A stretch of DNA of 64,000 bases from Candidatus Kinetoplastibacterium crithidii (ex Angomonas deanei ATCC 30255) (GTDB lineage Bacteria > Pseudomonadota > Gammaproteobacteria > Burkholderiales > Burkholderiaceae_B). The stretch lies in contig NC_019815.1 in NCBI RefSeq assembly GCF_000319225.1, positions 682,001 through 746,000 of the forward strand. The letters run 5' to 3'. Shown here piece after piece: positions 1 to 64,000 of the stretch. The notes under the pieces were generated by a model, which worked only from the letters and a program-made list of their open reading frames with translations, made no database searches and was not told the DNA's origin. The position numbers were made by a program, and so were the translations under genes. The stretch's first letter is position 1. Each line of letters begins with the position of its first letter.

Positions 1-997
1 TCCATAATAAATTTGTTAGTGTTGGTTTTTTTAGGTCATATTTTATGAAAGAGGCTGGTTTGATTCTCTTAATAAGCCATGAGTGAAAATATTCATGGCT
101 TATTAAGCTTAAGAACTCACTATATTCTTTTGGTTGTTTTGCAATATTTGTTGTAGGTAAGAATTTTCTTTTTGTGCTAATAACAGTTGATGATCTATGT
201 TCAATTCCTCCAAAATAGTTATCATTTAAGTTTATTATAAAAATGAAAATATTTCCGTTATCTATGAAAGGAGGTGTTTTAGTAGTGGGGTCGAAGAAAG
301 AAATCTGTTCTTCACAAATCTTCTTTATGTCTCTAGATATTTTTTTTGTATCTATCTTTGATAAAGGACCAGAGAAAACTATTTTATGAATTGTACCAAA
401 TGAAAGAAATTCACAAGTGGTTGGAGTCCCAATTTCTACGGGAGAGTCAATTAAAGTGTCATAAGAATTTGCAATATAGGTATTATATTGATTTTCATTA
501 GTTTGGTTTTTGATATCATTGATTTTTGGCAAGCTTGTGTATATTTGCCACTGTTTTTCTTTGCATTGGTTTGCTAAGTTAATATTTACTATGCAAGGTA
601 GATGTTCTAAGTTATCTATGCATAAAAATACGCTAGTGCCGTTAAAAAAAGCTCTATTTGCGTCAAGATAAGCTCCTCTTGCGGAATCGTCATAAGCATA
701 CACTATATATTCTATTTGAACATGGTCTTGGCATTCATCTATTATCCAAGTACTGTTGTCTAATTTAGTTATTGCAAGAGGTTTTTTCTGGGAAAAGGCT
801 TTAATTTGTTCTATGTTGCTAGAAAAATCTCTTATAACATAACTTCCAGGTATCCATCTTGGGATATATACAATCTGTTTATTTTTTGTATCATTCAGGT
901 TTATTGTAACTTTGTATCTATGCCCATATAAATCAAAAATTTCTATGTTGTATAATACAAAATTATCTGGTAATTTTCTATCTTTAGTCATTAACAT
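1..997 (-). CDS. M61 family peptidase (glycyl aminopeptidase type), N-terminal part, cut by window edge
   Basis: About 332 codons are open on the minus strand from the ATG at 997 to base 1, where the gene leaves the window. The product resembles M61 metallopeptidases (glycyl aminopeptidase family): an N-terminal beta-rich part with the family's 'IPRWIPGSYVIRDF' segment near residues 40-53, 'RGAYLDANRAFFNGTSVFL' in the middle, and the zinc site HEYFH (about residues 301-305) followed by the typical SWLIKRIKP. The C-terminal catalytic half and the PDZ domain usual in this family would lie to the left of the window. It is divergent from the ATP synthase operon, with 107 bp between the two starts. 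No signal peptide is seen, so a cytoplasmic peptidase is likely. ATG at 991 is an equally possible start two codons later. Family call is firm; substrate is not. Confidence 0.85.
   Translation of the reverse strand, partial: MLMTKDRKLPDNFVLYNIEIFDLYGHRYKVTINLNDTKNKQIVYIPRWIPGSYVIRDFSSNIEQIKAFSQKKPLAITKLDNSTWIIDECQDHVQIEYIVYAYDDSARGAYLDANRAFFNGTSVFLCIDNLEHLPCIVNINLANQCKEKQWQIYTSLPKINDIKNQTNENQYNTYIANSYDTLIDSPVEIGTPTTCEFLSFGTIHKIVFSGPLSKIDTKKISRDIKKICEEQISFFDPTTKTPPFIDNGNIFIFIINLNDNYFGGIEHRSSTVISTKRKFLPTTNIAKQPKEYSEFLSLISHEYFHSWLIKRIKPASFIKYDLKKPTLTNLLW
68..107. repeat. perfect 15-bp inverted repeat inside the M61 zinc-site codons
   Basis: The left arm (68-82) and right arm (93-107) are exact reverse complements, separated by 10 bases. 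The repeat covers the codons for the HEXXH zinc motif and its flanks, so the two arms encode LISHE and SWLIK. It lies within coding sequence and may be chance, but it would fold into a strong hairpin in the mRNA. Confidence 0.7.
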
Positions 998-1104
998 ATT
1001 TAATTTAGTTTTCTATTTGTTATATACTTTCATGAATAATTTATTTAAAACTTATTAAGTGGAATGTTGGTGTTTAAAAATATTACAAGTAGGTTGTTTG
1101 TGAA

Positions 1105-1482
1105 ATGAAATATATAGAAAAAGCTTCTATGGAAGAAGTAGTTTTATTTCAATTATTTTTTACATTTTTTGTCGCTGCAAGTTTTTTTATTAAAAGTGCT
1201 AATCTTGGTTTTTCATCTTTGCTTGGAGGATTGAGTTACTCTATACCAAGTTTATTTTTCATGCTTCATTGTAACATTACCAATAGTTTTTTTAATATTT
1301 ATTCTGATTATTTGTTTTTGCTTGGTCTTTTTGTAAAGATGTTTTTTTCTGTTTTTTTGGTATGTATGTTTTCATATCTATTTTGTGATTGTTTAGTATG
1401 GTATGCTTACATTTTTAGTTTAGGGTGTGTTTCTAAAAGTTTTTTAGTGCAGATGCTTTGTAAGTATTTGTATAGTTATTAG
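1105..1482 (+). CDS. atpI: ATP synthase protein I (AtpI)
   Basis: First gene of the ATP synthase operon. The 125-residue product is almost entirely hydrophobic, with about four predicted membrane segments (near residues 12-28, 36-54, 65-88 and 95-112), as in AtpI/UncI. AtpI is non-essential in other bacteria and helps assemble the c-ring. Primary sequence is weakly conserved, so the call rests mainly on size, hydropathy and position directly before atpB. The ATG at 1105 follows a weak ribosome site (AAGTAGG near 1085-1092). The low sequence identity leaves some doubt, but operon position makes an alternative unlikely. Confidence 0.8.
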   Translation: MKYIEKASMEEVVLFQLFFTFFVAASFFIKSANLGFSSLLGGLSYSIPSLFFMLHCNITNSFFNIYSDYLFLLGLFVKMFFSVFLVCMFSYLFCDCLVWYAYIFSLGCVSKSFLVQMLCKYLYSY

Positions 1483-1535
1483 TTTATTATCTTTTTAATA
1501 AGATTGATTATTTATAGAAATAATAAGGTTAGAAT

Positions 1536-2417
1536 ATGCTATCTGAAGGTGATATATCTCCACAATCTTTATATATTCAACATCATTTAGTTCATATGAA
1601 TAGTATTGGAGAACCACAAGGTTCTATAGTACAGTTTAATGTAATTAATTTTGATTCATTGTTCTGGTCTATTTTGATGGGATCGTTAGTAGTTGGTCTA
1701 TTGCTATTGGTTGCAAGAAGAGCAACTTCTGGTGTTCCAGGTAGATTTCAAGCTTTTGTTGAAATAATTTTAGATATGGTCGATCAACAAGCGGTTTCTA
1801 TTTTGCCAGATGAAAGAAGTAGAGTCTTCGTATCTCCGTTGGCTATGACTGTATTTCTTTGGGTTTTGATTATGAACTCTTTAGATTTCCTGCCTGTTGA
1901 TTTGATGTCAAAAATTTTTAACATTATGGGTCTTGGTTTAAGTCACAATGATTTATTCTATTATCATAGGATATTACCGACAGCAGATATAAATATTCCT
2001 ATAGGTATGTCGATGGGTGTTCTGTTGCTTGTAATATATTACAGTATTAGATCAAAGAGTTTAGTGGGTTTTATTAAAGGTATGTTTACATCACCATTTC
2101 ATTCTAAAGGTTTTGGTTTATTGTTTTTAGCTCCAGCAAATTTTGCACTAAATGTAATTGAGTATCTTGCAAAGACAGTTTCTCTTGGAATGAGGTTATT
2201 TGGTAATATGTTTGCTGGAGAATTAATATTTATGTTAATAGCTTTGTTAGGTGGCTCTTGGACTGGTTTAAATTTTATGAGTTGTTCTCTAGGTTTTGCT
2301 CATATATTAGCAGGTTCTTTGTGGGCCATGTTTCATATACTTATAGTTGTTCTGCAGGCCTTTATTTTTATGATGTTAACGCTTGTTTATATAGGTCAAG
2401 CGTATGAAAGTCATTAG
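1536..2417 (+). CDS. atpB: F1Fo ATP synthase subunit a
   Basis: Subunit a of the membrane Fo sector, the stator half of the proton channel. The 293-residue product has the family's multiple membrane segments and the signature [19 protein letters not shown], which contains the essential channel arginine (about Arg220). An extended N-terminus of about 45 residues before the first membrane helix is usual in betaproteobacteria. The gene lies 53 bp after atpI and 69 bp before atpE. The ATG at 1536 follows an AAGG-type ribosome site at about 1525-1529. No truncation is seen. Confidence 0.97.
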
Positions 2418-2474
2418 TTATGGTTTTGTTAAGTCGTTTTTATTTTTTATGAGTTTAATTTTTTTGTATATTAA

Positions 2475-2726
<252 letters not shown>

Positions 2727-2803
2727 TTTTTTCATTAAAAAATTTTAAATCGCTAGTATTTTTACTTAGCTATTTTGTATATTGTTTTTGGAGATGAGAT
2801 AAC

Positions 2804-3274
2804 GTGAATTTAAATGCGACGATTTTTTTCCAAATGGTTGTATTTTTTATTTTTGGTTGGGTGACAATGCGTTTTGTTTGGCCTCATCTTATTAGTGCTG
2901 TTGATGAACGTCGTCAAAAGATAGCAGATGGGTTATTAGCTGCTGAGAAAGGTGTTAATAGTCTTTCTGCAATTAATGAGAAGGTTAAACAAATGTCTGA
3001 TGAGGCAAAAAAAGAGGCTCAAGCTCGTATTTCTAACGCTGAAAAACAGGTAGTTAGAATATTAGAGCAAGCTCGTAATGATGCTGAATTGGAAAGAGCT
3101 AGGATTTTGTCTCAGGCACAAAATGATGTTGAAGCTGTTTTGTGTCATGCTAAAGATGAATTAAGGAAGGATATTGCTCTTCTTTCTATAAAAGGAGTTG
3201 AGCAAATTCTGATGCGAGAAGTTAATATTGCAGAGCATAAAGAAATATTAGATAACCTTGAGGCTCGGCTTTAA
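2804..3274 (+). CDS. atpF: F1Fo ATP synthase subunit b
   Basis: Peripheral stalk subunit linking Fo to F1. The 156-residue product has one N-terminal membrane segment (about residues 6-26) starting MNLNATIFFQMVVFF, followed by a long charged helix (about 32-156) expected to form the dimeric stalk. The start is GTG at 2804; the good ribosome site GGAGATGAG at 2790-2798 and the canonical N-terminus support it over later ATGs. Length equals the family norm. It is 77 bp after atpE and 14 bp before atpH. Confidence 0.96.
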   Translation: MNLNATIFFQMVVFFIFGWVTMRFVWPHLISAVDERRQKIADGLLAAEKGVNSLSAINEKVKQMSDEAKKEAQARISNAEKQVVRILEQARNDAELERARILSQAQNDVEAVLCHAKDELRKDIALLSIKGVEQILMREVNIAEHKEILDNLEARL

Positions 3275-3288
3275 ATTTTAGGTTTTTT

Positions 3289-3828
3289 ATGACAGATTTT
3301 TCAATAACAGCAAAATCTTATGCTGAAGCACTTTTTGTCATAGCGCAAAAAGACAATTCGTTAGAAAATTGGATTTGTTTTCTTGAAGATATTTCTTCAT
3401 TAATGTCTAATGATTGTTTTTTTCAATTTATAGATCATCCTGATTTTGAAAAATCTATAAAACTTGATTTGTTTTTGGAGCTATTGTCACTAGAAAGAAC
3501 AAGTAAAAAAAGTACTCTTATTAAAGAGCTTTTAGAAAGGAAGAGATTTGTTATTGTTCCTCAAATTTTATTCTTTTTAAAAGAACTCAAAGACGAACAT
3601 GAAGGTGTGGCATTAGCCAAAATTTTTACTGCTTTTCAAGTTTCTGATGAGCAGGTTAATCATATGATTTCAATTTTTGAATCAAAATTCAATTTAAAGT
3701 TAAGACCTCAGGTTTTAATAGATAAATCTTTGATAGGTGGCGTGAAGGTTGTTGTCGGAGACAGAATTTTAGATGCGTCTATAAAGAATAAGCTAGATGA
3801 GCTAAAAAATACACTTTTAGCTATATAA
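3289..3828 (+). CDS. atpH: F1Fo ATP synthase subunit delta
   Basis: Delta subunit, which clamps the peripheral stalk to the top of F1. The 179-residue product starts SITAKSYAEALFVIAQ, the usual N-terminal helix. It ends in the conserved C-terminal region with LIGGVKVVVGDRILDASIKNKL (about residues 148-169; the GGxxVxxGD part is the signature). It has a poor ribosome site and follows atpF by 14 bp, so translational coupling is plausible. Length is typical. Confidence 0.95.
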   Translation: MTDFSITAKSYAEALFVIAQKDNSLENWICFLEDISSLMSNDCFFQFIDHPDFEKSIKLDLFLELLSLERTSKKSTLIKELLERKRFVIVPQILFFLKELKDEHEGVALAKIFTAFQVSDEQVNHMISIFESKFNLKLRPQVLIDKSLIGGVKVVVGDRILDASIKNKLDELKNTLLAI

Positions 3829-3858
3829 AATAAAAATTGATATATTCCAGGAGTTATT

Positions 3859-5400
3859 ATGCAGCTCAACCCCTCAGAAATTAGTGAGTTTATTAAAAAC
3901 AGAATAGAGGGTATGGATGCTTCTATTAGCATTCGCACAAGTGGTACAGTAGTTTCCGTGACAGATGGCATCGCTCGTATTTATGGGTTGTCTGACGTTA
4001 TGCAAGGGGAAATGATTGAATTTCCTAATAACATAGTGGGGTTGGCTCTTAATCTTGAGAGTGATTCTGTCGGAGCCGTAATTCTTGGTGATTATACCAA
4101 AATATCAGAAGGTGACCAGGTGAGAACCACAGGTCGTATTCTAGAAGTTCCAGTTGGTCCTGAACTGAGAGGAAGAGTAGTTAATGCATTGGGAGAGCCA
4201 ATTGATGGTAAAGGACCTATAAATGCTTCTGAGACAGATGTTATAGAAAAAGTAGCTCCTGGTGTTATTGATAGATATACCGTTTCTCAACCTATGCAAA
4301 CAGGTATTAAGTCTATAGATTCTATGGTTCCAATAGGTAGAGGGCAGCGAGAACTTATTATTGGTGATAGACAAACAGGTAAAACAAGTGTTGCGATTGA
4401 TGCAATTATAAATCAAAAAGGTAAAAATGTTACCTGTATTTATGTGGCAATTGGACAAAAAGCTTCTTCTATTAATAATGTTGTCCGAAAACTTGAGGAA
4501 TATGGAGCATTAGAATATACAATTATAGTTGTTGCTACAGCGTCTGATTCAGCTGCTATGCAGTATATAGCTCCTTATGCAGGATGCACTATGGGGGAAT
4601 ATTTTAGAGATAGAGGTGATGATGCTTTGATAGTTTATGATGACCTTACTAAGCAGGCATGGGCTTATAGGCAGATATCTCTTCTTTTAAGAAGACCTCC
4701 TGGTAGAGAAGCTTATCCTGGTGATGTTTTTTATTTGCATTCTAGATTGCTAGAAAGAGCTTCTAGAGTTAGGTCTGAGTATGTAGAAAAATTTACTAAT
4801 GGTGTTGTAAAAGGTAAGACTGGTTCATTAACAGCATTACCTATAATTGAGACTCAGGCTGGTGACGTGTCTGCTTTTGTTCCTACTAATGTTATTTCTA
4901 TTACTGATGGCCAAATATTTTTAGAAACTGATTTGTTTAATTCTGGTGTAAGACCTGCTATTAATGCTGGTATATCAGTATCTAGGGTTGGTGGAGCAGC
5001 ACAAACTAAGGTAATTAAGAAATTATCAGGTGGTATTAGAACTGATTTGGCTCAGTATAGAGAATTAGCAGCTTTTTCCCAATTTTCTTCTGATCTTGAT
5101 GATGCAACTCGTAGACAGTTGGAAAGAGGAAAGAGAGTTGTGGAAATATTAAAACAACAACAATATCAACCTTTTTCAGTATGGGAACAATCTGTTTCGC
5201 TATTTTGTGTAACCAAAGGTTTTCTAGATGATGTAGATGTAAATAGAATTTTGGTTTTTGAAAAATTATTGAAGGATTTTCTAAAAACCAACTTTGCTAC
5301 TCTTATTAACCAAATAGAAAAATCTAGCGATTTGTCTAAGAATGATGAAGATGCTTTGACTGAGGCTGTTAAAGAGTTCAAGCAAAATATTGTTTTTTAG
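3859..5400 (+). CDS. atpA: F1Fo ATP synthase subunit alpha
   Basis: Non-catalytic nucleotide-binding subunit of F1. The 513-residue product matches the family length. Walker A GDRQTGKT is at residues 169-176, the same numbering as in E. coli. The arginine finger is in [11 protein letters not shown] (about Arg376). An N-terminal beta-barrel and C-terminal helical domain are both present. ATG at 3859 follows a good AGGAG (3849-3853). It lies 30 bp after atpH and 53 bp before atpG. Nothing is missing. Confidence 0.98.
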
Positions 5401-5453
5401 CTATAAGAATTTTTTCTTGTAATTTAATTTATATTTTAGATTGGAAGTTTTTA

Positions 5454-6347
5454 ATGCCTGGAATTAAGGAAATTCGCACTAAGATTAAAAGTGTGCAAAA
5501 TACTCGTAAAATTACTAGAGCTATGGAAATGGTAGCTGCATCTAAGATGAGGAAAGCTCAAGATAGAATGCTTGTATTCAGGCCTTATGCTAGTAAGTTG
5601 TGTAGAATTGCTGCTCATTTGATGCAGGCTAACCCAGAGTATTCACATCCATTCTTATTAGAGAGGGATGTTGGCTCAGCTGGTTTAATTTTAATCTCTA
5701 CTGATAAAGGTTTGTGTGGTGGTTTAAATACGAATATAGGTCGTTTAGTTTTGTCAAAGATTAAAGAATTTAATCAGGAAAATATTGATGTATATGCAAC
5801 TGCATTCGGTCAAAAAGGACTCAATTTATTGACTCGTATTGGTGTTAACCTTTTATCTGAAGAGGTGCAGCTTGGGGATACCCCTGATTTGAATAGGTTA
5901 TTAGGAGCTATTAAAGTGCAAATTAGTGCTTATATGGAAGGCAAGATTGATGTCTTATATATAGCAACCACCAAGTTTGTAAATACTATGAAGCAAGTTC
6001 CTGTATTGCTGAAATTATTACCTCTATCTAATGATTTGAAAGATCCATATGAGCTAGATTCATCATTATGTAACAATGATAGTATTTATAGTTGGGATTA
6101 TATTTATGAGCCAGATATAAAAACTGTAATAGATGAGCTTTTAAATCGATATGTAGAAGGATTAATTTATAGAGCTGTCGTAGAAAATATGGCATCTGAA
6201 CAATCTGCTAGGATGGTGGCAATGAAAGCTGCTTCTGATAATGGTAAAAGAGTCATAGATGACTTACAGACTATTTATAATAAAACAAGACAAGCAGCTA
6301 TTACTAAAGAGATATCCGAAATTGTTGGCGGCGCGGCTGCTGTCTAA
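5454..6347 (+). CDS. atpG: F1Fo ATP synthase subunit gamma
   Basis: Central rotor shaft of F1. The 297-residue product begins with the conserved N-terminal helix ([17 protein letters not shown]) and has [10 protein letters not shown] in the globular middle. It ends with the conserved C-terminal helix containing [11 protein letters not shown] and [18 protein letters not shown]. It is about ten residues longer than E. coli gamma, in the middle part. The ribosome site is GGAAG just before the ATG. Operon position between atpA and atpD is standard. Confidence 0.97.
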
Positions 6348-6368
6348 TGGATAAATGTTAAAAATTAA

Positions 6369-7793
<1,425 letters not shown>

Positions 7794-7808
7794 TTATGAG
7801 TTCATATT

Positions 7809-8240
7809 ATGTCTAAATTGATGTATGTTGATATAGTTAGTGCTACAGAATCAATGTATGCAGGTCATGCTAGTTTTGTTCTTTTGCCTGCTGATTCTGG
7901 TTCTATAGGAATATTACCTGGTCATACACCACTAATTTCATTAGTTCGTCCAGGAGTCATTAAGGTTGTTGATGAGCATGGTAAAGATCATAATATATTT
8001 GTTGCTGGAGGTATATTAGAAGTTCAACCTCATGAGGTTACTGTATTAACTGATACGGCTATTAGGGCAAGCAATTTAGATGAGGCAAGAGCTACAGAAG
8101 CAAGGAGAAGAGCAGAAGAAACTTTGCGTAATGCGAAAAATAAATCAGATATTGCAGTTGTGGAAGCAGAGCTGAATGTTTTAGTTGCGCAAACTCGTGC
8201 TGCTCGCATATATGGTAGCAATAACTCTAATAAATATTAG
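7809..8240 (+). CDS. atpC: F1Fo ATP synthase subunit epsilon
   Basis: Epsilon subunit, which couples gamma to the c-ring and can inhibit ATP hydrolysis. The 143-residue product has the N-terminal beta sandwich with [14 protein letters not shown] (about residues 36-49). The C-terminal two-helix part (about 90-140) is rich in Ala, Glu and Arg. It lies 15 bp after atpD and ends the operon; no obvious hairpin terminator follows, so read-through into hemE 49 bp later is possible. Length is normal. Confidence 0.95.
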
Positions 8241-8289
8241 TATATTATTTGTTAGTTAATTTGTTGATAATTTTCTATTAAGGTATTAG

Positions 8290-9357
8290 ATGATTCTGAA
8301 AAACGATTACTTTTTGCGCTCTTTATTGAGAAAATCTGTTCCTTATACTCCAGTTTGGTTTATGAGACAAGCTGGTAGATATTTGCCTGAGTATAGAAAA
8401 GTTCGTAAACAAGTTGGTTCTTTTATGAACTTAGTGACAAATCCAGAGTATGCTTGTAAAGTGACCTTGCAGCCTTTAGAGCGATATCCTCTAGATGCTG
8501 CTATATTATTTTCAGATATTTTAACTATACCTCATGCTATGGGGTTAGGTCTAAATTTTCTAGAAAATCATGGTCCAATATTTTCTCATCCAACTAATAA
8601 TGAAGAAAGCATCATAAAATTGACAGTACCTGATCTTAATGATTTAAATTATGTTTTTGATACTATACGTTTAGTTAATAAAGAATTAGATGGTAAAGTT
8701 CCTCTTATAGGTTTTTCTGGTAGTCCTTGGACTCTTGCTTGCTATATGGTTGAAGGTCAAAGTAGTAAAGAATATAAGACTATAAAAACCATGTTATATT
8801 CTAGGCCTGATTTATTACATAAAATATTAGAAGTAAATACAGAGTCTATAATCCAATATTTAAACTCGCAGATAGAGGCTGGTGTTCAGGCTATCATGTT
8901 GTTTGATAGTTGGGGTGGGATATTATCTGATGAGGCTTTCAAAGTTTTTTCATTAGATTATAACAAAAAAATATTCTCAAAAATTAATAGGCAACGTAAT
9001 GGTAATATAATTCCAATTATTCATTTTACAAAAGGTGGAGCTGTTTGGATTAAAGATATATCTAGTAGTGGCTGTGATGCTATTGGTGTTGATTGGACTA
9101 TAAATTTGAGGGAAGCTAGAGATAAATCACTGGATAGTGTTGCTATACAGGGCAATATGGATCCTATGGTTCTGTTAGGTAGTCATAAGTCGGTTATTTC
9201 TGAGGCTAGAAGAATAATAGATTCTTTTGGAATGGTTGGAGAATCTGCAGGTCATATATTTAATCTTGGTCATGGTATGAATAAGGATACGCCACATGAA
9301 TTAGTATTAGACCTTGTTAATGAAATACATTCCTATAGTAGACAATATCATGTTTGA
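8290..9357 (+). CDS. hemE: uroporphyrinogen decarboxylase
   Basis: Converts uroporphyrinogen III to coproporphyrinogen III in heme synthesis. The 355-residue product has the family signature PVWFMRQAGRYLPEYR (residues 21-36), the catalytic Asp in LFSDILTIP (Asp76), and the later GFSGSPWTLACYMVEG and FNLGHGMN motifs. It follows the ATP synthase operon by 49 bp on the same strand. With hemA at 22480 it shows that this organism keeps early heme steps. In trypanosomatid symbionts the last steps are reported to be done by the host; none of those genes is in this window. Confidence 0.97.
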   Translation: MILKNDYFLRSLLRKSVPYTPVWFMRQAGRYLPEYRKVRKQVGSFMNLVTNPEYACKVTLQPLERYPLDAAILFSDILTIPHAMGLGLNFLENHGPIFSHPTNNEESIIKLTVPDLNDLNYVFDTIRLVNKELDGKVPLIGFSGSPWTLACYMVEGQSSKEYKTIKTMLYSRPDLLHKILEVNTESIIQYLNSQIEAGVQAIMLFDSWGGILSDEAFKVFSLDYNKKIFSKINRQRNGNIIPIIHFTKGGAVWIKDISSSGCDAIGVDWTINLREARDKSLDSVAIQGNMDPMVLLGSHKSVISEARRIIDSFGMVGESAGHIFNLGHGMNKDTPHELVLDLVNEIHSYSRQYHV

Positions 9358-9378
9358 TATTTATAAGTATTTTGATAT

Positions 9379-9549
9379 TTATCCACAGGTTATTTTGTCT
9401 TATATTGAGTCTTTATAAAATATAGTTTTAAAGAAATGCACATAACATTATGTTTTTTAATGGTTTTTTGAAGGCCTGTTCTTTATATATAATATATTTC
9501 AATATTGTCAAAACATTTTTCCACAAAGTTATTAACAGATTTATTAACA
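9379..9549. other. AT-rich spacer with two DnaA-box-like 9-mers and a tandem 9-mer
   Basis: The 262-bp hemE-priA spacer holds TTATCCACA at 9379-9387 (a perfect consensus DnaA box) and TTTTCCACA at 9517-9525 (fits TTWTNCACA). TTATTAACA occurs twice just after the second box (9529-9537 and 9541-9549), 12 bases apart. This looks like a miniature DnaA-binding region next to AT-rich unwinding-type repeats. The degenerate consensus is expected several times by chance in 64 kb of AT-rich DNA, so a replication or regulatory role is unproven. Confidence 0.3.
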
Positions 9550-9619
9550 TTAGAATAATTTGTAATAATATAGGTTTTATCTTAAAGATAGATTTCTATG
9601 ATAAAAATTAATTATATTT

Positions 9620-11700
9620 ATGCAAAATAATCAAGACAATGATGTGGGCGGTTATTTTTGGTTAAAAGTGGCTATTAGATCTCCTATGGGGAGTGTTTTT
9701 GAATATAAAAGTAAGGAAAAAATACTACTAGGATCAAGAGTTATAGTTCCCTTTGGTAAGAGAACTATAATAGGTGTAGTATGTGGTTATTTATTACAAC
9801 CATCTTTTGAACTATCGCAAATGAAGATGGTAATAGAAGTATTGGGTGATTTACCTCCATTTAGTAGTGATTGGTTGAGGTTAATAAAATTTACTTCAGA
9901 ATATTATCAACGATCTTTAGGTGATGTTATTTATTCTGTTATTCCTGCCCCATTAAGGAATTTTTCTGCTTACCAAGGTAAAAAAAAGTTAAGTTAAGTC
10001 CTGTTGTAAGAGCAAACTTAAAAACTACACAGTATAATTTGTCTTCAAAAGAGTCTACATATCAGCTAAATAATCAGCAACAAGAGGCTATAAATAAAAT
10101 TATTTCATTAGATGCTTTCAGGGTTGTTGTGTTACATGGTGTAACTGGCTCAGGTAAAACAGAAGTATATCTTAATAGTGCAAAATCATTTCTTAATATT
10201 GGGAAACAAATTCTATTCCTTGTTCCAGAGATAAACCTTACTCCACAATTAGAAAATGCAGTAAGATCATATTTGGATAATTTAATTAAACAAGAGGAAA
10301 TAGTTGTTATTCATAGTGGTTTGTCTATTCAAGAAAGAGTAAGATCTTGGTCTAGAATTCAAAAATCACAAGCAAGAGTTGTTTTAGGGACGCGTATGGC
10401 TATATTTGCTCCTATGAATAATCTTGGGTTAATAATTATAGATGAAGAGCATGATATATCATATAAACAGCAAAATGGACTAAAATATTCAGCTAGAGAT
10501 GTTGCTATCTGGAGAGCTAAAGATTTAAATATTCCAATAATTTTAGGTTCTGCTACTCCTTCTCTAGAAACATGGAATCATGTTAATAATAATCGTTACT
10601 TACTAATATCTCTAGATAAAAGAGTAAAGAATATAAAAATGCCTATTATAAGGTTAGTTGACACTAAAAATATATTATTCTCTAGTGTTCTAACAGATGA
10701 ACTTATAGAAGCTATAAAAGTTAGAATAAGTAAAAAAGAACAATCTTTAATATTTATTAATAGAAGAGGTTATGCTCCCGTTTTCTATTGCTATGCTTGT
10801 AATTGGATTAGCAATTGTCCTAGATGTAGCGTTTATACTGTTATACATAGCTATCCCAATAATCATTATGAACTACATTGTCATCATTGTGGTTATCATT
10901 CTCATATTCCGAAGATTTGTCCTGATTGTGGAAACCAAGATTTAAAAACTATAGGTTTTGGCACTCAGAAAATTGAAGAAACCCTTTTTTCAATTTTTCC
11001 AGAAGCTAAAATTGTTAGAATAGATTCTGATACAACAAAGAATAAGGGCAGTGTCAATTTATTGTTATCAGCTGTTCATGGAGGGGAAGTAGATATTTTA
11101 ATAGGAACACAAATGGTTACAAAAGGTCATGATTTTTCTATGGTTAGTCTTGTTGGTGTTATTAATTCTGATTCGATGTTATTTTCACAAGATTTTAGGT
11201 CGTCAGAGCGTTTATTTTCTCAATTAATGCAGGTTTCAGGAAGGGCAGGTCGTCATCTTGATGATGCTGAAGTTATTATACAAACATCTTTTACAGATCA
11301 TTTAGTATATCAGTCGTTAATTAAATATGATTACGTAGGTTTTGCCAATACTCTTTTAGAAGAAAGAAAGAAAACTTTATTACCACCTTATATTTTCCAA
11401 GCTCTTTTGACAGTTGAATCTAAAAAAATTGATATTTCAATGAGTTTTTTGGAAAAAATCAATTTTTCTATTAAGAATGATATTCTTCAAAAATTTGCAA
11501 AAAGAAATCAAATAATTTGTTATGAGCCATTGCCAGCAAGACTGGTTAAGATTTCTAATGTAGAAAGGGCTCAGTTATTAATAGAAAGTAGTGCTAGATC
11601 TACCCTATTAAGTTTTTTGAGATTATTAATACCTAATATTTCTGCTAATCAAAGTAGTAAAATTAGATGGCATTTAGAAGTTGATCCTTTGGAAATCTAG
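9620..11700 (+). CDS. priA: primosomal helicase PriA, interrupted by a frameshift at a poly(A) tract
   Basis: PriA reloads the replication machinery at stalled forks. Frame one (9620-9997) encodes the 3'-DNA-binding domain and then stops. The rest (about 9985-11700) is in the -1 frame. It has Walker A GVTGSGKT, the DEEHD box, four CxxC pairs for the zinc site (10795-10935), and the C-terminal helicase motifs including GRAGR. The shift falls on eight A residues at 9980-9987. One more A gives an uninterrupted protein of about 693 residues, close to the family norm; read as written, the frames do not join. The segment between the two domains is short, so the winged-helix part seems reduced. It could be a sequencing error, a true pseudogene, or a gene rescued by slippage. 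The stop overlaps the nnrD stop (shared CTAG). Confidence 0.9.
9980..9987 (+). other. A8 homopolymer at the priA frameshift
   Basis: Eight A residues lie where the two priA reading frames would join. Upstream codons give QGKK. Adding one A, or slipping back one base, continues as KKVKLSPVV into the helicase domain without a stop. Such tracts are known slippage sites for RNA polymerase and error sites for some sequencing chemistries. Confidence 0.85.
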
Positions 11701-12578
11701 TTTTGATAACTATGTTGGTTAAGTATTTCACGTGCTGCTTCAGCAAGTTCGCTAGCTGTCATTCCGATAGGTCCCTTGTGTATAGAAGCTAAATGTTCAG
11801 CAGCTTTGCCATGTAGCCATACAGCTCCAGAAATTGCTTGTTGTATATCATTAGACTGTCCTAAAAAACTTCCTATCATTCCAGCTAATACATCACCTGT
11901 ACCAGAAGATGCTAATCCTGGGTTACCACTAGTGTTAATTAATATATCTCCATTTGGGCTAGATATAATTGTTTCAAATCCTTTTAATACAGTCCATGAA
12001 TTGTATATTTTGCTAATTTTTTTAGCTGATTTTATTCTATTTGATTGGATTTCTTTCGTAGTGCATTTTAGTAGTCTAGCTGCTTCACTAGGATGTGGTG
12101 TCATAATTATAGTATTAGAAGAGTTTTTGTATATCGTATTTTGTTCAGAAATAATATTAAGGGCATCTGCGTCTAACACAATATTCTTATTTTCTATATA
12201 ACTTAGAGCTTTATGTAGAATATTATTAGAAATATTATTTTGCCCCATACCACATCCTATAATCCATGTGTCAATTTTTATTAAAAATTTTTTTAGTATT
12301 TGATTAGCAGTTTGCAACATAAGCTCTGGTTGAATTAAATCAACAGTGATAGGTATATTTTTTTGCGTAAAACCTATTAACACTTTACCTGATCCTATTT
12401 TTATGGCTGTTCGTGCAGCCAATAATACTGATCCTTCCATTCCACGGTTGCCTCCTATTATTGATATAGTTCCAAAATCTCCTTTATGGCTATTCTTTTC
12501 TCTTTTTTTAAATATGTTTTGTAGATTTTTCGGTTCTACATATTTAATAATTATTTCTTTAGAGGAAATATTACTCAT
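11697..12578 (-). CDS. nnrD: ADP-dependent NAD(P)H-hydrate dehydratase
   Basis: Repairs hydrated NADH/NADPH. The 293-residue ribokinase-like product has KGDFGTISIIGG near residues 32-43, LDADALN in the middle, TPHPSEAARLL, and the nucleotide/catalytic loop NPGLASSGTGDVLAG. The N-terminal epimerase domain (NnrE), fused to it in many bacteria, is absent; only the dehydratase remains. It is convergent with priA and shares four bases with its end. The start at 12578 is the first ATG; a long, poorly conserved leader of about 30 residues precedes the domain. Confidence 0.92.
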   Translation of the reverse strand: MSNISSKEIIIKYVEPKNLQNIFKKREKNSHKGDFGTISIIGGNRGMEGSVLLAARTAIKIGSGKVLIGFTQKNIPITVDLIQPELMLQTANQILKKFLIKIDTWIIGCGMGQNNISNNILHKALSYIENKNIVLDADALNIISEQNTIYKNSSNTIIMTPHPSEAARLLKCTTKEIQSNRIKSAKKISKIYNSWTVLKGFETIISSPNGDILINTSGNPGLASSGTGDVLAGMIGSFLGQSNDIQQAISGAVWLHGKAAEHLASIHKGPIGMTASELAEAAREILNQHSYQN

Positions 12579-12608
12579 AATAGTGCTAATATATAAATAT
12601 CTTTAAAA

Positions 12609-12683
12609 GCATCCGTAGTTCAAAGGATAGAATGAGGGCCTCCGAAGCTCTTGATACAGGTTCAATTCCTGTCGGATGCGCCA
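12609..12683 (+). tRNA. tRNA-Arg (anticodon CCG)
   Basis: 75-nt cloverleaf including an encoded CCA. The acceptor stem GCATCCG/CGGATGC pairs fully and the discriminator is G. The anticodon stem AGGGC/GCTCT encloses the loop CTCCGAA, giving CCG. It lies between nnrD and gshA. Confidence 0.95.
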
Positions 12684-12706
12684 TATTATTTAGAATATGA
12701 TTATAT

Positions 12707-14293
12707 CTAGTAAAGTTCCAAGCTATTTAATATATAATTTTCGAGACTGCCAGATTCATTTTTCTCTATATTTTCTTGTAATTTAATTGAGTCCGCAGAA
12801 TGATTCTGGTATTCAGTCAGAGTTTCTTTGCTTATCTTGTGTTTCATTATATTCTCGTAATGTTGCTTGCTTTTATCAAGAGTATATTCATGTAAGTTTT
12901 TCCTATTTTTCTGCATTTGATTTAACATATCGAAAGAAGGAGTCAGTTCTACATTATTAACTTTTTTAAGCTGTGTTTGTAGGGCTTTGCTATGTAATTC
13001 ACCAGGATTGTCTTTATCCAGTAGCTCAGCATAAGGTTTTATTTTATCTATTATTTCATTTCCCCATTCTACCAAGGAAATACTTCTCTTATTATTTAAT
13101 AAGAGTTTAGGTTTTCTGCCATGTGTAGATACTTTTATAAAGTTATCATAATAATGTTTGCAGTCTGCATTTTCATGAAAAAGCGGGCTTTCATCTACAG
13201 CACAAAATAATAAAAAAGCATCTAGGAACAAACAAGTATCCTTTGATATGCCTATGCTGGCATTAGGATCTATATCAAGACATCTAATCTCTACATATTC
13301 TATGCCTCTTTTTTTTAGTGCATTTATTGGTCTTTCGCCATTTTTGACAGTACATTTTGGTCTTATGCTGGAATAATACTCATTTTCTATTTGTAAAATA
13401 TTAGTATTTAACTGTAGCCATTCGTTGTTTTGATATGTTCCTATTAATTCATATTCTGGCCAAGATGTCTTTAAACCCCAAGTGATTTTTTCAATAAACG
13501 CATCTAGGTCGTTATAACATATTTTTAATTGTTCTTGTACCTTACTTTGATAACCTATATCACTCATTCTTAAACTTGTTGCATATGGCATATATAGTGT
13601 TTCATTATCAAGAACATCTAATTTGCAAGTATGATTTGGTTTAAAAAATGTTTTTGATATTGCTGGTGATGATCCGAATAGATACAGTATTAACCAAGAG
13701 TACCTTATAAAATTTCTTATTAAAGAAGAGTAACTATGTGATTTAAGAGAACTTGTAATTGCTCTAGAATCATCATATATGGCTTTCCAAACATCATCAC
13801 TAATTGAAAAGTTGTAGTGCAAACCAGATATACATTGCATCGTTTTTCCATAGCGATGAGCTAGACCTTTTCGGTAAATATGTTTTAATAGGCCAGCATT
13901 CGATTTTCCATAGAAGGCTATAGGTATATCTTCTTCATTTGGCATTAGCAATGGTGGCATTGAATTATGCCATAGTCTTTCTTCTTCCATTGCTTCATAT
14001 ACAAAACGATGTGTATCTAATAATTCTTTTATGAGTGAATCTATATTATTATGTGTGCCAGTAATAAGTTCTAATAAAGATTCAGAATAGTCAGTAGTTA
14101 TTTTATCATTTGTAAGAGGAGAACCTAATTTTTCAGGGTGCTTTTTACAAGATAACTTGCCACTATTATCTACACGCAATCCTTCTCGTTCAATACCTCG
14201 TAGTATCTTATTTGAAATATTAGATTGTGTGGTAAGTCTATCTAGCTTATTTAAAAGTGCCTCTTTAAAATATATATTTCTTGAATTATGCAT
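12707..14293 (-). CDS. gshA: glutamate-cysteine ligase
   Basis: First step of glutathione synthesis: joins glutamate and cysteine using ATP. The 528-residue product is of the proteobacterial GshA type (E. coli 518 residues). It has GIEREGLRVDNSGKL near residues 32-46, then LTNDKITTDYSESLLELITG near 61-80, and the later LGMSDIGYQS-like segment (here LRMSDIGYQSK). The ATG at 14293 gives a normal N-terminus. gshB is not in this window. The 3' end is 23 bp from the tRNA-Arg gene on the opposite strand. Confidence 0.96.
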   Translation of the reverse strand: MHNSRNIYFKEALLNKLDRLTTQSNISNKILRGIEREGLRVDNSGKLSCKKHPEKLGSPLTNDKITTDYSESLLELITGTHNNIDSLIKELLDTHRFVYEAMEEERLWHNSMPPLLMPNEEDIPIAFYGKSNAGLLKHIYRKGLAHRYGKTMQCISGLHYNFSISDDVWKAIYDDSRAITSSLKSHSYSSLIRNFIRYSWLILYLFGSSPAISKTFFKPNHTCKLDVLDNETLYMPYATSLRMSDIGYQSKVQEQLKICYNDLDAFIEKITWGLKTSWPEYELIGTYQNNEWLQLNTNILQIENEYYSSIRPKCTVKNGERPINALKKRGIEYVEIRCLDIDPNASIGISKDTCLFLDAFLLFCAVDESPLFHENADCKHYYDNFIKVSTHGRKPKLLLNNKRSISLVEWGNEIIDKIKPYAELLDKDNPGELHSKALQTQLKKVNNVELTPSFDMLNQMQKNRKNLHEYTLDKSKQHYENIMKHKISKETLTEYQNHSADSIKLQENIEKNESGSLENYILNSLELY

Positions 14294-14729
14294 TATGAGA
14301 TTGTTTTCTTACAATATATTCGATGTTGATTGACTTTATGAAACTAAATAATAAAGATAATAATCTTATAATTTTATTATCGCATAATATAATATGCATG
14401 TATATTTTTCATAGCACTATTTGTAAGTACTAGCATGAATTTTGATTCTATTGCGGTGTATAAATTATTTTTAGTGATATTTTTTATTGCTACTAATGGT
14501 GAATTTTAAAGCTTTTGATACAAAATATTGTATTAATAAATCAGTGGTAATAATAGTTTTATTCTAGGTTTTAAATAGATATTTTAGTCTAGATTGTTTT
14601 CGCAATATTTGATTAGATTTTATGTTGTATAATGAATTTTAATTTTTTATATGTTTTTATCTTATAAAGTAACACATAGTATTTAATTATAATAATGAAG
14701 TTCCTTGTTTTGGGTTTTTAGGATGTTTT
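14294..14729. other. 436-bp intergenic stretch, no gene recognised
   Basis: Divergent spacer between gshA and the Tim44-like gene. It is very AT-rich with stops in all frames; I see no tRNA, structured RNA or gene remnant. A TATAAT at 14628-14633 could be a -10 element for the gene at 14730, but no -35 is placed well. Confidence 0.6.
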
Positions 14730-15611
14730 ATGTATAGACTATATTTAAATAGATTTATGTTGGTAATTATTATTAGTTTTTCGATTCTCTCAATTTCCTT
14801 TAATGCTGATGCAAGACGTATAGGTAATGGAGGATCTTATGGTAAGCAATTTTCAAATATTAGTAAAATACGTAATAATACTTATTACTCTAATAAATCA
14901 AACCATCATAATAAATCTTCAGTAAAAAAAGAAGTAATAAATAAAAAAGATAGAGGTATATTAGGTGCTATTTTAAGTGGTTTATGGCTAGCTGCTATTT
15001 TTTCATTTTTTGGTATGAACAATTTATTTTTTGCTGCTTTTACTAACTTATTGATTTGGATGTTGGCTATAGGGATTGTAATATACGTTATTAGAAAGTA
15101 TTTTTTTTCAAAATTTTTGGTAAATCAAGTGGTAGCAGATACGAATTTTACAGTAGATAGATATCACCACAATTATGGGAAAATAGATAGTAAAGACATA
15201 TCGGAAGCTAGGGTTATTTCTGATGATTTTTATGATGTCACAAAGAGTAATATTGAGTTTAACAAAGATCGTTTCTTAAATGAAGCAAAGAGAATTTTTA
15301 TTTATATTCAAGAAATATGGAATAAAAGAGATCAGAATAATTTAAAAGAATATTTAACAAAGGAATTGTTATTAGAACTTCAGAATCAATTTGATACTCA
15401 GCCAGAAGTTATTGTTAAAGTTTTAGAAGTAGAAGCTAAATTTTTATCAATGAATAAATTGGATGATTGTTATTTAGCTAGTATTTGTTTTTCTGGTTAT
15501 ATAGAGTATTGCAATGATTTGAATCTTTTATATTTTGAGGAAATATGGAGTTTTCAGAAATATGACAGCACAGGATGGTTATTAGCAGGAATTCAACAAA
15601 AAAACATATAA
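14730..15611 (+). CDS. Tim44-like domain membrane protein
   Basis: The 293-residue product starts with a signal peptide or anchor (hydrophobic about residues 8-24, then NADA before RRIGNGGSYG). It has a basic Asn/Ser/Lys-rich linker, two hydrophobic segments (about 76-94 and 97-121), and a C-terminal Tim44-like domain (about 170-290) seen in many proteobacterial proteins of unknown role. The fold is related to mitochondrial Tim44, and the glycine-rich start after the signal (GNGGSYGKQ) is typical of these proteins. It stands alone, convergent with thiD. The family is recognised from overall architecture; function is unknown. Confidence 0.75.
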   Translation: MYRLYLNRFMLVIIISFSILSISFNADARRIGNGGSYGKQFSNISKIRNNTYYSNKSNHHNKSSVKKEVINKKDRGILGAILSGLWLAAIFSFFGMNNLFFAAFTNLLIWMLAIGIVIYVIRKYFFSKFLVNQVVADTNFTVDRYHHNYGKIDSKDISEARVISDDFYDVTKSNIEFNKDRFLNEAKRIFIYIQEIWNKRDQNNLKEYLTKELLLELQNQFDTQPEVIVKVLEVEAKFLSMNKLDDCYLASICFSGYIEYCNDLNLLYFEEIWSFQKYDSTGWLLAGIQQKNI

Positions 15612-15637
15612 TTATTTTAATCAAATTTGTTTGATAA

Positions 15638-16471
15638 TTAGAACCATTTGTGGAAGTGATGTAATGGACCATAACCTTGACCGACTTGTAGTCTATTTGA
15701 AGCTTTAATAGAGTTAGTCAGAAATAATTTAGCTTTTTCAGCTGCTGATAATACGCTTTCTCCTTGAGCTATGAAAGCTGTTAAAGCGGCTGATAAGGTG
15801 CAGCCGGTACCATGTGTGTTATTAGTATGTATTTTTTTTCCAGGTATTTCGACAATGTTTTCACCATTAAAGATCATATCAACCATCTCATTTCCTGGTA
15901 AATGACCTCCCTTAAGAATTACCCATTTGTTATTTGTATTAGAATTATTATTAATCATTTTATTATATAATTTTTTTATAGTAATTCTCATATCAGCTAA
16001 GTTTTCTGCTGGCGGTTCTCCAATAATTATTGCTGCTTCAGGTATATTAGGAGTTATCACAGTAGATAACGGTAACAATTGATCTACTAGGGTTTTTGTA
16101 GCATTGGATTTTAGTAAGTAATCGCCATGTTTAGATATCATTACTGGATCTAATATTATGTGGGCAGGGCTCCATTTTATCAGACTTTCTTTTACAGCTA
16201 AGGCAATCTCAGAGTTTCCAAGCATTCCTATTTTAACAGCATTGATGTTGACATCTTGAAAAATAGTATCAATTTGTTTGGAAATAAAGTTTATAGGCAT
16301 ATATGATATTTCATGTACACCAGATGTATTTTGTGCTGTAACTGCAGTTATTACAGCGCAGGCATAGACATTTAGAGCACTCATGGTCTTTACATCTGCT
16401 AGAGTACCAGCTCCTGCAGATGTATCAAACCCTGCTATACTTAGAGTATTAACTATATTTATCTTGTTCAT
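15638..16471 (-). CDS. thiD: hydroxymethylpyrimidine/phosphomethylpyrimidine kinase
   Basis: Phosphorylates HMP and HMP-P to make the pyrimidine half of thiamine. The 277-residue ribokinase-fold product has SIAGFDTSAGAGTLADVKT (residues 11-29, usually SIAGSDSGGGAGIQAD), VITAVTAQNTSGV, LDPVMISKHGD, and the catalytic GTGCTLSAALTAF. It lies 5 bp after thiG on the same strand, so the two are probably co-transcribed. It is convergent with the Tim44-like gene. No TPP riboswitch is visible upstream of the pair. Confidence 0.95.
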   Translation of the reverse strand: MNKINIVNTLSIAGFDTSAGAGTLADVKTMSALNVYACAVITAVTAQNTSGVHEISYMPINFISKQIDTIFQDVNINAVKIGMLGNSEIALAVKESLIKWSPAHIILDPVMISKHGDYLLKSNATKTLVDQLLPLSTVITPNIPEAAIIIGEPPAENLADMRITIKKLYNKMINNNSNTNNKWVILKGGHLPGNEMVDMIFNGENIVEIPGKKIHTNNTHGTGCTLSAALTAFIAQGESVLSAAEKAKLFLTNSIKASNRLQVGQGYGPLHHFHKWF

Positions 16472-16476
16472 TCAAG

Positions 16477-17280
16477 TTAGTTGTTTTTACTAGTATGAAT
16501 TAATCCTTCGCGAGGAGAGCTGGGAGAACTTTCATACGTTTTTTTAGGCATACGTTTTGCTAGGAAAGCTTCTCTACCAGATTCTACTGATTTTTTCATT
16601 GCGCTAGCCATCAAAACAGGATTACCAGCACATGCTATAGCAGTATTCATTAATACTCCATCACATCCCAACTCCATAGCAATAGATGCATCTGAAGCTG
16701 TTCCAACTCCAGCATCTACTAATACTGGTATTTTGACATTATCAATAACTAATTTTAAATTCCATGGATTTAGTATTCCCATTCCAGATCCTATAAGGGA
16801 CGCTAGTGGCATGACTGCAACAACACCTATATCTTCTAAAATTCGACATTGTATTGGATCATCAGTGCAGTATGCCATTACTTGAAATCCTTCCTTGACT
16901 AAAATTTCAGCAGCCTTAATTGTTTCAGGCATATTTGGGAATAATGTTTTTTCATTTCCTAGCACTTCTAGTTTTACTAGGTTGTGACCATTAAGTAATT
17001 CCCTAGCTAATCTCAAGGTTCTAATTGCATCTTCTGAGTTATAACATCCTGCTGTGTTAGGTAATAATGTAAATTCAGATGTAGGTATGAAATCTAATAG
17101 ATTAGGAGATTCTTTATTTTGACCAATATTAGTTCTTCTAATTGCTACAGTTACAATTTCAGCCCCACTTGCGATTATTGCTTGTTTAGTTTGTTCAAAA
17201 TCTTTATATTTACCAGTACCTACAAGTAGTCTAGATGTGAATTTTCTATCAGCAATATAGAAGATATCTTTATGATTCAT
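16477..17280 (-). CDS. thiG: thiazole synthase
   Basis: Builds the thiazole phosphate half of thiamine from deoxyxylulose phosphate, ThiS-thiocarboxylate and an imine donor. The 267-residue TIM-barrel product has [13 protein letters not shown] near residues 18-30, and the Schiff-base lysine lies in [37 protein letters not shown] marks the phosphate site. The partner ThiS is at 37211-37411, far away. First gene of a thiG-thiD pair. Confidence 0.96.
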
Positions 17281-17540
17281 ATTAATTTCCAGAATTTATG
17301 CATTAATAAGGTTATATAGTTTATTGGATGATTTATAATAGCTCATTATAAGATTCCTATGCTATTGATGATTTAGACTACCAATATTTTCATATAACAA
17401 ATTTATTTACAAGATTACTATAATGTTACACCTATTTGTGATATATGTGAATTGCTCTTTAGTTTAATGAAGTTACTTTATTTTATTATTTGTCGTTATT
17501 TAGAGGTCATATTTTATAGATTAGGAGGAGTATTTATTTT

Positions 17541-18143
17541 GTGTTTAAAATTGGTCTAACTGGTGGTATTGGGTCTGGTAAAACTCTCGTTTCTAATTAT
17601 TTAAAACAAATGGGGGTTTTTATTATAGATACCGATGAAATAGCTAGAGACTTAACGAGTGTTGATGGTAAGGCTATTCAATGTATTAGGACAGCATTCG
17701 GTTCTGAAGCTATAGATGATAAAGGTTCTTTAAATAGAATATGGATGAGGAATAGGATTTTCTTAGATTATTCAGAAAAAATAAAACTTGAGAATATTTT
17801 ACATCCTTTAATTATGGAGTATGCTTTTATACAAGCAGCCAACTTTTATGGAAGTTATGTGGTTTTTGTTGTTCCTTTATTAACTGAATCAAAAGACTGG
17901 ATGAATAAGGTTGATCGTATATGTGTGGTTGATTGCAATATTTGTGATCAAATAAAACGGGTTAAAGACCGTGACTTTATTAAAGTAGATTTAATTATGA
18001 AGATAATTCAATCTCAGTCAACTAGGTCTATGCGTTTAAAGTATGCAGATGATGTCATTTATAATGGCAATGATGTTTCTGCTGATGAGTTATATAGGCA
18101 GGTTGTAATTAAACATAAAAATTGGTGTTTATTGTCCCAATAA
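17541..18143 (+). CDS. coaE: dephospho-CoA kinase
   Basis: Last step of coenzyme A synthesis. The 200-residue P-loop kinase has GGIGSGKT at residues 8-15, DTDEIARDL, and the lid region with RVKDRD. The start is GTG at 17541, preceded by a strong AGGAGGAG-like site (17522-17530), so it is well supported. It is followed by zapD as in many proteobacteria. The other late CoA gene of this window, coaD, is at 59315. Confidence 0.96.
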   Translation: MFKIGLTGGIGSGKTLVSNYLKQMGVFIIDTDEIARDLTSVDGKAIQCIRTAFGSEAIDDKGSLNRIWMRNRIFLDYSEKIKLENILHPLIMEYAFIQAANFYGSYVVFVVPLLTESKDWMNKVDRICVVDCNICDQIKRVKDRDFIKVDLIMKIIQSQSTRSMRLKYADDVIYNGNDVSADELYRQVVIKHKNWCLLSQ

Positions 18144-18199
18144 TGTTCGGTGTTTTTATTGTAAGAAATTTTAACTTTATAATTGGATTTTTATATAAC

Positions 18200-18949
18200 G
18201 TGATTTTTTTTGAACATCCTTTTAATGAGCATATTCGAGCATATTTGCGCTTGGAATATTTGTTTGATAGATTGCTTTTTGCGATAAATAGTAATGATAT
18301 TAGATTGCATCAATTAGCAGTATCTTCATTTTTTGATATCATTGATCTTATTGAACGGTCAGATGTTAAAGGGGCCGTTTTACAAGATTTAGAGAAACAA
18401 CGCTTATCTCTTTTGCGTTTTCGTGAACATAATGCAGTTAATCAAAAAGCCCTAGAAGATGCACTGACTGAGATAGAAAATATTAGTTCTAGATTAGCGA
18501 CATCAGGTAGACCTGGTAACATTTTGAGAGATAATGAATGGTTAAATAGTGTGAGAAGTAAACTTCTGGTTTATGGATGTGCAGCACAGTCTGATATGCC
18601 TTCATATCACTTTTGGCAACATAAACCAGATGAAGAAAGAAAACATGATTTGTTGTCTTGGTTCTCTCATATTAGTCCTTTATTTGATGCTTTAAAAATA
18701 GTTCTTGATTTGTTAAGAGAGTCAGGAGAGTTTTCAGAATGTTTGGCTGAAAAGGAAGGATATCGACAAATGTTAGGTGGGAAAATTTATCAGCTATTAA
18801 GAGTTGGTATTGATAAAAGGTCTGGGGTTTTTCCAGAAATAAGTGCTAATAAACATATGATTTGGATAAGATTTTCTCTTCAAGATGCAAATTTTAAATC
18901 TAAGTATGTGAAAGAAAATATTTTATTTGAAATGGCTTTATGTAAATAG
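18200..18949 (+). CDS. zapD: cell division protein ZapD
   Basis: ZapD bundles FtsZ filaments at the division site. The conserved start is FFEHPFNEHIRAYLRLEYLFDRL, so I place the start at GTG 18200 rather than at the longer in-frame TTG 18122, which would overlap coaE and add 26 non-conserved hydrophobic residues. This gives 249 residues (E. coli 247). The codons after GTG form a T8 tract (18204-18211). The order coaE-zapD is conserved in beta- and gammaproteobacteria. The small gene yacG, which usually follows, is missing; only 8 bp separate zapD from the convergent Nudix gene. Confidence 0.92.
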   Translation: MIFFEHPFNEHIRAYLRLEYLFDRLLFAINSNDIRLHQLAVSSFFDIIDLIERSDVKGAVLQDLEKQRLSLLRFREHNAVNQKALEDALTEIENISSRLATSGRPGNILRDNEWLNSVRSKLLVYGCAAQSDMPSYHFWQHKPDEERKHDLLSWFSHISPLFDALKIVLDLLRESGEFSECLAEKEGYRQMLGGKIYQLLRVGIDKRSGVFPEISANKHMIWIRFSLQDANFKSKYVKENILFEMALCK

Positions 18950-18957
18950 ATTATTTT

Positions 18958-19929
18958 TTATATAAAAGACCTGATTCCTGCTATTCCATGAGCTCCATGT
19001 TGGTATGCTAGTTCTCTACACTTTTCTGATTGACCACCTAGAGAAAATACTGGTAATTTTGCTTCTTTAACTAATTTTTGAAAGTTACTCCATCCCATTC
19101 CTAATTCACCAGGGTGTGTTAGTGTATTATTTACGGGACCAAGGACAGCAAAATCTGCGTTCAACTTATTAAAAGCAAATTCTAAATCATTGCTATTATG
19201 TGTTGATACAGCAGTTAAGAAATTAGATCTGTTTTTATTAGATTTATAGTGGAAACTCTCCATATCTGTGGAGCGTAAATGTAATCCATTTGCTTCTCTC
19301 CACCATGATTCTGGATGGGAGCTGTTTATTAATAACCTTGCATTGTGTTTTTTACACATATCTAACACTAAATTCATTGCTTTGTATAAAGATTTTGATG
19401 ATATTCCATCTGGCCAATCTGGTTCTCTAAATTGAATAAGAGATAGACCTTTACTAAGAGCCTGATCTAGTCTAATTAAGAATGATTCAATGTTTTTTTC
19501 ATTCTGAATTGAAGTTATTCCATATGTATTGGGTATTTTGAGCCATCTTATTGGGTAGAAAGTACTTGGAAGTAAATTATCAATTTTGTTGATTTGATTT
19601 ATATTTACCCATTGTAGATTTTGTTTTTCTTTTCCATATATATTTCCTTGCCACTGGATTACTCTGTAAAATAATAAGTGATATTTTATATTTTGTTTAT
19701 AGAAGATATGATTTACCCATGGATAAGCTTTTATTATATCTATATCTAACTCTTCTTTAAGTTCCCTATTTAAGGTATCATTTGGTAACTCATTTTTTTC
19801 CACTTTCCCGCCAGGGAACCCCCAATAGAATGGATATGATTCATTCTTAGGTCGTTGTTCTAGCAAAATTTCATTATTTTCATTTAATATGATTCCTATA
19901 GATACTTTTATAGTTATATTATTTGCCAT
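18958..19929 (-). CDS. Nudix hydrolase (MutT type) fused to a ThiE-like domain
   Basis: The N-terminal half (residues 1-130) is a MutT-like Nudix domain. The Nudix box is at about 41-63: Gly41, Glu47 and the RELKEEL core are present, but Asp replaces the usual Gly near its end. Members act on 8-oxo-dGTP. The C-terminal half (about 145-323) is a TIM-barrel ThiE-like domain with LIQFREPD, GLHLRS, FAVLGPV and SLGGQ. The lysine of the ThiE QxRxK motif is replaced by Pro, ND by NS and TK by TH, so thiamine phosphate synthase activity is doubtful. Such fusions are common in betaproteobacteria. Start chosen at ATG 19929 (MANNITIKV), overlapping the upstream ATPase by 11 bp; the upstream ATG at 19953 would overlap more and adds unconserved residues. 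Confidence 0.88.
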   Translation of the reverse strand: MANNITIKVSIGIILNENNEILLEQRPKNESYPFYWGFPGGKVEKNELPNDTLNRELKEELDIDIIKAYPWVNHIFYKQNIKYHLLFYRVIQWQGNIYGKEKQNLQWVNINQINKIDNLLPSTFYPIRWLKIPNTYGITSIQNEKNIESFLIRLDQALSKGLSLIQFREPDWPDGISSKSLYKAMNLVLDMCKKHNARLLINSSHPESWWREANGLHLRSTDMESFHYKSNKNRSNFLTAVSTHNSNDLEFAFNKLNADFAVLGPVNNTLTHPGELGMGWSNFQKLVKEAKLPVFSLGGQSEKCRELAYQHGAHGIAGIRSFI

Positions 19930-20788
19930 TTTTTGATACCCAATGACGTGCAAATTGGTTTGCTATTCTTCCAGAACGCGATCCTCTTTCTAATGCCCAT
20001 TGTAAGGCTTCTAAACGAAATGCATTTTGTTCTATTTTTTGTGTTCCAATTTTGTTTATCCAATATTGAACTATATCTAAGTAGGTATCTTGAGTGAAAT
20101 TATAGAATGAGATCCAAATTCCAAATCTTTCAGAAAGAGATGTTTTTTCTTCTATAGTTTCTCCAGGATGAATTTCTCCATTAATATCATGAGTGTTTTG
20201 TAAATTTTCTTTAAAATATTCAGGAATTAAATGTCTTCTATTTGAAGTGGCATATATTAGGATATTATTTCCAGTAGATAAAATTGATCCGTCTAGAAAT
20301 GATTTAAGTGCTTTGTACCCAATTTCTCCTTCTTCAAAAGATAGGTCATCACAAAAAATAATAAATTTTTCTGGTCTGTTATTTAATATTTCTACTACAT
20401 CAAATAGGTCTCCTAAATCTGATTTGTCAATTTCAACTAATCTTAAATTTTTTTTGCTATATTTGTCGAGCATTGATCGAACTAATGAACTTTTTCCTGT
20501 TCCTCGAGCTCCTGTCATCAATACATTGTTAGCAGGACGACCATTTACAAATTGATAAGTATTATCATCTATAATATTTTTTTGTCTTTCTATATGAGAT
20601 AAATCATCTAGGCTTATTTTTGAAAAATTACATATAGAGTGCAAATAGCCTTTAGGACCTAATTTTCTCCATTTAAATGCAATAGCATTCCAATCTACTT
20701 CTTTTGGTACAGGAGGAAGCCAATTATGGATTTGAAGTAGTACTTTTTCAGCTAAAGAATATAATTCATTAATGTTATTAGTTTTCAT
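19919..20788 (-). CDS. AAA-type ATP-binding protein (DUF815 family)
   Basis: The 289-residue product has Walker A GARGTGKSSL (about residues 93-102) and Walker B FIIFCDDLSFEEGE (about 143-156). A C-terminal arginine-rich part contains RGSRSGRIANQFARHW. This is the DUF815 family of ATPases, widespread in proteobacteria, with no firmly known function; one idea from the fold is DnaA/ClpX-like remodelling. It lies 9 bp after argJ and overlaps the Nudix gene, so argJ-ATPase-Nudix is probably one transcript. Length is normal. Confidence 0.85.
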   Translation of the reverse strand: MKTNNINELYSLAEKVLLQIHNWLPPVPKEVDWNAIAFKWRKLGPKGYLHSICNFSKISLDDLSHIERQKNIIDDNTYQFVNGRPANNVLMTGARGTGKSSLVRSMLDKYSKKNLRLVEIDKSDLGDLFDVVEILNNRPEKFIIFCDDLSFEEGEIGYKALKSFLDGSILSTGNNILIYATSNRRHLIPEYFKENLQNTHDINGEIHPGETIEEKTSLSERFGIWISFYNFTQDTYLDIVQYWINKIGTQKIEQNAFRLEALQWALERGSRSGRIANQFARHWVSKNGK

Positions 20789-20797
20789 ATTTTCTCG

Positions 20798-22021
20798 CTA
20801 AGAACGGTAATCTGCATTTATTGTTACGTATTCATGGGAAAAATCACAAGTATAAATAGTTTCGTTAGTTTTTCCTTGGTTAAGCGATATTCTTATGATT
20901 ATTTCTTTTTGTTGCAAGACTTGTTGTCCATCAGATTCTATGTAATCTGGATTTATTTCTCCATTTTTAACAATAAGAACATCATTAAGCCATATGAATA
21001 AATTATTAGTTGATATTTTTACATCTGAGTATCCAACGGCGACCAGAATGCGTCCTATATTAGGATCAGATGCATAAAAAGCTGTTTTGACAAGAGGAGA
21101 ATGAGCAACAGAATATGCTACTTTAAGTGCTTCTTGTGAATTGGTCGCTTTTTCTACATTTATAGTGATGAATTTCGTTGCTCCTTCAGCATCTCTAACA
21201 ATTTTTTGAGCTAAATCTATCGAAGCTTTCTTTAATAATTCAAAAACCTTTTTATAGTTAGGATCATTTTCATTCCTAATGTCTAGGCCTGATTTACCCG
21301 TGCACATGATTATGAAAGAATCATTTGTTGAAGTATCACCATCTACTGTAATGCGATTAAAAGAAAAATCTGCAATTTCTTTAATCATTTTATTTAATAA
21401 CGATTGCTCTATTTGAACATCTGTTCCAATAAAACCTAGCATTGTTGCCATATTAGGGCAAATCATTCCAGCCCCTTTGCTTATTCCTGTAACTGTTATT
21501 TCTTTTCCGCTAATATCTAATTTTTCAGAAAATATTTTTGGTTTCGTATCAGTTGTCATTATGCTATAAGCAGCATCTTTCCATGTATATTTGCCAAGAC
21601 CATCCAAAGTTCTAGGCAAGGCATTTATTATTTTATCTTCAGGAAGTTGTTCCATTACTACTCCTGTTGAGAAAGTAAGTATTTCCTGTGAATCTATTTG
21701 TAACTGTTTTCCAAGCTCAGTACATATTTTTTGTGCTTTCTCTATTCCTTTAGAGCCAGTTCCTGCATTTGCATTGCCAGTATTGATGATTAATGTTTTT
21801 ATTTGTTTTTGGTTTGCTAAATTTTTTTCAGAAATTATAACTGGAGCTGCTTTAAATAAATTCTTTGTAAATATTCCAGCTACATTAGTTCCTGACGATA
21901 ATTTAAATATTGTAAGATCTTTTTTGTTATTTTTTTTTACGCCAGCTTCTCCAATTGCTATTTCTATTCCATTGATTGGAAAAATTTTATTGTCATCTGG
22001 AATATTTAAATTGACAGCCAT
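20798..22021 (-). CDS. argJ: bifunctional ornithine acetyltransferase/N-acetylglutamate synthase
   Basis: Transfers acetyl from acetylornithine to glutamate, closing the acetyl cycle to ornithine; many members also make N-acetylglutamate. The 407-residue precursor self-cleaves at Thr193 in MICPNMATMLGF, giving two chains. NTGNANAGTG (80-89) and the C-terminal TINADYRS are conserved. I start at ATG 22021 (MAVNLNIPD), the family N-terminus, rather than 22036. First gene of the argJ-ATPase-Nudix cluster. With the decarboxylase at 47911 it gives a possible route from glutamate to putrescine. Confidence 0.95.
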   Translation of the reverse strand: MAVNLNIPDDNKIFPINGIEIAIGEAGVKKNNKKDLTIFKLSSGTNVAGIFTKNLFKAAPVIISEKNLANQKQIKTLIINTGNANAGTGSKGIEKAQKICTELGKQLQIDSQEILTFSTGVVMEQLPEDKIINALPRTLDGLGKYTWKDAAYSIMTTDTKPKIFSEKLDISGKEITVTGISKGAGMICPNMATMLGFIGTDVQIEQSLLNKMIKEIADFSFNRITVDGDTSTNDSFIIMCTGKSGLDIRNENDPNYKKVFELLKKASIDLAQKIVRDAEGATKFITINVEKATNSQEALKVAYSVAHSPLVKTAFYASDPNIGRILVAVGYSDVKISTNNLFIWLNDVLIVKNGEINPDYIESDGQQVLQQKEIIIRISLNQGKTNETIYTCDFSHEYVTINADYRS

Positions 22022-22251
22022 ATCACTAAACTCCAATATAGGTAAGAATGTAAATTTTTTGTTGATTAAGTAGCACTTATTAATTGATTACTAAGATAAC
22101 TTTTTTGTAGAACTAAAGTGATTATGAGTATATATAAAATTATAGATATGATTAGTAACATAAATTATTAATAAAGAAACAATTTACTGTTTAATCTTGT
22201 GGAATGATTAAATATGTAGATTAAAGAAATTCAAGATTCGATTTAAAAAAA

Positions 22252-22327
<76 letters not shown>

Positions 22328-22479
22328 TTATAATCTAGTAACTATATATAAAAAAATGTAATATAACAATACCAATTGCAAATAATCAGTTGTTAGTTCA
22401 TCATATATCTTGCAATGTATTGAATCTATGATGATTCTAAAATAATAAATGTTGCTTTTTTAACACTAAAATTTTACAA

Positions 22480-23742
22480 ATGATAATAGTTCCTATTGTT
22501 ATTGGCTTGAATCATACGTCAGCTCCTCTCGAAATTCGTGAACAAATGAGCTTGTCAGTTGATGTCATAAGAAAATTATTGTCTAATTTGCCAGTATTAG
22601 ATGGAGATGTAATTAATGAGGCAGTGATTCTATCAACATGTAATCGTACAGAATTGTATTGTATTGCTAATCCTAAAATGCTTGATAAATTATTTTTATG
22701 GTTTGCAAAAACAGGCAGTATTAATCCAGATGTTTTTAGAAAGCATAGCTACCATTACATTGATTTTGACGCTGTATATCATATTTTTAGAGTATCTAGT
22801 GGCTTAGATTCAATGGTCTTGGGAGAGCCAGAAATTCTTGGCCAAATGAAAAAAGCAGTGCTAATTGCTAAAGAAGCTAAAGGCGTAGGTTTTTTCTTTC
22901 ATCGTTTGTTTCAGGATGCTTTCTCTGTAGCTAAAACTGTGCGTACTCAAACTGATATAGGTAGAAATTCTATTTCTATTGCTTCTTCATGTTTAAAATT
23001 ATCTAGTATTGTAATGAATAATGGAATACAAAATGCCAAAGTTTTGTTTATTGGTGCAGGAGAGATGATAGAACTTTGTATAAAACATTTTAGTTCTGTA
23101 AATTTTGGAGGATTAGTAATATCAAATAGAACTTTAGCAAAATCTAAAAATCTTGCTGATAAGTTTTCTATTGATTTTATCCCATTTGAACAAATATATG
23201 ATGATATATCAGATTTTGATATTATTATTTCATGTACTGCAAGTAATGATTTTATCATTGATAACTCATATGCTGAAAAGCTATCTTATAGTACAAATAA
23301 ATTAATGATAGATTTGGCAGTTCCTAGAGATATAGATCCGGTAATAGGTAATCTGAACAATGTTAAATTGTACTCAATTGATGATTTAGCAAGTATTATT
23401 AAACAAGGTTTGGACGCTAGAAGAGCTTCTATTCCAAAAGCTGATAATATTATATTGGCAAAAGTAAAGATATTTATGAAATGGGCTCATCAAAGAGATT
23501 TGACCTTAACAATAACTAATCTTATTAATAAAATCGAAAATATTAAGCTGCTAGAAATAGAAAGAGCTAATAGCATGATTAGTAAGAATTTTAATAAAGA
23601 ATATGTCATAAGTGTTATGGCTCATAGGCTAACTAAGAAGTTTTTGCATGGGTTAATAAATGCTATGAAAAATAGTGAAGAAAAAGATTTTTCACATATC
23701 CATGGGTATTTGTCTAAAGTAATAGATAGTCAAGATAAATAA
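22480..23742 (+). CDS. hemA: glutamyl-tRNA reductase
   Basis: First committed step of C5 heme synthesis: reduces Glu-tRNA to glutamate-1-semialdehyde. The 420-residue product has the catalytic cysteine (Cys54) in STCNRTELYC, then GLDSMVLGEPEILGQMK, the Rossmann motif GAGEMIELCIKHF, and a C-terminal dimerisation helix. First gene of hemA-prfA-prmC-grxD, all on the plus strand with short gaps (38, 18 and 42 bp). ATG at 22480 begins the normal N-terminus; it has a weak ribosome site. Confidence 0.96.
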   Translation: MIIVPIVIGLNHTSAPLEIREQMSLSVDVIRKLLSNLPVLDGDVINEAVILSTCNRTELYCIANPKMLDKLFLWFAKTGSINPDVFRKHSYHYIDFDAVYHIFRVSSGLDSMVLGEPEILGQMKKAVLIAKEAKGVGFFFHRLFQDAFSVAKTVRTQTDIGRNSISIASSCLKLSSIVMNNGIQNAKVLFIGAGEMIELCIKHFSSVNFGGLVISNRTLAKSKNLADKFSIDFIPFEQIYDDISDFDIIISCTASNDFIIDNSYAEKLSYSTNKLMIDLAVPRDIDPVIGNLNNVKLYSIDDLASIIKQGLDARRASIPKADNIILAKVKIFMKWAHQRDLTLTITNLINKIENIKLLEIERANSMISKNFNKEYVISVMAHRLTKKFLHGLINAMKNSEEKDFSHIHGYLSKVIDSQDK

Positions 23743-23780
23743 TTTGTTTAATATAAAAGTATTTTTGTAGTGTAATTTTC

Positions 23781-24857
23781 ATGAAGCAATCGATGCGTAA
23801 AAGATTGGAAGAATTATCTGATCGTTTAAAAGAAATTGATCTTATGCTTGCTGAGTCAAGTGTATTTAGTAATATTGATGACTTTCGTAAGTTGTCTTGT
23901 GAAAGGTCAGAAATAGCACCTGTTGTTGAAAAGTTTTCTGAGTTAGTTTCTATTGAAAACTATATTTCTGAAGCATATGAAATGATTTCTGATCCAGAAC
24001 TAAAGAATCTGGCAGAAGAGGAAATTAAATCAAATAAGCAAATTTTAGAAAAATTAGAAAGTGCATTACATATTTTATTACTACCAAAAGATCCTAATGA
24101 CGATCGTAGTTTTTTCTTAGAAATAAGGGCAGGAACTGGTGGTGATGAAAGCACTTTATTTTCCGCTGATTTATTGAGAATGTATATTCGTTATGCAGAG
24201 CGTAAAGGTTGGAAGACTGATTTAATTTCTGAAAGTTTATCAGATTTTGGAGGATATAAAGAAGTTATTATTCGAATTGATGGTCGTTCTGCTTATGCTA
24301 ATTTAAGGTTCGAATCTGGGGGACATAGAGTGCAGAGGGTTCCTGATACAGAAACCCAAGGTAGAATACATACTTCTGCATGTACCGTTGCAGTTATGCT
24401 AGAGGCGGATACGGTTAGTGATATTGTGATAAATAATAATGATATAAGAATCGATACTTTTAGAGCTAGTGGAGCTGGTGGGCAACATATTAATAAAACA
24501 GACTCTGCTGTTAGAATTACTCATTTGCCTACTGGTATTGTTGTAGAATGCCAGGATGATAGATCACAGCATCGCAATAAAGAGAAAGCTATGCGCGTAT
24601 TAGCTGCAAGGTTAAAAGATAAAGAAATAAGAGATTTGCAAAATAAAGAGGCTGCTGAAAGAAAAAGCTTAGTAGGCTCTGGAGATAGATCAGAACGTAT
24701 AAGAACTTATAACTATCCTCAAAGTAGAGTCACTGATCATAGGATTAATCTGACGTTATATAAATTATCACAGATTATGGATGGTGACATGGACGAAATA
24801 ATAGAAAGTTTATTAGCAGAATACCAAGCAGAACAGTTGGCTAATATTAGTTTGTAG
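23781..24857 (+). CDS. prfA: peptide chain release factor 1
   Basis: Terminates translation at UAA and UAG. The 358-residue product has the stop-codon reading motif PxT as Pro-Asp-Thr (residues 188-190) and the catalytic GGQ at 233-235 in [18 protein letters not shown]. Length is typical. Directly followed by prmC, which methylates the GGQ glutamine; the pair is conserved. Genes here end in TAA, TAG and TGA, so the code looks standard. Confidence 0.97.
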
Positions 24858-24875
24858 TTTTATAGGTATATATTC

Positions 24876-25697
24876 GTGGTTTCTATTAAGAATTTAATAA
24901 TGGACAGTAGAATTTCTAGATTAGAAGCTATGATTTTACTCGAAATGATACTGCAGAAATCTAGATCATGGATTCTTGCTCATGATGATGAAATTTTATC
25001 TGATGAGCTTGTAGATATGTATATGGAATTAAATCAAAGAAGATTAAGTGGTGAACCTATAGCTTATATTGTAGGCTATAAAGAATTTATGAGCCATATG
25101 TTCATGGTTAATAAAAATGTTTTAATACCCAGACCAGAAACAGAATTATTAGTTGAGCATGGCTTGAAATTACTAAGACATAAATATCTAATAAGCCCTA
25201 GGGTTATAGATCTAGGTATTGGCTGTGGCTCTATAGGGTTATCAATTGCCCTAACTAGACCTGATGTTAGCGTTGTTGGTTGCGATCTGAGTTCTCAAGC
25301 TTTGGAAGTAGCTCGTCATAATGCTACTGTTTTGGGTGCTACAGTTGAACTTATACAAAGCGATTGGTTTAAATCTATTAATCCAAAAGAAAAGTTTGAT
25401 CTTTTATTAGCCAATCCTCCATATATTTCCAGAGAAGATAAACATCTTAGAATGGACTCTTTAATTTATGAACCAAGATCTGCTTTAACAGATGAATCTA
25501 TCGATGGGTTGGAAAGTATTCGTAAAATAATAGAAACCTCTCCAGCATATATGAAAGAAGGAGCTTCTTTATGGATAGAACATTCCTGGGATCAAGCTTT
25601 TAGTGTAAAGAATATAATGAAGTCATCAGGGTTTAAAAATGTTTATAGTTTGAATGATTTATCAGGTATTGAAAGAGTAACAGGTGGTTTTGTATAG
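24876..25697 (+). CDS. prmC: peptide chain release factor N5-glutamine methyltransferase
   Basis: Methylates the GGQ glutamine of release factors using SAM. The 273-residue product has an N-terminal helical domain, the SAM-binding segment VIDLGIGCGSIGLSIAL, and the catalytic NPPY at residues 180-183. GTG at 24876 is the start, 18 bp after prfA. The RPETELLVE motif before the SAM site is characteristic. Nothing unusual. Confidence 0.95.
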   Translation: MVSIKNLIMDSRISRLEAMILLEMILQKSRSWILAHDDEILSDELVDMYMELNQRRLSGEPIAYIVGYKEFMSHMFMVNKNVLIPRPETELLVEHGLKLLRHKYLISPRVIDLGIGCGSIGLSIALTRPDVSVVGCDLSSQALEVARHNATVLGATVELIQSDWFKSINPKEKFDLLLANPPYISREDKHLRMDSLIYEPRSALTDESIDGLESIRKIIETSPAYMKEGASLWIEHSWDQAFSVKNIMKSSGFKNVYSLNDLSGIERVTGGFV

Positions 25698-25739
25698 TAT
25701 CTTTAAAGAATTTATTATTTTTAATTGACAGGTATTTTT

Positions 25740-26054
25740 ATGAAAAGTATTGAGAAAATTATAGAGGACATAATTAGTAGTAATCACGTAGTTTTATTTA
25801 TGAAAGGAACAAGCAAATTTCCTCTTTGTGGCTTTTCAGGCAAAGCGGTAAGAATATTGTTTGATTGTGGCATATCTGATATTTTTACTGTTAATGTTTT
25901 AGAAGATGAAGATCTACGTCAAGCTATCAAAGATTATTCTAATTGGCCAACAATACCCCAATTGTATATAGATGGTGAATTCATAGGAGGTGTTGATATT
26001 ATGTCTGAGCTCTATGAAACTGGTGAGTTAAAGAATCTTCTTAATAAGAAGTAA
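25740..26054 (+). CDS. grxD: monothiol glutaredoxin, Grx4 family
   Basis: CGFS-type glutaredoxin that carries [2Fe-2S] clusters with glutathione. The active-site Cys30 lies in PLCGFSGKAV. WPTIPQLYIDGEFIGG, which holds the glutathione-binding loop, follows. The ATG at 25740 gives a 104-residue protein with the usual start MKSIEKIIEDII; an in-frame TTG at 25725 is less likely. Last gene of the hemA cluster. It fits with gshA (glutathione) and apbC (cluster carrier) in this genome. Confidence 0.95.
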   Translation: MKSIEKIIEDIISSNHVVLFMKGTSKFPLCGFSGKAVRILFDCGISDIFTVNVLEDEDLRQAIKDYSNWPTIPQLYIDGEFIGGVDIMSELYETGELKNLLNKK

Positions 26055-26055
26055 A

Positions 26056-26103
26056 CTAATACAATTTATTTACTATTTTTGTATTAGATTTCAAATCTAA
26101 TAC
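26056..26103. terminator. overlapping hairpins between grxD and carbonic anhydrase genes
   Basis: CTAATACAA (26056-26064) pairs with TTGTATTAG (26079-26087). The same middle segment can instead pair with ATCTAATAC (26095-26103) to form a 9-bp stem with a 5-base loop. The two hairpins exclude each other. They lie just after the convergent grxD stop, so a bidirectional terminator is the simplest reading. No long T tract follows either one. Confidence 0.5.
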
Positions 26104-26124
26104 ATTATTATTTTATAAAGCTAA

Positions 26125-26766
26125 TTATCCAATTCTAATGTCAAAGACATCAGTTTTATAGTTTTTTACTAGTAGATCACCAGTAGATATTAAGAAGTAT
26201 GCTCCATGTATTGCTAATGACCCATTATTTATTTTTGCCTTTATAGAAGGAAATGTTAGTAAATTATTAATGCTATGTGATATCACCCCAAGCTCTAATT
26301 TTTTGCTATTTTCTTTATTGTATTGGTTGTTTATATTTAGTGAAGAAGATACTGGGGCAATTTGGGACATCCATTTGCCTATAAAGTCTACAGTGCTTAG
26401 AGGTTTTTTGTTTTCTATGAAAGATTTTATTCCGCCACATGATTCATGACCTAATACTACTATATGTTTTATATTTAGAGCGCTTACAGCGAATTCTATA
26501 GCTGCACTAGTTCCATGATAAGAAGAATTAGGATCTTTATCATAAGGAGGGACTAGGTTGGCAACATTACGAACTACAAACATTTCGCCTGGTTTTGAGT
26601 CGAAGATTAATTCAGGAGACACTCTTGAATCACAACATCCTATAATCATTATTTCTGGATTTTGACCAGAGGTTGCTAGCTCTTTGTATCTAGTTTTTTC
26701 ACTAGCTAACTTTCCATTTCTAAAGGAGAAATAGCCATCTAATAGTCTTTTAGGAAACATATTCAC
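26125..26766 (-). CDS. can: beta-class carbonic anhydrase
   Basis: Interconverts CO2 and bicarbonate. The 213-residue beta-class enzyme has the zinc ligands Cys44 (in GCCDSRVSPE with Asp46 and Arg48), His107 and Cys110 (in LGHESCGG). It follows ppc on the same strand, 99 bp apart. A supply of bicarbonate to PEP carboxylase is the natural inference. Length is typical. The substrate channel residues appear intact. Confidence 0.95.
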   Translation of the reverse strand: MNMFPKRLLDGYFSFRNGKLASEKTRYKELATSGQNPEIMIIGCCDSRVSPELIFDSKPGEMFVVRNVANLVPPYDKDPNSSYHGTSAAIEFAVSALNIKHIVVLGHESCGGIKSFIENKKPLSTVDFIGKWMSQIAPVSSSLNINNQYNKENSKKLELGVISHSINNLLTFPSIKAKINNGSLAIHGAYFLISTGDLLVKNYKTDVFDIRIG

Positions 26767-26800
26767 TTAGATTTAGTTTTTTGTGCGTTATAAGGTTTTA

Positions 26801-26839
26801 TACAACAGTTTATAATGAGAACAATTATAAACTGTTGTA
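26801..26839. repeat. 16-bp perfect inverted repeat between ppc and can
   Basis: The arms 26801-26816 and 26824-26839 are exact reverse complements with a 7-base loop. The repeat lies 26 bp after the ppc stop and 34 bp before the can start. On the ppc-can transcript it would form a long AU-rich hairpin. No T tract follows on that strand, so it is not a textbook intrinsic terminator. It may stabilise or partly end the ppc mRNA, or bind a protein. Confidence 0.65.
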
Positions 26840-26865
26840 TTTATTTGTCGAGTAATAAGAAGTTA

Positions 26866-29697
26866 TTATCCAGAATTTCTTAATCCTGCAGCTATTCCAT
26901 TAATAGTTAAGTGTATAGCTCGTTGTATTTTTTCTATTTCATTAATTGATAGGTAATCTTGTTGTGATCTATATCGTTTAATTAATTCAATTTGTAGATA
27001 GTTTAATGGGTCAATATATACGAATCTATCATTTAGTCTAGATAGCAAAGTAGGATTATCTTCTAATAGATCTCTTTGTGTCAGTAGTTGAAGCATTTTT
27101 ATTGTTTTATCATGTTCCGTGCTTATATTATTAAATATGCTGCTTCTTAAAAATTCATTTTTAACTAGTTTTGAGTAGCAAGAAGCGATTTTAATATTAG
27201 ATTTTACTAATACCATTTCCATGTTAGATAATAATGTCTTGAATGCAGGCCATTCTTTAGTCATGGCCCTTAACTGGTCAAGTCTTTCTTGTTTAGACTT
27301 TGTTGTTGACTTGTTACCAAACTCTATATAATGCTCTATAGCAGATCCTATTCCATACCAGCTAGGTATCATTAGTCGACATTGAGCCCAGGAAAAACTC
27401 CAAGGTATTGCTCTTAAGTCCTCTATATTTTGATTTTTGCTACGAGAAGAAGGTCTTGATCCTATATTAAGAGCTGATATTTCATTTATTGGAGTTGAGG
27501 AAAAGAAATATTCTGAGAAGCCTGGATTTAAATAAACTAAATCACAATATAGTCTTTGTGCATATTCAGACATACTTGACATAACGTCGCCAAATTGTTT
27601 GATATGCAAATCTTCTTGAGAGGCAATCTTTCTATCTATACATAAACTTGATTCTAGAGTTGCAGAGGTTAGTAGTTCCAAATGCCATTTTCCTACTTCT
27701 GCATTGTTATATTTTCCTTGAATAACTTCTCCTTGTTCTGTCAATCTAATTTGACCTGATACCGTTCCTGGAGGTTGAGACATTATGGCGTCAAAACTAG
27801 ATCCACCTCCACGTCCAACTGATCCTCCTCGTCCATGGAATAGCCTAAGTTTTATGCCTCTAGCATTAAATACGTTAACTAATGATCTTTCTGCTTGATA
27901 TAAAGACCAGTTTGATGTTAAATATCCTCCATCTTTATTACTATCAGAGTATCCTAACATTACTTCTTGAGTATTGTGTTGTGCATTAGTAATTCTTGTT
28001 TTTATTTCTGGAATATCTAGCCATGCAGCCATAATTTTAGAGCTGTTTTGCAGGTCGTTTATCGTTTCAAATAAAGGGACAATCATTAACCCATTGTCCT
28101 GTTCAGTATCACTAAATATAGGTGGTATTAACCCAGTTTCTTTTTGTAACAATAAAACTTCCAATAGATCACTTAGTGTTTCTGTATGAGATACTATAGA
28201 GTGTTGTATAGATTGCTTCCCGAATAAAGATCTAATTTCAGCAGCTGTTTTCAAAATATTTAGTTCTTTGTTTGTTTCTTCACTATAATTTATCCATGGA
28301 GATAGGAGAGGTCTTCCTTGATTTAATTCTTTTATGAGAAGCTCTACTTTTAAATCTTCGTCTAGTTCTGAGTACTTATTTTTACCTTCTAGATATACAC
28401 CAGCTTTTTGAAGGAGTTCTTCAAGAACTCTTTCGTGCACATCTGAATTCTGTCTCAAATCTATAGTGCTTAGATGGAAGCCAAAGACTCTGACAGACTG
28501 ACGTAATTTTTTTAATCTTAGAGCACTAATTGTTTTTCCATGGTTATGAACAAGTGATTTATGAATGATAGTTAGATCTTTATAAAACTCTTCATGGTTA
28601 GAATAAGGATGGGCTTGTATAGTATCTCTTCTAGCAAGATTTAATCCAATTAGTTTTTTTGAAGTGGAAGCTAATCTTGAGTAAATTCCTATTAATGCAC
28701 GACGATAAGGTTCATCTATCAGATGACTAGATTCATCTCCGCTTCTATTGGCAAGAAACAAAAGTTCATCATCTACTTTTATCAAGAGTGAACTTATGGA
28801 TAATTCTTTTTTTAATGCATATATCTCTTTTAAGTAATGTTCAAGAATAACAGTAGATTGTTTTATTGCTGCTTGTTTTAATGTTTTTTCATCTACATAA
28901 GGATTTCCATCTCTATCTCCACCTATCCAACTACCCATTCTTAGAAAAGGATTAATGGAATCAGGTAGAACTGCTTTGTTGTATTTTTGGTTAATAATAT
29001 TTATTAATTCATTGTATAGTTTTGGTATTGCAAATAAGAAAGTGCTTTTGTAATAAGACAAGGCATTCTCTATCTCATCTATCACTGTTAGACGTGAATA
29101 CCGAAGCATTCTAGTTTGCCAGAGCATTGAAATATAACCAGTAAGCTCATAATCTATATCATTTTTCTCATCATTTGTTTGGGCCAGATAACGCTGAGAT
29201 AGCTTATCTGCAATATTCCAGTGTGAATCTAGGATACTTCTGCGTTGTATTTCTGTTGGATGGGCTGTAAGTACAGGCATTATGCAAGAAGATTCTAATA
29301 TTTCAGAAATTTCCGATGACGTTACATTATTAATTATTAGTTTTTGTACAATATCTTTTAAACTTCCTCTCTGCATTGTTTCCGAAGAAGCATCTATTTC
29401 TTTTTGCCTACGATTTTGATCTAAATCCTCAGATATATTTAATAATTGTAGTAAAAACCCAAAAGCTCTAGCAACATAGTTGGTGTCATTACTATCTAAT
29501 TCATTGATTAGCTTTTCTAATTTTTCATTATTAAGAATTTCACTATTTTCTTCTATATTGATAGCAACTTTTCTTATGGTTTCTATTGTGTTAAAAAGTC
29601 TTTTGCCTTCACATTCTTGTATAACATTTCCTAGGATTTTTCCTAATAATCTTATTTCAGAGTGTAGATGTGATTTTCGAGATTCTTCAGAGTACAT
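26866..29697 (-). CDS. ppc: phosphoenolpyruvate carboxylase
   Basis: Adds bicarbonate to PEP to make oxaloacetate, refilling the TCA pool for aspartate-family products. The 943-residue product has the catalytic His146 in VLTAHPTEIQRR. GYSDSNKDGGYLTSNW, the glycine-rich FHGRGGSVGRGGG loop, and a C-terminal NGIAAGLRNSG are present. All are normal for bacterial PEPC. Likely transcribed with can downstream. Length is slightly longer than E. coli (883), in line with betaproteobacterial forms. Confidence 0.97.
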   Translation of the reverse strand: MYSEESRKSHLHSEIRLLGKILGNVIQECEGKRLFNTIETIRKVAINIEENSEILNNEKLEKLINELDSNDTNYVARAFGFLLQLLNISEDLDQNRRQKEIDASSETMQRGSLKDIVQKLIINNVTSSEISEILESSCIMPVLTAHPTEIQRRSILDSHWNIADKLSQRYLAQTNDEKNDIDYELTGYISMLWQTRMLRYSRLTVIDEIENALSYYKSTFLFAIPKLYNELINIINQKYNKAVLPDSINPFLRMGSWIGGDRDGNPYVDEKTLKQAAIKQSTVILEHYLKEIYALKKELSISSLLIKVDDELLFLANRSGDESSHLIDEPYRRALIGIYSRLASTSKKLIGLNLARRDTIQAHPYSNHEEFYKDLTIIHKSLVHNHGKTISALRLKKLRQSVRVFGFHLSTIDLRQNSDVHERVLEELLQKAGVYLEGKNKYSELDEDLKVELLIKELNQGRPLLSPWINYSEETNKELNILKTAAEIRSLFGKQSIQHSIVSHTETLSDLLEVLLLQKETGLIPPIFSDTEQDNGLMIVPLFETINDLQNSSKIMAAWLDIPEIKTRITNAQHNTQEVMLGYSDSNKDGGYLTSNWSLYQAERSLVNVFNARGIKLRLFHGRGGSVGRGGGSSFDAIMSQPPGTVSGQIRLTEQGEVIQGKYNNAEVGKWHLELLTSATLESSLCIDRKIASQEDLHIKQFGDVMSSMSEYAQRLYCDLVYLNPGFSEYFFSSTPINEISALNIGSRPSSRSKNQNIEDLRAIPWSFSWAQCRLMIPSWYGIGSAIEHYIEFGNKSTTKSKQERLDQLRAMTKEWPAFKTLLSNMEMVLVKSNIKIASCYSKLVKNEFLRSSIFNNISTEHDKTIKMLQLLTQRDLLEDNPTLLSRLNDRFVYIDPLNYLQIELIKRYRSQQDYLSINEIEKIQRAIHLTINGIAAGLRNSG

Positions 29698-29844
29698 TTT
29701 TTAACGGTGTCTTTGGTTGTTTAATAAATAAAATACTTGTTTTTTCTTATTGTTTGATAGTACAAGTATAAGTGTTTTTAGTTTTAAAAAATATACAAAT
29801 AATGAAAATAGATATAAGTTATTACATATAAAAGGTAACTGATA

Positions 29845-30546
29845 ATGAAAGTAAGTAATAAGGCATTAGTATTGTTTTCAGGAGGTCAAGATTCTACTAC
29901 TTGTTTAGCCTGGGCTCTAGATGTTTATGATGAAGTCGAAACTATTTCATTTGATTATGGTCAGCGTCATAATGTTGAGCTGATTGCTAGATCAAAAGTA
30001 TTAGAGTCTATTAGATCATCATTCCCAGCATGGGATAAGAAACTAGGTAGTGGTTATTTAGTTGAAATAGATTTCATAAAAAAATTTTTGGAAACATCAT
30101 TAACTAGTAATACTAGTATTGAGACAAATAATGGAATGCCAAATACTTTTGTGCCAGGAAGAAATTTATTGTTTTTTAATTTGGCTGCGACACTAGGGTA
30201 TAAAATAGGAATTGAAACAATAGTCGGAGGCATGGGACAGACAGACTTTTCTGGTTATCCTGATTGTAGAGATAATAGTATTAAATCACAACAGGTGGCA
30301 CTGAGTCTTGGTTTTGGTAAAGATTTTATTTTAGAAACCCCTTTAATGTGGAAGAATAAGAGTCAGGTATGGGCTTTTGCAAAAGATATAGGTGGTCATA
30401 AACTCATAGATATTATTATTAAAGATACTCATACTTGTTATATTGGAGATCGTTCTAAATTAAACGGTTGGGGATATGGTTGCGGAAATTGTCCATCATG
30501 TATTTTACGTAAAAGTGGTTGGGAATCGTGGATTAATGTAGAATAA
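29845..30546 (+). CDS. queC: 7-cyano-7-deazaguanine synthase
   Basis: Converts 7-carboxy-7-deazaguanine to preQ0 in queuosine synthesis, using ATP and ammonia. The 233-residue product has the PP-loop SGGQDSTTC (residues 12-20). FVPGRNLLFFNLAA follows in the middle, and there are zinc ligands in YGCGNCPSCILRK near the C-terminus. It is a single gene here, divergent from ppc. queD, queE, queF and tgt are not in this window, so whether the pathway is complete cannot be judged. Confidence 0.95.
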   Translation: MKVSNKALVLFSGGQDSTTCLAWALDVYDEVETISFDYGQRHNVELIARSKVLESIRSSFPAWDKKLGSGYLVEIDFIKKFLETSLTSNTSIETNNGMPNTFVPGRNLLFFNLAATLGYKIGIETIVGGMGQTDFSGYPDCRDNSIKSQQVALSLGFGKDFILETPLMWKNKSQVWAFAKDIGGHKLIDIIIKDTHTCYIGDRSKLNGWGYGCGNCPSCILRKSGWESWINVE

Positions 30547-30601
30547 TTCCAAGTAACAGTTTGTTTATTTTTTTAATGTAAATATATTATAGGTTTGAGT
30601 C

Positions 30602-32461
30602 ATGCCACATTATCGTTCACGTACTTCTACTTATGGTCGCAATATGGCCGGTGCACGCGCTTTATGGCGAGCTACTGGGATGAAAGATAGCGATTTTGGA
30701 AAACCAATTATTGCTGTTGTAAATTCTTTTTCACAGTTTGTGCCAGGTCATGTTCATTTGCGCAATTTAGGTATGTTGGTCGCAAAAGAAATTGAATCAA
30801 GTGGTGGTGTTGCTAAAGAGTTTAACACTATCGCTATAGATGATGGAATTGCTATGGGTCATGGAGGGATGTTGTATTCATTACCTTCTAGAGAATTAAT
30901 AGCTGATTCTGTGGAATATGTTGTAAATGCTCATTGTGCTGATGCGATGGTATGCATTTCAAATTGCGATAAAATTACACCTGGAATGTTGATGGCTTCT
31001 ATGAGGTTAAATATTCCTACTGTTTTTGTTTCTGGTGGTCCTATGGAAGCAGGTAAAATTGTTTCCGTTGTAAATAATGTTATATCTAAAATAGACCTTG
31101 TTGATGCCATGATAGTTGCTGGTGATTCTAATATCAGTGATGAGGTTGTAGAAGAAACAGAGAGATCTGCCTGTCAAACTTGTGGTTCTTGTTCTGGTAT
31201 GTTTACAGCTAATTCTATGAATTGCTTAACAGAAGTGATTGGATTGGCGTTACCTGGAAATGGAACATTATTGGCTACACATGCTAAACGAAGAGAATTA
31301 TTTAAGTCAGCTGGTCGTTTAATTGTCGATTTATGTGATCGTTATTATAAGAAAGAAGATTATTCTGTTTTACCAAGGAGTATAGCAACCAAAGAATCTT
31401 TTGAAAATGCTATGGCTCTAGATGTTGCTATGGGTGGATCTACCAATACAGTGCTACATTTATTGGCTGCAGCAAGGGAAGCTGGTGTTAACTTCACAAT
31501 GGTTGACATAGACAGGATATCTAGAAAAGTTCCATGTTTATGTAAATCTGCACCTGCTACTAGCAAATATCACATAGAAGATGTACATAGAGCTGGCGGT
31601 GTTATGGGAATATTAGGGGAGCTTTCCAGAGCAAATCTATTAGATCTCTCCACAGTTAATATAAATGGTGGAACATTAGGTGATGTTATAAAAAAATGGG
31701 ATCTAGCAGATTCTCCTTCTGAAGAAGTAAAAACTTTTTATAAAGCTGCTCCTGGTGGTATAAGAACAACTGAAGCTTTTAGTCAAGATTCTTATTTTGA
31801 TGATTTGGATATTGATCGTGTTTCAGGTTGTATACGTAATCTAGAAAATGCATATTCTAAAGATGGTGGTTTAGCTGTTTTATACGGCAATATAGCAGAA
31901 AAAGGTTGTATAGTTAAAACGGCTGGTGTTGATGAGTCACAATTAATTTTCCAAGGAAGAGCTCGTGTTTTTGAGAGTCAAGATTCTGCAGTGGAAGCAA
32001 TTTTAGGAGATAAGATCTTAGCAGGTGATATAGTTGTGATTCGATACGAAGGTCCTAAAGGAGGACCAGGAATGCAGGAAATGTTGTATCCGACTTCCTA
32101 CTTGAAATCAAAAGGATTAGGTAAAACATGTGCCTTGTTTACTGACGGTAGGTTTTCAGGTGGATCATCTGGGTTAGTTATAGGACATGCTTCTCCTGAG
32201 GCAGCTGAGGGAGGGTCTATTGCTTTAATTGAAGAAGGGGATGATATATCTATAGATATACCTAATAGAAAAATTAGTCTTTTAATTACTGATATAGAAT
32301 TGATTCGTCGTCGTAACTCAATGTTAGCAAAAGGTGATAAGGCATGGAAACCATTAAATCGTGATCGTTTTGTTTCTAATGCATTGAAAGCATATGCTCT
32401 ACTTGCTACTTCAGCTGATTGTGGTGCTGTACGAGACATATCCAAACTTGATAAGTGTTAA
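30602..32461 (+). CDS. ilvD: dihydroxy-acid dehydratase
   Basis: Third step of valine and isoleucine synthesis; an iron-sulfur dehydratase. The 619-residue product starts [20 protein letters not shown]. Cluster cysteines are in [11 protein letters not shown] and [10 protein letters not shown], and the substrate region [19 protein letters not shown] is intact. Length matches the long-form family. It stands alone, 55 bp after queC, with a hairpin after its stop. The threonine dehydratase at 37444 may feed the isoleucine branch. Confidence 0.97.
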
Positions 32462-32478
32462 TTACTCTGAAGTTAATA

Positions 32479-32523
32479 GCCTTACTTCTTTAAGGAAGTA
32501 AGGCCTAATATTTATATTTTTTT
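32479..32523 (+). terminator. hairpin terminator after ilvD
   Basis: A 10-bp stem (32479-32488 with 32495-32504) lies 18 bp after the ilvD stop. A run of seven T at 32517-32523 follows, 12 bases beyond the stem. The distance to the T run makes it a weak intrinsic terminator; the stem itself is perfect. Confidence 0.6.
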
Positions 32524-32533
32524 AAGTTGCCTT

Positions 32534-33616
32534 ATGTCTCCAGTATTGCCACCATTTTTGATAGTTCGTTGGTTATTATTATTGATTATAGTAACGGGAC
32601 TGTATTTCATAAAAAGTTTTTTAATGCCTTCTTTAGCAGCTTTGATTATTGGTTTAGCTAGCTGGCCAATTTACCATCGTGTTTTGTATATGCTTGGTGG
32701 TAGGAATACATTAGCTGCTTCTGTTTCTTTATTGTTTTTTTTATTGGTTTTAGTTATTCCTATTACATGGGCATTTGCTTATACAGTTCATGAAGCAAGT
32801 GTTTTCATAAAATGGGCAATTACAGCTAATAGAAATGGAATAGAAATTCCTATATGGATATCTTCTATACCTCTTTTAGGAGATAAATTATCAGATTATT
32901 GGAATTTGTATTTTGGTGAGTCATATGCTTTGGGCAAAACAGTACAGATGATAAGTGGAGAACATCTTGGTAATATATATCGTATGTTGTTGTCTGCTAC
33001 AGGAAATGTTTTTCATTCATTGTTATCAATTTTTTTTATGTTGATTACGCTGTTTTTTGTGTACAGAGATGGTAAGAATATTTTATCTCAGATAGATGTT
33101 CTTGGGAAAAGCATGTTGCCTGATAGATGGATTCAATTATCACGCTTAGTTCCAGCAATGATAAGTTCTACAGTGACAGGAATGGCTCTTATTGCAATGG
33201 GCGAAGGAGTAATTCTTGGATTTGCTTATTGGGTTTCTGGTGTGCCTTCATTTGTATCCTTGGGTTTGATTACATGTTTTTTAGCTTTAGTGCCTGGTGG
33301 AGCTCCTTTTATATTTACCATGGTTTCATTATATTTATTAGCATCAGGTAGAATGTTTGCATCCATAGGTTTATTTATTTGGGGCACTTTAGAATTATTC
33401 ATTGTTGACAAGACCATTAGACCTAAATTGGTAGGTGGTCCAGTAAAACTACCTTTTTTACCAACATTCTTTGGTTTGGTAGGAGGTTTAAAAACACTTG
33501 GTTTGATAGGACTGTTTATCGGCCCTGTGTTGATGGCATTGATAGTTTCTATATGGCGTGAATGGGTTTCAAGCATTAGAAACAAAAATCAACATCAGAA
33601 AATCAATAATGATTAA
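32534..33616 (+). CDS. AI-2E/PerM family membrane permease
   Basis: The 360-residue product has about seven or eight membrane segments (two within residues 10-45, one near 55-80, one near 150-175, and a cluster near 205-340). The order matches the AI-2E/YdiK/PerM family, including VTGMALIAMGEGVILGF and a C-terminal FIGPVLMALIVSIWREW. Substrates are unknown for most members; some relatives export autoinducer-2 or act as Na+/H+ antiporters. It begins 72 bp after ilvD and stands before tRNA-Leu on the other strand. Confidence 0.88.
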   Translation: MSPVLPPFLIVRWLLLLIIVTGLYFIKSFLMPSLAALIIGLASWPIYHRVLYMLGGRNTLAASVSLLFFLLVLVIPITWAFAYTVHEASVFIKWAITANRNGIEIPIWISSIPLLGDKLSDYWNLYFGESYALGKTVQMISGEHLGNIYRMLLSATGNVFHSLLSIFFMLITLFFVYRDGKNILSQIDVLGKSMLPDRWIQLSRLVPAMISSTVTGMALIAMGEGVILGFAYWVSGVPSFVSLGLITCFLALVPGGAPFIFTMVSLYLLASGRMFASIGLFIWGTLELFIVDKTIRPKLVGGPVKLPFLPTFFGLVGGLKTLGLIGLFIGPVLMALIVSIWREWVSSIRNKNQHQKINND

Positions 33617-33625
33617 AGAATATAT

Positions 33626-33710
33626 TGGTGCCCGGGGCCGGACTCGAACCGGCATGCCTCTCGGCGGGGGATTTTGAGTCCCCTGCGTCTACCAATTTCA
33701 CCACCTGGGC
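33626..33710 (-). tRNA. tRNA-Leu (anticodon CAA) with an acceptor-stem mismatch
   Basis: 85-nt class II tRNA with a long variable arm and encoded CCA; the anticodon loop CTCAAAA gives CAA. The acceptor strands are GCCCAGG and CCCGGGC, so base 5 (A) faces base 68 (C). The rest of the stem pairs. This is the same position that is mispaired in the tRNA-Phe at 22252, but in the opposite orientation. Confidence 0.95.
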
Positions 33711-33819
33711 AACAACAATAATGAATTATACACGCTCTTGAAAAATTATGCATCATCTCCATACTAAAATTATGATATTTTTAATTTAATTGTTTTAATT
33801 TAATTCTTATTCCTTAATT

Positions 33820-35718
33820 ATGAGCCAAAATAGTCAATCTGAAAAAATGAGTTTTCAAGCTGAAGTAAAACAATTGCTTCATTTGATGATACATTCCCTA
33901 TACAGTAATAAAGAAATATTTTTGAGAGAGTTAGTTTCTAATGCGTCGGATGCATGTGATAAGTTGCGTTTTGAATCTTTAGACAATCCTGATCTTTTAT
34001 CTAAAGATTCAAAATTTAGCATAATTGTTTCTTATGACAAAGATAAACATACCATCACTATTTCTGATAATGGAATAGGTATGTCTAGAGAGGAAGTTAT
34101 TAATAATCTAGGGACTATAGCAAAGTCTGGCACTAAAGATTTTTTTAAAAGTTTAAGTGGAGATAAACAAAAAGATGCTCAATTAATTGGTCAATTTGGT
34201 GTTGGGTTTTATTCTTCTTTTATTATAGCAGATAAGGTTAAAGTGACTACTCTTAAAGCTGGATTAAGCAAAGAGTTTTCTGTTAGTTGGGAATCTGATG
34301 GGTTAGGTGAGTTCATTGTCTCTGAGTCAAATCGTGAGACACATGGAACTGATATTGAACTACATATAAAAGAAGACTCATTTGATTTGTTAAATGGTTG
34401 GAGGTTAAGAGAAATTTTGCATAAATATTCTGACCATATATCTTTGCCTATATACATGTTTAAAGAAGAGTGGGACGATGAGAAAAAAACACAAATTCAA
34501 ACCAATGATCTAGAAATAGTTAATAAATCTAATGCATTATGGGCAAGACCAAAGTCTGATATTATTGAAAGTGAATATAAAGAGTTTTATAAAGTTTTAT
34601 TCCATGATTTTGAAGACCCATTGTTTTGGACTCATAATAAAATAGAGGGTCGTAGCGAATATACACAGTTATTTTTCATTCCAAAACATGCTCCATTAGA
34701 CATATGGGATAGAGATAGTAGTCATGGTATTAAGCTGTATATAAAGCGTGTATTTATTATGGATGACTCAGAACAATTGCTTCCAAGATATTTACGTTTT
34801 GTGAGAGGTATTATAGACACGTCAGATCTTGAATTGAATGTTTCTAGAGAAATTTTGCAAGAAAGTAAAGATATATTTTCTATAAAAGAAGCATCCATTA
34901 AACGAATATTAGGTTTGTTAGATGATGCAGCAAAAAACAAGGCAGAAGATTACAATATATTTTGGAATGAGTTTGGTCAGATTCTTAAAGAAGGTATAGG
35001 AGAGGATTTTGCCAATCAGGAAAAAATTGCTAAATTGTTAAGATTTGTTTCAACCTATGGTGAAGATGATAGTCAATATACATCTCTTTCTGAATACGTA
35101 TCTAGAATGGATTCGAAGCAAGAAGGTATATATTATATTACTGCTGATTCTTTAATGGCTGCTAAAAACAGTCCGCATTTGGAGATATTCCGCAAAAATA
35201 ATATAGAGGTTTTATTATTGCCTGATAGAATAGATGAATGGATGATCTCTCATTTGAGGGATTTTAATGGAAAGCCTCTTATTTCTATAGCAAAAGAAGG
35301 TTTTGATGTAAGTAAAATTAGTGGTGAAGTGGATATAAAGAACCCTGCTGAGATATCAGAATCTTCAAAATCAATCATAACGAAAATAGAAAACTTGTTG
35401 AAAGATCGCGTTAAATCTGTCAAGGTTTCTTCTCGTTTGATAGATTCTCCTGCATGTATTCTTGTAGAAAAAAATGAACTAAGTCCTCATATGGTTCGTA
35501 TTTTGAAGGCTGCAGGACAAAATCCGCCAGATTCTAAATTGATTTTGGAAGTAAATCCAGATCATGATTTTTTTAAGAAACTAAGTGATTTAGATGATGC
35601 TGATTTTGAGCAATGGTCAAATTTGTTGCTTGATCAGGCAATCCTGACTAGTGGAGGCAATTTAAATGACCCAGTTGCTTTTGTCAGATGTTTAAATAGT
35701 ATTCTTTTAAAAACCTAA
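33820..35718 (+). CDS. htpG: chaperone HtpG (Hsp90)
   Basis: Bacterial Hsp90. The 632-residue product has the N-terminal ATP domain with [20 protein letters not shown] (residues 30-49), SDNGIGM and [11 protein letters not shown]. The middle domain has [20 protein letters not shown] and the C-terminal dimerisation part is present. Length equals the family norm. It stands alone with a clear hairpin terminator after it (35732-35766). Together with groESL it indicates a strong investment in folding, usual for reduced genomes. Confidence 0.97.
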
Positions 35719-35731
35719 TAAAAATTGTCTT

Positions 35732-35766
35732 AAAAAGAGTTTGCAATATAATTTGCAACTCTTTTT
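35732..35766. terminator. intrinsic terminator after htpG
   Basis: The left arm (35732-35746, one bulged T) pairs with the right arm (35753-35766), which ends in five T residues. The stem starts with five A, so it can work in both directions. It lies 14 bp after the htpG stop. Confidence 0.8.
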
Positions 35767-35799
35767 AACTACTTGGTTCATGATTTTATATAAATATAT

Positions 35800-37194
35800 A
35801 TGCTAGATAATTTGACTAAACGATTTTCAAAAATTATAAAAAAAATAAAGGGAGAGGCTCGTTTAACTGAAACGAATACTAGCGATATGTTACGCGAAAT
35901 ACGAATAGCTTTATTAGAGGCAGATGTTTCTTTTGTTGTAGTTAAAGATTTTATAGATAGTATTAAGAAAAAGTGTCTTGGTGTTGAAGTTGTTGATAGT
36001 TTAAATCCTGGGCAAGTATTGGTTAGTATTGTTCATAAAGAATTAGTTAGAGCTATTGGTGGGGATTTTGGAGAATATTCTACAGAGATATCTTTGGATT
36101 CTAAACCTCCTGCTATTATTCTTATGGTTGGTCTGCAGGGAGTAGGAAAGACTACGACCGCTGGAAAATTGGCATATTGGTTTAAAAATGGTCATCATGT
36201 TAGAAATGGAAAACTAACAGGTAAAAAAAAGGTGCTCTTAGTTAGTACTGATATATATCGTCCAGCAGCAATAGAACAATTAAATATTATAGCTAATCAG
36301 ATAGAGGTAGATTTTTTTGATGTTAAAACATCTTTAAAACCATGTGATATAGCTATTGAAGCTTTAGATTATTCTCGCCGTCATTATTATGATATTGTTA
36401 TTTTTGATACAGCTGGTCGTCTTGGCATAGATGATTTTATGATGAATGAAATAAAGTCATTACATAAAATAGTTAGTCCTATTGAAACATTATTTATTGT
36501 TGATTCTATGCAAGGGCAAGATGCTATAAATACAGCCAAAGCATTTTCTGAAGTTGTTCCAATAACTGGGATTATTTTAACAAAGTTAGATGGTGATTCT
36601 AGAGGTGGGGTAGCCTTGTCTGTGAGTAAAGTCACAGGAAGACCATTGAAGCTTGTTGGTGTATCAGAAAAAATAAATGGGTTAGAATTATTTCATCCAG
36701 ATCGTATGGCTAGTCGAATACTAGGTATGGGAGATATTCTTTCTCTAGTTGAACAAGCTCAAAAGAATATAGATTTTAATGATAATAATAGAACGATAAA
36801 TTTATTGAAATCTAAGGATAAATTTGATTTTAATGATTTTTATGAACAAATTTCTCAAATGAAGAAAATTGGTTCTATGAGTGATTTGTTAGATAAACTG
36901 CCAGAAGGGCTACAAATTCCTAGTCGAGCTTTAGGAAGCAACAATCCTGATAAAATGATTATCAAAACAGAGGCCATCATTAATTCCATGACTTTATTAG
37001 AAAGGAGTAAACCAGACATAATAAAGTCATCTAGGAAACGTAGGATATCCAAAGGATCAGGAACAACAGTTCAAGATGTTAATAACTTAATTAAACAGTT
37101 AGATCAAATGCAGTCGATAGTTAAAAAAATTAAAAAGAACGGTTTTGGTAAAATTTTTCGTTCTATAACAGGGGTTAATAATTTTTTTAAGTAG
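35800..37194 (+). CDS. ffh: signal recognition particle protein Ffh
   Basis: GTPase that binds signal peptides and 4.5S RNA. The 464-residue product has the N domain, G1 loop GLQGVGKTTT (residues 111-120), DTAGRLG and TKLDGDSRGG, and an M domain with SRKRRISKGSG for RNA binding. The final helix is poor in methionine: where relatives have a run of Met, it reads LDQMQSIVKKIKKNG. This may soften the signal-peptide groove or merely reflect AT pressure. Two in-frame A8 tracts occur in the gene and do not break it. Confidence 0.96.
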   Translation: MLDNLTKRFSKIIKKIKGEARLTETNTSDMLREIRIALLEADVSFVVVKDFIDSIKKKCLGVEVVDSLNPGQVLVSIVHKELVRAIGGDFGEYSTEISLDSKPPAIILMVGLQGVGKTTTAGKLAYWFKNGHHVRNGKLTGKKKVLLVSTDIYRPAAIEQLNIIANQIEVDFFDVKTSLKPCDIAIEALDYSRRHYYDIVIFDTAGRLGIDDFMMNEIKSLHKIVSPIETLFIVDSMQGQDAINTAKAFSEVVPITGIILTKLDGDSRGGVALSVSKVTGRPLKLVGVSEKINGLELFHPDRMASRILGMGDILSLVEQAQKNIDFNDNNRTINLLKSKDKFDFNDFYEQISQMKKIGSMSDLLDKLPEGLQIPSRALGSNNPDKMIIKTEAIINSMTLLERSKPDIIKSSRKRRISKGSGTTVQDVNNLIKQLDQMQSIVKKIKKNGFGKIFRSITGVNNFFK

Positions 37195-37210
37195 AGCGTT
37201 AATTCCTATA

Positions 37211-37411
37211 TTAACCACCACCTATAGCTGATACTATTTCCACAACATCTTCGTTTTTTAAGAATGTTTCATTGTATTTATGTTTTGGTATGATATTGCT
37301 ATTTAATTCTATTGCTATTTTTTTGTTATCATGCTGTAAGCTTGATAGTAGCTCCAATATGGAAATATTATTTTGAATATTTAATTCTTTGCCGTTAAGT
37401 TGAATTTTCAT
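37211..37411 (-). CDS. thiS: sulfur carrier protein ThiS
   Basis: Small ubiquitin-like sulfur carrier for thiazole synthesis with ThiG. The 66-residue product starts MKIQLNGKEL and ends in the di-glycine tail SAIGGG that is adenylated and thiocarboxylated. I start at ATG 37411; the ATG at 37423 adds four residues not usual in the family. It lies convergent with ffh and just after the threonine dehydratase on the same strand. thiG is about 20 kb away, unlike the common thiS-thiG order. Confidence 0.93.
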   Translation of the reverse strand: MKIQLNGKELNIQNNISILELLSSLQHDNKKIAIELNSNIIPKHKYNETFLKNEDVVEIVSAIGGG

Positions 37412-37443
37412 TTTGTATACCATTTGAGATATATTGTTGCAAT

Positions 37444-38424
37444 TTACACGTTTGATTGTATCAGATGTATAAAATTTATCAAATCTATATTGCCACCAGT
37501 AATTATTATTCCTATTCTTTTATTTTTAATTTCGTTTTTGATGTTTTGTATGGCAGCAAACCCTAAGCAACCTGTTGGTTCTACAATCATTTTTAGTTTA
37601 TTTGCTAGTGTAGACATAGATTCTATTAGTTGTGAGTCGCTTACTGTTAAAATATCTTTCACATATTTCTGAATGATATAAAAATTTTTTTCTCCTAGAG
37701 ATTGAGTTTGTGCTCCATCGGCTATAGTTTGAGGTGTACTTATTCTAGTTAAAATCCCTGTTTTTAATGATATTTGTCCATCATTAGCATTGATAGGTTC
37801 TACGCCATATACGTCACATAGTGGATTTTTTTCTTTTATATATAATGATGATCCAGATAATAAACCTCCACCTCCTACTCCCATAAATACAGCATCTAAA
37901 TTATGAACTTCTTCGAATAGTTCTTTTACTACTGTTCCTGATCCAGCTATTACATCATTATTATTATATGAAGAAATTGGGATGGCTCCAGTTTTTTTTA
38001 CTAATTGGTCTAATATTTGTTCTCTATCATCATTATATCTATCGTATAGTATTATGTTGCAGTTTTTATATTTTTTGGTATTGTATATTTTAATTTTAGG
38101 AGCATCTGTGGGCATAAGAATAGTTGATTTGATACCTAATATTTCAGATGCTTTTGCTATTGCTTGTGCATGATTACCGGATGAAAAAGTAATAACTCCT
38201 AGTTTTTTTTCTTGAGTTTTTAGATTTGCTAAAGCGTTAAATGCCCCTCTAAATTTAAATGCTCCTGTAATTTGTAGGTTTTCACATTTGAAAAAAAAAT
38301 CAGCATTAAATATATCGTTAATATCTGGAGATACTAAAACTGGTGTTTTACAAACATAATCAGCAATTCTTTTAGATGCGAGTACAATATCTTCTGCACT
38401 TGGTAATGAAAGATTATTTTCCAT
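37444..38424 (-). CDS. threonine/serine dehydratase (PLP, no ACT domain)
   Basis: The 326-residue fold-type II PLP enzyme has the Schiff-base Lys57 in GAFKFRGA, SSGNHAQAIA, and the phosphate loop VGGGGLLSG. It belongs to the short threonine dehydratase/serine racemase group; the C-terminal regulatory domain of biosynthetic IlvA is absent. With ilvD in the genome, a role in making 2-oxobutyrate for isoleucine is plausible but inferred; serine deamination is an alternative. A T9 tract (coding sense; A9 at 38291-38299) codes for the residues just before Lys46 and keeps frame. Confidence 0.85.
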   Translation of the reverse strand: MENNLSLPSAEDIVLASKRIADYVCKTPVLVSPDINDIFNADFFFKCENLQITGAFKFRGAFNALANLKTQEKKLGVITFSSGNHAQAIAKASEILGIKSTILMPTDAPKIKIYNTKKYKNCNIILYDRYNDDREQILDQLVKKTGAIPISSYNNNDVIAGSGTVVKELFEEVHNLDAVFMGVGGGGLLSGSSLYIKEKNPLCDVYGVEPINANDGQISLKTGILTRISTPQTIADGAQTQSLGEKNFYIIQKYVKDILTVSDSQLIESMSTLANKLKMIVEPTGCLGFAAIQNIKNEIKNKRIGIIITGGNIDLINFIHLIQSNV

Positions 38425-38490
38425 GTTTGTTTAATAGGTTATATTTTTATGTGTACATTTTAAATGTCCATTCCTAAGTTTTTAGGAAAT

Positions 38491-40561
38491 TTAGCTTACT
38501 TTCATACCAGGGAAGGCTCCGCTATCTGGTTCTATGAGATAAATTTTTTTGTTATCTGTTTCTTCCTTATTGCTTGCAGCTAGAATCATTCCTTCTGAAA
38601 TGCCAAATCTCATTTTCCTTGGTTTCAGATTAGCAACAAAAATAGTTAGTTTTCCAACAAGTTCTTCAGGTTTATATGAGGACTTTATCCCTGAAAAAAC
38701 ATTTTTGCTAGGTTCATTGTTACCTATATCTAGTGTTAATTGTAGTAGTTTTTCAGAATTTTTTACTTCTTCACATTTAGTAATTTTTGCTACTCTTAGA
38801 TCTATTTTCATAAAGTCTTCTATGTTAATAGATGGGTTTTCTTGTTTGTGATCCATATTTTCAATTGTAGATTGAGTGTTTTCAAATAATTTTATAAGTT
38901 GTTCTTTTTCTGCCCGTTGCATCAGATGCTCAAATTTATTTATAGTTAATGGTAGTTCTTGGATATCAGCCCAATCAAAATCTTTTTTCATGCCAAATAG
39001 ATCAATAGATATTTTCTTAGATGTTTTAGGCAATATAGGACTTAACATTATTGATAGTGCTTTGAATCTAGCTAATGTGCAAGAGCAAATAAATTGTAAT
39101 TTTTTATAATAACTACAATTAGTATCCTCTATTTTTTTTGCAATTTCCCAAGGTTTTTCATTATCAAAACACTGATTTGTGTAATCAGCATAGGACATTA
39201 TTTCTTTAATAGCTCTGCTGTATTCACGATCTTCTAAGTTTTTTCTAACTATTTCTGTGCGCAAATATAATTCTTGTGATAGCTCTTTTTCTTTTTCGTA
39301 ATAGTTAAGTTTGCCACCAAGATATTTTGCTATTAATTGGCATGTGCGACTTGCAATGTTAATATATTTACCTATCAAATCGCTATTTATCTTTCTTATA
39401 AAATCATCAATAGTAAAGTCTATATCTTCTATTTTGGAGTTTAATTTTGATGATAGATAATATCTTAGCCATTCTGGATTTAGGCCTAATTCTAAATATA
39501 ATAATGGGGAGATTCCTGTGCCACGACTCTTGGACATTTTTTCTCCATTCACAGTGATAAAACCATGAACATTAATTTCATCAGGTGTTTTTCTTCCAGA
39601 AAATTTTAGCATAGCTGGCCAGAAAAGAGCGTGAAAGTATATTATGTCTTTGCCAATAAAATGAATTTGTTCTACATTATTATTGGGATCTAAAATCTCA
39701 TCAAAATCAATGTTACTTTTTTTACAAAATGCTTTCATAGAAGCTAAATAGCCAATAGGAGCATCTAACCAAACGTAAAAATATTTTTTTGGAAAATCTG
39801 GTATTTCTATTCCAAAATAAGGTGCATCTCTGGAAATATCCCAGTCGTTTAGATTTACATTAGAAGGATCTGATCCTAACCATTCTTGTATTTTAGAGAA
39901 GACTTGATCCTGTAATTTTTTCTTTCCTTGTTTATTCTTGCTTGTAGTCCACTCTATTAAAAAATCAACACATTCCTTGCTAGATAATTTAAAAAATAAA
40001 TGTTCAGAAGATTTGAATACTGGAGTTGCTTTTGTAAGAGAAGAATAAGGATTTATTAGCTCTGTTGGTTTATATGTAGATCCACAAGATTCACAAGAAT
40101 CGCCATATTGATCTTTAGAGTGACATTTGGGGCATTCTCCTTTTATATATCTATCAGCAAGGAACATTTTTTTTTACTGGATCATAGAATTGATTTATAC
40201 TTCGTAGTTCAATCAAATTATTTTCTTTAAGATGTTTATATATTTCTATGGCTAGTTCTTTATTTTCTTCTGAATCTGTTGAGTGCCAATAATCAAAATC
40301 TACATAAAATCCATTCAAATATAATGGTCTTTCCAATGAATAACGAGTTGTTAGTTCTCTTGGAGATATTCCTTCTGCTTCCGCTTTCAACATAATAGGT
40401 GCGCCATGAGCATCATCTGCTCCGATAAAATATACCTTGTGGCCAGACATTCTCATAGATCTTACCCATATGTCAGCTTGTATATATTCCATGATATGTC
40501 CAAGATGCAAAGAGCCGTTGGCATAAGGTAAAGCAGTGGTAACAAAGAGAGTGCGTTGCAT
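38491..40561 (-). CDS. metG: methionyl-tRNA synthetase, interrupted by a frameshift at a poly(A) tract
   Basis: Charges tRNA-Met and is normally essential. The 5' part (40561-40154) has the HLGH signature (residues 19-22) and ends early after DPVKKNVPC. The rest (frame from about 40167 to 38491) continues [15 protein letters not shown] with the zinc cysteines. KMSKS (in [12 protein letters not shown]) and the C-terminal tRNA-binding domain ([14 protein letters not shown]) follow. The break is at nine A on the coding strand (40167-40175). One A fewer joins DPVKK to MFLADRY, just as in relatives, giving about 689 residues (E. coli 677). Either slippage rescues it, the base call is wrong, or another synthetase exists elsewhere. 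The gene otherwise shows no decay. Confidence 0.93.
40167..40175 (-). other. A9 homopolymer (coding strand) at the metG frameshift
   Basis: Nine T on the plus strand are nine A in the metG message. Losing one A, or slipping forward one base, restores the frame from VKK to MFLADR without a stop. The opposite correction from priA is needed: here one base too many, there one too few. Confidence 0.85.
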
Positions 40562-40746
40562 ATAATTATTATAAATTTGATGTGTTTCTTGTATTGCCTA
40601 TGAATAGCATTCATACTTAATGTATGATGGATGATAATATATTTTATATTAGATATCCTTTATATTGTTAAATATTTGTTTGCTTAATCATAGATATTTA
40701 TTCTTATTATAATGATTTTTTTTTTGAAATTGTGAGTTTATTTTAA

Positions 40747-41826
40747 ATGAGTACAACTATAGAACAAATTAGAGCCATATTACATAGTATAAAAGATCAT
40801 AATGGTATAGATATTTTAAATAAATATTCTAAGGTTCTTATAGATGTAAATGAAGGATTGGTAATAATAAATTTGGAGTTAAATTATCCAGTAAATCAGT
40901 CCATAGATGTATTAATGAAGGAAAAGATCGTTCATGCTCTTGAAAGCATAGGTGTTTTAAAAGTATATATTAATATTACATGGCAAGTTATGACACATGT
41001 AACTAGCAACTTACTAAAATCATATACAGGCGTTAAGAATATTATTGCTGTTGTGTCGGGAAAAGGAGGGGTTGGAAAGAGTACTGTTTCTGCTAATCTG
41101 GCCTATTCATTATATTTGTTGGGAGCCAGAGTAGGTATAGTTGACGCTGATATTTATGGTCCTAGTATCCCTATAATTATGGGAGTTAGTGATCAACCTG
41201 AAATTATTGAACATGATAGAATGGTTCCAATTATTAAGCACGGTATTCAATTAAATTCATTAGGTTTTTTATTGGATTATGATTCACCGGCTGTATTACG
41301 TGGGCCAATGATTACGAAAATATTCGAACAGCTAGTTAGTAAAACCAAATGGTGTGACCTGGATTATCTGATCGTAGATATGCCACCAGGAACTGGTGAT
41401 ATTGCACTTAGTCTTGCAAAAAATGTTCCTGTTGTAGGAACAGTTATAGTTACTACACCACAAGATGTATCTTTAATGGACGTCAGACGTTGTATAAAGA
41501 TGTATAAGAAAGTTGGAACTAGAATACTTGGAATTATAGAGAATATGTCTTCTTATGTCTGTCCTCATTGTATGAATGGCAGCAATCTTTTTGGCAGTGG
41601 TGGAGGCAAGCGTATATCTGCACAGTATGATGTGCCATTGCTAGGAGAGTTGCCATTTGATAATTATATTCGTAGTCAGTCTGATATTGGAGAATTTTTA
41701 ATATTTAATAATCCATTAACAAATATTGCTAATAAGTACTTAGATATGTCTATTAATTTATCAAAGCAGATAGCTCTTTTGCCAAAGAACGATAGGAATA
41801 TTTTTCCACCTATAGTATCCAGATAA
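40747..41826 (+). CDS. apbC: iron-sulfur cluster carrier ApbC (Mrp)
   Basis: P-loop ATPase that carries and delivers Fe-S clusters. The 359-residue product has an N-terminal DUF59-like domain (about 1-85), the deviant Walker A SGKGGVGKS (residues 104-112), and DMPPGTGDI. The cluster-binding pair CPHC lies in SSYVCPHCMNG. It begins 185 bp after the divergent metG start, with a T10 run at 40716-40725 in the spacer. It fits with grxD and ilvD, which bind clusters. The metG-apbC divergent order is common in proteobacteria. Confidence 0.95.
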   Translation: MSTTIEQIRAILHSIKDHNGIDILNKYSKVLIDVNEGLVIINLELNYPVNQSIDVLMKEKIVHALESIGVLKVYINITWQVMTHVTSNLLKSYTGVKNIIAVVSGKGGVGKSTVSANLAYSLYLLGARVGIVDADIYGPSIPIIMGVSDQPEIIEHDRMVPIIKHGIQLNSLGFLLDYDSPAVLRGPMITKIFEQLVSKTKWCDLDYLIVDMPPGTGDIALSLAKNVPVVGTVIVTTPQDVSLMDVRRCIKMYKKVGTRILGIIENMSSYVCPHCMNGSNLFGSGGGKRISAQYDVPLLGELPFDNYIRSQSDIGEFLIFNNPLTNIANKYLDMSINLSKQIALLPKNDRNIFPPIVSR

Positions 41827-41841
41827 TTGTAAAAATATAAA

Positions 41842-43740
41842 ATGAATCGTTTTATAATCAATATATTTGTAATTCTACAATTTTTAATAATGTCTTTTTC
41901 ATATGCATTTGGTCATACTGAAATTTTAATTGAATCTGAAGATTTACCTAGAGAAGTTGTAGATGCAACTTTGAATTCTGTACGTTCTATTGCTAAGTTA
42001 ATTGAGGATCAAGATGGAGGGGAAATTAATAGACTGCGCCGTAGAGCTTATGATTCTGTTATGACATCTTTGGCAGCTGATGGCTATTTTTGCCCGGTAG
42101 TAAACTTTGATGTTAATAACAAAGGTTGTAATGAAAAATGGAAGATTAGTATTATTTCTGGCAAACGGGCTATAGTTTCAAAAGTAAATCTAAGGTTTAC
42201 AGGTCGCATTAGTTATAGTGATTACGAAGATCGTATAGAGAAGTTAAGTACTAGTTGGGCTCTTCCAGTTAGTAATGTTTTTACAAACAATGACTGGGCT
42301 AGTGCTAAAAAAAAATTGTTAGATTCTGTAACATCTAGAGACTTTTTATTAGCTAAAATAACTAATTCTGAAGCTAAAATAGATACAGAAACATCAGAAG
42401 TGGAATTGTCATTAGTAATAGATAGCGGTCCGCTTGTTTTAACTGGTGAAGTTCATACCCATGGTTTTGTGAAAATTCCATCCAGTCTAGTTTGTAGATA
42501 TACAAATTATAAAGAGAACAAACCTTTTAATCAGGATTTGTTAGATGATTGGCAACAGTACCTGCAGTCAACAAAATTTTTTAGCGGTGCATTTATAACT
42601 ATTGACTCAATGCATGATAATCTTTTTAAGAAGAATATTTTTAGTGGTAGCCATGAAGATAAATATGGTTTGTTTAATTTTGATAATAATTTAACAATAA
42701 ATTCCAGTCAGCTTAATTTATCTAGTTATGATAATAAAGATGAGGTTACTTTACCAGTTCATGTAATAGTTATTGAGTCACCTTTAAAACAGATGGTATC
42801 TTCTATTGGAATTGATGATGGAGCAGCAGGGTTAAGATTTGAAAGCGTTTATAAGCAAAATATGCTTAGAGATTTTCCTGTAACTTTATCTTCCGGAGTG
42901 GGGGTCGATAGATTACATAAAAGGTTGTTTGTTGATATAAATTTGTTGCCAAGAGCTAATGGGAAAAGAGACTCTTTCGGAGTTTTATGGGATACTTCCG
43001 ATGCTCATGGATTAAAAGTAACTCGTTCTGCTTTTGGTTTTACAAGATCAAATAATGGGTATAATAGTATTTATCAAGATAAAAACAGCATAAGTTATGA
43101 AACTAGTTACCAATCTTTACTGGCATATGACTATATCGACGTAAAGCATGACTGTAATTTTTCTTTGCCTACAGTTACTAATACCTTTTCTATTTCTCGT
43201 GTTCATGTAGATAGTAAATATAATCCTAAAAAAGGTAATATCTCAGCTATGAGTATGGCTATAGGTTTATCTTTAAATAAAATTATTCCATATGCCCGCA
43301 TAAAATTCAGGTCTCAATATTGGTGGCCTATTTTTAATAATGGTGTTGCAACTTTGAGGGCGGAATTTGGTAAGATATGGCCATCTAATAATCAAATATT
43401 AATCCCAGACGATTTTGGTTTTCGCATAGGTGGAGCTAGATCTATTAGGGGTTACACTTATCAAAGCATAGGTTCTCAGCGAGGATTTGCAGTTGTTGGT
43501 GCTAGTATGATGTCTGTTGTAAGTGCTGAATATAATCATTATTTTAATGAAAGATTTGGATATAGTTATTTTATTGATTTGGGTGATGCTTTTAATTTTG
43601 TTAATCAGATGAGATTAGCCCTAGGCTATGGTATTGGGTTAAGAGTGCGTACTCCAGCTGGTCCATTATCATTGGATTTAGCTTATGGCTATAGGAATCA
43701 TGATCTGAAATTACATTTTTCGTTAGGAATTGTATTTTGA
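41842..43740 (+). CDS. tamA: translocation and assembly module outer-membrane protein TamA
   Basis: Omp85-family barrel that, with TamB, helps insert outer-membrane proteins or move lipids. The 632-residue product has a signal peptide (about residues 1-24, ending FGHTE), POTRA-like repeats (about 25-300), and a C-terminal barrel with RIGGARSIRGYTYQS and final residue Phe. These are Omp85 hallmarks (the RGY motif included). An A9 tract at 42307-42315 stays in frame. It overlaps tamB by 4 bp. Retention shows a working outer membrane. Confidence 0.92.
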   Translation: MNRFIINIFVILQFLIMSFSYAFGHTEILIESEDLPREVVDATLNSVRSIAKLIEDQDGGEINRLRRRAYDSVMTSLAADGYFCPVVNFDVNNKGCNEKWKISIISGKRAIVSKVNLRFTGRISYSDYEDRIEKLSTSWALPVSNVFTNNDWASAKKKLLDSVTSRDFLLAKITNSEAKIDTETSEVELSLVIDSGPLVLTGEVHTHGFVKIPSSLVCRYTNYKENKPFNQDLLDDWQQYLQSTKFFSGAFITIDSMHDNLFKKNIFSGSHEDKYGLFNFDNNLTINSSQLNLSSYDNKDEVTLPVHVIVIESPLKQMVSSIGIDDGAAGLRFESVYKQNMLRDFPVTLSSGVGVDRLHKRLFVDINLLPRANGKRDSFGVLWDTSDAHGLKVTRSAFGFTRSNNGYNSIYQDKNSISYETSYQSLLAYDYIDVKHDCNFSLPTVTNTFSISRVHVDSKYNPKKGNISAMSMAIGLSLNKIIPYARIKFRSQYWWPIFNNGVATLRAEFGKIWPSNNQILIPDDFGFRIGGARSIRGYTYQSIGSQRGFAVVGASMMSVVSAEYNHYFNERFGYSYFIDLGDAFNFVNQMRLALGYGIGLRVRTPAGPLSLDLAYGYRNHDLKLHFSLGIVF

Positions 43741-46700
43741 GTGATTTTCGCCAAAGAATTCGTATTTTTTTTAGTTGGATGCTACCAATCTTTTCCATTT
43801 TTGTAGCTGTTATATGTGGTATGGTTTTTTGGGTTGTTTTTTCCAGCAGTGGTAGCAAAATGCTAGTTGGTGTCGTTGCTAATCATTTTGGAGGTAGAGT
43901 ATCTATTGTTAACGGTACAGTTATTAATGGTTTGAATTTAAAAAACTTGCATTTAACTGTTTTAAACTCAGAAATAGAAATAGAAAATTTGCATATTAAC
44001 ATAAAACTAGAGTCTTTATTTAGAGGTCTTTTTAAGATTACTGACTTGTCAATTTCTTCGTTATGCATAGAGGTATTGGAAGATAGAGGAAATGCAAATA
44101 AATATAAAAATAATACAGTTACATCAGATAACAAATCTTTTTTTGCTATAGAAGTAGATAATATTAATATAGAAAATATTCTTCTAAAGTATAGTAATAA
44201 ATTTCTTGGTGATGTGCAGTTAAGAAAACTATTTGCTAATTTTAAGATTGATCAAAAGAAATCAGTATGTTCTATAAATAATTTAGAAATTAAGACTAAT
44301 AGATTTGATAGCAATTTAACTGGATATTTAGCATTTGAAAGTCAAAAGTCTATTGTATTTAATTCAGAGCTTAGGCTTGAAAATAAAATTAATAGTTTTA
44401 TGAGTACGCAGGATGATGCATATGGTTTTTTGAATCCTGCTTTATTTGATTCTTCAGTACAAGTCAAAGCCACTGGTTCTTTTAATCAAATTATTATGGC
44501 TATAAATGCTGAGAATAGTGAGATGGTAGCTAATAGTGCAATTGTCTTACAGAGAAGATCAGGTTTTGAAATTAAGAAAGTAAGCATTGATTTATATCAA
44601 TTTAGGAATTCTGGTTCTATTTCCTTTATGGCAAATAATATAAGAAATGAAATAAATGTTAATCTTTCTTTATCTAGTCTAGATAGTAGTCTTTTTTTTG
44701 TGGAAAATATCCCTAGGGTCATAATTGGTCTGAACTCTGACGTCAAAATAGATTTTAATAATAATAAAACAACGGATGTTAGTGTCGATTTTATAATTGA
44801 TGATGAAAGCAAGTGGGGCGATAGCCCAATGAATGGTTATTTTGGCATTGGGTTTAAAATTTTTAATAATGTTAATTATCTTAATTTTTTAGATATTTTG
44901 GAGAGATGCCTTGTTAACAGGCTCAAAGGTTCAATAAGTATTGGGTCTAATAACGTTGAGATTAATAGTTGTACTGAAATTAGTGAAAATATTTTGAGTA
45001 TTAGTGTTTTAATGCCTGATATTAAGAAAATTTGGTACAAGTTTAGTGGTTCTATTGATATGAAAATTAACTTTTCTGGAGATTTGTCCAGCTATTATGG
45101 AGAAGTTAAAGCTTTTTTTGATAAGGTAAGATTTAGTGATTTTTATAAATGGAAAGATCTAAAGATACAAACAGATTTTAAAGGCACTCGTAATAAAGAT
45201 AAGAATATAGCTTGGGATTTAGATATTTCAAGATTAAATGTTAAGTTAGATAATCTTAGGGTAACTCTTATAGATTTATTAACCTTTAAATTGCTTATTG
45301 AAAATTATTCAGAATGGTATTGGTCCATAAATCAATTTAATATGATTTTTGAGTCTATTGATAATGGCAAGGTTCTTTTTAATAGCGAAAGTTGTAGAGG
45401 CACACAAAATGGTTGGGAAACGCATGGACAATTTAAAAATTCAGTGTTTGATAGTTCTATATTTGTGGATCTTGCAAAAATACTTGGCATCAATCTTAAT
45501 TTGCCTAAAATTGAAAGAGATATGCCTGATAATTCCAAAAAAATATTTATGTATGGTAGTTGGAATGTTCAATATGGAAAAAATTTATCTGGTGATTTTT
45601 CTTTAAGAATTTATGAAAATGATGATAAAGAACAATTAGATCAATTGTTTTTATTGGATATAAATCTAGAACATATAAAAAATGTAACTAATAAATTAGA
45701 TATGTTATTAAAAATACAAGATCCAAAAATTGGAATAATTGATGGTTTTTGCTCTATGTTTTTTAGTATTGATTCGAGAGGATTAATAATTTTAGATAAA
45801 GAAAAAATTTTTGCAAAATTAAATGCTGACATAAAAGATTTATCTGTATTTAATTATTTTTTAAAAGACAATGTAGAAATTGGTGGCGCAGCAAAAAGCC
45901 TTATAGAAATAAATGGTTTTGTTGATAAGGAATTAGTTGCTAGTGGTTTTGTTAATGGCGAGAAGTTAAAATTAATTAGAGTGGATGATGGAATCAGGTT
46001 ATTAGATGGTAGTTTAGATGCTTATTTATTAAATAGCCAACTCATTATAAATCGTCTCTTTTTTCCTGCTAATTATAGAGTGATACCTCAAGATATACGT
46101 GTGCGCGATCATTTAACTTTGATAAATAAAAATATTACAGAAGGTCATATATCAGCTAGTGGTAATATAGACTTTTCTCGTAATTATAGTAGAGTAGAAT
46201 TTGATGTGCGACAATTTCCTATTTTACAGCGTTCAGATTGTTATGCTGTTATTTCAGGAAGATTATTCACAGATTTATTTTATAAAAAAATATATGTTGG
46301 TGGAAAGTTACTAATTGATACAGGATCAGTATGTTTAGATTCATTTAGAACCTGCTCTTCTTTAGATGATGATGTGAAATTAGATTCATTTATTCTCGAG
46401 TCCCATAAAGAGAACTCTAGAGATATAGAAGTAAAATCTGATCTAGCACTTGATTTAGGAGATAGATTCTATTTAACTGGATTGGGGTTTGATACAGGTT
46501 TGTTAGGCTCACTTAGATTATCTCTTAAAAACGATGGTCGTTTTTCTTGTCTAGGTACAGTTACAGCTTCTGAGAATGGAGTAATAGAATTTTATGGACA
46601 GAGGTTAAGTTTTAATAGAGGAAATCTTACTTTCCAAGGACGTGTAGATAATCCATTAATTGATGTTGAAGCTGTTAGGTTAGGTAAGCAGGTAGAGCCT

Positions 46701-47189
46701 GGTGTGAAAATATCAGGCACGTTACAACATCCAATTATAGATTTAATATCTTACCCTAATGTTAGCGATGTTGAGAAAATATCATGGTTGTTGCTTGGAA
46801 GAGGTCCAGATGAACAAACTATGGATATTAGTTTCTTGCTTTCAGTAGGGGCTGCTTTTTTAAGTGGAGGACAACCTTTTTACAGGCAGTTTGGTTTAAG
46901 TAATTTTGATATTCGTAGTGGTTCAATCGGGAAATCTGGTAGCATTTTACCAGACCACATAGTAGCTGGTGGTATTAATAAAGATAGTTACAATGATTTT
47001 TCAACGCAGTTTGTTGTTTTAAGCAAACAATTTGCCAATGGTATAAATTTAAGTTTAGAACAATCGTTAGTTGCTAGTGAAACAGTTGCTAGGATTAGTT
47101 ATAGGCTTTCTCGTCGTTGGTCTTTTGATATGAAAGGTGGTTCTGTAAATGGAGTTGCTTTTATTTACCGAACTTTTTTTGATGATTAG
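43737..47189 (+). CDS. tamB: translocation and assembly module inner-membrane protein TamB
   Basis: Large inner-membrane-anchored periplasmic protein, now seen as a lipid-transport bridge of the AsmA-like group. The 1150-residue product has one N-terminal membrane segment (about residues 11-35) and a long beta-rich body. Its conserved C-terminal domain includes SVGAAFLSGGQP and ends RTFFDD. Start is TTG at 43737, overlapping the tamA stop in a TTGA arrangement that implies coupling. ATG codons further in (for example residue 15) are less likely because they would cut into the anchor. Length is shorter than in E. coli (1259). Confidence 0.92.
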   Translation: MSDFRQRIRIFFSWMLPIFSIFVAVICGMVFWVVFSSSGSKMLVGVVANHFGGRVSIVNGTVINGLNLKNLHLTVLNSEIEIENLHINIKLESLFRGLFKITDLSISSLCIEVLEDRGNANKYKNNTVTSDNKSFFAIEVDNINIENILLKYSNKFLGDVQLRKLFANFKIDQKKSVCSINNLEIKTNRFDSNLTGYLAFESQKSIVFNSELRLENKINSFMSTQDDAYGFLNPALFDSSVQVKATGSFNQIIMAINAENSEMVANSAIVLQRRSGFEIKKVSIDLYQFRNSGSISFMANNIRNEINVNLSLSSLDSSLFFVENIPRVIIGLNSDVKIDFNNNKTTDVSVDFIIDDESKWGDSPMNGYFGIGFKIFNNVNYLNFLDILERCLVNRLKGSISIGSNNVEINSCTEISENILSISVLMPDIKKIWYKFSGSIDMKINFSGDLSSYYGEVKAFFDKVRFSDFYKWKDLKIQTDFKGTRNKDKNIAWDLDISRLNVKLDNLRVTLIDLLTFKLLIENYSEWYWSINQFNMIFESIDNGKVLFNSESCRGTQNGWETHGQFKNSVFDSSIFVDLAKILGINLNLPKIERDMPDNSKKIFMYGSWNVQYGKNLSGDFSLRIYENDDKEQLDQLFLLDINLEHIKNVTNKLDMLLKIQDPKIGIIDGFCSMFFSIDSRGLIILDKEKIFAKLNADIKDLSVFNYFLKDNVEIGGAAKSLIEINGFVDKELVASGFVNGEKLKLIRVDDGIRLLDGSLDAYLLNSQLIINRLFFPANYRVIPQDIRVRDHLTLINKNITEGHISASGNIDFSRNYSRVEFDVRQFPILQRSDCYAVISGRLFTDLFYKKIYVGGKLLIDTGSVCLDSFRTCSSLDDDVKLDSFILESHKENSRDIEVKSDLALDLGDRFYLTGLGFDTGLLGSLRLSLKNDGRFSCLGTVTASENGVIEFYGQRLSFNRGNLTFQGRVDNPLIDVEAVRLGKQVEPGVKISGTLQHPIIDLISYPNVSDVEKISWLLLGRGPDEQTMDISFLLSVGAAFLSGGQPFYRQFGLSNFDIRSGSIGKSGSILPDHIVAGGINKDSYNDFSTQFVVLSKQFANGINLSLEQSLVASETVARISYRLSRRWSFDMKGGSVNGVAFIYRTFFDD

Positions 47190-47289
47190 TGTTCTTTTTG
47201 CAGACGACTTAACAAGACTAAGATATTTTTAATATTTTTTCTTGTTGAGAGCAAAAAATTCACGAACGTATAAATATATTGTAATAATT

Positions 47290-47853
47290 ATGAGTATTAA
47301 GAGTGATCGTTGGATTCGTGCTGCTGGGAAGGAGGGAATGATTTGCCCATTCGAGCCTTATTTAGTAAATGAAAATCAAGGGCGTCGTATTGTTAGTTAT
47401 GGTACTAGTAGCTACGGATATGACGTGCGTTGTGCAAAGGAATTTAAAATTTTTACAAATATTAATCATGCTATAGTTGATCCTAATGCTTTTGACGAGA
47501 AATCTTTTGTAGATTTTTATGGTGACGTATGTATTATTCCTCCTAATTCATTTGCTCTTGCAAGGACTATAGAGTACTTTCGAATTCCTCGTAACATACT
47601 TACTATATGTTTGGGTAAAAGCACTTATGCTCGTTGTGGAATTATTGTTAATGTAACTCCTTTAGAGCCTGAATGGGAAGGGCATGTAACACTAGAGTTT
47701 TCTAATACTACTCCTTTACCGGCCAAGATATATGCTGGTGAAGGCTGCGCCCAGATGTTATTTTTAGAAAGTGCTGAAACATGTGAAATATCATATGCTG
47801 ATCGTAGTGGGAAATATCAAAAACAAACTGGTGTTACTTTACCTAGGTCTTAA
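47290..47853 (+). CDS. dcd: dCTP deaminase
   Basis: Makes dUTP from dCTP, feeding thymidylate synthase. I start at ATG 47290 ([10 protein letters not shown]), giving 187 residues; the upstream TTG at 47242 would add 16 unconserved residues. Family motifs are [14 protein letters not shown] (about 38-51), the nucleotide site [20 protein letters not shown] with its catalytic Glu, and a C-terminal [12 protein letters not shown]. Together with thyA and folA it makes up most of the dTMP route in this window. Confidence 0.95.
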
Positions 47854-47910
47854 TTTTTTGTTGTTTTAATTTTTTGTGATTTGATTCATTAGTTAAATTG
47901 TTTAGGATAT

Positions 47911-50163
47911 ATGCAAATGAAGTTCTTGTTTCCAATTTTTATCATAGATGAGGATTATCGTTCAGATAATGCCTCTGGTTTAGGAATCAGAGCATTGGCA
48001 GATGCTATTGAAGCACAAGGTATGCAGGTTATTGGAGTAACTGGTTACAATGATATAAGCTCTTTTGCTCAGCAACAAAGTAGGGCAAGTGCTTTCATTC
48101 TCTCTATAGATGATGAAGAGTTTGATGTAGATTCTCCGGAAGATGTGGCAACTGCTATTAAGAAATTGCGAGTATTTATAGGGGAAGTAAGGTTTCGTAA
48201 TTCTGATATACCAATTTATTTATATGGTGAAACAAGGACATCAGAACACATTCCTAATGATATATTGCGAGAGCTACATGGATTTATTCATATGTTTGAA
48301 GACACACCAGAATTTGTTGCTCGTCATATAATCAGAGAAGCTAATAGTTATATAGCTAGTCTTGCTCCTCCATTTTTTAGAGAATTAGTGAAATATGCGC
48401 AGGATGGTTCTTATTCTTGGCATTGTCCAGGACATTCTGGTGGTGTAGCTTTTCTAAAAAGTCCTGTCGGTCAGATGTTTCATCAGTTTTTTGGTGAAAA
48501 CATGTTGCGCGCAGATGTTTGTAATGCAGTTGATGAGCTAGGTCAACTACTTGATCATACTGGCCCAATATCTGATTCTGAAATTAATGCTGCTCGTATT
48601 TTTAATGCAGATCACTGTTATTTTGTTACCAATGGTACTTCTACATCAAACAAAATAGTATGGCATGCAAATGTTGCGGCAAATGATATAGTATTGGTTG
48701 ATCGTAACTGTCATAAATCTATATTGCATGCAATAATTATGACTGGTGCAATCCCTGTGTTTTTAAAGCCTACTAGAAATAATTTTGGTATTATTGGGCC
48801 AATAGCTCTAAGTGAATTTGATCCATCAAATATTAGAAAGAAAATAGAAGAGAATCCACTTACTAAGAATCTCGAAAATAAGAAACCAAGAATTTTAACT
48901 TTAACTCAAAGTACTTATGATGGTGTCATATATAATGTTGAAATGATAAAAGAATACTTAGATGGTTATGTTGATACCTTGCATTTTGATGAGGCATGGT
49001 TACCACACGCATCTTTTCATGATTTTTATCGCAATATGCATGCTATAGGACAAGAAAGACCACGTAATGTAAACTCAATTGTTTTTGCTACTCATTCAAC
49101 TCATAAATTATTAGCTGGAATATCACAAGCTTCTCAAATTATTGTACAAGAGTCACAGAATAGTAAATTTGATCACGCTTCTTTTAATGAAGCGTATTTG
49201 ATGCATACCTCTACTTCTCCACAGTACGCAATTATTGCATCTTGCGATGTTGCTGCTGCTATGATGGAACCTCCAGGTGGAACTGCCTTGGTAGAGGAAA
49301 GTATAAGAGAAGCTATGGATTTTAGGCGAGCGATGCGCAAAGTTGAATCAGAGTATGGTAAAGATGACTGGTGGTTTAAAATATGGGGTCCAAATAAAAT
49401 AATGCCTGATAGAATAGGTAGTCAGGATGATTGGATGCTTGACTCTGATAATCAGTGGCATGGATTTGGTCAGCTAGCTGATAATTTTAATATGCTTGAT
49501 CCAATTAAAGTTACAATAATTACACCAGGGTTAAGCATGTCAGGTAGTTTCGATGAAACTGGGATTCCTGCTTCTCTAGTCTCTAAATATCTTACAGGAC
49601 ATGGGGTTGTAGTAGAAAAAACTGGTCTTTACTCTTTTTTTATTTTATTTACTATTGGGATAACTAAAGGACGCTGGAATACTTTATTAACTGCTTTGCA
49701 ACAATTTAAGGATGATTATGATCGTAATCAACCAATGTGGAGAATATTGCCTGAGTTTTGTAAAATCAATAAAAAATACGAAAAACTTGGTTTAAGAGAT
49801 TTATGTGACTTGATACATGAAGATTATCGTAAATATGATGTAGCAAGATTAACTACTGAAATGTATTTGAGTGATATGGTGCCTGTTATGAAGCCATCTG
49901 ATGCTTTTGCAAAAATTGCTCATCGTGAGGTAGAAAAGGTTGAAATTTCTCAATTGGAGGGTCGAGTTACTGGTGTTTTATTAACTCCATATCCACCGGG
50001 TATTCCATTGCTAATTCCTGGTGAAAGATTTAATAAAATTATTATCAAGTACCTAGAGTTTGCTCAGATTTTTAATAATAATTTTCCAGGTTTTGAAAAC
50101 TATATACATGGCTTAACAATTGATAATAATACTAAACAATACTATATAGATTGTTTAAAATAA
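47911..50163 (+). CDS. ornithine/lysine/arginine decarboxylase
   Basis: PLP-dependent group III decarboxylase. The 750-residue product has an N-terminal receiver-like wing domain (about 1-130), then the PLP domain with WHCPGHSGG, GTSTSNK and the Schiff-base Lys399 in ATHSTHKLLAG. A C-terminal domain with YPPGIPLLIPGE follows. Family identity is clear; the substrate (ornithine, arginine or lysine) cannot be read with certainty. argJ in this genome makes an ornithine-to-putrescine role attractive. Symbionts of Crithidia have been linked to host polyamine supply, which is consistent but not proof. Its end overlaps the convergent folA by 22 bp. Confidence 0.9.
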   Translation: MQMKFLFPIFIIDEDYRSDNASGLGIRALADAIEAQGMQVIGVTGYNDISSFAQQQSRASAFILSIDDEEFDVDSPEDVATAIKKLRVFIGEVRFRNSDIPIYLYGETRTSEHIPNDILRELHGFIHMFEDTPEFVARHIIREANSYIASLAPPFFRELVKYAQDGSYSWHCPGHSGGVAFLKSPVGQMFHQFFGENMLRADVCNAVDELGQLLDHTGPISDSEINAARIFNADHCYFVTNGTSTSNKIVWHANVAANDIVLVDRNCHKSILHAIIMTGAIPVFLKPTRNNFGIIGPIALSEFDPSNIRKKIEENPLTKNLENKKPRILTLTQSTYDGVIYNVEMIKEYLDGYVDTLHFDEAWLPHASFHDFYRNMHAIGQERPRNVNSIVFATHSTHKLLAGISQASQIIVQESQNSKFDHASFNEAYLMHTSTSPQYAIIASCDVAAAMMEPPGGTALVEESIREAMDFRRAMRKVESEYGKDDWWFKIWGPNKIMPDRIGSQDDWMLDSDNQWHGFGQLADNFNMLDPIKVTIITPGLSMSGSFDETGIPASLVSKYLTGHGVVVEKTGLYSFFILFTIGITKGRWNTLLTALQQFKDDYDRNQPMWRILPEFCKINKKYEKLGLRDLCDLIHEDYRKYDVARLTTEMYLSDMVPVMKPSDAFAKIAHREVEKVEISQLEGRVTGVLLTPYPPGIPLLIPGERFNKIIIKYLEFAQIFNNNFPGFENYIHGLTIDNNTKQYYIDCLK

Positions 50164-50666
50164 TTATTCCATAATAGTCCTCTTGCTATTTTTTTATATA
50201 TTACAAAATCATATTTGAGACCATTTTCAGGTAGTTGATGGTCTCTTTTTTCTTCTATCCATAACTTTTTATTTATTTTTGGGAAAAAAGCATCACCTTG
50301 AAATTCATTATGAATTTCAGTGGCTATAATGGTAGAGGATAAAGGCATGAATTGTTTATATAATTGCTCACCCCCTATAATAAATACTTTTTGTTTAGTG
50401 CTACACTTTTGAATGGCATCATATAAAGAATATGCTGCTACACCATCCTTGAATGTAAGGCTAGTGTTATTAGTTATAATAATATTTTTTCTATTTGGCA
50501 ATGGTTTTATTTTTAGTGATTCCCATGTTTTTCTACCCATTATTATTTGATTATTGATAGTTGTCTGCTTAAAATGTTTCATATCACCAATTAGATGCCA
50601 TGGAATAGTATTTTGGCGCCCTATAACTCTATTTTTTGAATATGCGACTATTATAATTATTTCCAT
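50142..50666 (-). CDS. folA: dihydrofolate reductase
   Basis: Reduces dihydrofolate, regenerating the cofactor used by thymidylate synthase. I start at ATG 50666 (MEIIIIVAYSKNRVIG), giving 174 residues; the ATG at 50702 adds 12 unconserved residues and overlaps thyA. Conserved are NTIPWHLIGDMKHFK (active-site part), MGRKTWESL and the GGEQLY segment. About 15 residues longer than E. coli at the C-terminus; this tail overlaps the decarboxylase stop. thyA-folA is one unit on the minus strand. Confidence 0.94.
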   Translation of the reverse strand: MEIIIIVAYSKNRVIGRQNTIPWHLIGDMKHFKQTTINNQIIMGRKTWESLKIKPLPNRKNIIITNNTSLTFKDGVAAYSLYDAIQKCSTKQKVFIIGGEQLYKQFMPLSSTIIATEIHNEFQGDAFFPKINKKLWIEEKRDHQLPENGLKYDFVIYKKIARGLLWNNYFKQSI

Positions 50667-50691
50667 AAATAAGTGTAAATTCGGTTGTTTA

Positions 50692-51486
50692 TTAAACTGC
50701 AACTGTAGCTTTTATATGAGGATGATGTTTGTAATCTTTGATTTCAAAAGATTCATACTTATACTGAAATATAGAATCTGGGTTTTCATTAATCCTTAAT
50801 GTTGGCATTGTTAAAGGCGAACGAGATATTTGTATTTTTGCTTGCTCAATATGATCATTATATATGTGGCAATCACCACCAGTCCATATTAACTCAGATA
50901 CTTCTAGGTTGCATTGTTGAGCAATCATATGAGTTAGTAAAGCATAACTTGCTATATTAAATGGCACTCCTAAGAAAACATCGGCGCTTCTTTGATAAAC
51001 TTGGCAGGAAAGTTTATTATTTGCCACATACATTTGAAATAGTATGTGGCATGGGGCTAATGCCATTTTATTAATATCAGATACATTCCAAGAAGAGACA
51101 ATAAGTCTTCTTGAATTGGGGTTATTTCTAATTTGATCAATAAGATTACTTATTTGGTCTATATGCTCTCCATTGTTGGTAGGCCACGATCTCCATTGGA
51201 CTCCGTAAACAGGACCCAGATTACCATTTTCATCGGCCCATTCATTCCAAATTCTTACTCCATTTTCTTGTAGCCATGTTATATTGCTATCACCATTTAG
51301 AAACCAAAGTAATTCAATAATAATGCTTTTCATATGTATTTTTTTTGTTGTGACCAGAGGAAATCCTTTTGTTAAATCGAATCTCATCTGATAACCAAAA
51401 ATTGATATTGTTCCAGTTCCAGTTCTGTCTTCTTTTTTAGACCCGTTATTCAAGATGTGTTCTAATAGTTTTGTATATTGATACAT
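50692..51486 (-). CDS. thyA: thymidylate synthase
   Basis: Makes dTMP from dUMP using methylene-tetrahydrofolate. The 264-residue product has exactly the E. coli length and the catalytic Cys146 in [27 protein letters not shown] lies near the start. [18 protein letters not shown] lies in the folate/dUMP site, and PTLRINENP lies toward the end. It is upstream of folA on the same strand, 25 bp apart. Start at ATG 51486 is the family start. Confidence 0.97.
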
Positions 51487-51884
51487 ATATAGTTTTATCG
51501 AATTTGGTGAAAGATGTTGTGTTTTACGTTATGAGAATTATTATGTAATTTATATAATATTCTTCGAATGCAAAGTCTTATATATAATATATTTTATTGG
51601 AATTTCTTATATTTATTTTTGCTCTAATTTTTGTGAATTAAATTCCAAAAGTCATAAATATATTAATTATAATACTATAATCAATCATGTATTGTAGAAG
51701 ATCTTAGAGTTATTAATTATATTCTATAAATTTTTTAAACATGTATTTGTATATAGATGTTTCTTAACCTAGATTATATGTTTCTGACTAATATTTATGA
51801 AATGTTTGAGAAAAACTTATATTATAAGAATAGTTAAACGAATTAGTTACCATATAATTAGTTATTTAAGAGAAAAGTATATCA
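51487..51884. other. 398-bp intergenic stretch, no gene recognised
   Basis: Divergent spacer between thyA and the FAD-linked oxidase. Very AT-rich and full of stops; I see no tRNA, conserved RNA or strong hairpin. It probably holds promoters for both genes, but no single element stands out. Confidence 0.6.
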
Positions 51885-53315
51885 ATGAGCTTTTTAAACA
51901 CTCTATCATCAATAGTAGGCTCTGATCATGTATTGACAGGAGAAAAGGCCTTGCCTTTTTTATCTGATTGGCGTGGTCGTTATAAAGGAAATGCTATAGC
52001 TATAGTTCGTCCTAGTAGTGTACAGAGTATTATCAATATTGTGCGATTATGTAAACAGTATAATATTGCAATCGTACCTCAAGGAGGAAACACTGGATTG
52101 TGTGGTGGGAGCATACCTAATAATAATTCGAAAGATTCTATAATATTATCTAGTACTAGACTTAATCAAATTAGAGAGATAGACCTATCGAACAACTCCA
52201 TAGTTGTAGAAGCTGGGTGCACTTTACAGAAATTACAGGATATTTCTTTAGAGAAGAATAGATATTTTCCATTAAGTTTGGCTTCGGAGGGAACCTGTAC
52301 TATTGGTGGTAATTTGGCAACAAATGCTGGCGGTACGCAAGTTCTCAGATATGGGAATATAAGAGAACTGACTCTTGGTATAGAGGTTGTTAGTCCTGAT
52401 GGATATGTTATTGATTTGCTAAGGGCACTCAGAAAAGATAATACAGGATATAGTTTAAGGGATCTGTATATTGGTAGTGAAGGCACTCTCGGTATTATTA
52501 CTGCAGCAGCATTAAAATTATTTCCAATTTGTGATAAAAAATGGGCTATTTTAGTTTCTTTATCTTCTATAGAAAATGCTATTGAATTTCTAATGGAAAC
52601 TCGTTGTGTTTTTGATGCATCTTTAACTGCCTTTGAATTAATTAGTCAATTTTGTTTAAACTTGTCATTGAATTTTTTAAATGACAAGAAATATAGATTA
52701 GACACTGATTTTATTGACCATCCATGGTTTGTTTTATTGGAAATATCAGCTATTGGTGATATTCGAGAGGTTGATGACTTTATGTCAAATAGAATTAAAA
52801 TTTTTTTAGAGAAGTGTATTGTTCTTGGGTATATAGATGATGCAATTATTTCATTTGACAATTTACATTTTGCATCTTTGTGGCATTTAAGAGAAAGCAT
52901 ACCATTAGCGGAAAAAGATTTTGGCAAAGGCATTAAACATGATATATCTTTGCCTGTTTCTGTAATACCTAGTTTTCTTAGTGATATGGAAAAGTCTCTT
53001 AGATTACATTTTAATGGTGTGCAAATAGTTGTATTTGGGCATCTTGGTGATGGTAATCTTCACTATAATGTTTTTAAATCTATCGATCAGTCAGAAGAAA
53101 GTCTTTTATCTTTACAGTGGCAAATTTATGATTTGGTGCATAGTAAAGTACATGATTTTGGGGGTTCTATTAGTGCAGAGCATGGTATAGGTCAATTAAA
53201 AGTTAATGAGTTGCAAAAGTATAAGAATGCTGGTGCGTTGGATATAATGCGTAGGCTGAAGAAATCTGTTGACCCAGATAATATGATGAATCCAGGTAAA
53301 GTATTAGATATCTAA
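51885..53315 (+). CDS. FAD-binding oxidoreductase (GlcD/D-2-hydroxyacid dehydrogenase family)
   Basis: The 476-residue product has the PCMH-type FAD domain with VPQGGNTGLCGGSIPN (about residues 64-79), then TNAGGTQVLRYGN and GSEGTLGIIT. Its C-terminal cap carries FGHLGDGNLHYN and SAEHGIGQLK. This matches the D-lactate, glycolate (GlcD) and D-2-hydroxyglutarate dehydrogenases. Which 2-hydroxyacid it oxidises cannot be decided. It could remove D-2-hydroxyglutarate or D-lactate and pass electrons to quinone. No glcE or glcF partner is next to it. Confidence 0.88.
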   Translation: MSFLNTLSSIVGSDHVLTGEKALPFLSDWRGRYKGNAIAIVRPSSVQSIINIVRLCKQYNIAIVPQGGNTGLCGGSIPNNNSKDSIILSSTRLNQIREIDLSNNSIVVEAGCTLQKLQDISLEKNRYFPLSLASEGTCTIGGNLATNAGGTQVLRYGNIRELTLGIEVVSPDGYVIDLLRALRKDNTGYSLRDLYIGSEGTLGIITAAALKLFPICDKKWAILVSLSSIENAIEFLMETRCVFDASLTAFELISQFCLNLSLNFLNDKKYRLDTDFIDHPWFVLLEISAIGDIREVDDFMSNRIKIFLEKCIVLGYIDDAIISFDNLHFASLWHLRESIPLAEKDFGKGIKHDISLPVSVIPSFLSDMEKSLRLHFNGVQIVVFGHLGDGNLHYNVFKSIDQSEESLLSLQWQIYDLVHSKVHDFGGSISAEHGIGQLKVNELQKYKNAGALDIMRRLKKSVDPDNMMNPGKVLDI

Positions 53316-53319
53316 ATAA

Positions 53320-54147
53320 TTATTTCTGACATTTTGGACAATAATAAGTGGACCTTTTATTTTGAGAGATTTTTAGAATGTAATTTTCATTGCATACAAC
53401 ACATTTCTCTCCCTCTTTATTATACACACAGGCATATTGCTCTATATATTTACCAGATACACCATTAGTATTTGCAAAATTTTTTAAAGAACTACCTCCA
53501 GACTCTATTGCAATATAAAGAATACTTTTTATTGTGTTAGCAAGCAGTTCGCATTCTTTAAAAGAAAGCATTTTAGCAATTTTCATAGGATTGATTTGTG
53601 CTTTGAATAAACTTTCAGATGCATAAATATTACCTGTTCCCACTACAATTTTTCCACTAAGTAACGCTTGTTTTATTGAACAACTACGTTTTTGAAATTG
53701 ATTAAATAAATATTGTCCATTTAATTCTTTCGAAAACGGTTCTAATCCTAGGTTTTTTATTAGTGGATGTTCGTCGATAGAGCCATTTTGTTTAGGATGC
53801 CATATAACAGCACCAAAGCGTCTAGGGTCATTTAACCTCAGAGAAAAATTTTCAAAAAACCATTCTATATGATCATGTTTTGCTAAAACATTATTCTTTT
53901 CGCTAAATTTTAATGATCCAGACATTCCTAGGTGTATTAGTTGTATACCATGTTCAAAATGAATTAATAAGTATTTACCTCTTCGTGAGCAGCTTATAAC
54001 TAGCTTGTTTTCTAAGATTTTATTTAAATCTTCTCTAACAGGCCAGCGAAAACGACTTTCTCGAATAACAATTTTTTTTAATTGTTTATTTGTAATCTTA
54101 TTGTCCAATTCTTTTTTTATTATTTCTACTTCTGGTAATTCTGGCAT
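53320..54147 (-). CDS. mutM: formamidopyrimidine-DNA glycosylase
   Basis: Removes 8-oxoguanine and formamidopyrimidines from DNA. The 275-residue product has the catalytic N-terminal Pro (after Met) and Glu3 in MPELPEVEI. The lysine in RRGKYLLIHF, GTGNIYASE, and a C-terminal zinc finger with two CxxC pairs (CVVC and CPKC) follow. All are intact. Convergent with the FAD oxidase, 4 bp apart. Together with the Nudix protein it gives two steps of 8-oxo-guanine defence. Confidence 0.95.
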   Translation of the reverse strand: MPELPEVEIIKKELDNKITNKQLKKIVIRESRFRWPVREDLNKILENKLVISCSRRGKYLLIHFEHGIQLIHLGMSGSLKFSEKNNVLAKHDHIEWFFENFSLRLNDPRRFGAVIWHPKQNGSIDEHPLIKNLGLEPFSKELNGQYLFNQFQKRSCSIKQALLSGKIVVGTGNIYASESLFKAQINPMKIAKMLSFKECELLANTIKSILYIAIESGGSSLKNFANTNGVSGKYIEQYACVYNKEGEKCVVCNENYILKISQNKRSTYYCPKCQK

Positions 54148-55042
54148 TTTTAGTCTAATTTATTTAATAATTAAGGGAAGTATTGCGATTTATTACTCAC
54201 TCTTAATTTGTTGTTTTGATTAATAATGTTATTTAGAGTTGCATTTTTATTTTATTGATTTTTTTGATAAAAACAAAATTTATAAAGCACTTATTTGTGT
54301 TCAAATGAGATATCTACTATGAGACTTTTAAGGCAATTACAATGTCAATATTAGATAATCTACATTATGCTATAATTTATAATATATAGCATTTGTATAC
54401 TAGATATAAACTATGGTTTTTATATACGAAGAGAAAATGTGATTTCTATAATCTATTATACATTTTTGCGATAAGAATATGAAAAATTATATTCATGGGA
54501 TCTAATACAAGAGAAAATCATGTTTATCAAAGTTTTTAATATATAAAATTTTTGAGAATTACATATATTTTTATTTTTAGAGCTATTTGCTACGATAATA
54601 AAAAGCAGTGCTAATTTTTGATTGATATAACTTGTTTCTAATATATTTTGTTAGCTCAGTCAAATATTTACATCAATATAATAAGATTTAGTCAATTTTC
54701 TTTGAAAAAAAATTTAAATCGGGTTACAATTAAAAAAAGATTATAAGGCTTTGGGTTCTTTTTTAGCAAGAATGATTTCTAGCATATCATTCCTGATAGT
54801 TTTCCTGCAGTCAGAGAAATAGTTGATTTTGTCAAAAGTGTGGTTTTATTTGGACTTTTGTTCCTAGCCATATATTTGTAAAGTATAATGACTGCGATAA
54901 TGTTCTTTTGGCATAAAGGAAAATAAATACTATAATGAATATCGAAAGTGGAGTCTTCAAGAATTCGAAGGTTATGTTTTGTTCAATATTATTCTAGTCT
55001 TGATATTCATCCACTATAAGAATTGGTTGCTATTTAAATTAA
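54148..55042. other. 895-bp stretch without a recognisable gene; probable site of gene loss
   Basis: The longest gene-free stretch of the window. All frames are broken by stops, and I find no motif of a known protein or RNA. In related free-living betaproteobacteria I recall lolB and ispE between mutM and the tRNA-Gln-prs pair, so this may be their eroded remains. That is inference: no lolB or ispE motif could be read here. The tRNA-Gln promoter must lie at its right end. Confidence 0.5.
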
Positions 55043-55119
55043 TGGGGAGTCGCCAAGTTGGTTAAGGCACCGGATTTTGATTCCGGCATTCGAAGGTTCG
55101 AATCCTTCCTCCTCAGCCA
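55043..55119 (+). tRNA. tRNA-Gln (anticodon TTG)
   Basis: 77-nt cloverleaf with encoded CCA. The acceptor stem TGGGGAG/CTCCTCA (one G-T pair) begins with T, and the discriminator is G, as in bacterial tRNA-Gln. The anticodon loop TTTTGAT gives TTG. It stands 59 bp before prs, an order seen in related genomes. Confidence 0.95.
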
Positions 55120-55178
55120 ATAAGTGATTGGTATCTAGTAGGCGCCATTTTTCAAAAACTATTTCTACGAACTTTGTT

Positions 55179-56126
55179 ATGACAAAACATAATTTTATGG
55201 TTTTTACAGGCACAGCTAATAATAAATTGGCTATGGATGTTGTTAACTACTTAGGCTCTTCTTTGGGAAATATGACAATAGGTCGTTTTTCAGATGGAGA
55301 GGTTATGGTTGAAGTAGAGGAAAATGTTAGAGGTCAGGATATATTTGTTCTGCAACCTACATGTGCTCCAACTAATGATAATTTGATGGAAATTATGGTT
55401 ATTGCTGATGCATTGCATAGAGCTTCGGCTGGGCGCATTACAGCAGCAATTCCTTATTTTGGTTATGCTAGGCAAGATAGGATTTCTAGATTTGCTAGGG
55501 TAGCTATAAGTGCTAAGGTTGTTGCTAACATGTTGCAGAGTGTTGGAGTAAACCGTGTATTGACTATGGACTTACATTCTGAGCAAATTCAAGGTTTTTT
55601 TGATATTCCTGTTGATAATATTTATGCTGCTCCTATCTTAATAGAAGATATAAGAAAAAAGGATTTAACTGATATAGTTGTTGTTTCTCCAGATATTGGT
55701 GGTGTTGTTAGAGCAAGGGATTTAGCAAAGCATTTAAATGCTGATCTTGCTATTATTGATAAACGTCGCCCTAGTCCTAATGTTTCTGAAGTTATGAACA
55801 TCATTGGTGAGGTCAGTAATAGGAATTGTATTCTTGTGGATGATATGGTAGATACTGCAGGAACTTTATGTAAAGCTGCTTTTGCGCTAAAAGATCATGG
55901 AGCGAAGTCTGTTTATGCCTATTGTACGCATCCAGTTTTGTCTGGAAAGGCTACATCATTGATAGAATCCTCTGTTTTGGATGAATTGGTAGTTACTGAT
56001 ACGATACCTTTATCTAAAGATGCAAAAGATTTTAGTAAAATCAGACAATTGTCATGTGCTTCTCTTTTAGGTAAGACTATATTGAGAATTTGTAATGCAG
56101 AATCTGTTGGTTCTTTATTTTCGTAG
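55179..56126 (+). CDS. prs: ribose-phosphate pyrophosphokinase
   Basis: Makes PRPP from ribose-5-phosphate and ATP for nucleotide, His and Trp synthesis. I start at ATG 55179 ([14 protein letters not shown]), giving 315 residues like relatives; an earlier ATG-like start at 55128 adds 17 unconserved residues. [16 protein letters not shown], the flexible-loop DKRRPSPN and the PRPP loop [11 protein letters not shown] are present. The segment after YARQDR reads ISRFARV, where relatives have basic residues (RPRSARV), a possible small active-site drift. Followed by rplY. Confidence 0.96.
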
Positions 56127-56206
56127 TAAATTTTATGATTTTACATGTTGGTCGCGATAGGTAGAATCTTTTAAATTTTTTATAAATATTTATTCGGAGT
56201 TTTTTT

Positions 56207-56815
56207 GTGAAATTTGATGCCACATTACGTAGCGTTCATGGTACGAGTGCGAGCCGCCACCTGCGCCATAAAGGACGTATTCCTGCAATAGTTTATGGTA
56301 AAAACTCATCGCCATTAAACATAGAACTCGACCATAATTATATATATCATGCATTGCGTAAAGAAGAGTTCCATTCTTCCGTTTTAAGTATGAATATTCT
56401 TGATAGCAAGAAAGTTGAACAAGTGATCTTGCGCTCTGTGCAATGGCATCCTTATAAACAACAGGTTTTACATGTTGATTTTCAACGTGTAAGTGCAAAT
56501 CAGAATATTAACACCAAGGTTCCGTTGCATTTTCTAAATGCAGAAACATCTCCTGCCGTTAAATTGGGAGGAGCTATAATTAATCATGTTATTACTGAAC
56601 TAGAAATTTCTTGTTTGCCTGCAGTGTTACCTCCATTCATAGAAATTGATTTGTCTAATATTGAATTAGGAAATTCTATTCATTTTTCTGATATTATTTT
56701 GCCTGCCGGTGTTTCATATAATGGCAGTGACCCAGATCCTTTGTTAGCAACTGCTTTTGTTAATGAGGGCGTGGATGATGAAGATCAAAAAGTTGAAGAG
56801 GATAAGAGTGAGTAG
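56207..56815 (+). CDS. rplY: 50S ribosomal protein L25 (CTC form)
   Basis: 5S rRNA-binding ribosomal protein with the C-terminal CTC extension. The 202-residue product starts at GTG 56207 after CGGAG; the N-terminus KFDATLRSVHGTSASRHLR is the family start. It has an acidic tail (residues about 189-202). Lies 81 bp after prs and 42 bp before pth, the usual order. Its first third is less AT-rich than its surroundings, common for ribosomal genes. Confidence 0.95.
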   Translation: MKFDATLRSVHGTSASRHLRHKGRIPAIVYGKNSSPLNIELDHNYIYHALRKEEFHSSVLSMNILDSKKVEQVILRSVQWHPYKQQVLHVDFQRVSANQNINTKVPLHFLNAETSPAVKLGGAIINHVITELEISCLPAVLPPFIEIDLSNIELGNSIHFSDIILPAGVSYNGSDPDPLLATAFVNEGVDDEDQKVEEDKSE

Positions 56816-56857
56816 CCTTATTGATGAATTTATTTCGATCGGGTTATTTTTTTTTAA

Positions 56858-57442
56858 ATGAAGGCAGCTTTGCGTTTAATTGTAGGTTTAGGTAATCCTG
56901 GCTCGGAGTACCTAACTACTCGTCATAATGCTGGTTTCTGGTTGCTAGATATTTTTTCAGAAGCTCTAAAAACAAATTTTGTTTATGATAAATATTTTGA
57001 TGGCTTGATTTCTAAGGTTTATCGTAATAGTAATAATATTATATTTTTTAAGCCTTCTACATACATGAATAATTCTGGTGATGCTCTTTATAGATTAGTT
57101 AACTTTTATAAAATTAATCCAGAAAGTATATTAGTTCTTCATGATGAGTTAGACCTTCCTCCTGGTGATATTCGAGTGAAATTTAATGGAGGAAGTGCTG
57201 GCCATAATGGTTTGAGATCAATACAGAAGGTTATAGGCAGTGATTTTTGGCGTATTCGTATTGGAATCGGCCATCCTAGATCCTTAAGTAGTAAACAGTT
57301 GGTTTCAGATTTTGTGCTTGATAGTCCAAATTCTTCTGAACAGAGGCAAATAAATGTAGCTATGGATTGTTGCCTGAATTGTATATTTGATATATTGGAT
57401 GGTAATTTTGAAACCGTGCGTAATAAGTTAAAAAATACTTGA
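56858..57442 (+). CDS. pth: peptidyl-tRNA hydrolase
   Basis: Releases peptides from stalled peptidyl-tRNA. The 194-residue product has LIVGLGNPGSEYLTTRHNAG with the catalytic His23. PSTYMNNSGDA, the Asp in LHDELDLPPG, and GGSAGHNGLRSI are present. All catalytic residues are intact. It sits between rplY and the CPBP protease gene with 18 bp to the latter. Confidence 0.96.
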   Translation: MKAALRLIVGLGNPGSEYLTTRHNAGFWLLDIFSEALKTNFVYDKYFDGLISKVYRNSNNIIFFKPSTYMNNSGDALYRLVNFYKINPESILVLHDELDLPPGDIRVKFNGGSAGHNGLRSIQKVIGSDFWRIRIGIGHPRSLSSKQLVSDFVLDSPNSSEQRQINVAMDCCLNCIFDILDGNFETVRNKLKNT

Positions 57443-57460
57443 TGTTTATAAATCTGGCAA

Positions 57461-58204
57461 ATGTTTAATAAAAATAGTTTATTTTTTAATGAAGTTGTGT
57501 CATTTTTTGCTTTTTTAAAAAAACCAAAGAATTATGTAAATACTCTTAGAGATTATAATTTTGCTATAAACATATATAATTTCTTTCTCATTAAATTTGA
57601 AATATTGTTTTTTTGGACTATTGTATTATGGATTATAAATATTTTTTTATTAGGTCCAATATCCTATAATTTTTCTAAAATTATAGGCGCTCATCACAAA
57701 ACAGAATTTATAAATATTCCAATGTATATTGGAATATTGTGGGCTCCATTAATAGAAGAAATGTTATTTAGATATCCTCTTCTATGTAATCCTGTGCAGT
57801 TTGTTGTAACATTGCCTTTTTTTATCTTATTATTATTAACGGGTCCTAGTTATTATAATTTGTTTTTGCTATTTTTGTTGATCTTAGTTTGCGTGTATTT
57901 TCGTGTGAAAAATTCCTTCTCAATTATCTTTGATTGGAATTACTATATTTTATATTATCAAATAATTTTTTATATATTTAGTGTTCTATTTGCGTTTATA
58001 CATGTTTTCAATTTTTCATTTGATGATAGTAAATTAAATTTATTTTTTATTCCATTGTTATTGTTACCGCAGTTAGTATCTGGTCTAGTTTTAGGTTGGA
58101 TAAGGGTCAGCAGGGGGATATTTTCATCGATAATTGTACACTCATTGTTTAATGGTGGAGCAATTTTATTAATATGGATTTTTTCTAATAGAACTTGTGT
58201 TTGA
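57461..58204 (+). CDS. CPBP family intramembrane metalloprotease (putative)
   Basis: The 247-residue, very hydrophobic product has about six membrane segments. It carries the CPBP/Abi motifs in order: EExxxR (Glu99, Glu100, Arg104 in IEEMLFR), FxxxH (His181 in FAFIH) and HxxxN (His227, Asn231 in VHSLFN). The family includes eukaryotic CAAX prenyl proteases and bacterial proteins with varied roles. Substrate unknown. Set between pth and ychF, 18 bp after pth, likely in the same transcript. The three intact motifs suggest it is still active. Confidence 0.82.
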   Translation: MFNKNSLFFNEVVSFFAFLKKPKNYVNTLRDYNFAINIYNFFLIKFEILFFWTIVLWIINIFLLGPISYNFSKIIGAHHKTEFINIPMYIGILWAPLIEEMLFRYPLLCNPVQFVVTLPFFILLLLTGPSYYNLFLLFLLILVCVYFRVKNSFSIIFDWNYYILYYQIIFYIFSVLFAFIHVFNFSFDDSKLNLFFIPLLLLPQLVSGLVLGWIRVSRGIFSSIIVHSLFNGGAILLIWIFSNRTCV

Positions 58205-58226
58205 ATTATATTAATTGGAATTAATT

Positions 58227-59318
58227 ATGGCGTTACGTTGTGGTATAGTTGGATTGCCGAATGTTGGTAAGTCAACATTATTTAATGCTTTGACTAAAGC
58301 TGGAATAGCTGCTGAAAACTATCCTTTTTGTACTATAGAACCTAATATTGGGATAGTAGAAGTTCCTGATAATCGTTTACATAATTTGGCAGAAATAGCA
58401 AAACCTGAGAAGATTATATCTGCAACAGCGGAATTTGTTGATATAGCTGGATTAGTAGCAGGTGCTAGTAGCGGTGAAGGATTAGGTAATAAGTTTCTAT
58501 CTCATATACGTGAGACTGATGCTATAATCAATGTCGTTCGATGCTTTGAAAATCCTGATATAATTCACTATGAAGGAAAGGTAGACCCTATTCATGATAT
58601 AGAGGTTATAGAGACTGAGTTAATTCTATCTGATTTAAGCACTGTAGATAAATCATTAAGTAAATATAATAAACTATCTGTCAATGATAAAAGCAATATT
58701 GCCATAGTAAATGTGCTTAAATTATGTTTGTCTCATCTTAATAATGGAAAATCTCTAAGAACTTTGCAATTATCGGAAGAAGAACAAGAAATAATTAAGA
58801 GATTTGATTTTTTGACATATAAGCCTATTATGTATGTTGCCAATGTTGATGAAAAAGGTTTTCTTGAAAAAAATAGTTTATTGACAGCAGTTATTAATTA
58901 TGCAGCCGATAATAATATTCCAGTAGTGTCTATTTGTGCTTCTTTGGAGCAAGAAATAGGTGATCTATCATTGGAAGATAAAAAAATTTTCTTGCAGGAT
59001 TTAGGTGTAGAAGAAGCGGGTTTAGATAGATTAGTACGTTCAGCGTTTTTGCTATTGGGATTGCAAACATATTTTACGGTTGGGGTAAAAGAGGTGCATG
59101 CCTGGACTATTCCAATAGGAGCTACAGCACCTCAGGCTGCTGGGGTAATACATACTGATTTTGAAAAAGGTTTTATTAGAGCTCAAACAATTTCGTATGA
59201 GGATTTTGTAGCTTTTAGAGGAGAATTGAAAGCAAAGGAAGCTGGTAAAATGAGATCAGAAGGCAAGGATTATATTGTTCAAGATGGAGATATAATTAAT
59301 TTTTTATTTAATGTTTAA
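58227..59318 (+). CDS. ychF: redox-regulated ATPase YchF
   Basis: Obg-related P-loop protein that prefers ATP and acts in stress and translation. I start at ATG 58227 ([16 protein letters not shown]), giving 363 residues, the same as in E. coli; an upstream ATG-like start adds four residues. Walker A GLPNVGKS is at 9-16. A coiled-coil part (about 130-200) and a C-terminal TGS-like domain with [18 protein letters not shown] are present. Its stop overlaps the coaD stop in a shared TTAA. Confidence 0.96.
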
Positions 59319-59794
59319 TGTACTGATTTTTTTTGAAAATATTTTTCAACGGTTGGAAATACAAACTTACTGATGTCTCCACCAAGGTAAGCTATTTCCT
59401 TAACCGCAGTGCTAGAAATGAATTTAAATTGATCTGAAGATGTTAAAAAGACTGTTTCTACATTGTTTATTAATTGTTTATTAATATTTGCCATTTTGCA
59501 TTCATATTCAAAATCTGAATATGTTCTGATGCCCCTTATTATTATCTTTGCTTTGTGTTTCTCTACAAAATCCTTAAGTAATCCATCAAAACTATATATA
59601 CTTACATTCTTGTATTTAGCTAATATTTTTTCAGCCATTTCAATACGTTCTTTAATAGTGAAAAGAGGTTGTTTCTTTTTATTACATGCTATTGCTATAA
59701 AAACTTGATCAAATAGACATGAAGCTCTTTTAATTAGATCTTCATGACCAATAGTTATTGGGTCAAAAGTTCCAGGATATACAGCAGTTATCAT
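59315..59794 (-). CDS. coaD: phosphopantetheine adenylyltransferase
   Basis: Fourth step of CoA synthesis: makes dephospho-CoA, which CoaE then phosphorylates. I start at ATG 59794 ([17 protein letters not shown]), giving 159 residues, the family length. The TxGH nucleotide motif is at 14-17. SSTAVKE, the second conserved motif, lies toward the C-terminus. The longer start at 59848 is rejected because a strong terminator hairpin of the groE operon lies at 59821-59857. Convergent with ychF. Confidence 0.95.
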
Positions 59795-59820
59795 ATGAGT
59801 TGTATCCACAATATACAGAA

Positions 59821-59857
59821 AAGCATAACTTGCTATGAAATTGTGCAAGTTATGCTT
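59821..59857 (-). terminator. intrinsic terminator after groEL
   Basis: A perfect 13-bp stem (59821-59833 with 59845-59857) with an 11-base loop lies 40 bp after the groEL stop. It is followed on the minus strand by a short T run, and on the plus strand by five T. It also marks the upstream limit of coaD. Confidence 0.8.
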
Positions 59858-59896
59858 TTTCTTTAAAGCAAATTTAAAAAAGTTAAGTAAGGATTT

Positions 59897-61582
<1,686 letters not shown>

Positions 61583-61606
61583 CTAATGTTAAAGTTAACT
61601 ACTAAA

Positions 61607-61894
61607 TTAATTAATTACTGCTAATACTTCATCTTCACGTATTACTAGTAGTTCTTCACCGTCTACTTTAACTGCTTGACCGGCATATTTACCGAACAAG
61701 ATTTTATCTCCAACTTTTAAATCTATTGGTAAAATTTTACCATCTTCAGTTTTTTTCCCTGGACCTACAGAAAGTACTTCACCTTGATCAGGTTTTTCTG
61801 CTGCGCTTTCTGGAATAACAATACCAGAAGCAGTTTTTCTTTCATTGTCCAAGCGTTTGACGATTACACGATCGTGCAGAGGACGCAAAGCCAT
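61607..61894 (-). CDS. groES: co-chaperonin GroES
   Basis: 10-kDa lid of GroEL. I start at ATG 61894 ([15 protein letters not shown]), giving 95 residues, the family norm, with AGGAG at 61901-61905 as ribosome site. The start at 61942 would add 16 unconserved residues. The mobile loop ([18 protein letters not shown]) and the [18 protein letters not shown] part are intact. First gene of groES-groEL. Confidence 0.97.
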
Positions 61895-61942
61895 AAGAAA
61901 CTCCTGTTTTAAATTACTATAAAAACTGGTTTGCAAAAACAA

Positions 61943-61951
61943 ATTATACCA
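61943..61951 (-). promoter_or_regulatory. extended -10 promoter candidate for groES-groEL
   Basis: TGGTATAAT on the minus strand, with a perfect TATAAT and the TGn extension, 49 bp before the groES start. No good -35 is placed 17 bp upstream, and no heat-shock sigma-32 boxes (CTTGAA/CCCCAT types) are seen. It suggests constitutive housekeeping transcription. Confidence 0.5.
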
Positions 61952-62073
61952 GCCATCGTTAAAGATATATATGGTCTAAATTTCTCTGTTCAAGAGGTGG
62001 ATAGAAAAATAATTAATAATAAAAAATATATAATTTATAACAAAATTTTACAACTATATATATCTAAATGTTA

Positions 62074-62082
62074 TGCTATAAT
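62074..62082 (+). promoter_or_regulatory. extended -10 promoter candidate for tRNA-Lys
   Basis: TGCTATAAT, again TGn plus a perfect TATAAT, ends 10 bases before the tRNA-Lys gene. That spacing leaves a leader of only a few bases. It is divergent from the groES promoter and has no clear -35 box. Confidence 0.5.
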
Positions 62083-62092
62083 GGAAATTTAT

Positions 62093-62168
62093 GGGTTGTT
62101 AGCTCAGTTGGTAGAGCAGCGGACTCTTAATCCGTAGGTCGAGTGTTCGAGTCACTCACAGCCCACCA
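62093..62168 (+). tRNA. tRNA-Lys (anticodon CTT)
   Basis: 76-nt cloverleaf with encoded CCA. The acceptor stem GGGTTGT/ACAGCCC pairs with one T-G. The anticodon stem GCGGA/TCCGT encloses the loop CTCTTAA, giving CTT. A TTT-reading tRNA-Lys must be elsewhere, since AAA codons dominate in this genome. Confidence 0.93.
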
Positions 62169-62340
62169 TTCATTATAACTTACAGTAACAAGTTGGATCT
62201 TATTGCAAAAGATATGTTACATATAGTTAATTTATTTAAAAATTTTGACTGATATATAATATATTGATTGTGCATAACTGTATGTATACATGGGTTTTTG
62301 TAAACATGAAAGTAACTTTCTAGTTGTAGACTCTACAGTA

Positions 62341-64000
62341 TTGTTAGCGATAAAGACTGTGCACAATTTTTTGGTTTTTCTAATATATATATTATTTTCT
62401 TTCTATAGTGGCCGCGTTATATCTTTATCTCTTGATGAGACGGTAGCAATTAATTTCTATAGATTCAGTGTATGTAAGCATAATCAATTATATCTGAATC
62501 ATCCAACAATACACACACAGTCTGTTTTAATAGAAGCTGATAATGTAGTTGTCGATGATACTTATTTAAATCTAAAATCTAATGCCAAGATAAGTAGTAA
62601 TAATAATATTTTTATGGGAGATCTAATTACTATCAATAGGCTAGATCACAATTTATGCATATATGGATTTTCAAGTATTTTAAATAAAGGAAACCTTTTT
62701 GTTGGTCGCAATCTTTTTTTTGATCTGAAAAAATATATTGGTAGATTAGAAGATGTAAAATTATGGTTGGAACCTAATAAAAGCTATATCGAATCTAGTA
62801 AGGTTGAGTTTCTTACTTCTTCAAGAATTAAATTAAGTAATCCTATATATAGTAGTTGTTTATGTAACAAAAGAACTTGGTATACAAAGTCTGATTATAT
62901 TTATTTGAATCTCCAAAAAAATGAGGCTATTTCTAGAAATAGTTTTTTGTATTTTTATAATGTCCCAATTTTATTTTTTCCTTATTTGAGTTTTCCTTTA
63001 AATAAGGAATCAAAATCTGGTTTTTTATTTCCTACATATGGAATTACATCTGTTGATGGATTAGATATTAGTTTGCCATATTACTTTAGTCTTAGTAATA
63101 GATGTGATATGACAATAGCTCCAAGAATTATGTCAAAAAGAGGTCTAATGCTTGAGAGTGAAGTAAGATATTTGTATAAGGATATATCAGGTTGTTTTAC
63201 TGGTAATTATATACATTATGATAATTTGGTTCATAAACATAGATGGTTTTATAATTGGAAAAGTCATATTGTTATCTCTAATGCTGTTAATTTTAATATT
63301 AATCTCTCAAGAGTCTCAGATGCAGATTATTTTAATGATTTTGACTACATATGGTCGAATAAATTTTCTGCAAAAAGTTTATTGCAAACTTGTCAGTTGA
63401 GTTTAGATGCTAATAATTTTCAAGGAAAGATTAGGTTTTTAAAAAATCAACTTTTAAAAGAATTATCTAACGCAGATTTATTTGATAAATTGCCAGAAAT
63501 TGCCTTTTGTGGAAATTTAGACGGTTATAAAAAAAGTAATATTAAAATTTATTCTAATATTACAAATATTAGAAGAGTGGGTACTAATAGATTGAGTTCT
63601 TTAGAGGCAGATTGTGCTACAAGGTTACAAATATATCCTTCTATTTCTTGTAATATAAATAAAAATGAATATTATATTAAACCCAAAATAGGAATACACA
63701 TTTCTAGGTATTGGGTTAATAATGCTCTAGATGTAAAGCAGAGAATAATATCTAGAAGTCTTCCGATTCTTTCCTTAGATGGAGGAGCCAGTTATTATAG
63801 GAATATTTTTTTATTTGGGCAGGAAAACAAACAAATAATAGAGCCTAAATTTTTCTATTTATATGTGCCATATAAAAATCAGTCTGACATACCTTGTTAC
63901 GATACGTTTTTATTAAATTTTAATTTTTCCAGACTGTTTAAAGAAAATATATATTCCGGAGGCTGGGATCGGATACCTAATGCGAATAATGTAACATTTT
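62341..64000 (+). CDS. lptD: LPS-assembly protein LptD, N-terminal part, cut by window edge
   Basis: Outer-membrane barrel that places LPS on the cell surface. At least 553 codons are open from TTG 62341 to the window end. An in-frame TAG at 62329 limits the start; there is no ATG, so TTG 62341 (a signal peptide with one Lys and a hydrophobic run about 9-22) or GTG 62359 is used. The jelly-roll OstA part is about 25-200, and the barrel starts with SGFLFPTYGITS. IEPKFFYLYVPYKNQ and NFNFSRLF with SGGWDRIPNANN are strongly LptD-like. The end lies beyond the window. Retention means LPS-type lipid is still exported. Confidence 0.88.
   Translation, partial: MLAIKTVHNFLVFLIYILFSFYSGRVISLSLDETVAINFYRFSVCKHNQLYLNHPTIHTQSVLIEADNVVVDDTYLNLKSNAKISSNNNIFMGDLITINRLDHNLCIYGFSSILNKGNLFVGRNLFFDLKKYIGRLEDVKLWLEPNKSYIESSKVEFLTSSRIKLSNPIYSSCLCNKRTWYTKSDYIYLNLQKNEAISRNSFLYFYNVPILFFPYLSFPLNKESKSGFLFPTYGITSVDGLDISLPYYFSLSNRCDMTIAPRIMSKRGLMLESEVRYLYKDISGCFTGNYIHYDNLVHKHRWFYNWKSHIVISNAVNFNINLSRVSDADYFNDFDYIWSNKFSAKSLLQTCQLSLDANNFQGKIRFLKNQLLKELSNADLFDKLPEIAFCGNLDGYKKSNIKIYSNITNIRRVGTNRLSSLEADCATRLQIYPSISCNINKNEYYIKPKIGIHISRYWVNNALDVKQRIISRSLPILSLDGGASYYRNIFLFGQENKQIIEPKFFYLYVPYKNQSDIPCYDTFLLNFNFSRLFKENIYSGGWDRIPNANNVTF

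Follow-up and report, generated by a model that had tools for sequence, protein, structure and literature searches.

Frame break in metG and the parts of the gene

In the genome sequence of Candidatus Kinetoplastibacterium crithidii, the symbiont of Angomonas deanei, the essential gene metG, encoding methionyl-tRNA synthetase (MetRS), changes frame at a run of nine adenines, and this raises the question of whether the run belongs to the living symbiont or to the assembly. We examined the locus within a window of 64,000 nucleotides, which is part of a genome represented by one contig of 821,813 bp. We conclude, with a probability of roughly 0.85, that the A9 run is a one-base homopolymer overcall of 454 sequencing and that the living symbiont has an ordinary metG. 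Such an overcall would have added one A to a true A8 in an assembly built from 454 reads; the living symbiont would then carry A8, with metG intact and single-copy. We infer that DNA from the culture reads A8.

An earlier note on this DNA had described metG as out of frame by one base at an A9 tract, and the locus bears this description out. A T9 run on the forward strand (40167-40175), which is A9 on the metG coding strand, is the site at which the frame changes, and the two adjoining open reading frames, both on the reverse strand, overlap by 14 nt (Table 1). The note had also proposed that the frames would join perfectly if one A were removed. This is exactly what is found when the two pieces are compared with P0001, an unbroken 689-aa MetRS which a protein search located on an 821,930-bp contig, another assembly of the species. 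Residues 1-131 of P0001 are the first 131 of the upstream ORF and residues 132-689 are all 558 of the downstream ORF, with every residue identical.

We conducted profile searches with both translations. On the MetRS model NF001100, which has 676 positions, the upstream ORF covers positions 4-133 and the downstream ORF positions 134-675. The downstream ORF alone scores 646.8 bits against the NF001100 cut-off of 587, and 141 bits with TIGR00399; the Pfam domains PF09334 (MetRS catalytic) and PF01588 (tRNA-binding) are matched as well. By the NF001100 and TIGR00398 models the gene belongs to the bacterial MetRS family, and the catalytic, zinc and KMSKS regions and the C-terminal tRNA-binding domain are all present. 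Together with the residues in the ORF translations that we take to be the HLGH motif, the zinc cysteines and KMSKS, these matches uphold the claim that the synthetase motifs and the zinc site are intact. Apart from A9, no disabling change is found in metG. The dN/dS ratio relative to three relatives is 0.09-0.13 on either side of the break, and metG has therefore been maintained as one functional unit. A TIGR00398 profile search of the contig, the genome-wide check that had been suggested, detected no second metG. It returned the two metG pieces and six other matches of 31-61 bits; these six lie far below the cut-off of 336 bits and within other long frames, and were ruled out as a second metG.

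Table 1. Location of the metG pieces, the A9 run and other broken genes in the assembly. Positions are those of the window unless given as genome positions.
Feature	Position	Strand	Description
metG upstream ORF	40154..40561	-	135 aa; MetRS N-terminal part with presumed HLGH motif; tail of 4 out-of-frame residues, then stop
metG downstream ORF	38491..40167	-	558 aa; starts at a conserved internal Met; presumed zinc cysteines and KMSKS, C-terminal tRNA-binding domain
A9 run (T9 on +)	40167..40175	-	frame-change site; most probably A8 overcalled by one base
priA	9620..11700	+	broken beside A8 (9980-9987), after which one G of PNG-M02 is lacking
hemD	genome 447575-448400		two one-base losses relative to PNG-M02, near A runs (one A11)
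hemW	genome 299369-300519		one-base loss beside A6 relative to PNG-M02
rnfB-like gene	genome 160572-161335		frame-broken relative to PNG-M02; several indels
tatD-family gene	genome 313000-313757		one T fewer than PNG-M02, after A8
tsaC/sua5	genome 774621-775620		broken at T9 run
valS	genome 253380-256245		T8 here, T7 in PNG-M02; second broken aminoacyl-tRNA synthetase gene

metG in a second assembly and in related genomes

ATCC 30255, the strain of the present assembly, is presumably the same as TCC036E; this identity does not serve as proof here, and a literature search found no paper that links the two names. P0001 shows that another assembly of the organism lacks the indel, at the level of the protein only, and the length of the run in that assembly is deduced from the open frame. 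The protein probably originates from the TCC036E symbiont, the genome of which is given as 821,930 bp in PMC8229890. According to two further reports, TCC036E was also sequenced by 454, with gaps closed by capillary reads (PMC3154472; PMC3846528), and therefore its in-frame metG does not come from an independent chemistry.

Relatives of the symbiont carry the gene in a single frame. This holds for 7/7 same-genus genomes searched, and an unbroken metG above the cut-off was detected in 39/40 relatives searched, the exception (G029) being a genome that is 68% complete. We compared the join codons of 24 loci, which belong to 22 of these genomes, and found the Met of the MFL.DR segment in every locus. 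The symbiont of the sister strain PNG-M02 has A8 at the join, in frame, and that of TCC2435 has A6; in the other relatives the longest A run within 36 bases around the join is 1-7. A run conserved across the genus was considered and ruled out, because the join codons vary and A8 is found only in PNG-M02 among the 22 genomes.

Sequencing background and other broken genes

The A. deanei symbiont genome (821,813 bp, CP003978) comes from a study that states the use of 454 pyrosequencing (PMC3616161). In two plastid genomes sequenced on the GS 20, more than 97% of 454 errors were tied to homopolymers; the runs associated with errors consisted of A/T in more than 95% of cases, and insertions made up 78.8% of the homopolymer errors (PMC1564139). 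The case of metG resembles those errors in being a one-base change in an A/T run, in occurring alongside several breaks in the same assembly, and in being absent from an assembly obtained by other methods; it differs from them in being known from the assembled sequence.

We compared this genome gene by gene with that of the PNG-M02 symbiont (G006; 816,901 bp), which was assembled from PacBio and Illumina reads (PMC8229890). The compared stretches comprise 220 kb of this genome and 231 kb of PNG-M02; they were picked around A/T runs and are thus non-random, and the valS stretch was included because valS looked broken. Out of 122 PNG-M02 proteins located in this genome, 104 have an unbroken counterpart, 11 a partial one and 7 a frame-broken one; tsaC, for which the PNG-M02 stretch was cut short, lies outside these seven. 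In the reverse direction, 123 proteins of this genome were located in PNG-M02, with 114 unbroken, 9 partial and none broken. Over these non-random stretches the assembly therefore carries an excess of homopolymer indels relative to one obtained by other methods (7/122 vs 0/123, p=0.007). Leaving out valS and the rnfB-like gene, which is an unclear case, gives 5/120 vs 0/123 (p=0.03), and within the window alone the counts are 2/51 (metG and priA) vs 0/52, which is not significant (p=0.24). Proteins of two further genomes again show metG and priA as the broken genes of the window (2/51 by G005, 2/48 by G003); priA is a second such break there. Pseudogenes have been reported for PNG-M02 (PMC8229890), yet none of its genes was broken in the 231 kb compared.

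Where genes are broken here, the differences from PNG-M02 sit at or beside A/T runs (Table 1). valS is unbroken in 7/7 same-genus genomes searched; tsaC is in frame in the same proportion (7/7) and in P0121, encoded on the 821,930-bp contig. hemD is unbroken in 6/7 of these genomes, with no match in the seventh (G004). The break in the rnfB-like gene may represent true divergence.

The earlier note had left two explanations side by side, rescue by slippage and a base-call error. Base-call error is favoured because the assembly is a 454 one, P0001 is unbroken, PNG-M02 has A8 and further breaks occur at A/T runs; slippage is the less favoured of the two. The further idea of the note, that a mixed mRNA population would tune the level of the enzyme, finds no support here. 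Several observations count against a miscall. TCC036E was likewise read by 454 (PMC3154472), and Blochmannia, sequenced by Illumina, has real slippage-prone frameshifts at a similar rate (PMC3017870). Genuine frameshifts may also be present in this group, given that PNG-M02 and TCC2435 have more annotated pseudogenes, mostly frameshifted, than TCC036E (PMC8229890). An intact hemD on the 821,930-bp contig was also looked for and not found; the protein search gave only other records, namely a 193-aa piece on the 821,813-bp contig and intact proteins of two A. ambiguus symbionts. If the breaks are errors, essential genes, of which metG, valS and tsaC are examples, are wrongly frameshifted in this assembly, and both the number of pseudogenes and the gene losses claimed for a model of organelle-like symbiosis would be affected.

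Alternative explanations

An A9 run that is real, as a fixed or a mixed tract, could be tolerated if RNA polymerase slipped on it and thereby produced full-length MetRS, as in Buchnera and Blochmannia. The symbiont is A/T-rich with long runs, the TIGR00398 search detected no substitute gene, and both pieces of metG are constrained. One indel, situated in a long A/T run, affects a gene that is otherwise intact and constrained, a likeness that the locus shares with the slippage genes of those two symbionts (PMC3017870, PMC5009743). For such runs in insect symbionts, 12-50% of transcripts are reported to be corrected (PMC5009743). In Blochmannia vafer (PMC3017870), Illumina sequencing revealed frameshifting indels in poly(A)/poly(T) tracts of 8 genes, and the genome has 153 coding poly(A) tracts of at least 9. 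The rate of breaks here is about that of Blochmannia, and therefore rate alone is not decisive.

Other observations nevertheless make slippage at metG unlikely. Insect symbiont cases are sometimes common to populations or species, whereas metG is in frame in the relatives and in the second assembly: no break was found among the 7 same-genus genomes, and P0001 is identical and unbroken, so that the frameshift is not confirmed or conserved in independent genomes. The direction of the change is also the less common one when set against the Buchnera and Blochmannia cases, since rescue of metG requires an RNA one base shorter (or two longer). For Buchnera, 151/157 insertions made in transcription were located in homopolymers, as against only 16/57 deletions, and no frame was seen to be restored (PMC5574713). 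Furthermore, several breaks of this assembly adjoin runs and do not lie within them. A literature search for slippage in Kinetoplastibacterium found no paper in the library searched. Were A9 real nonetheless, slippage rescue would be extended to an essential synthetase in a protist symbiont. A broader proposal, that all of the breaks are real, would mean that metG, valS and tsaC, and thus no fewer than three genes of translation, are simultaneously out of frame at homopolymers, with their full-length proteins made only from slipped transcripts and protein synthesis throttled by the infidelity of RNA polymerase; we regard this as improbable.

It is very improbable that metG is a split gene in which A9 is real, the second ORF has an ATG start of its own, and the enzyme is put together from two polypeptides. 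Split class I synthetases exist, the two-subunit LeuRS of Aquifex being an example, and there as here two ORFs jointly span one synthetase; the second metG ORF also has its ATG directly at the run, within the 14 nt overlap of the ORFs. Unlike the Aquifex enzyme, MetRS is split in no relative searched. Two conserved, separate ORFs with a translation start of their own are not what is found: the ATG in question is the internal Met conserved in 24/24 loci, and the words GGAG, GAGG and AGGA are absent from the 33 bases 5' of it, leaving it without a Shine-Dalgarno-like word. A conserved split gene is ruled out by the single frame in 39/40 relatives, the remaining genome being the incomplete one.

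Hosts of such symbionts can provide proteins, and no second metG was detected by TIGR00398, but a true fresh pseudogene with a real A9, its charging taken over by an imported host enzyme, is scarcely credible for a gene that has dN/dS near 0.1 on both sides and no other disabling change, and whose protein exists elsewhere in identical, unbroken form.

Long A/T runs across genomes

In order to place the metG run among others of its kind, we took a census of A/T runs of at least 9, counting a run as inside a frame when that frame had at least 100 codons. This genome has 55 such runs: 45 lie inside an open frame, 3 coincide with the breaks in metG, hemD and tsaC, and 7 are at edges or between genes. 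Since only 3/55 runs are at a break and 45 are in an open frame, breaks at runs are a small set and not the typical state. Among the runs listed for PNG-M02, taken up to 561 kb of a listing that reaches about 655 kb, 57 of 67 are in frame, none is at a break and 10 are elsewhere. By the run census alone, breaks are not significantly more frequent here than among those listed runs (3/48 vs 0/57, p=0.09).

The second 454 genome, that of the S. culicis symbiont (G002; 820,037 bp), is from the same study (PMC3616161) and has 59 runs, with 48 in frame, 2 at a break and 9 elsewhere. Pooling the two 454 genomes gives 5/98 vs 0/57 among the runs listed for PNG-M02, which is again not significant (p=0.16). 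The two breaks in the S. culicis symbiont, called from frame layout only, concern an LptB-like and an M61-peptidase-like frame; each of them stops at a T9 run and is succeeded by another frame in the same orientation.
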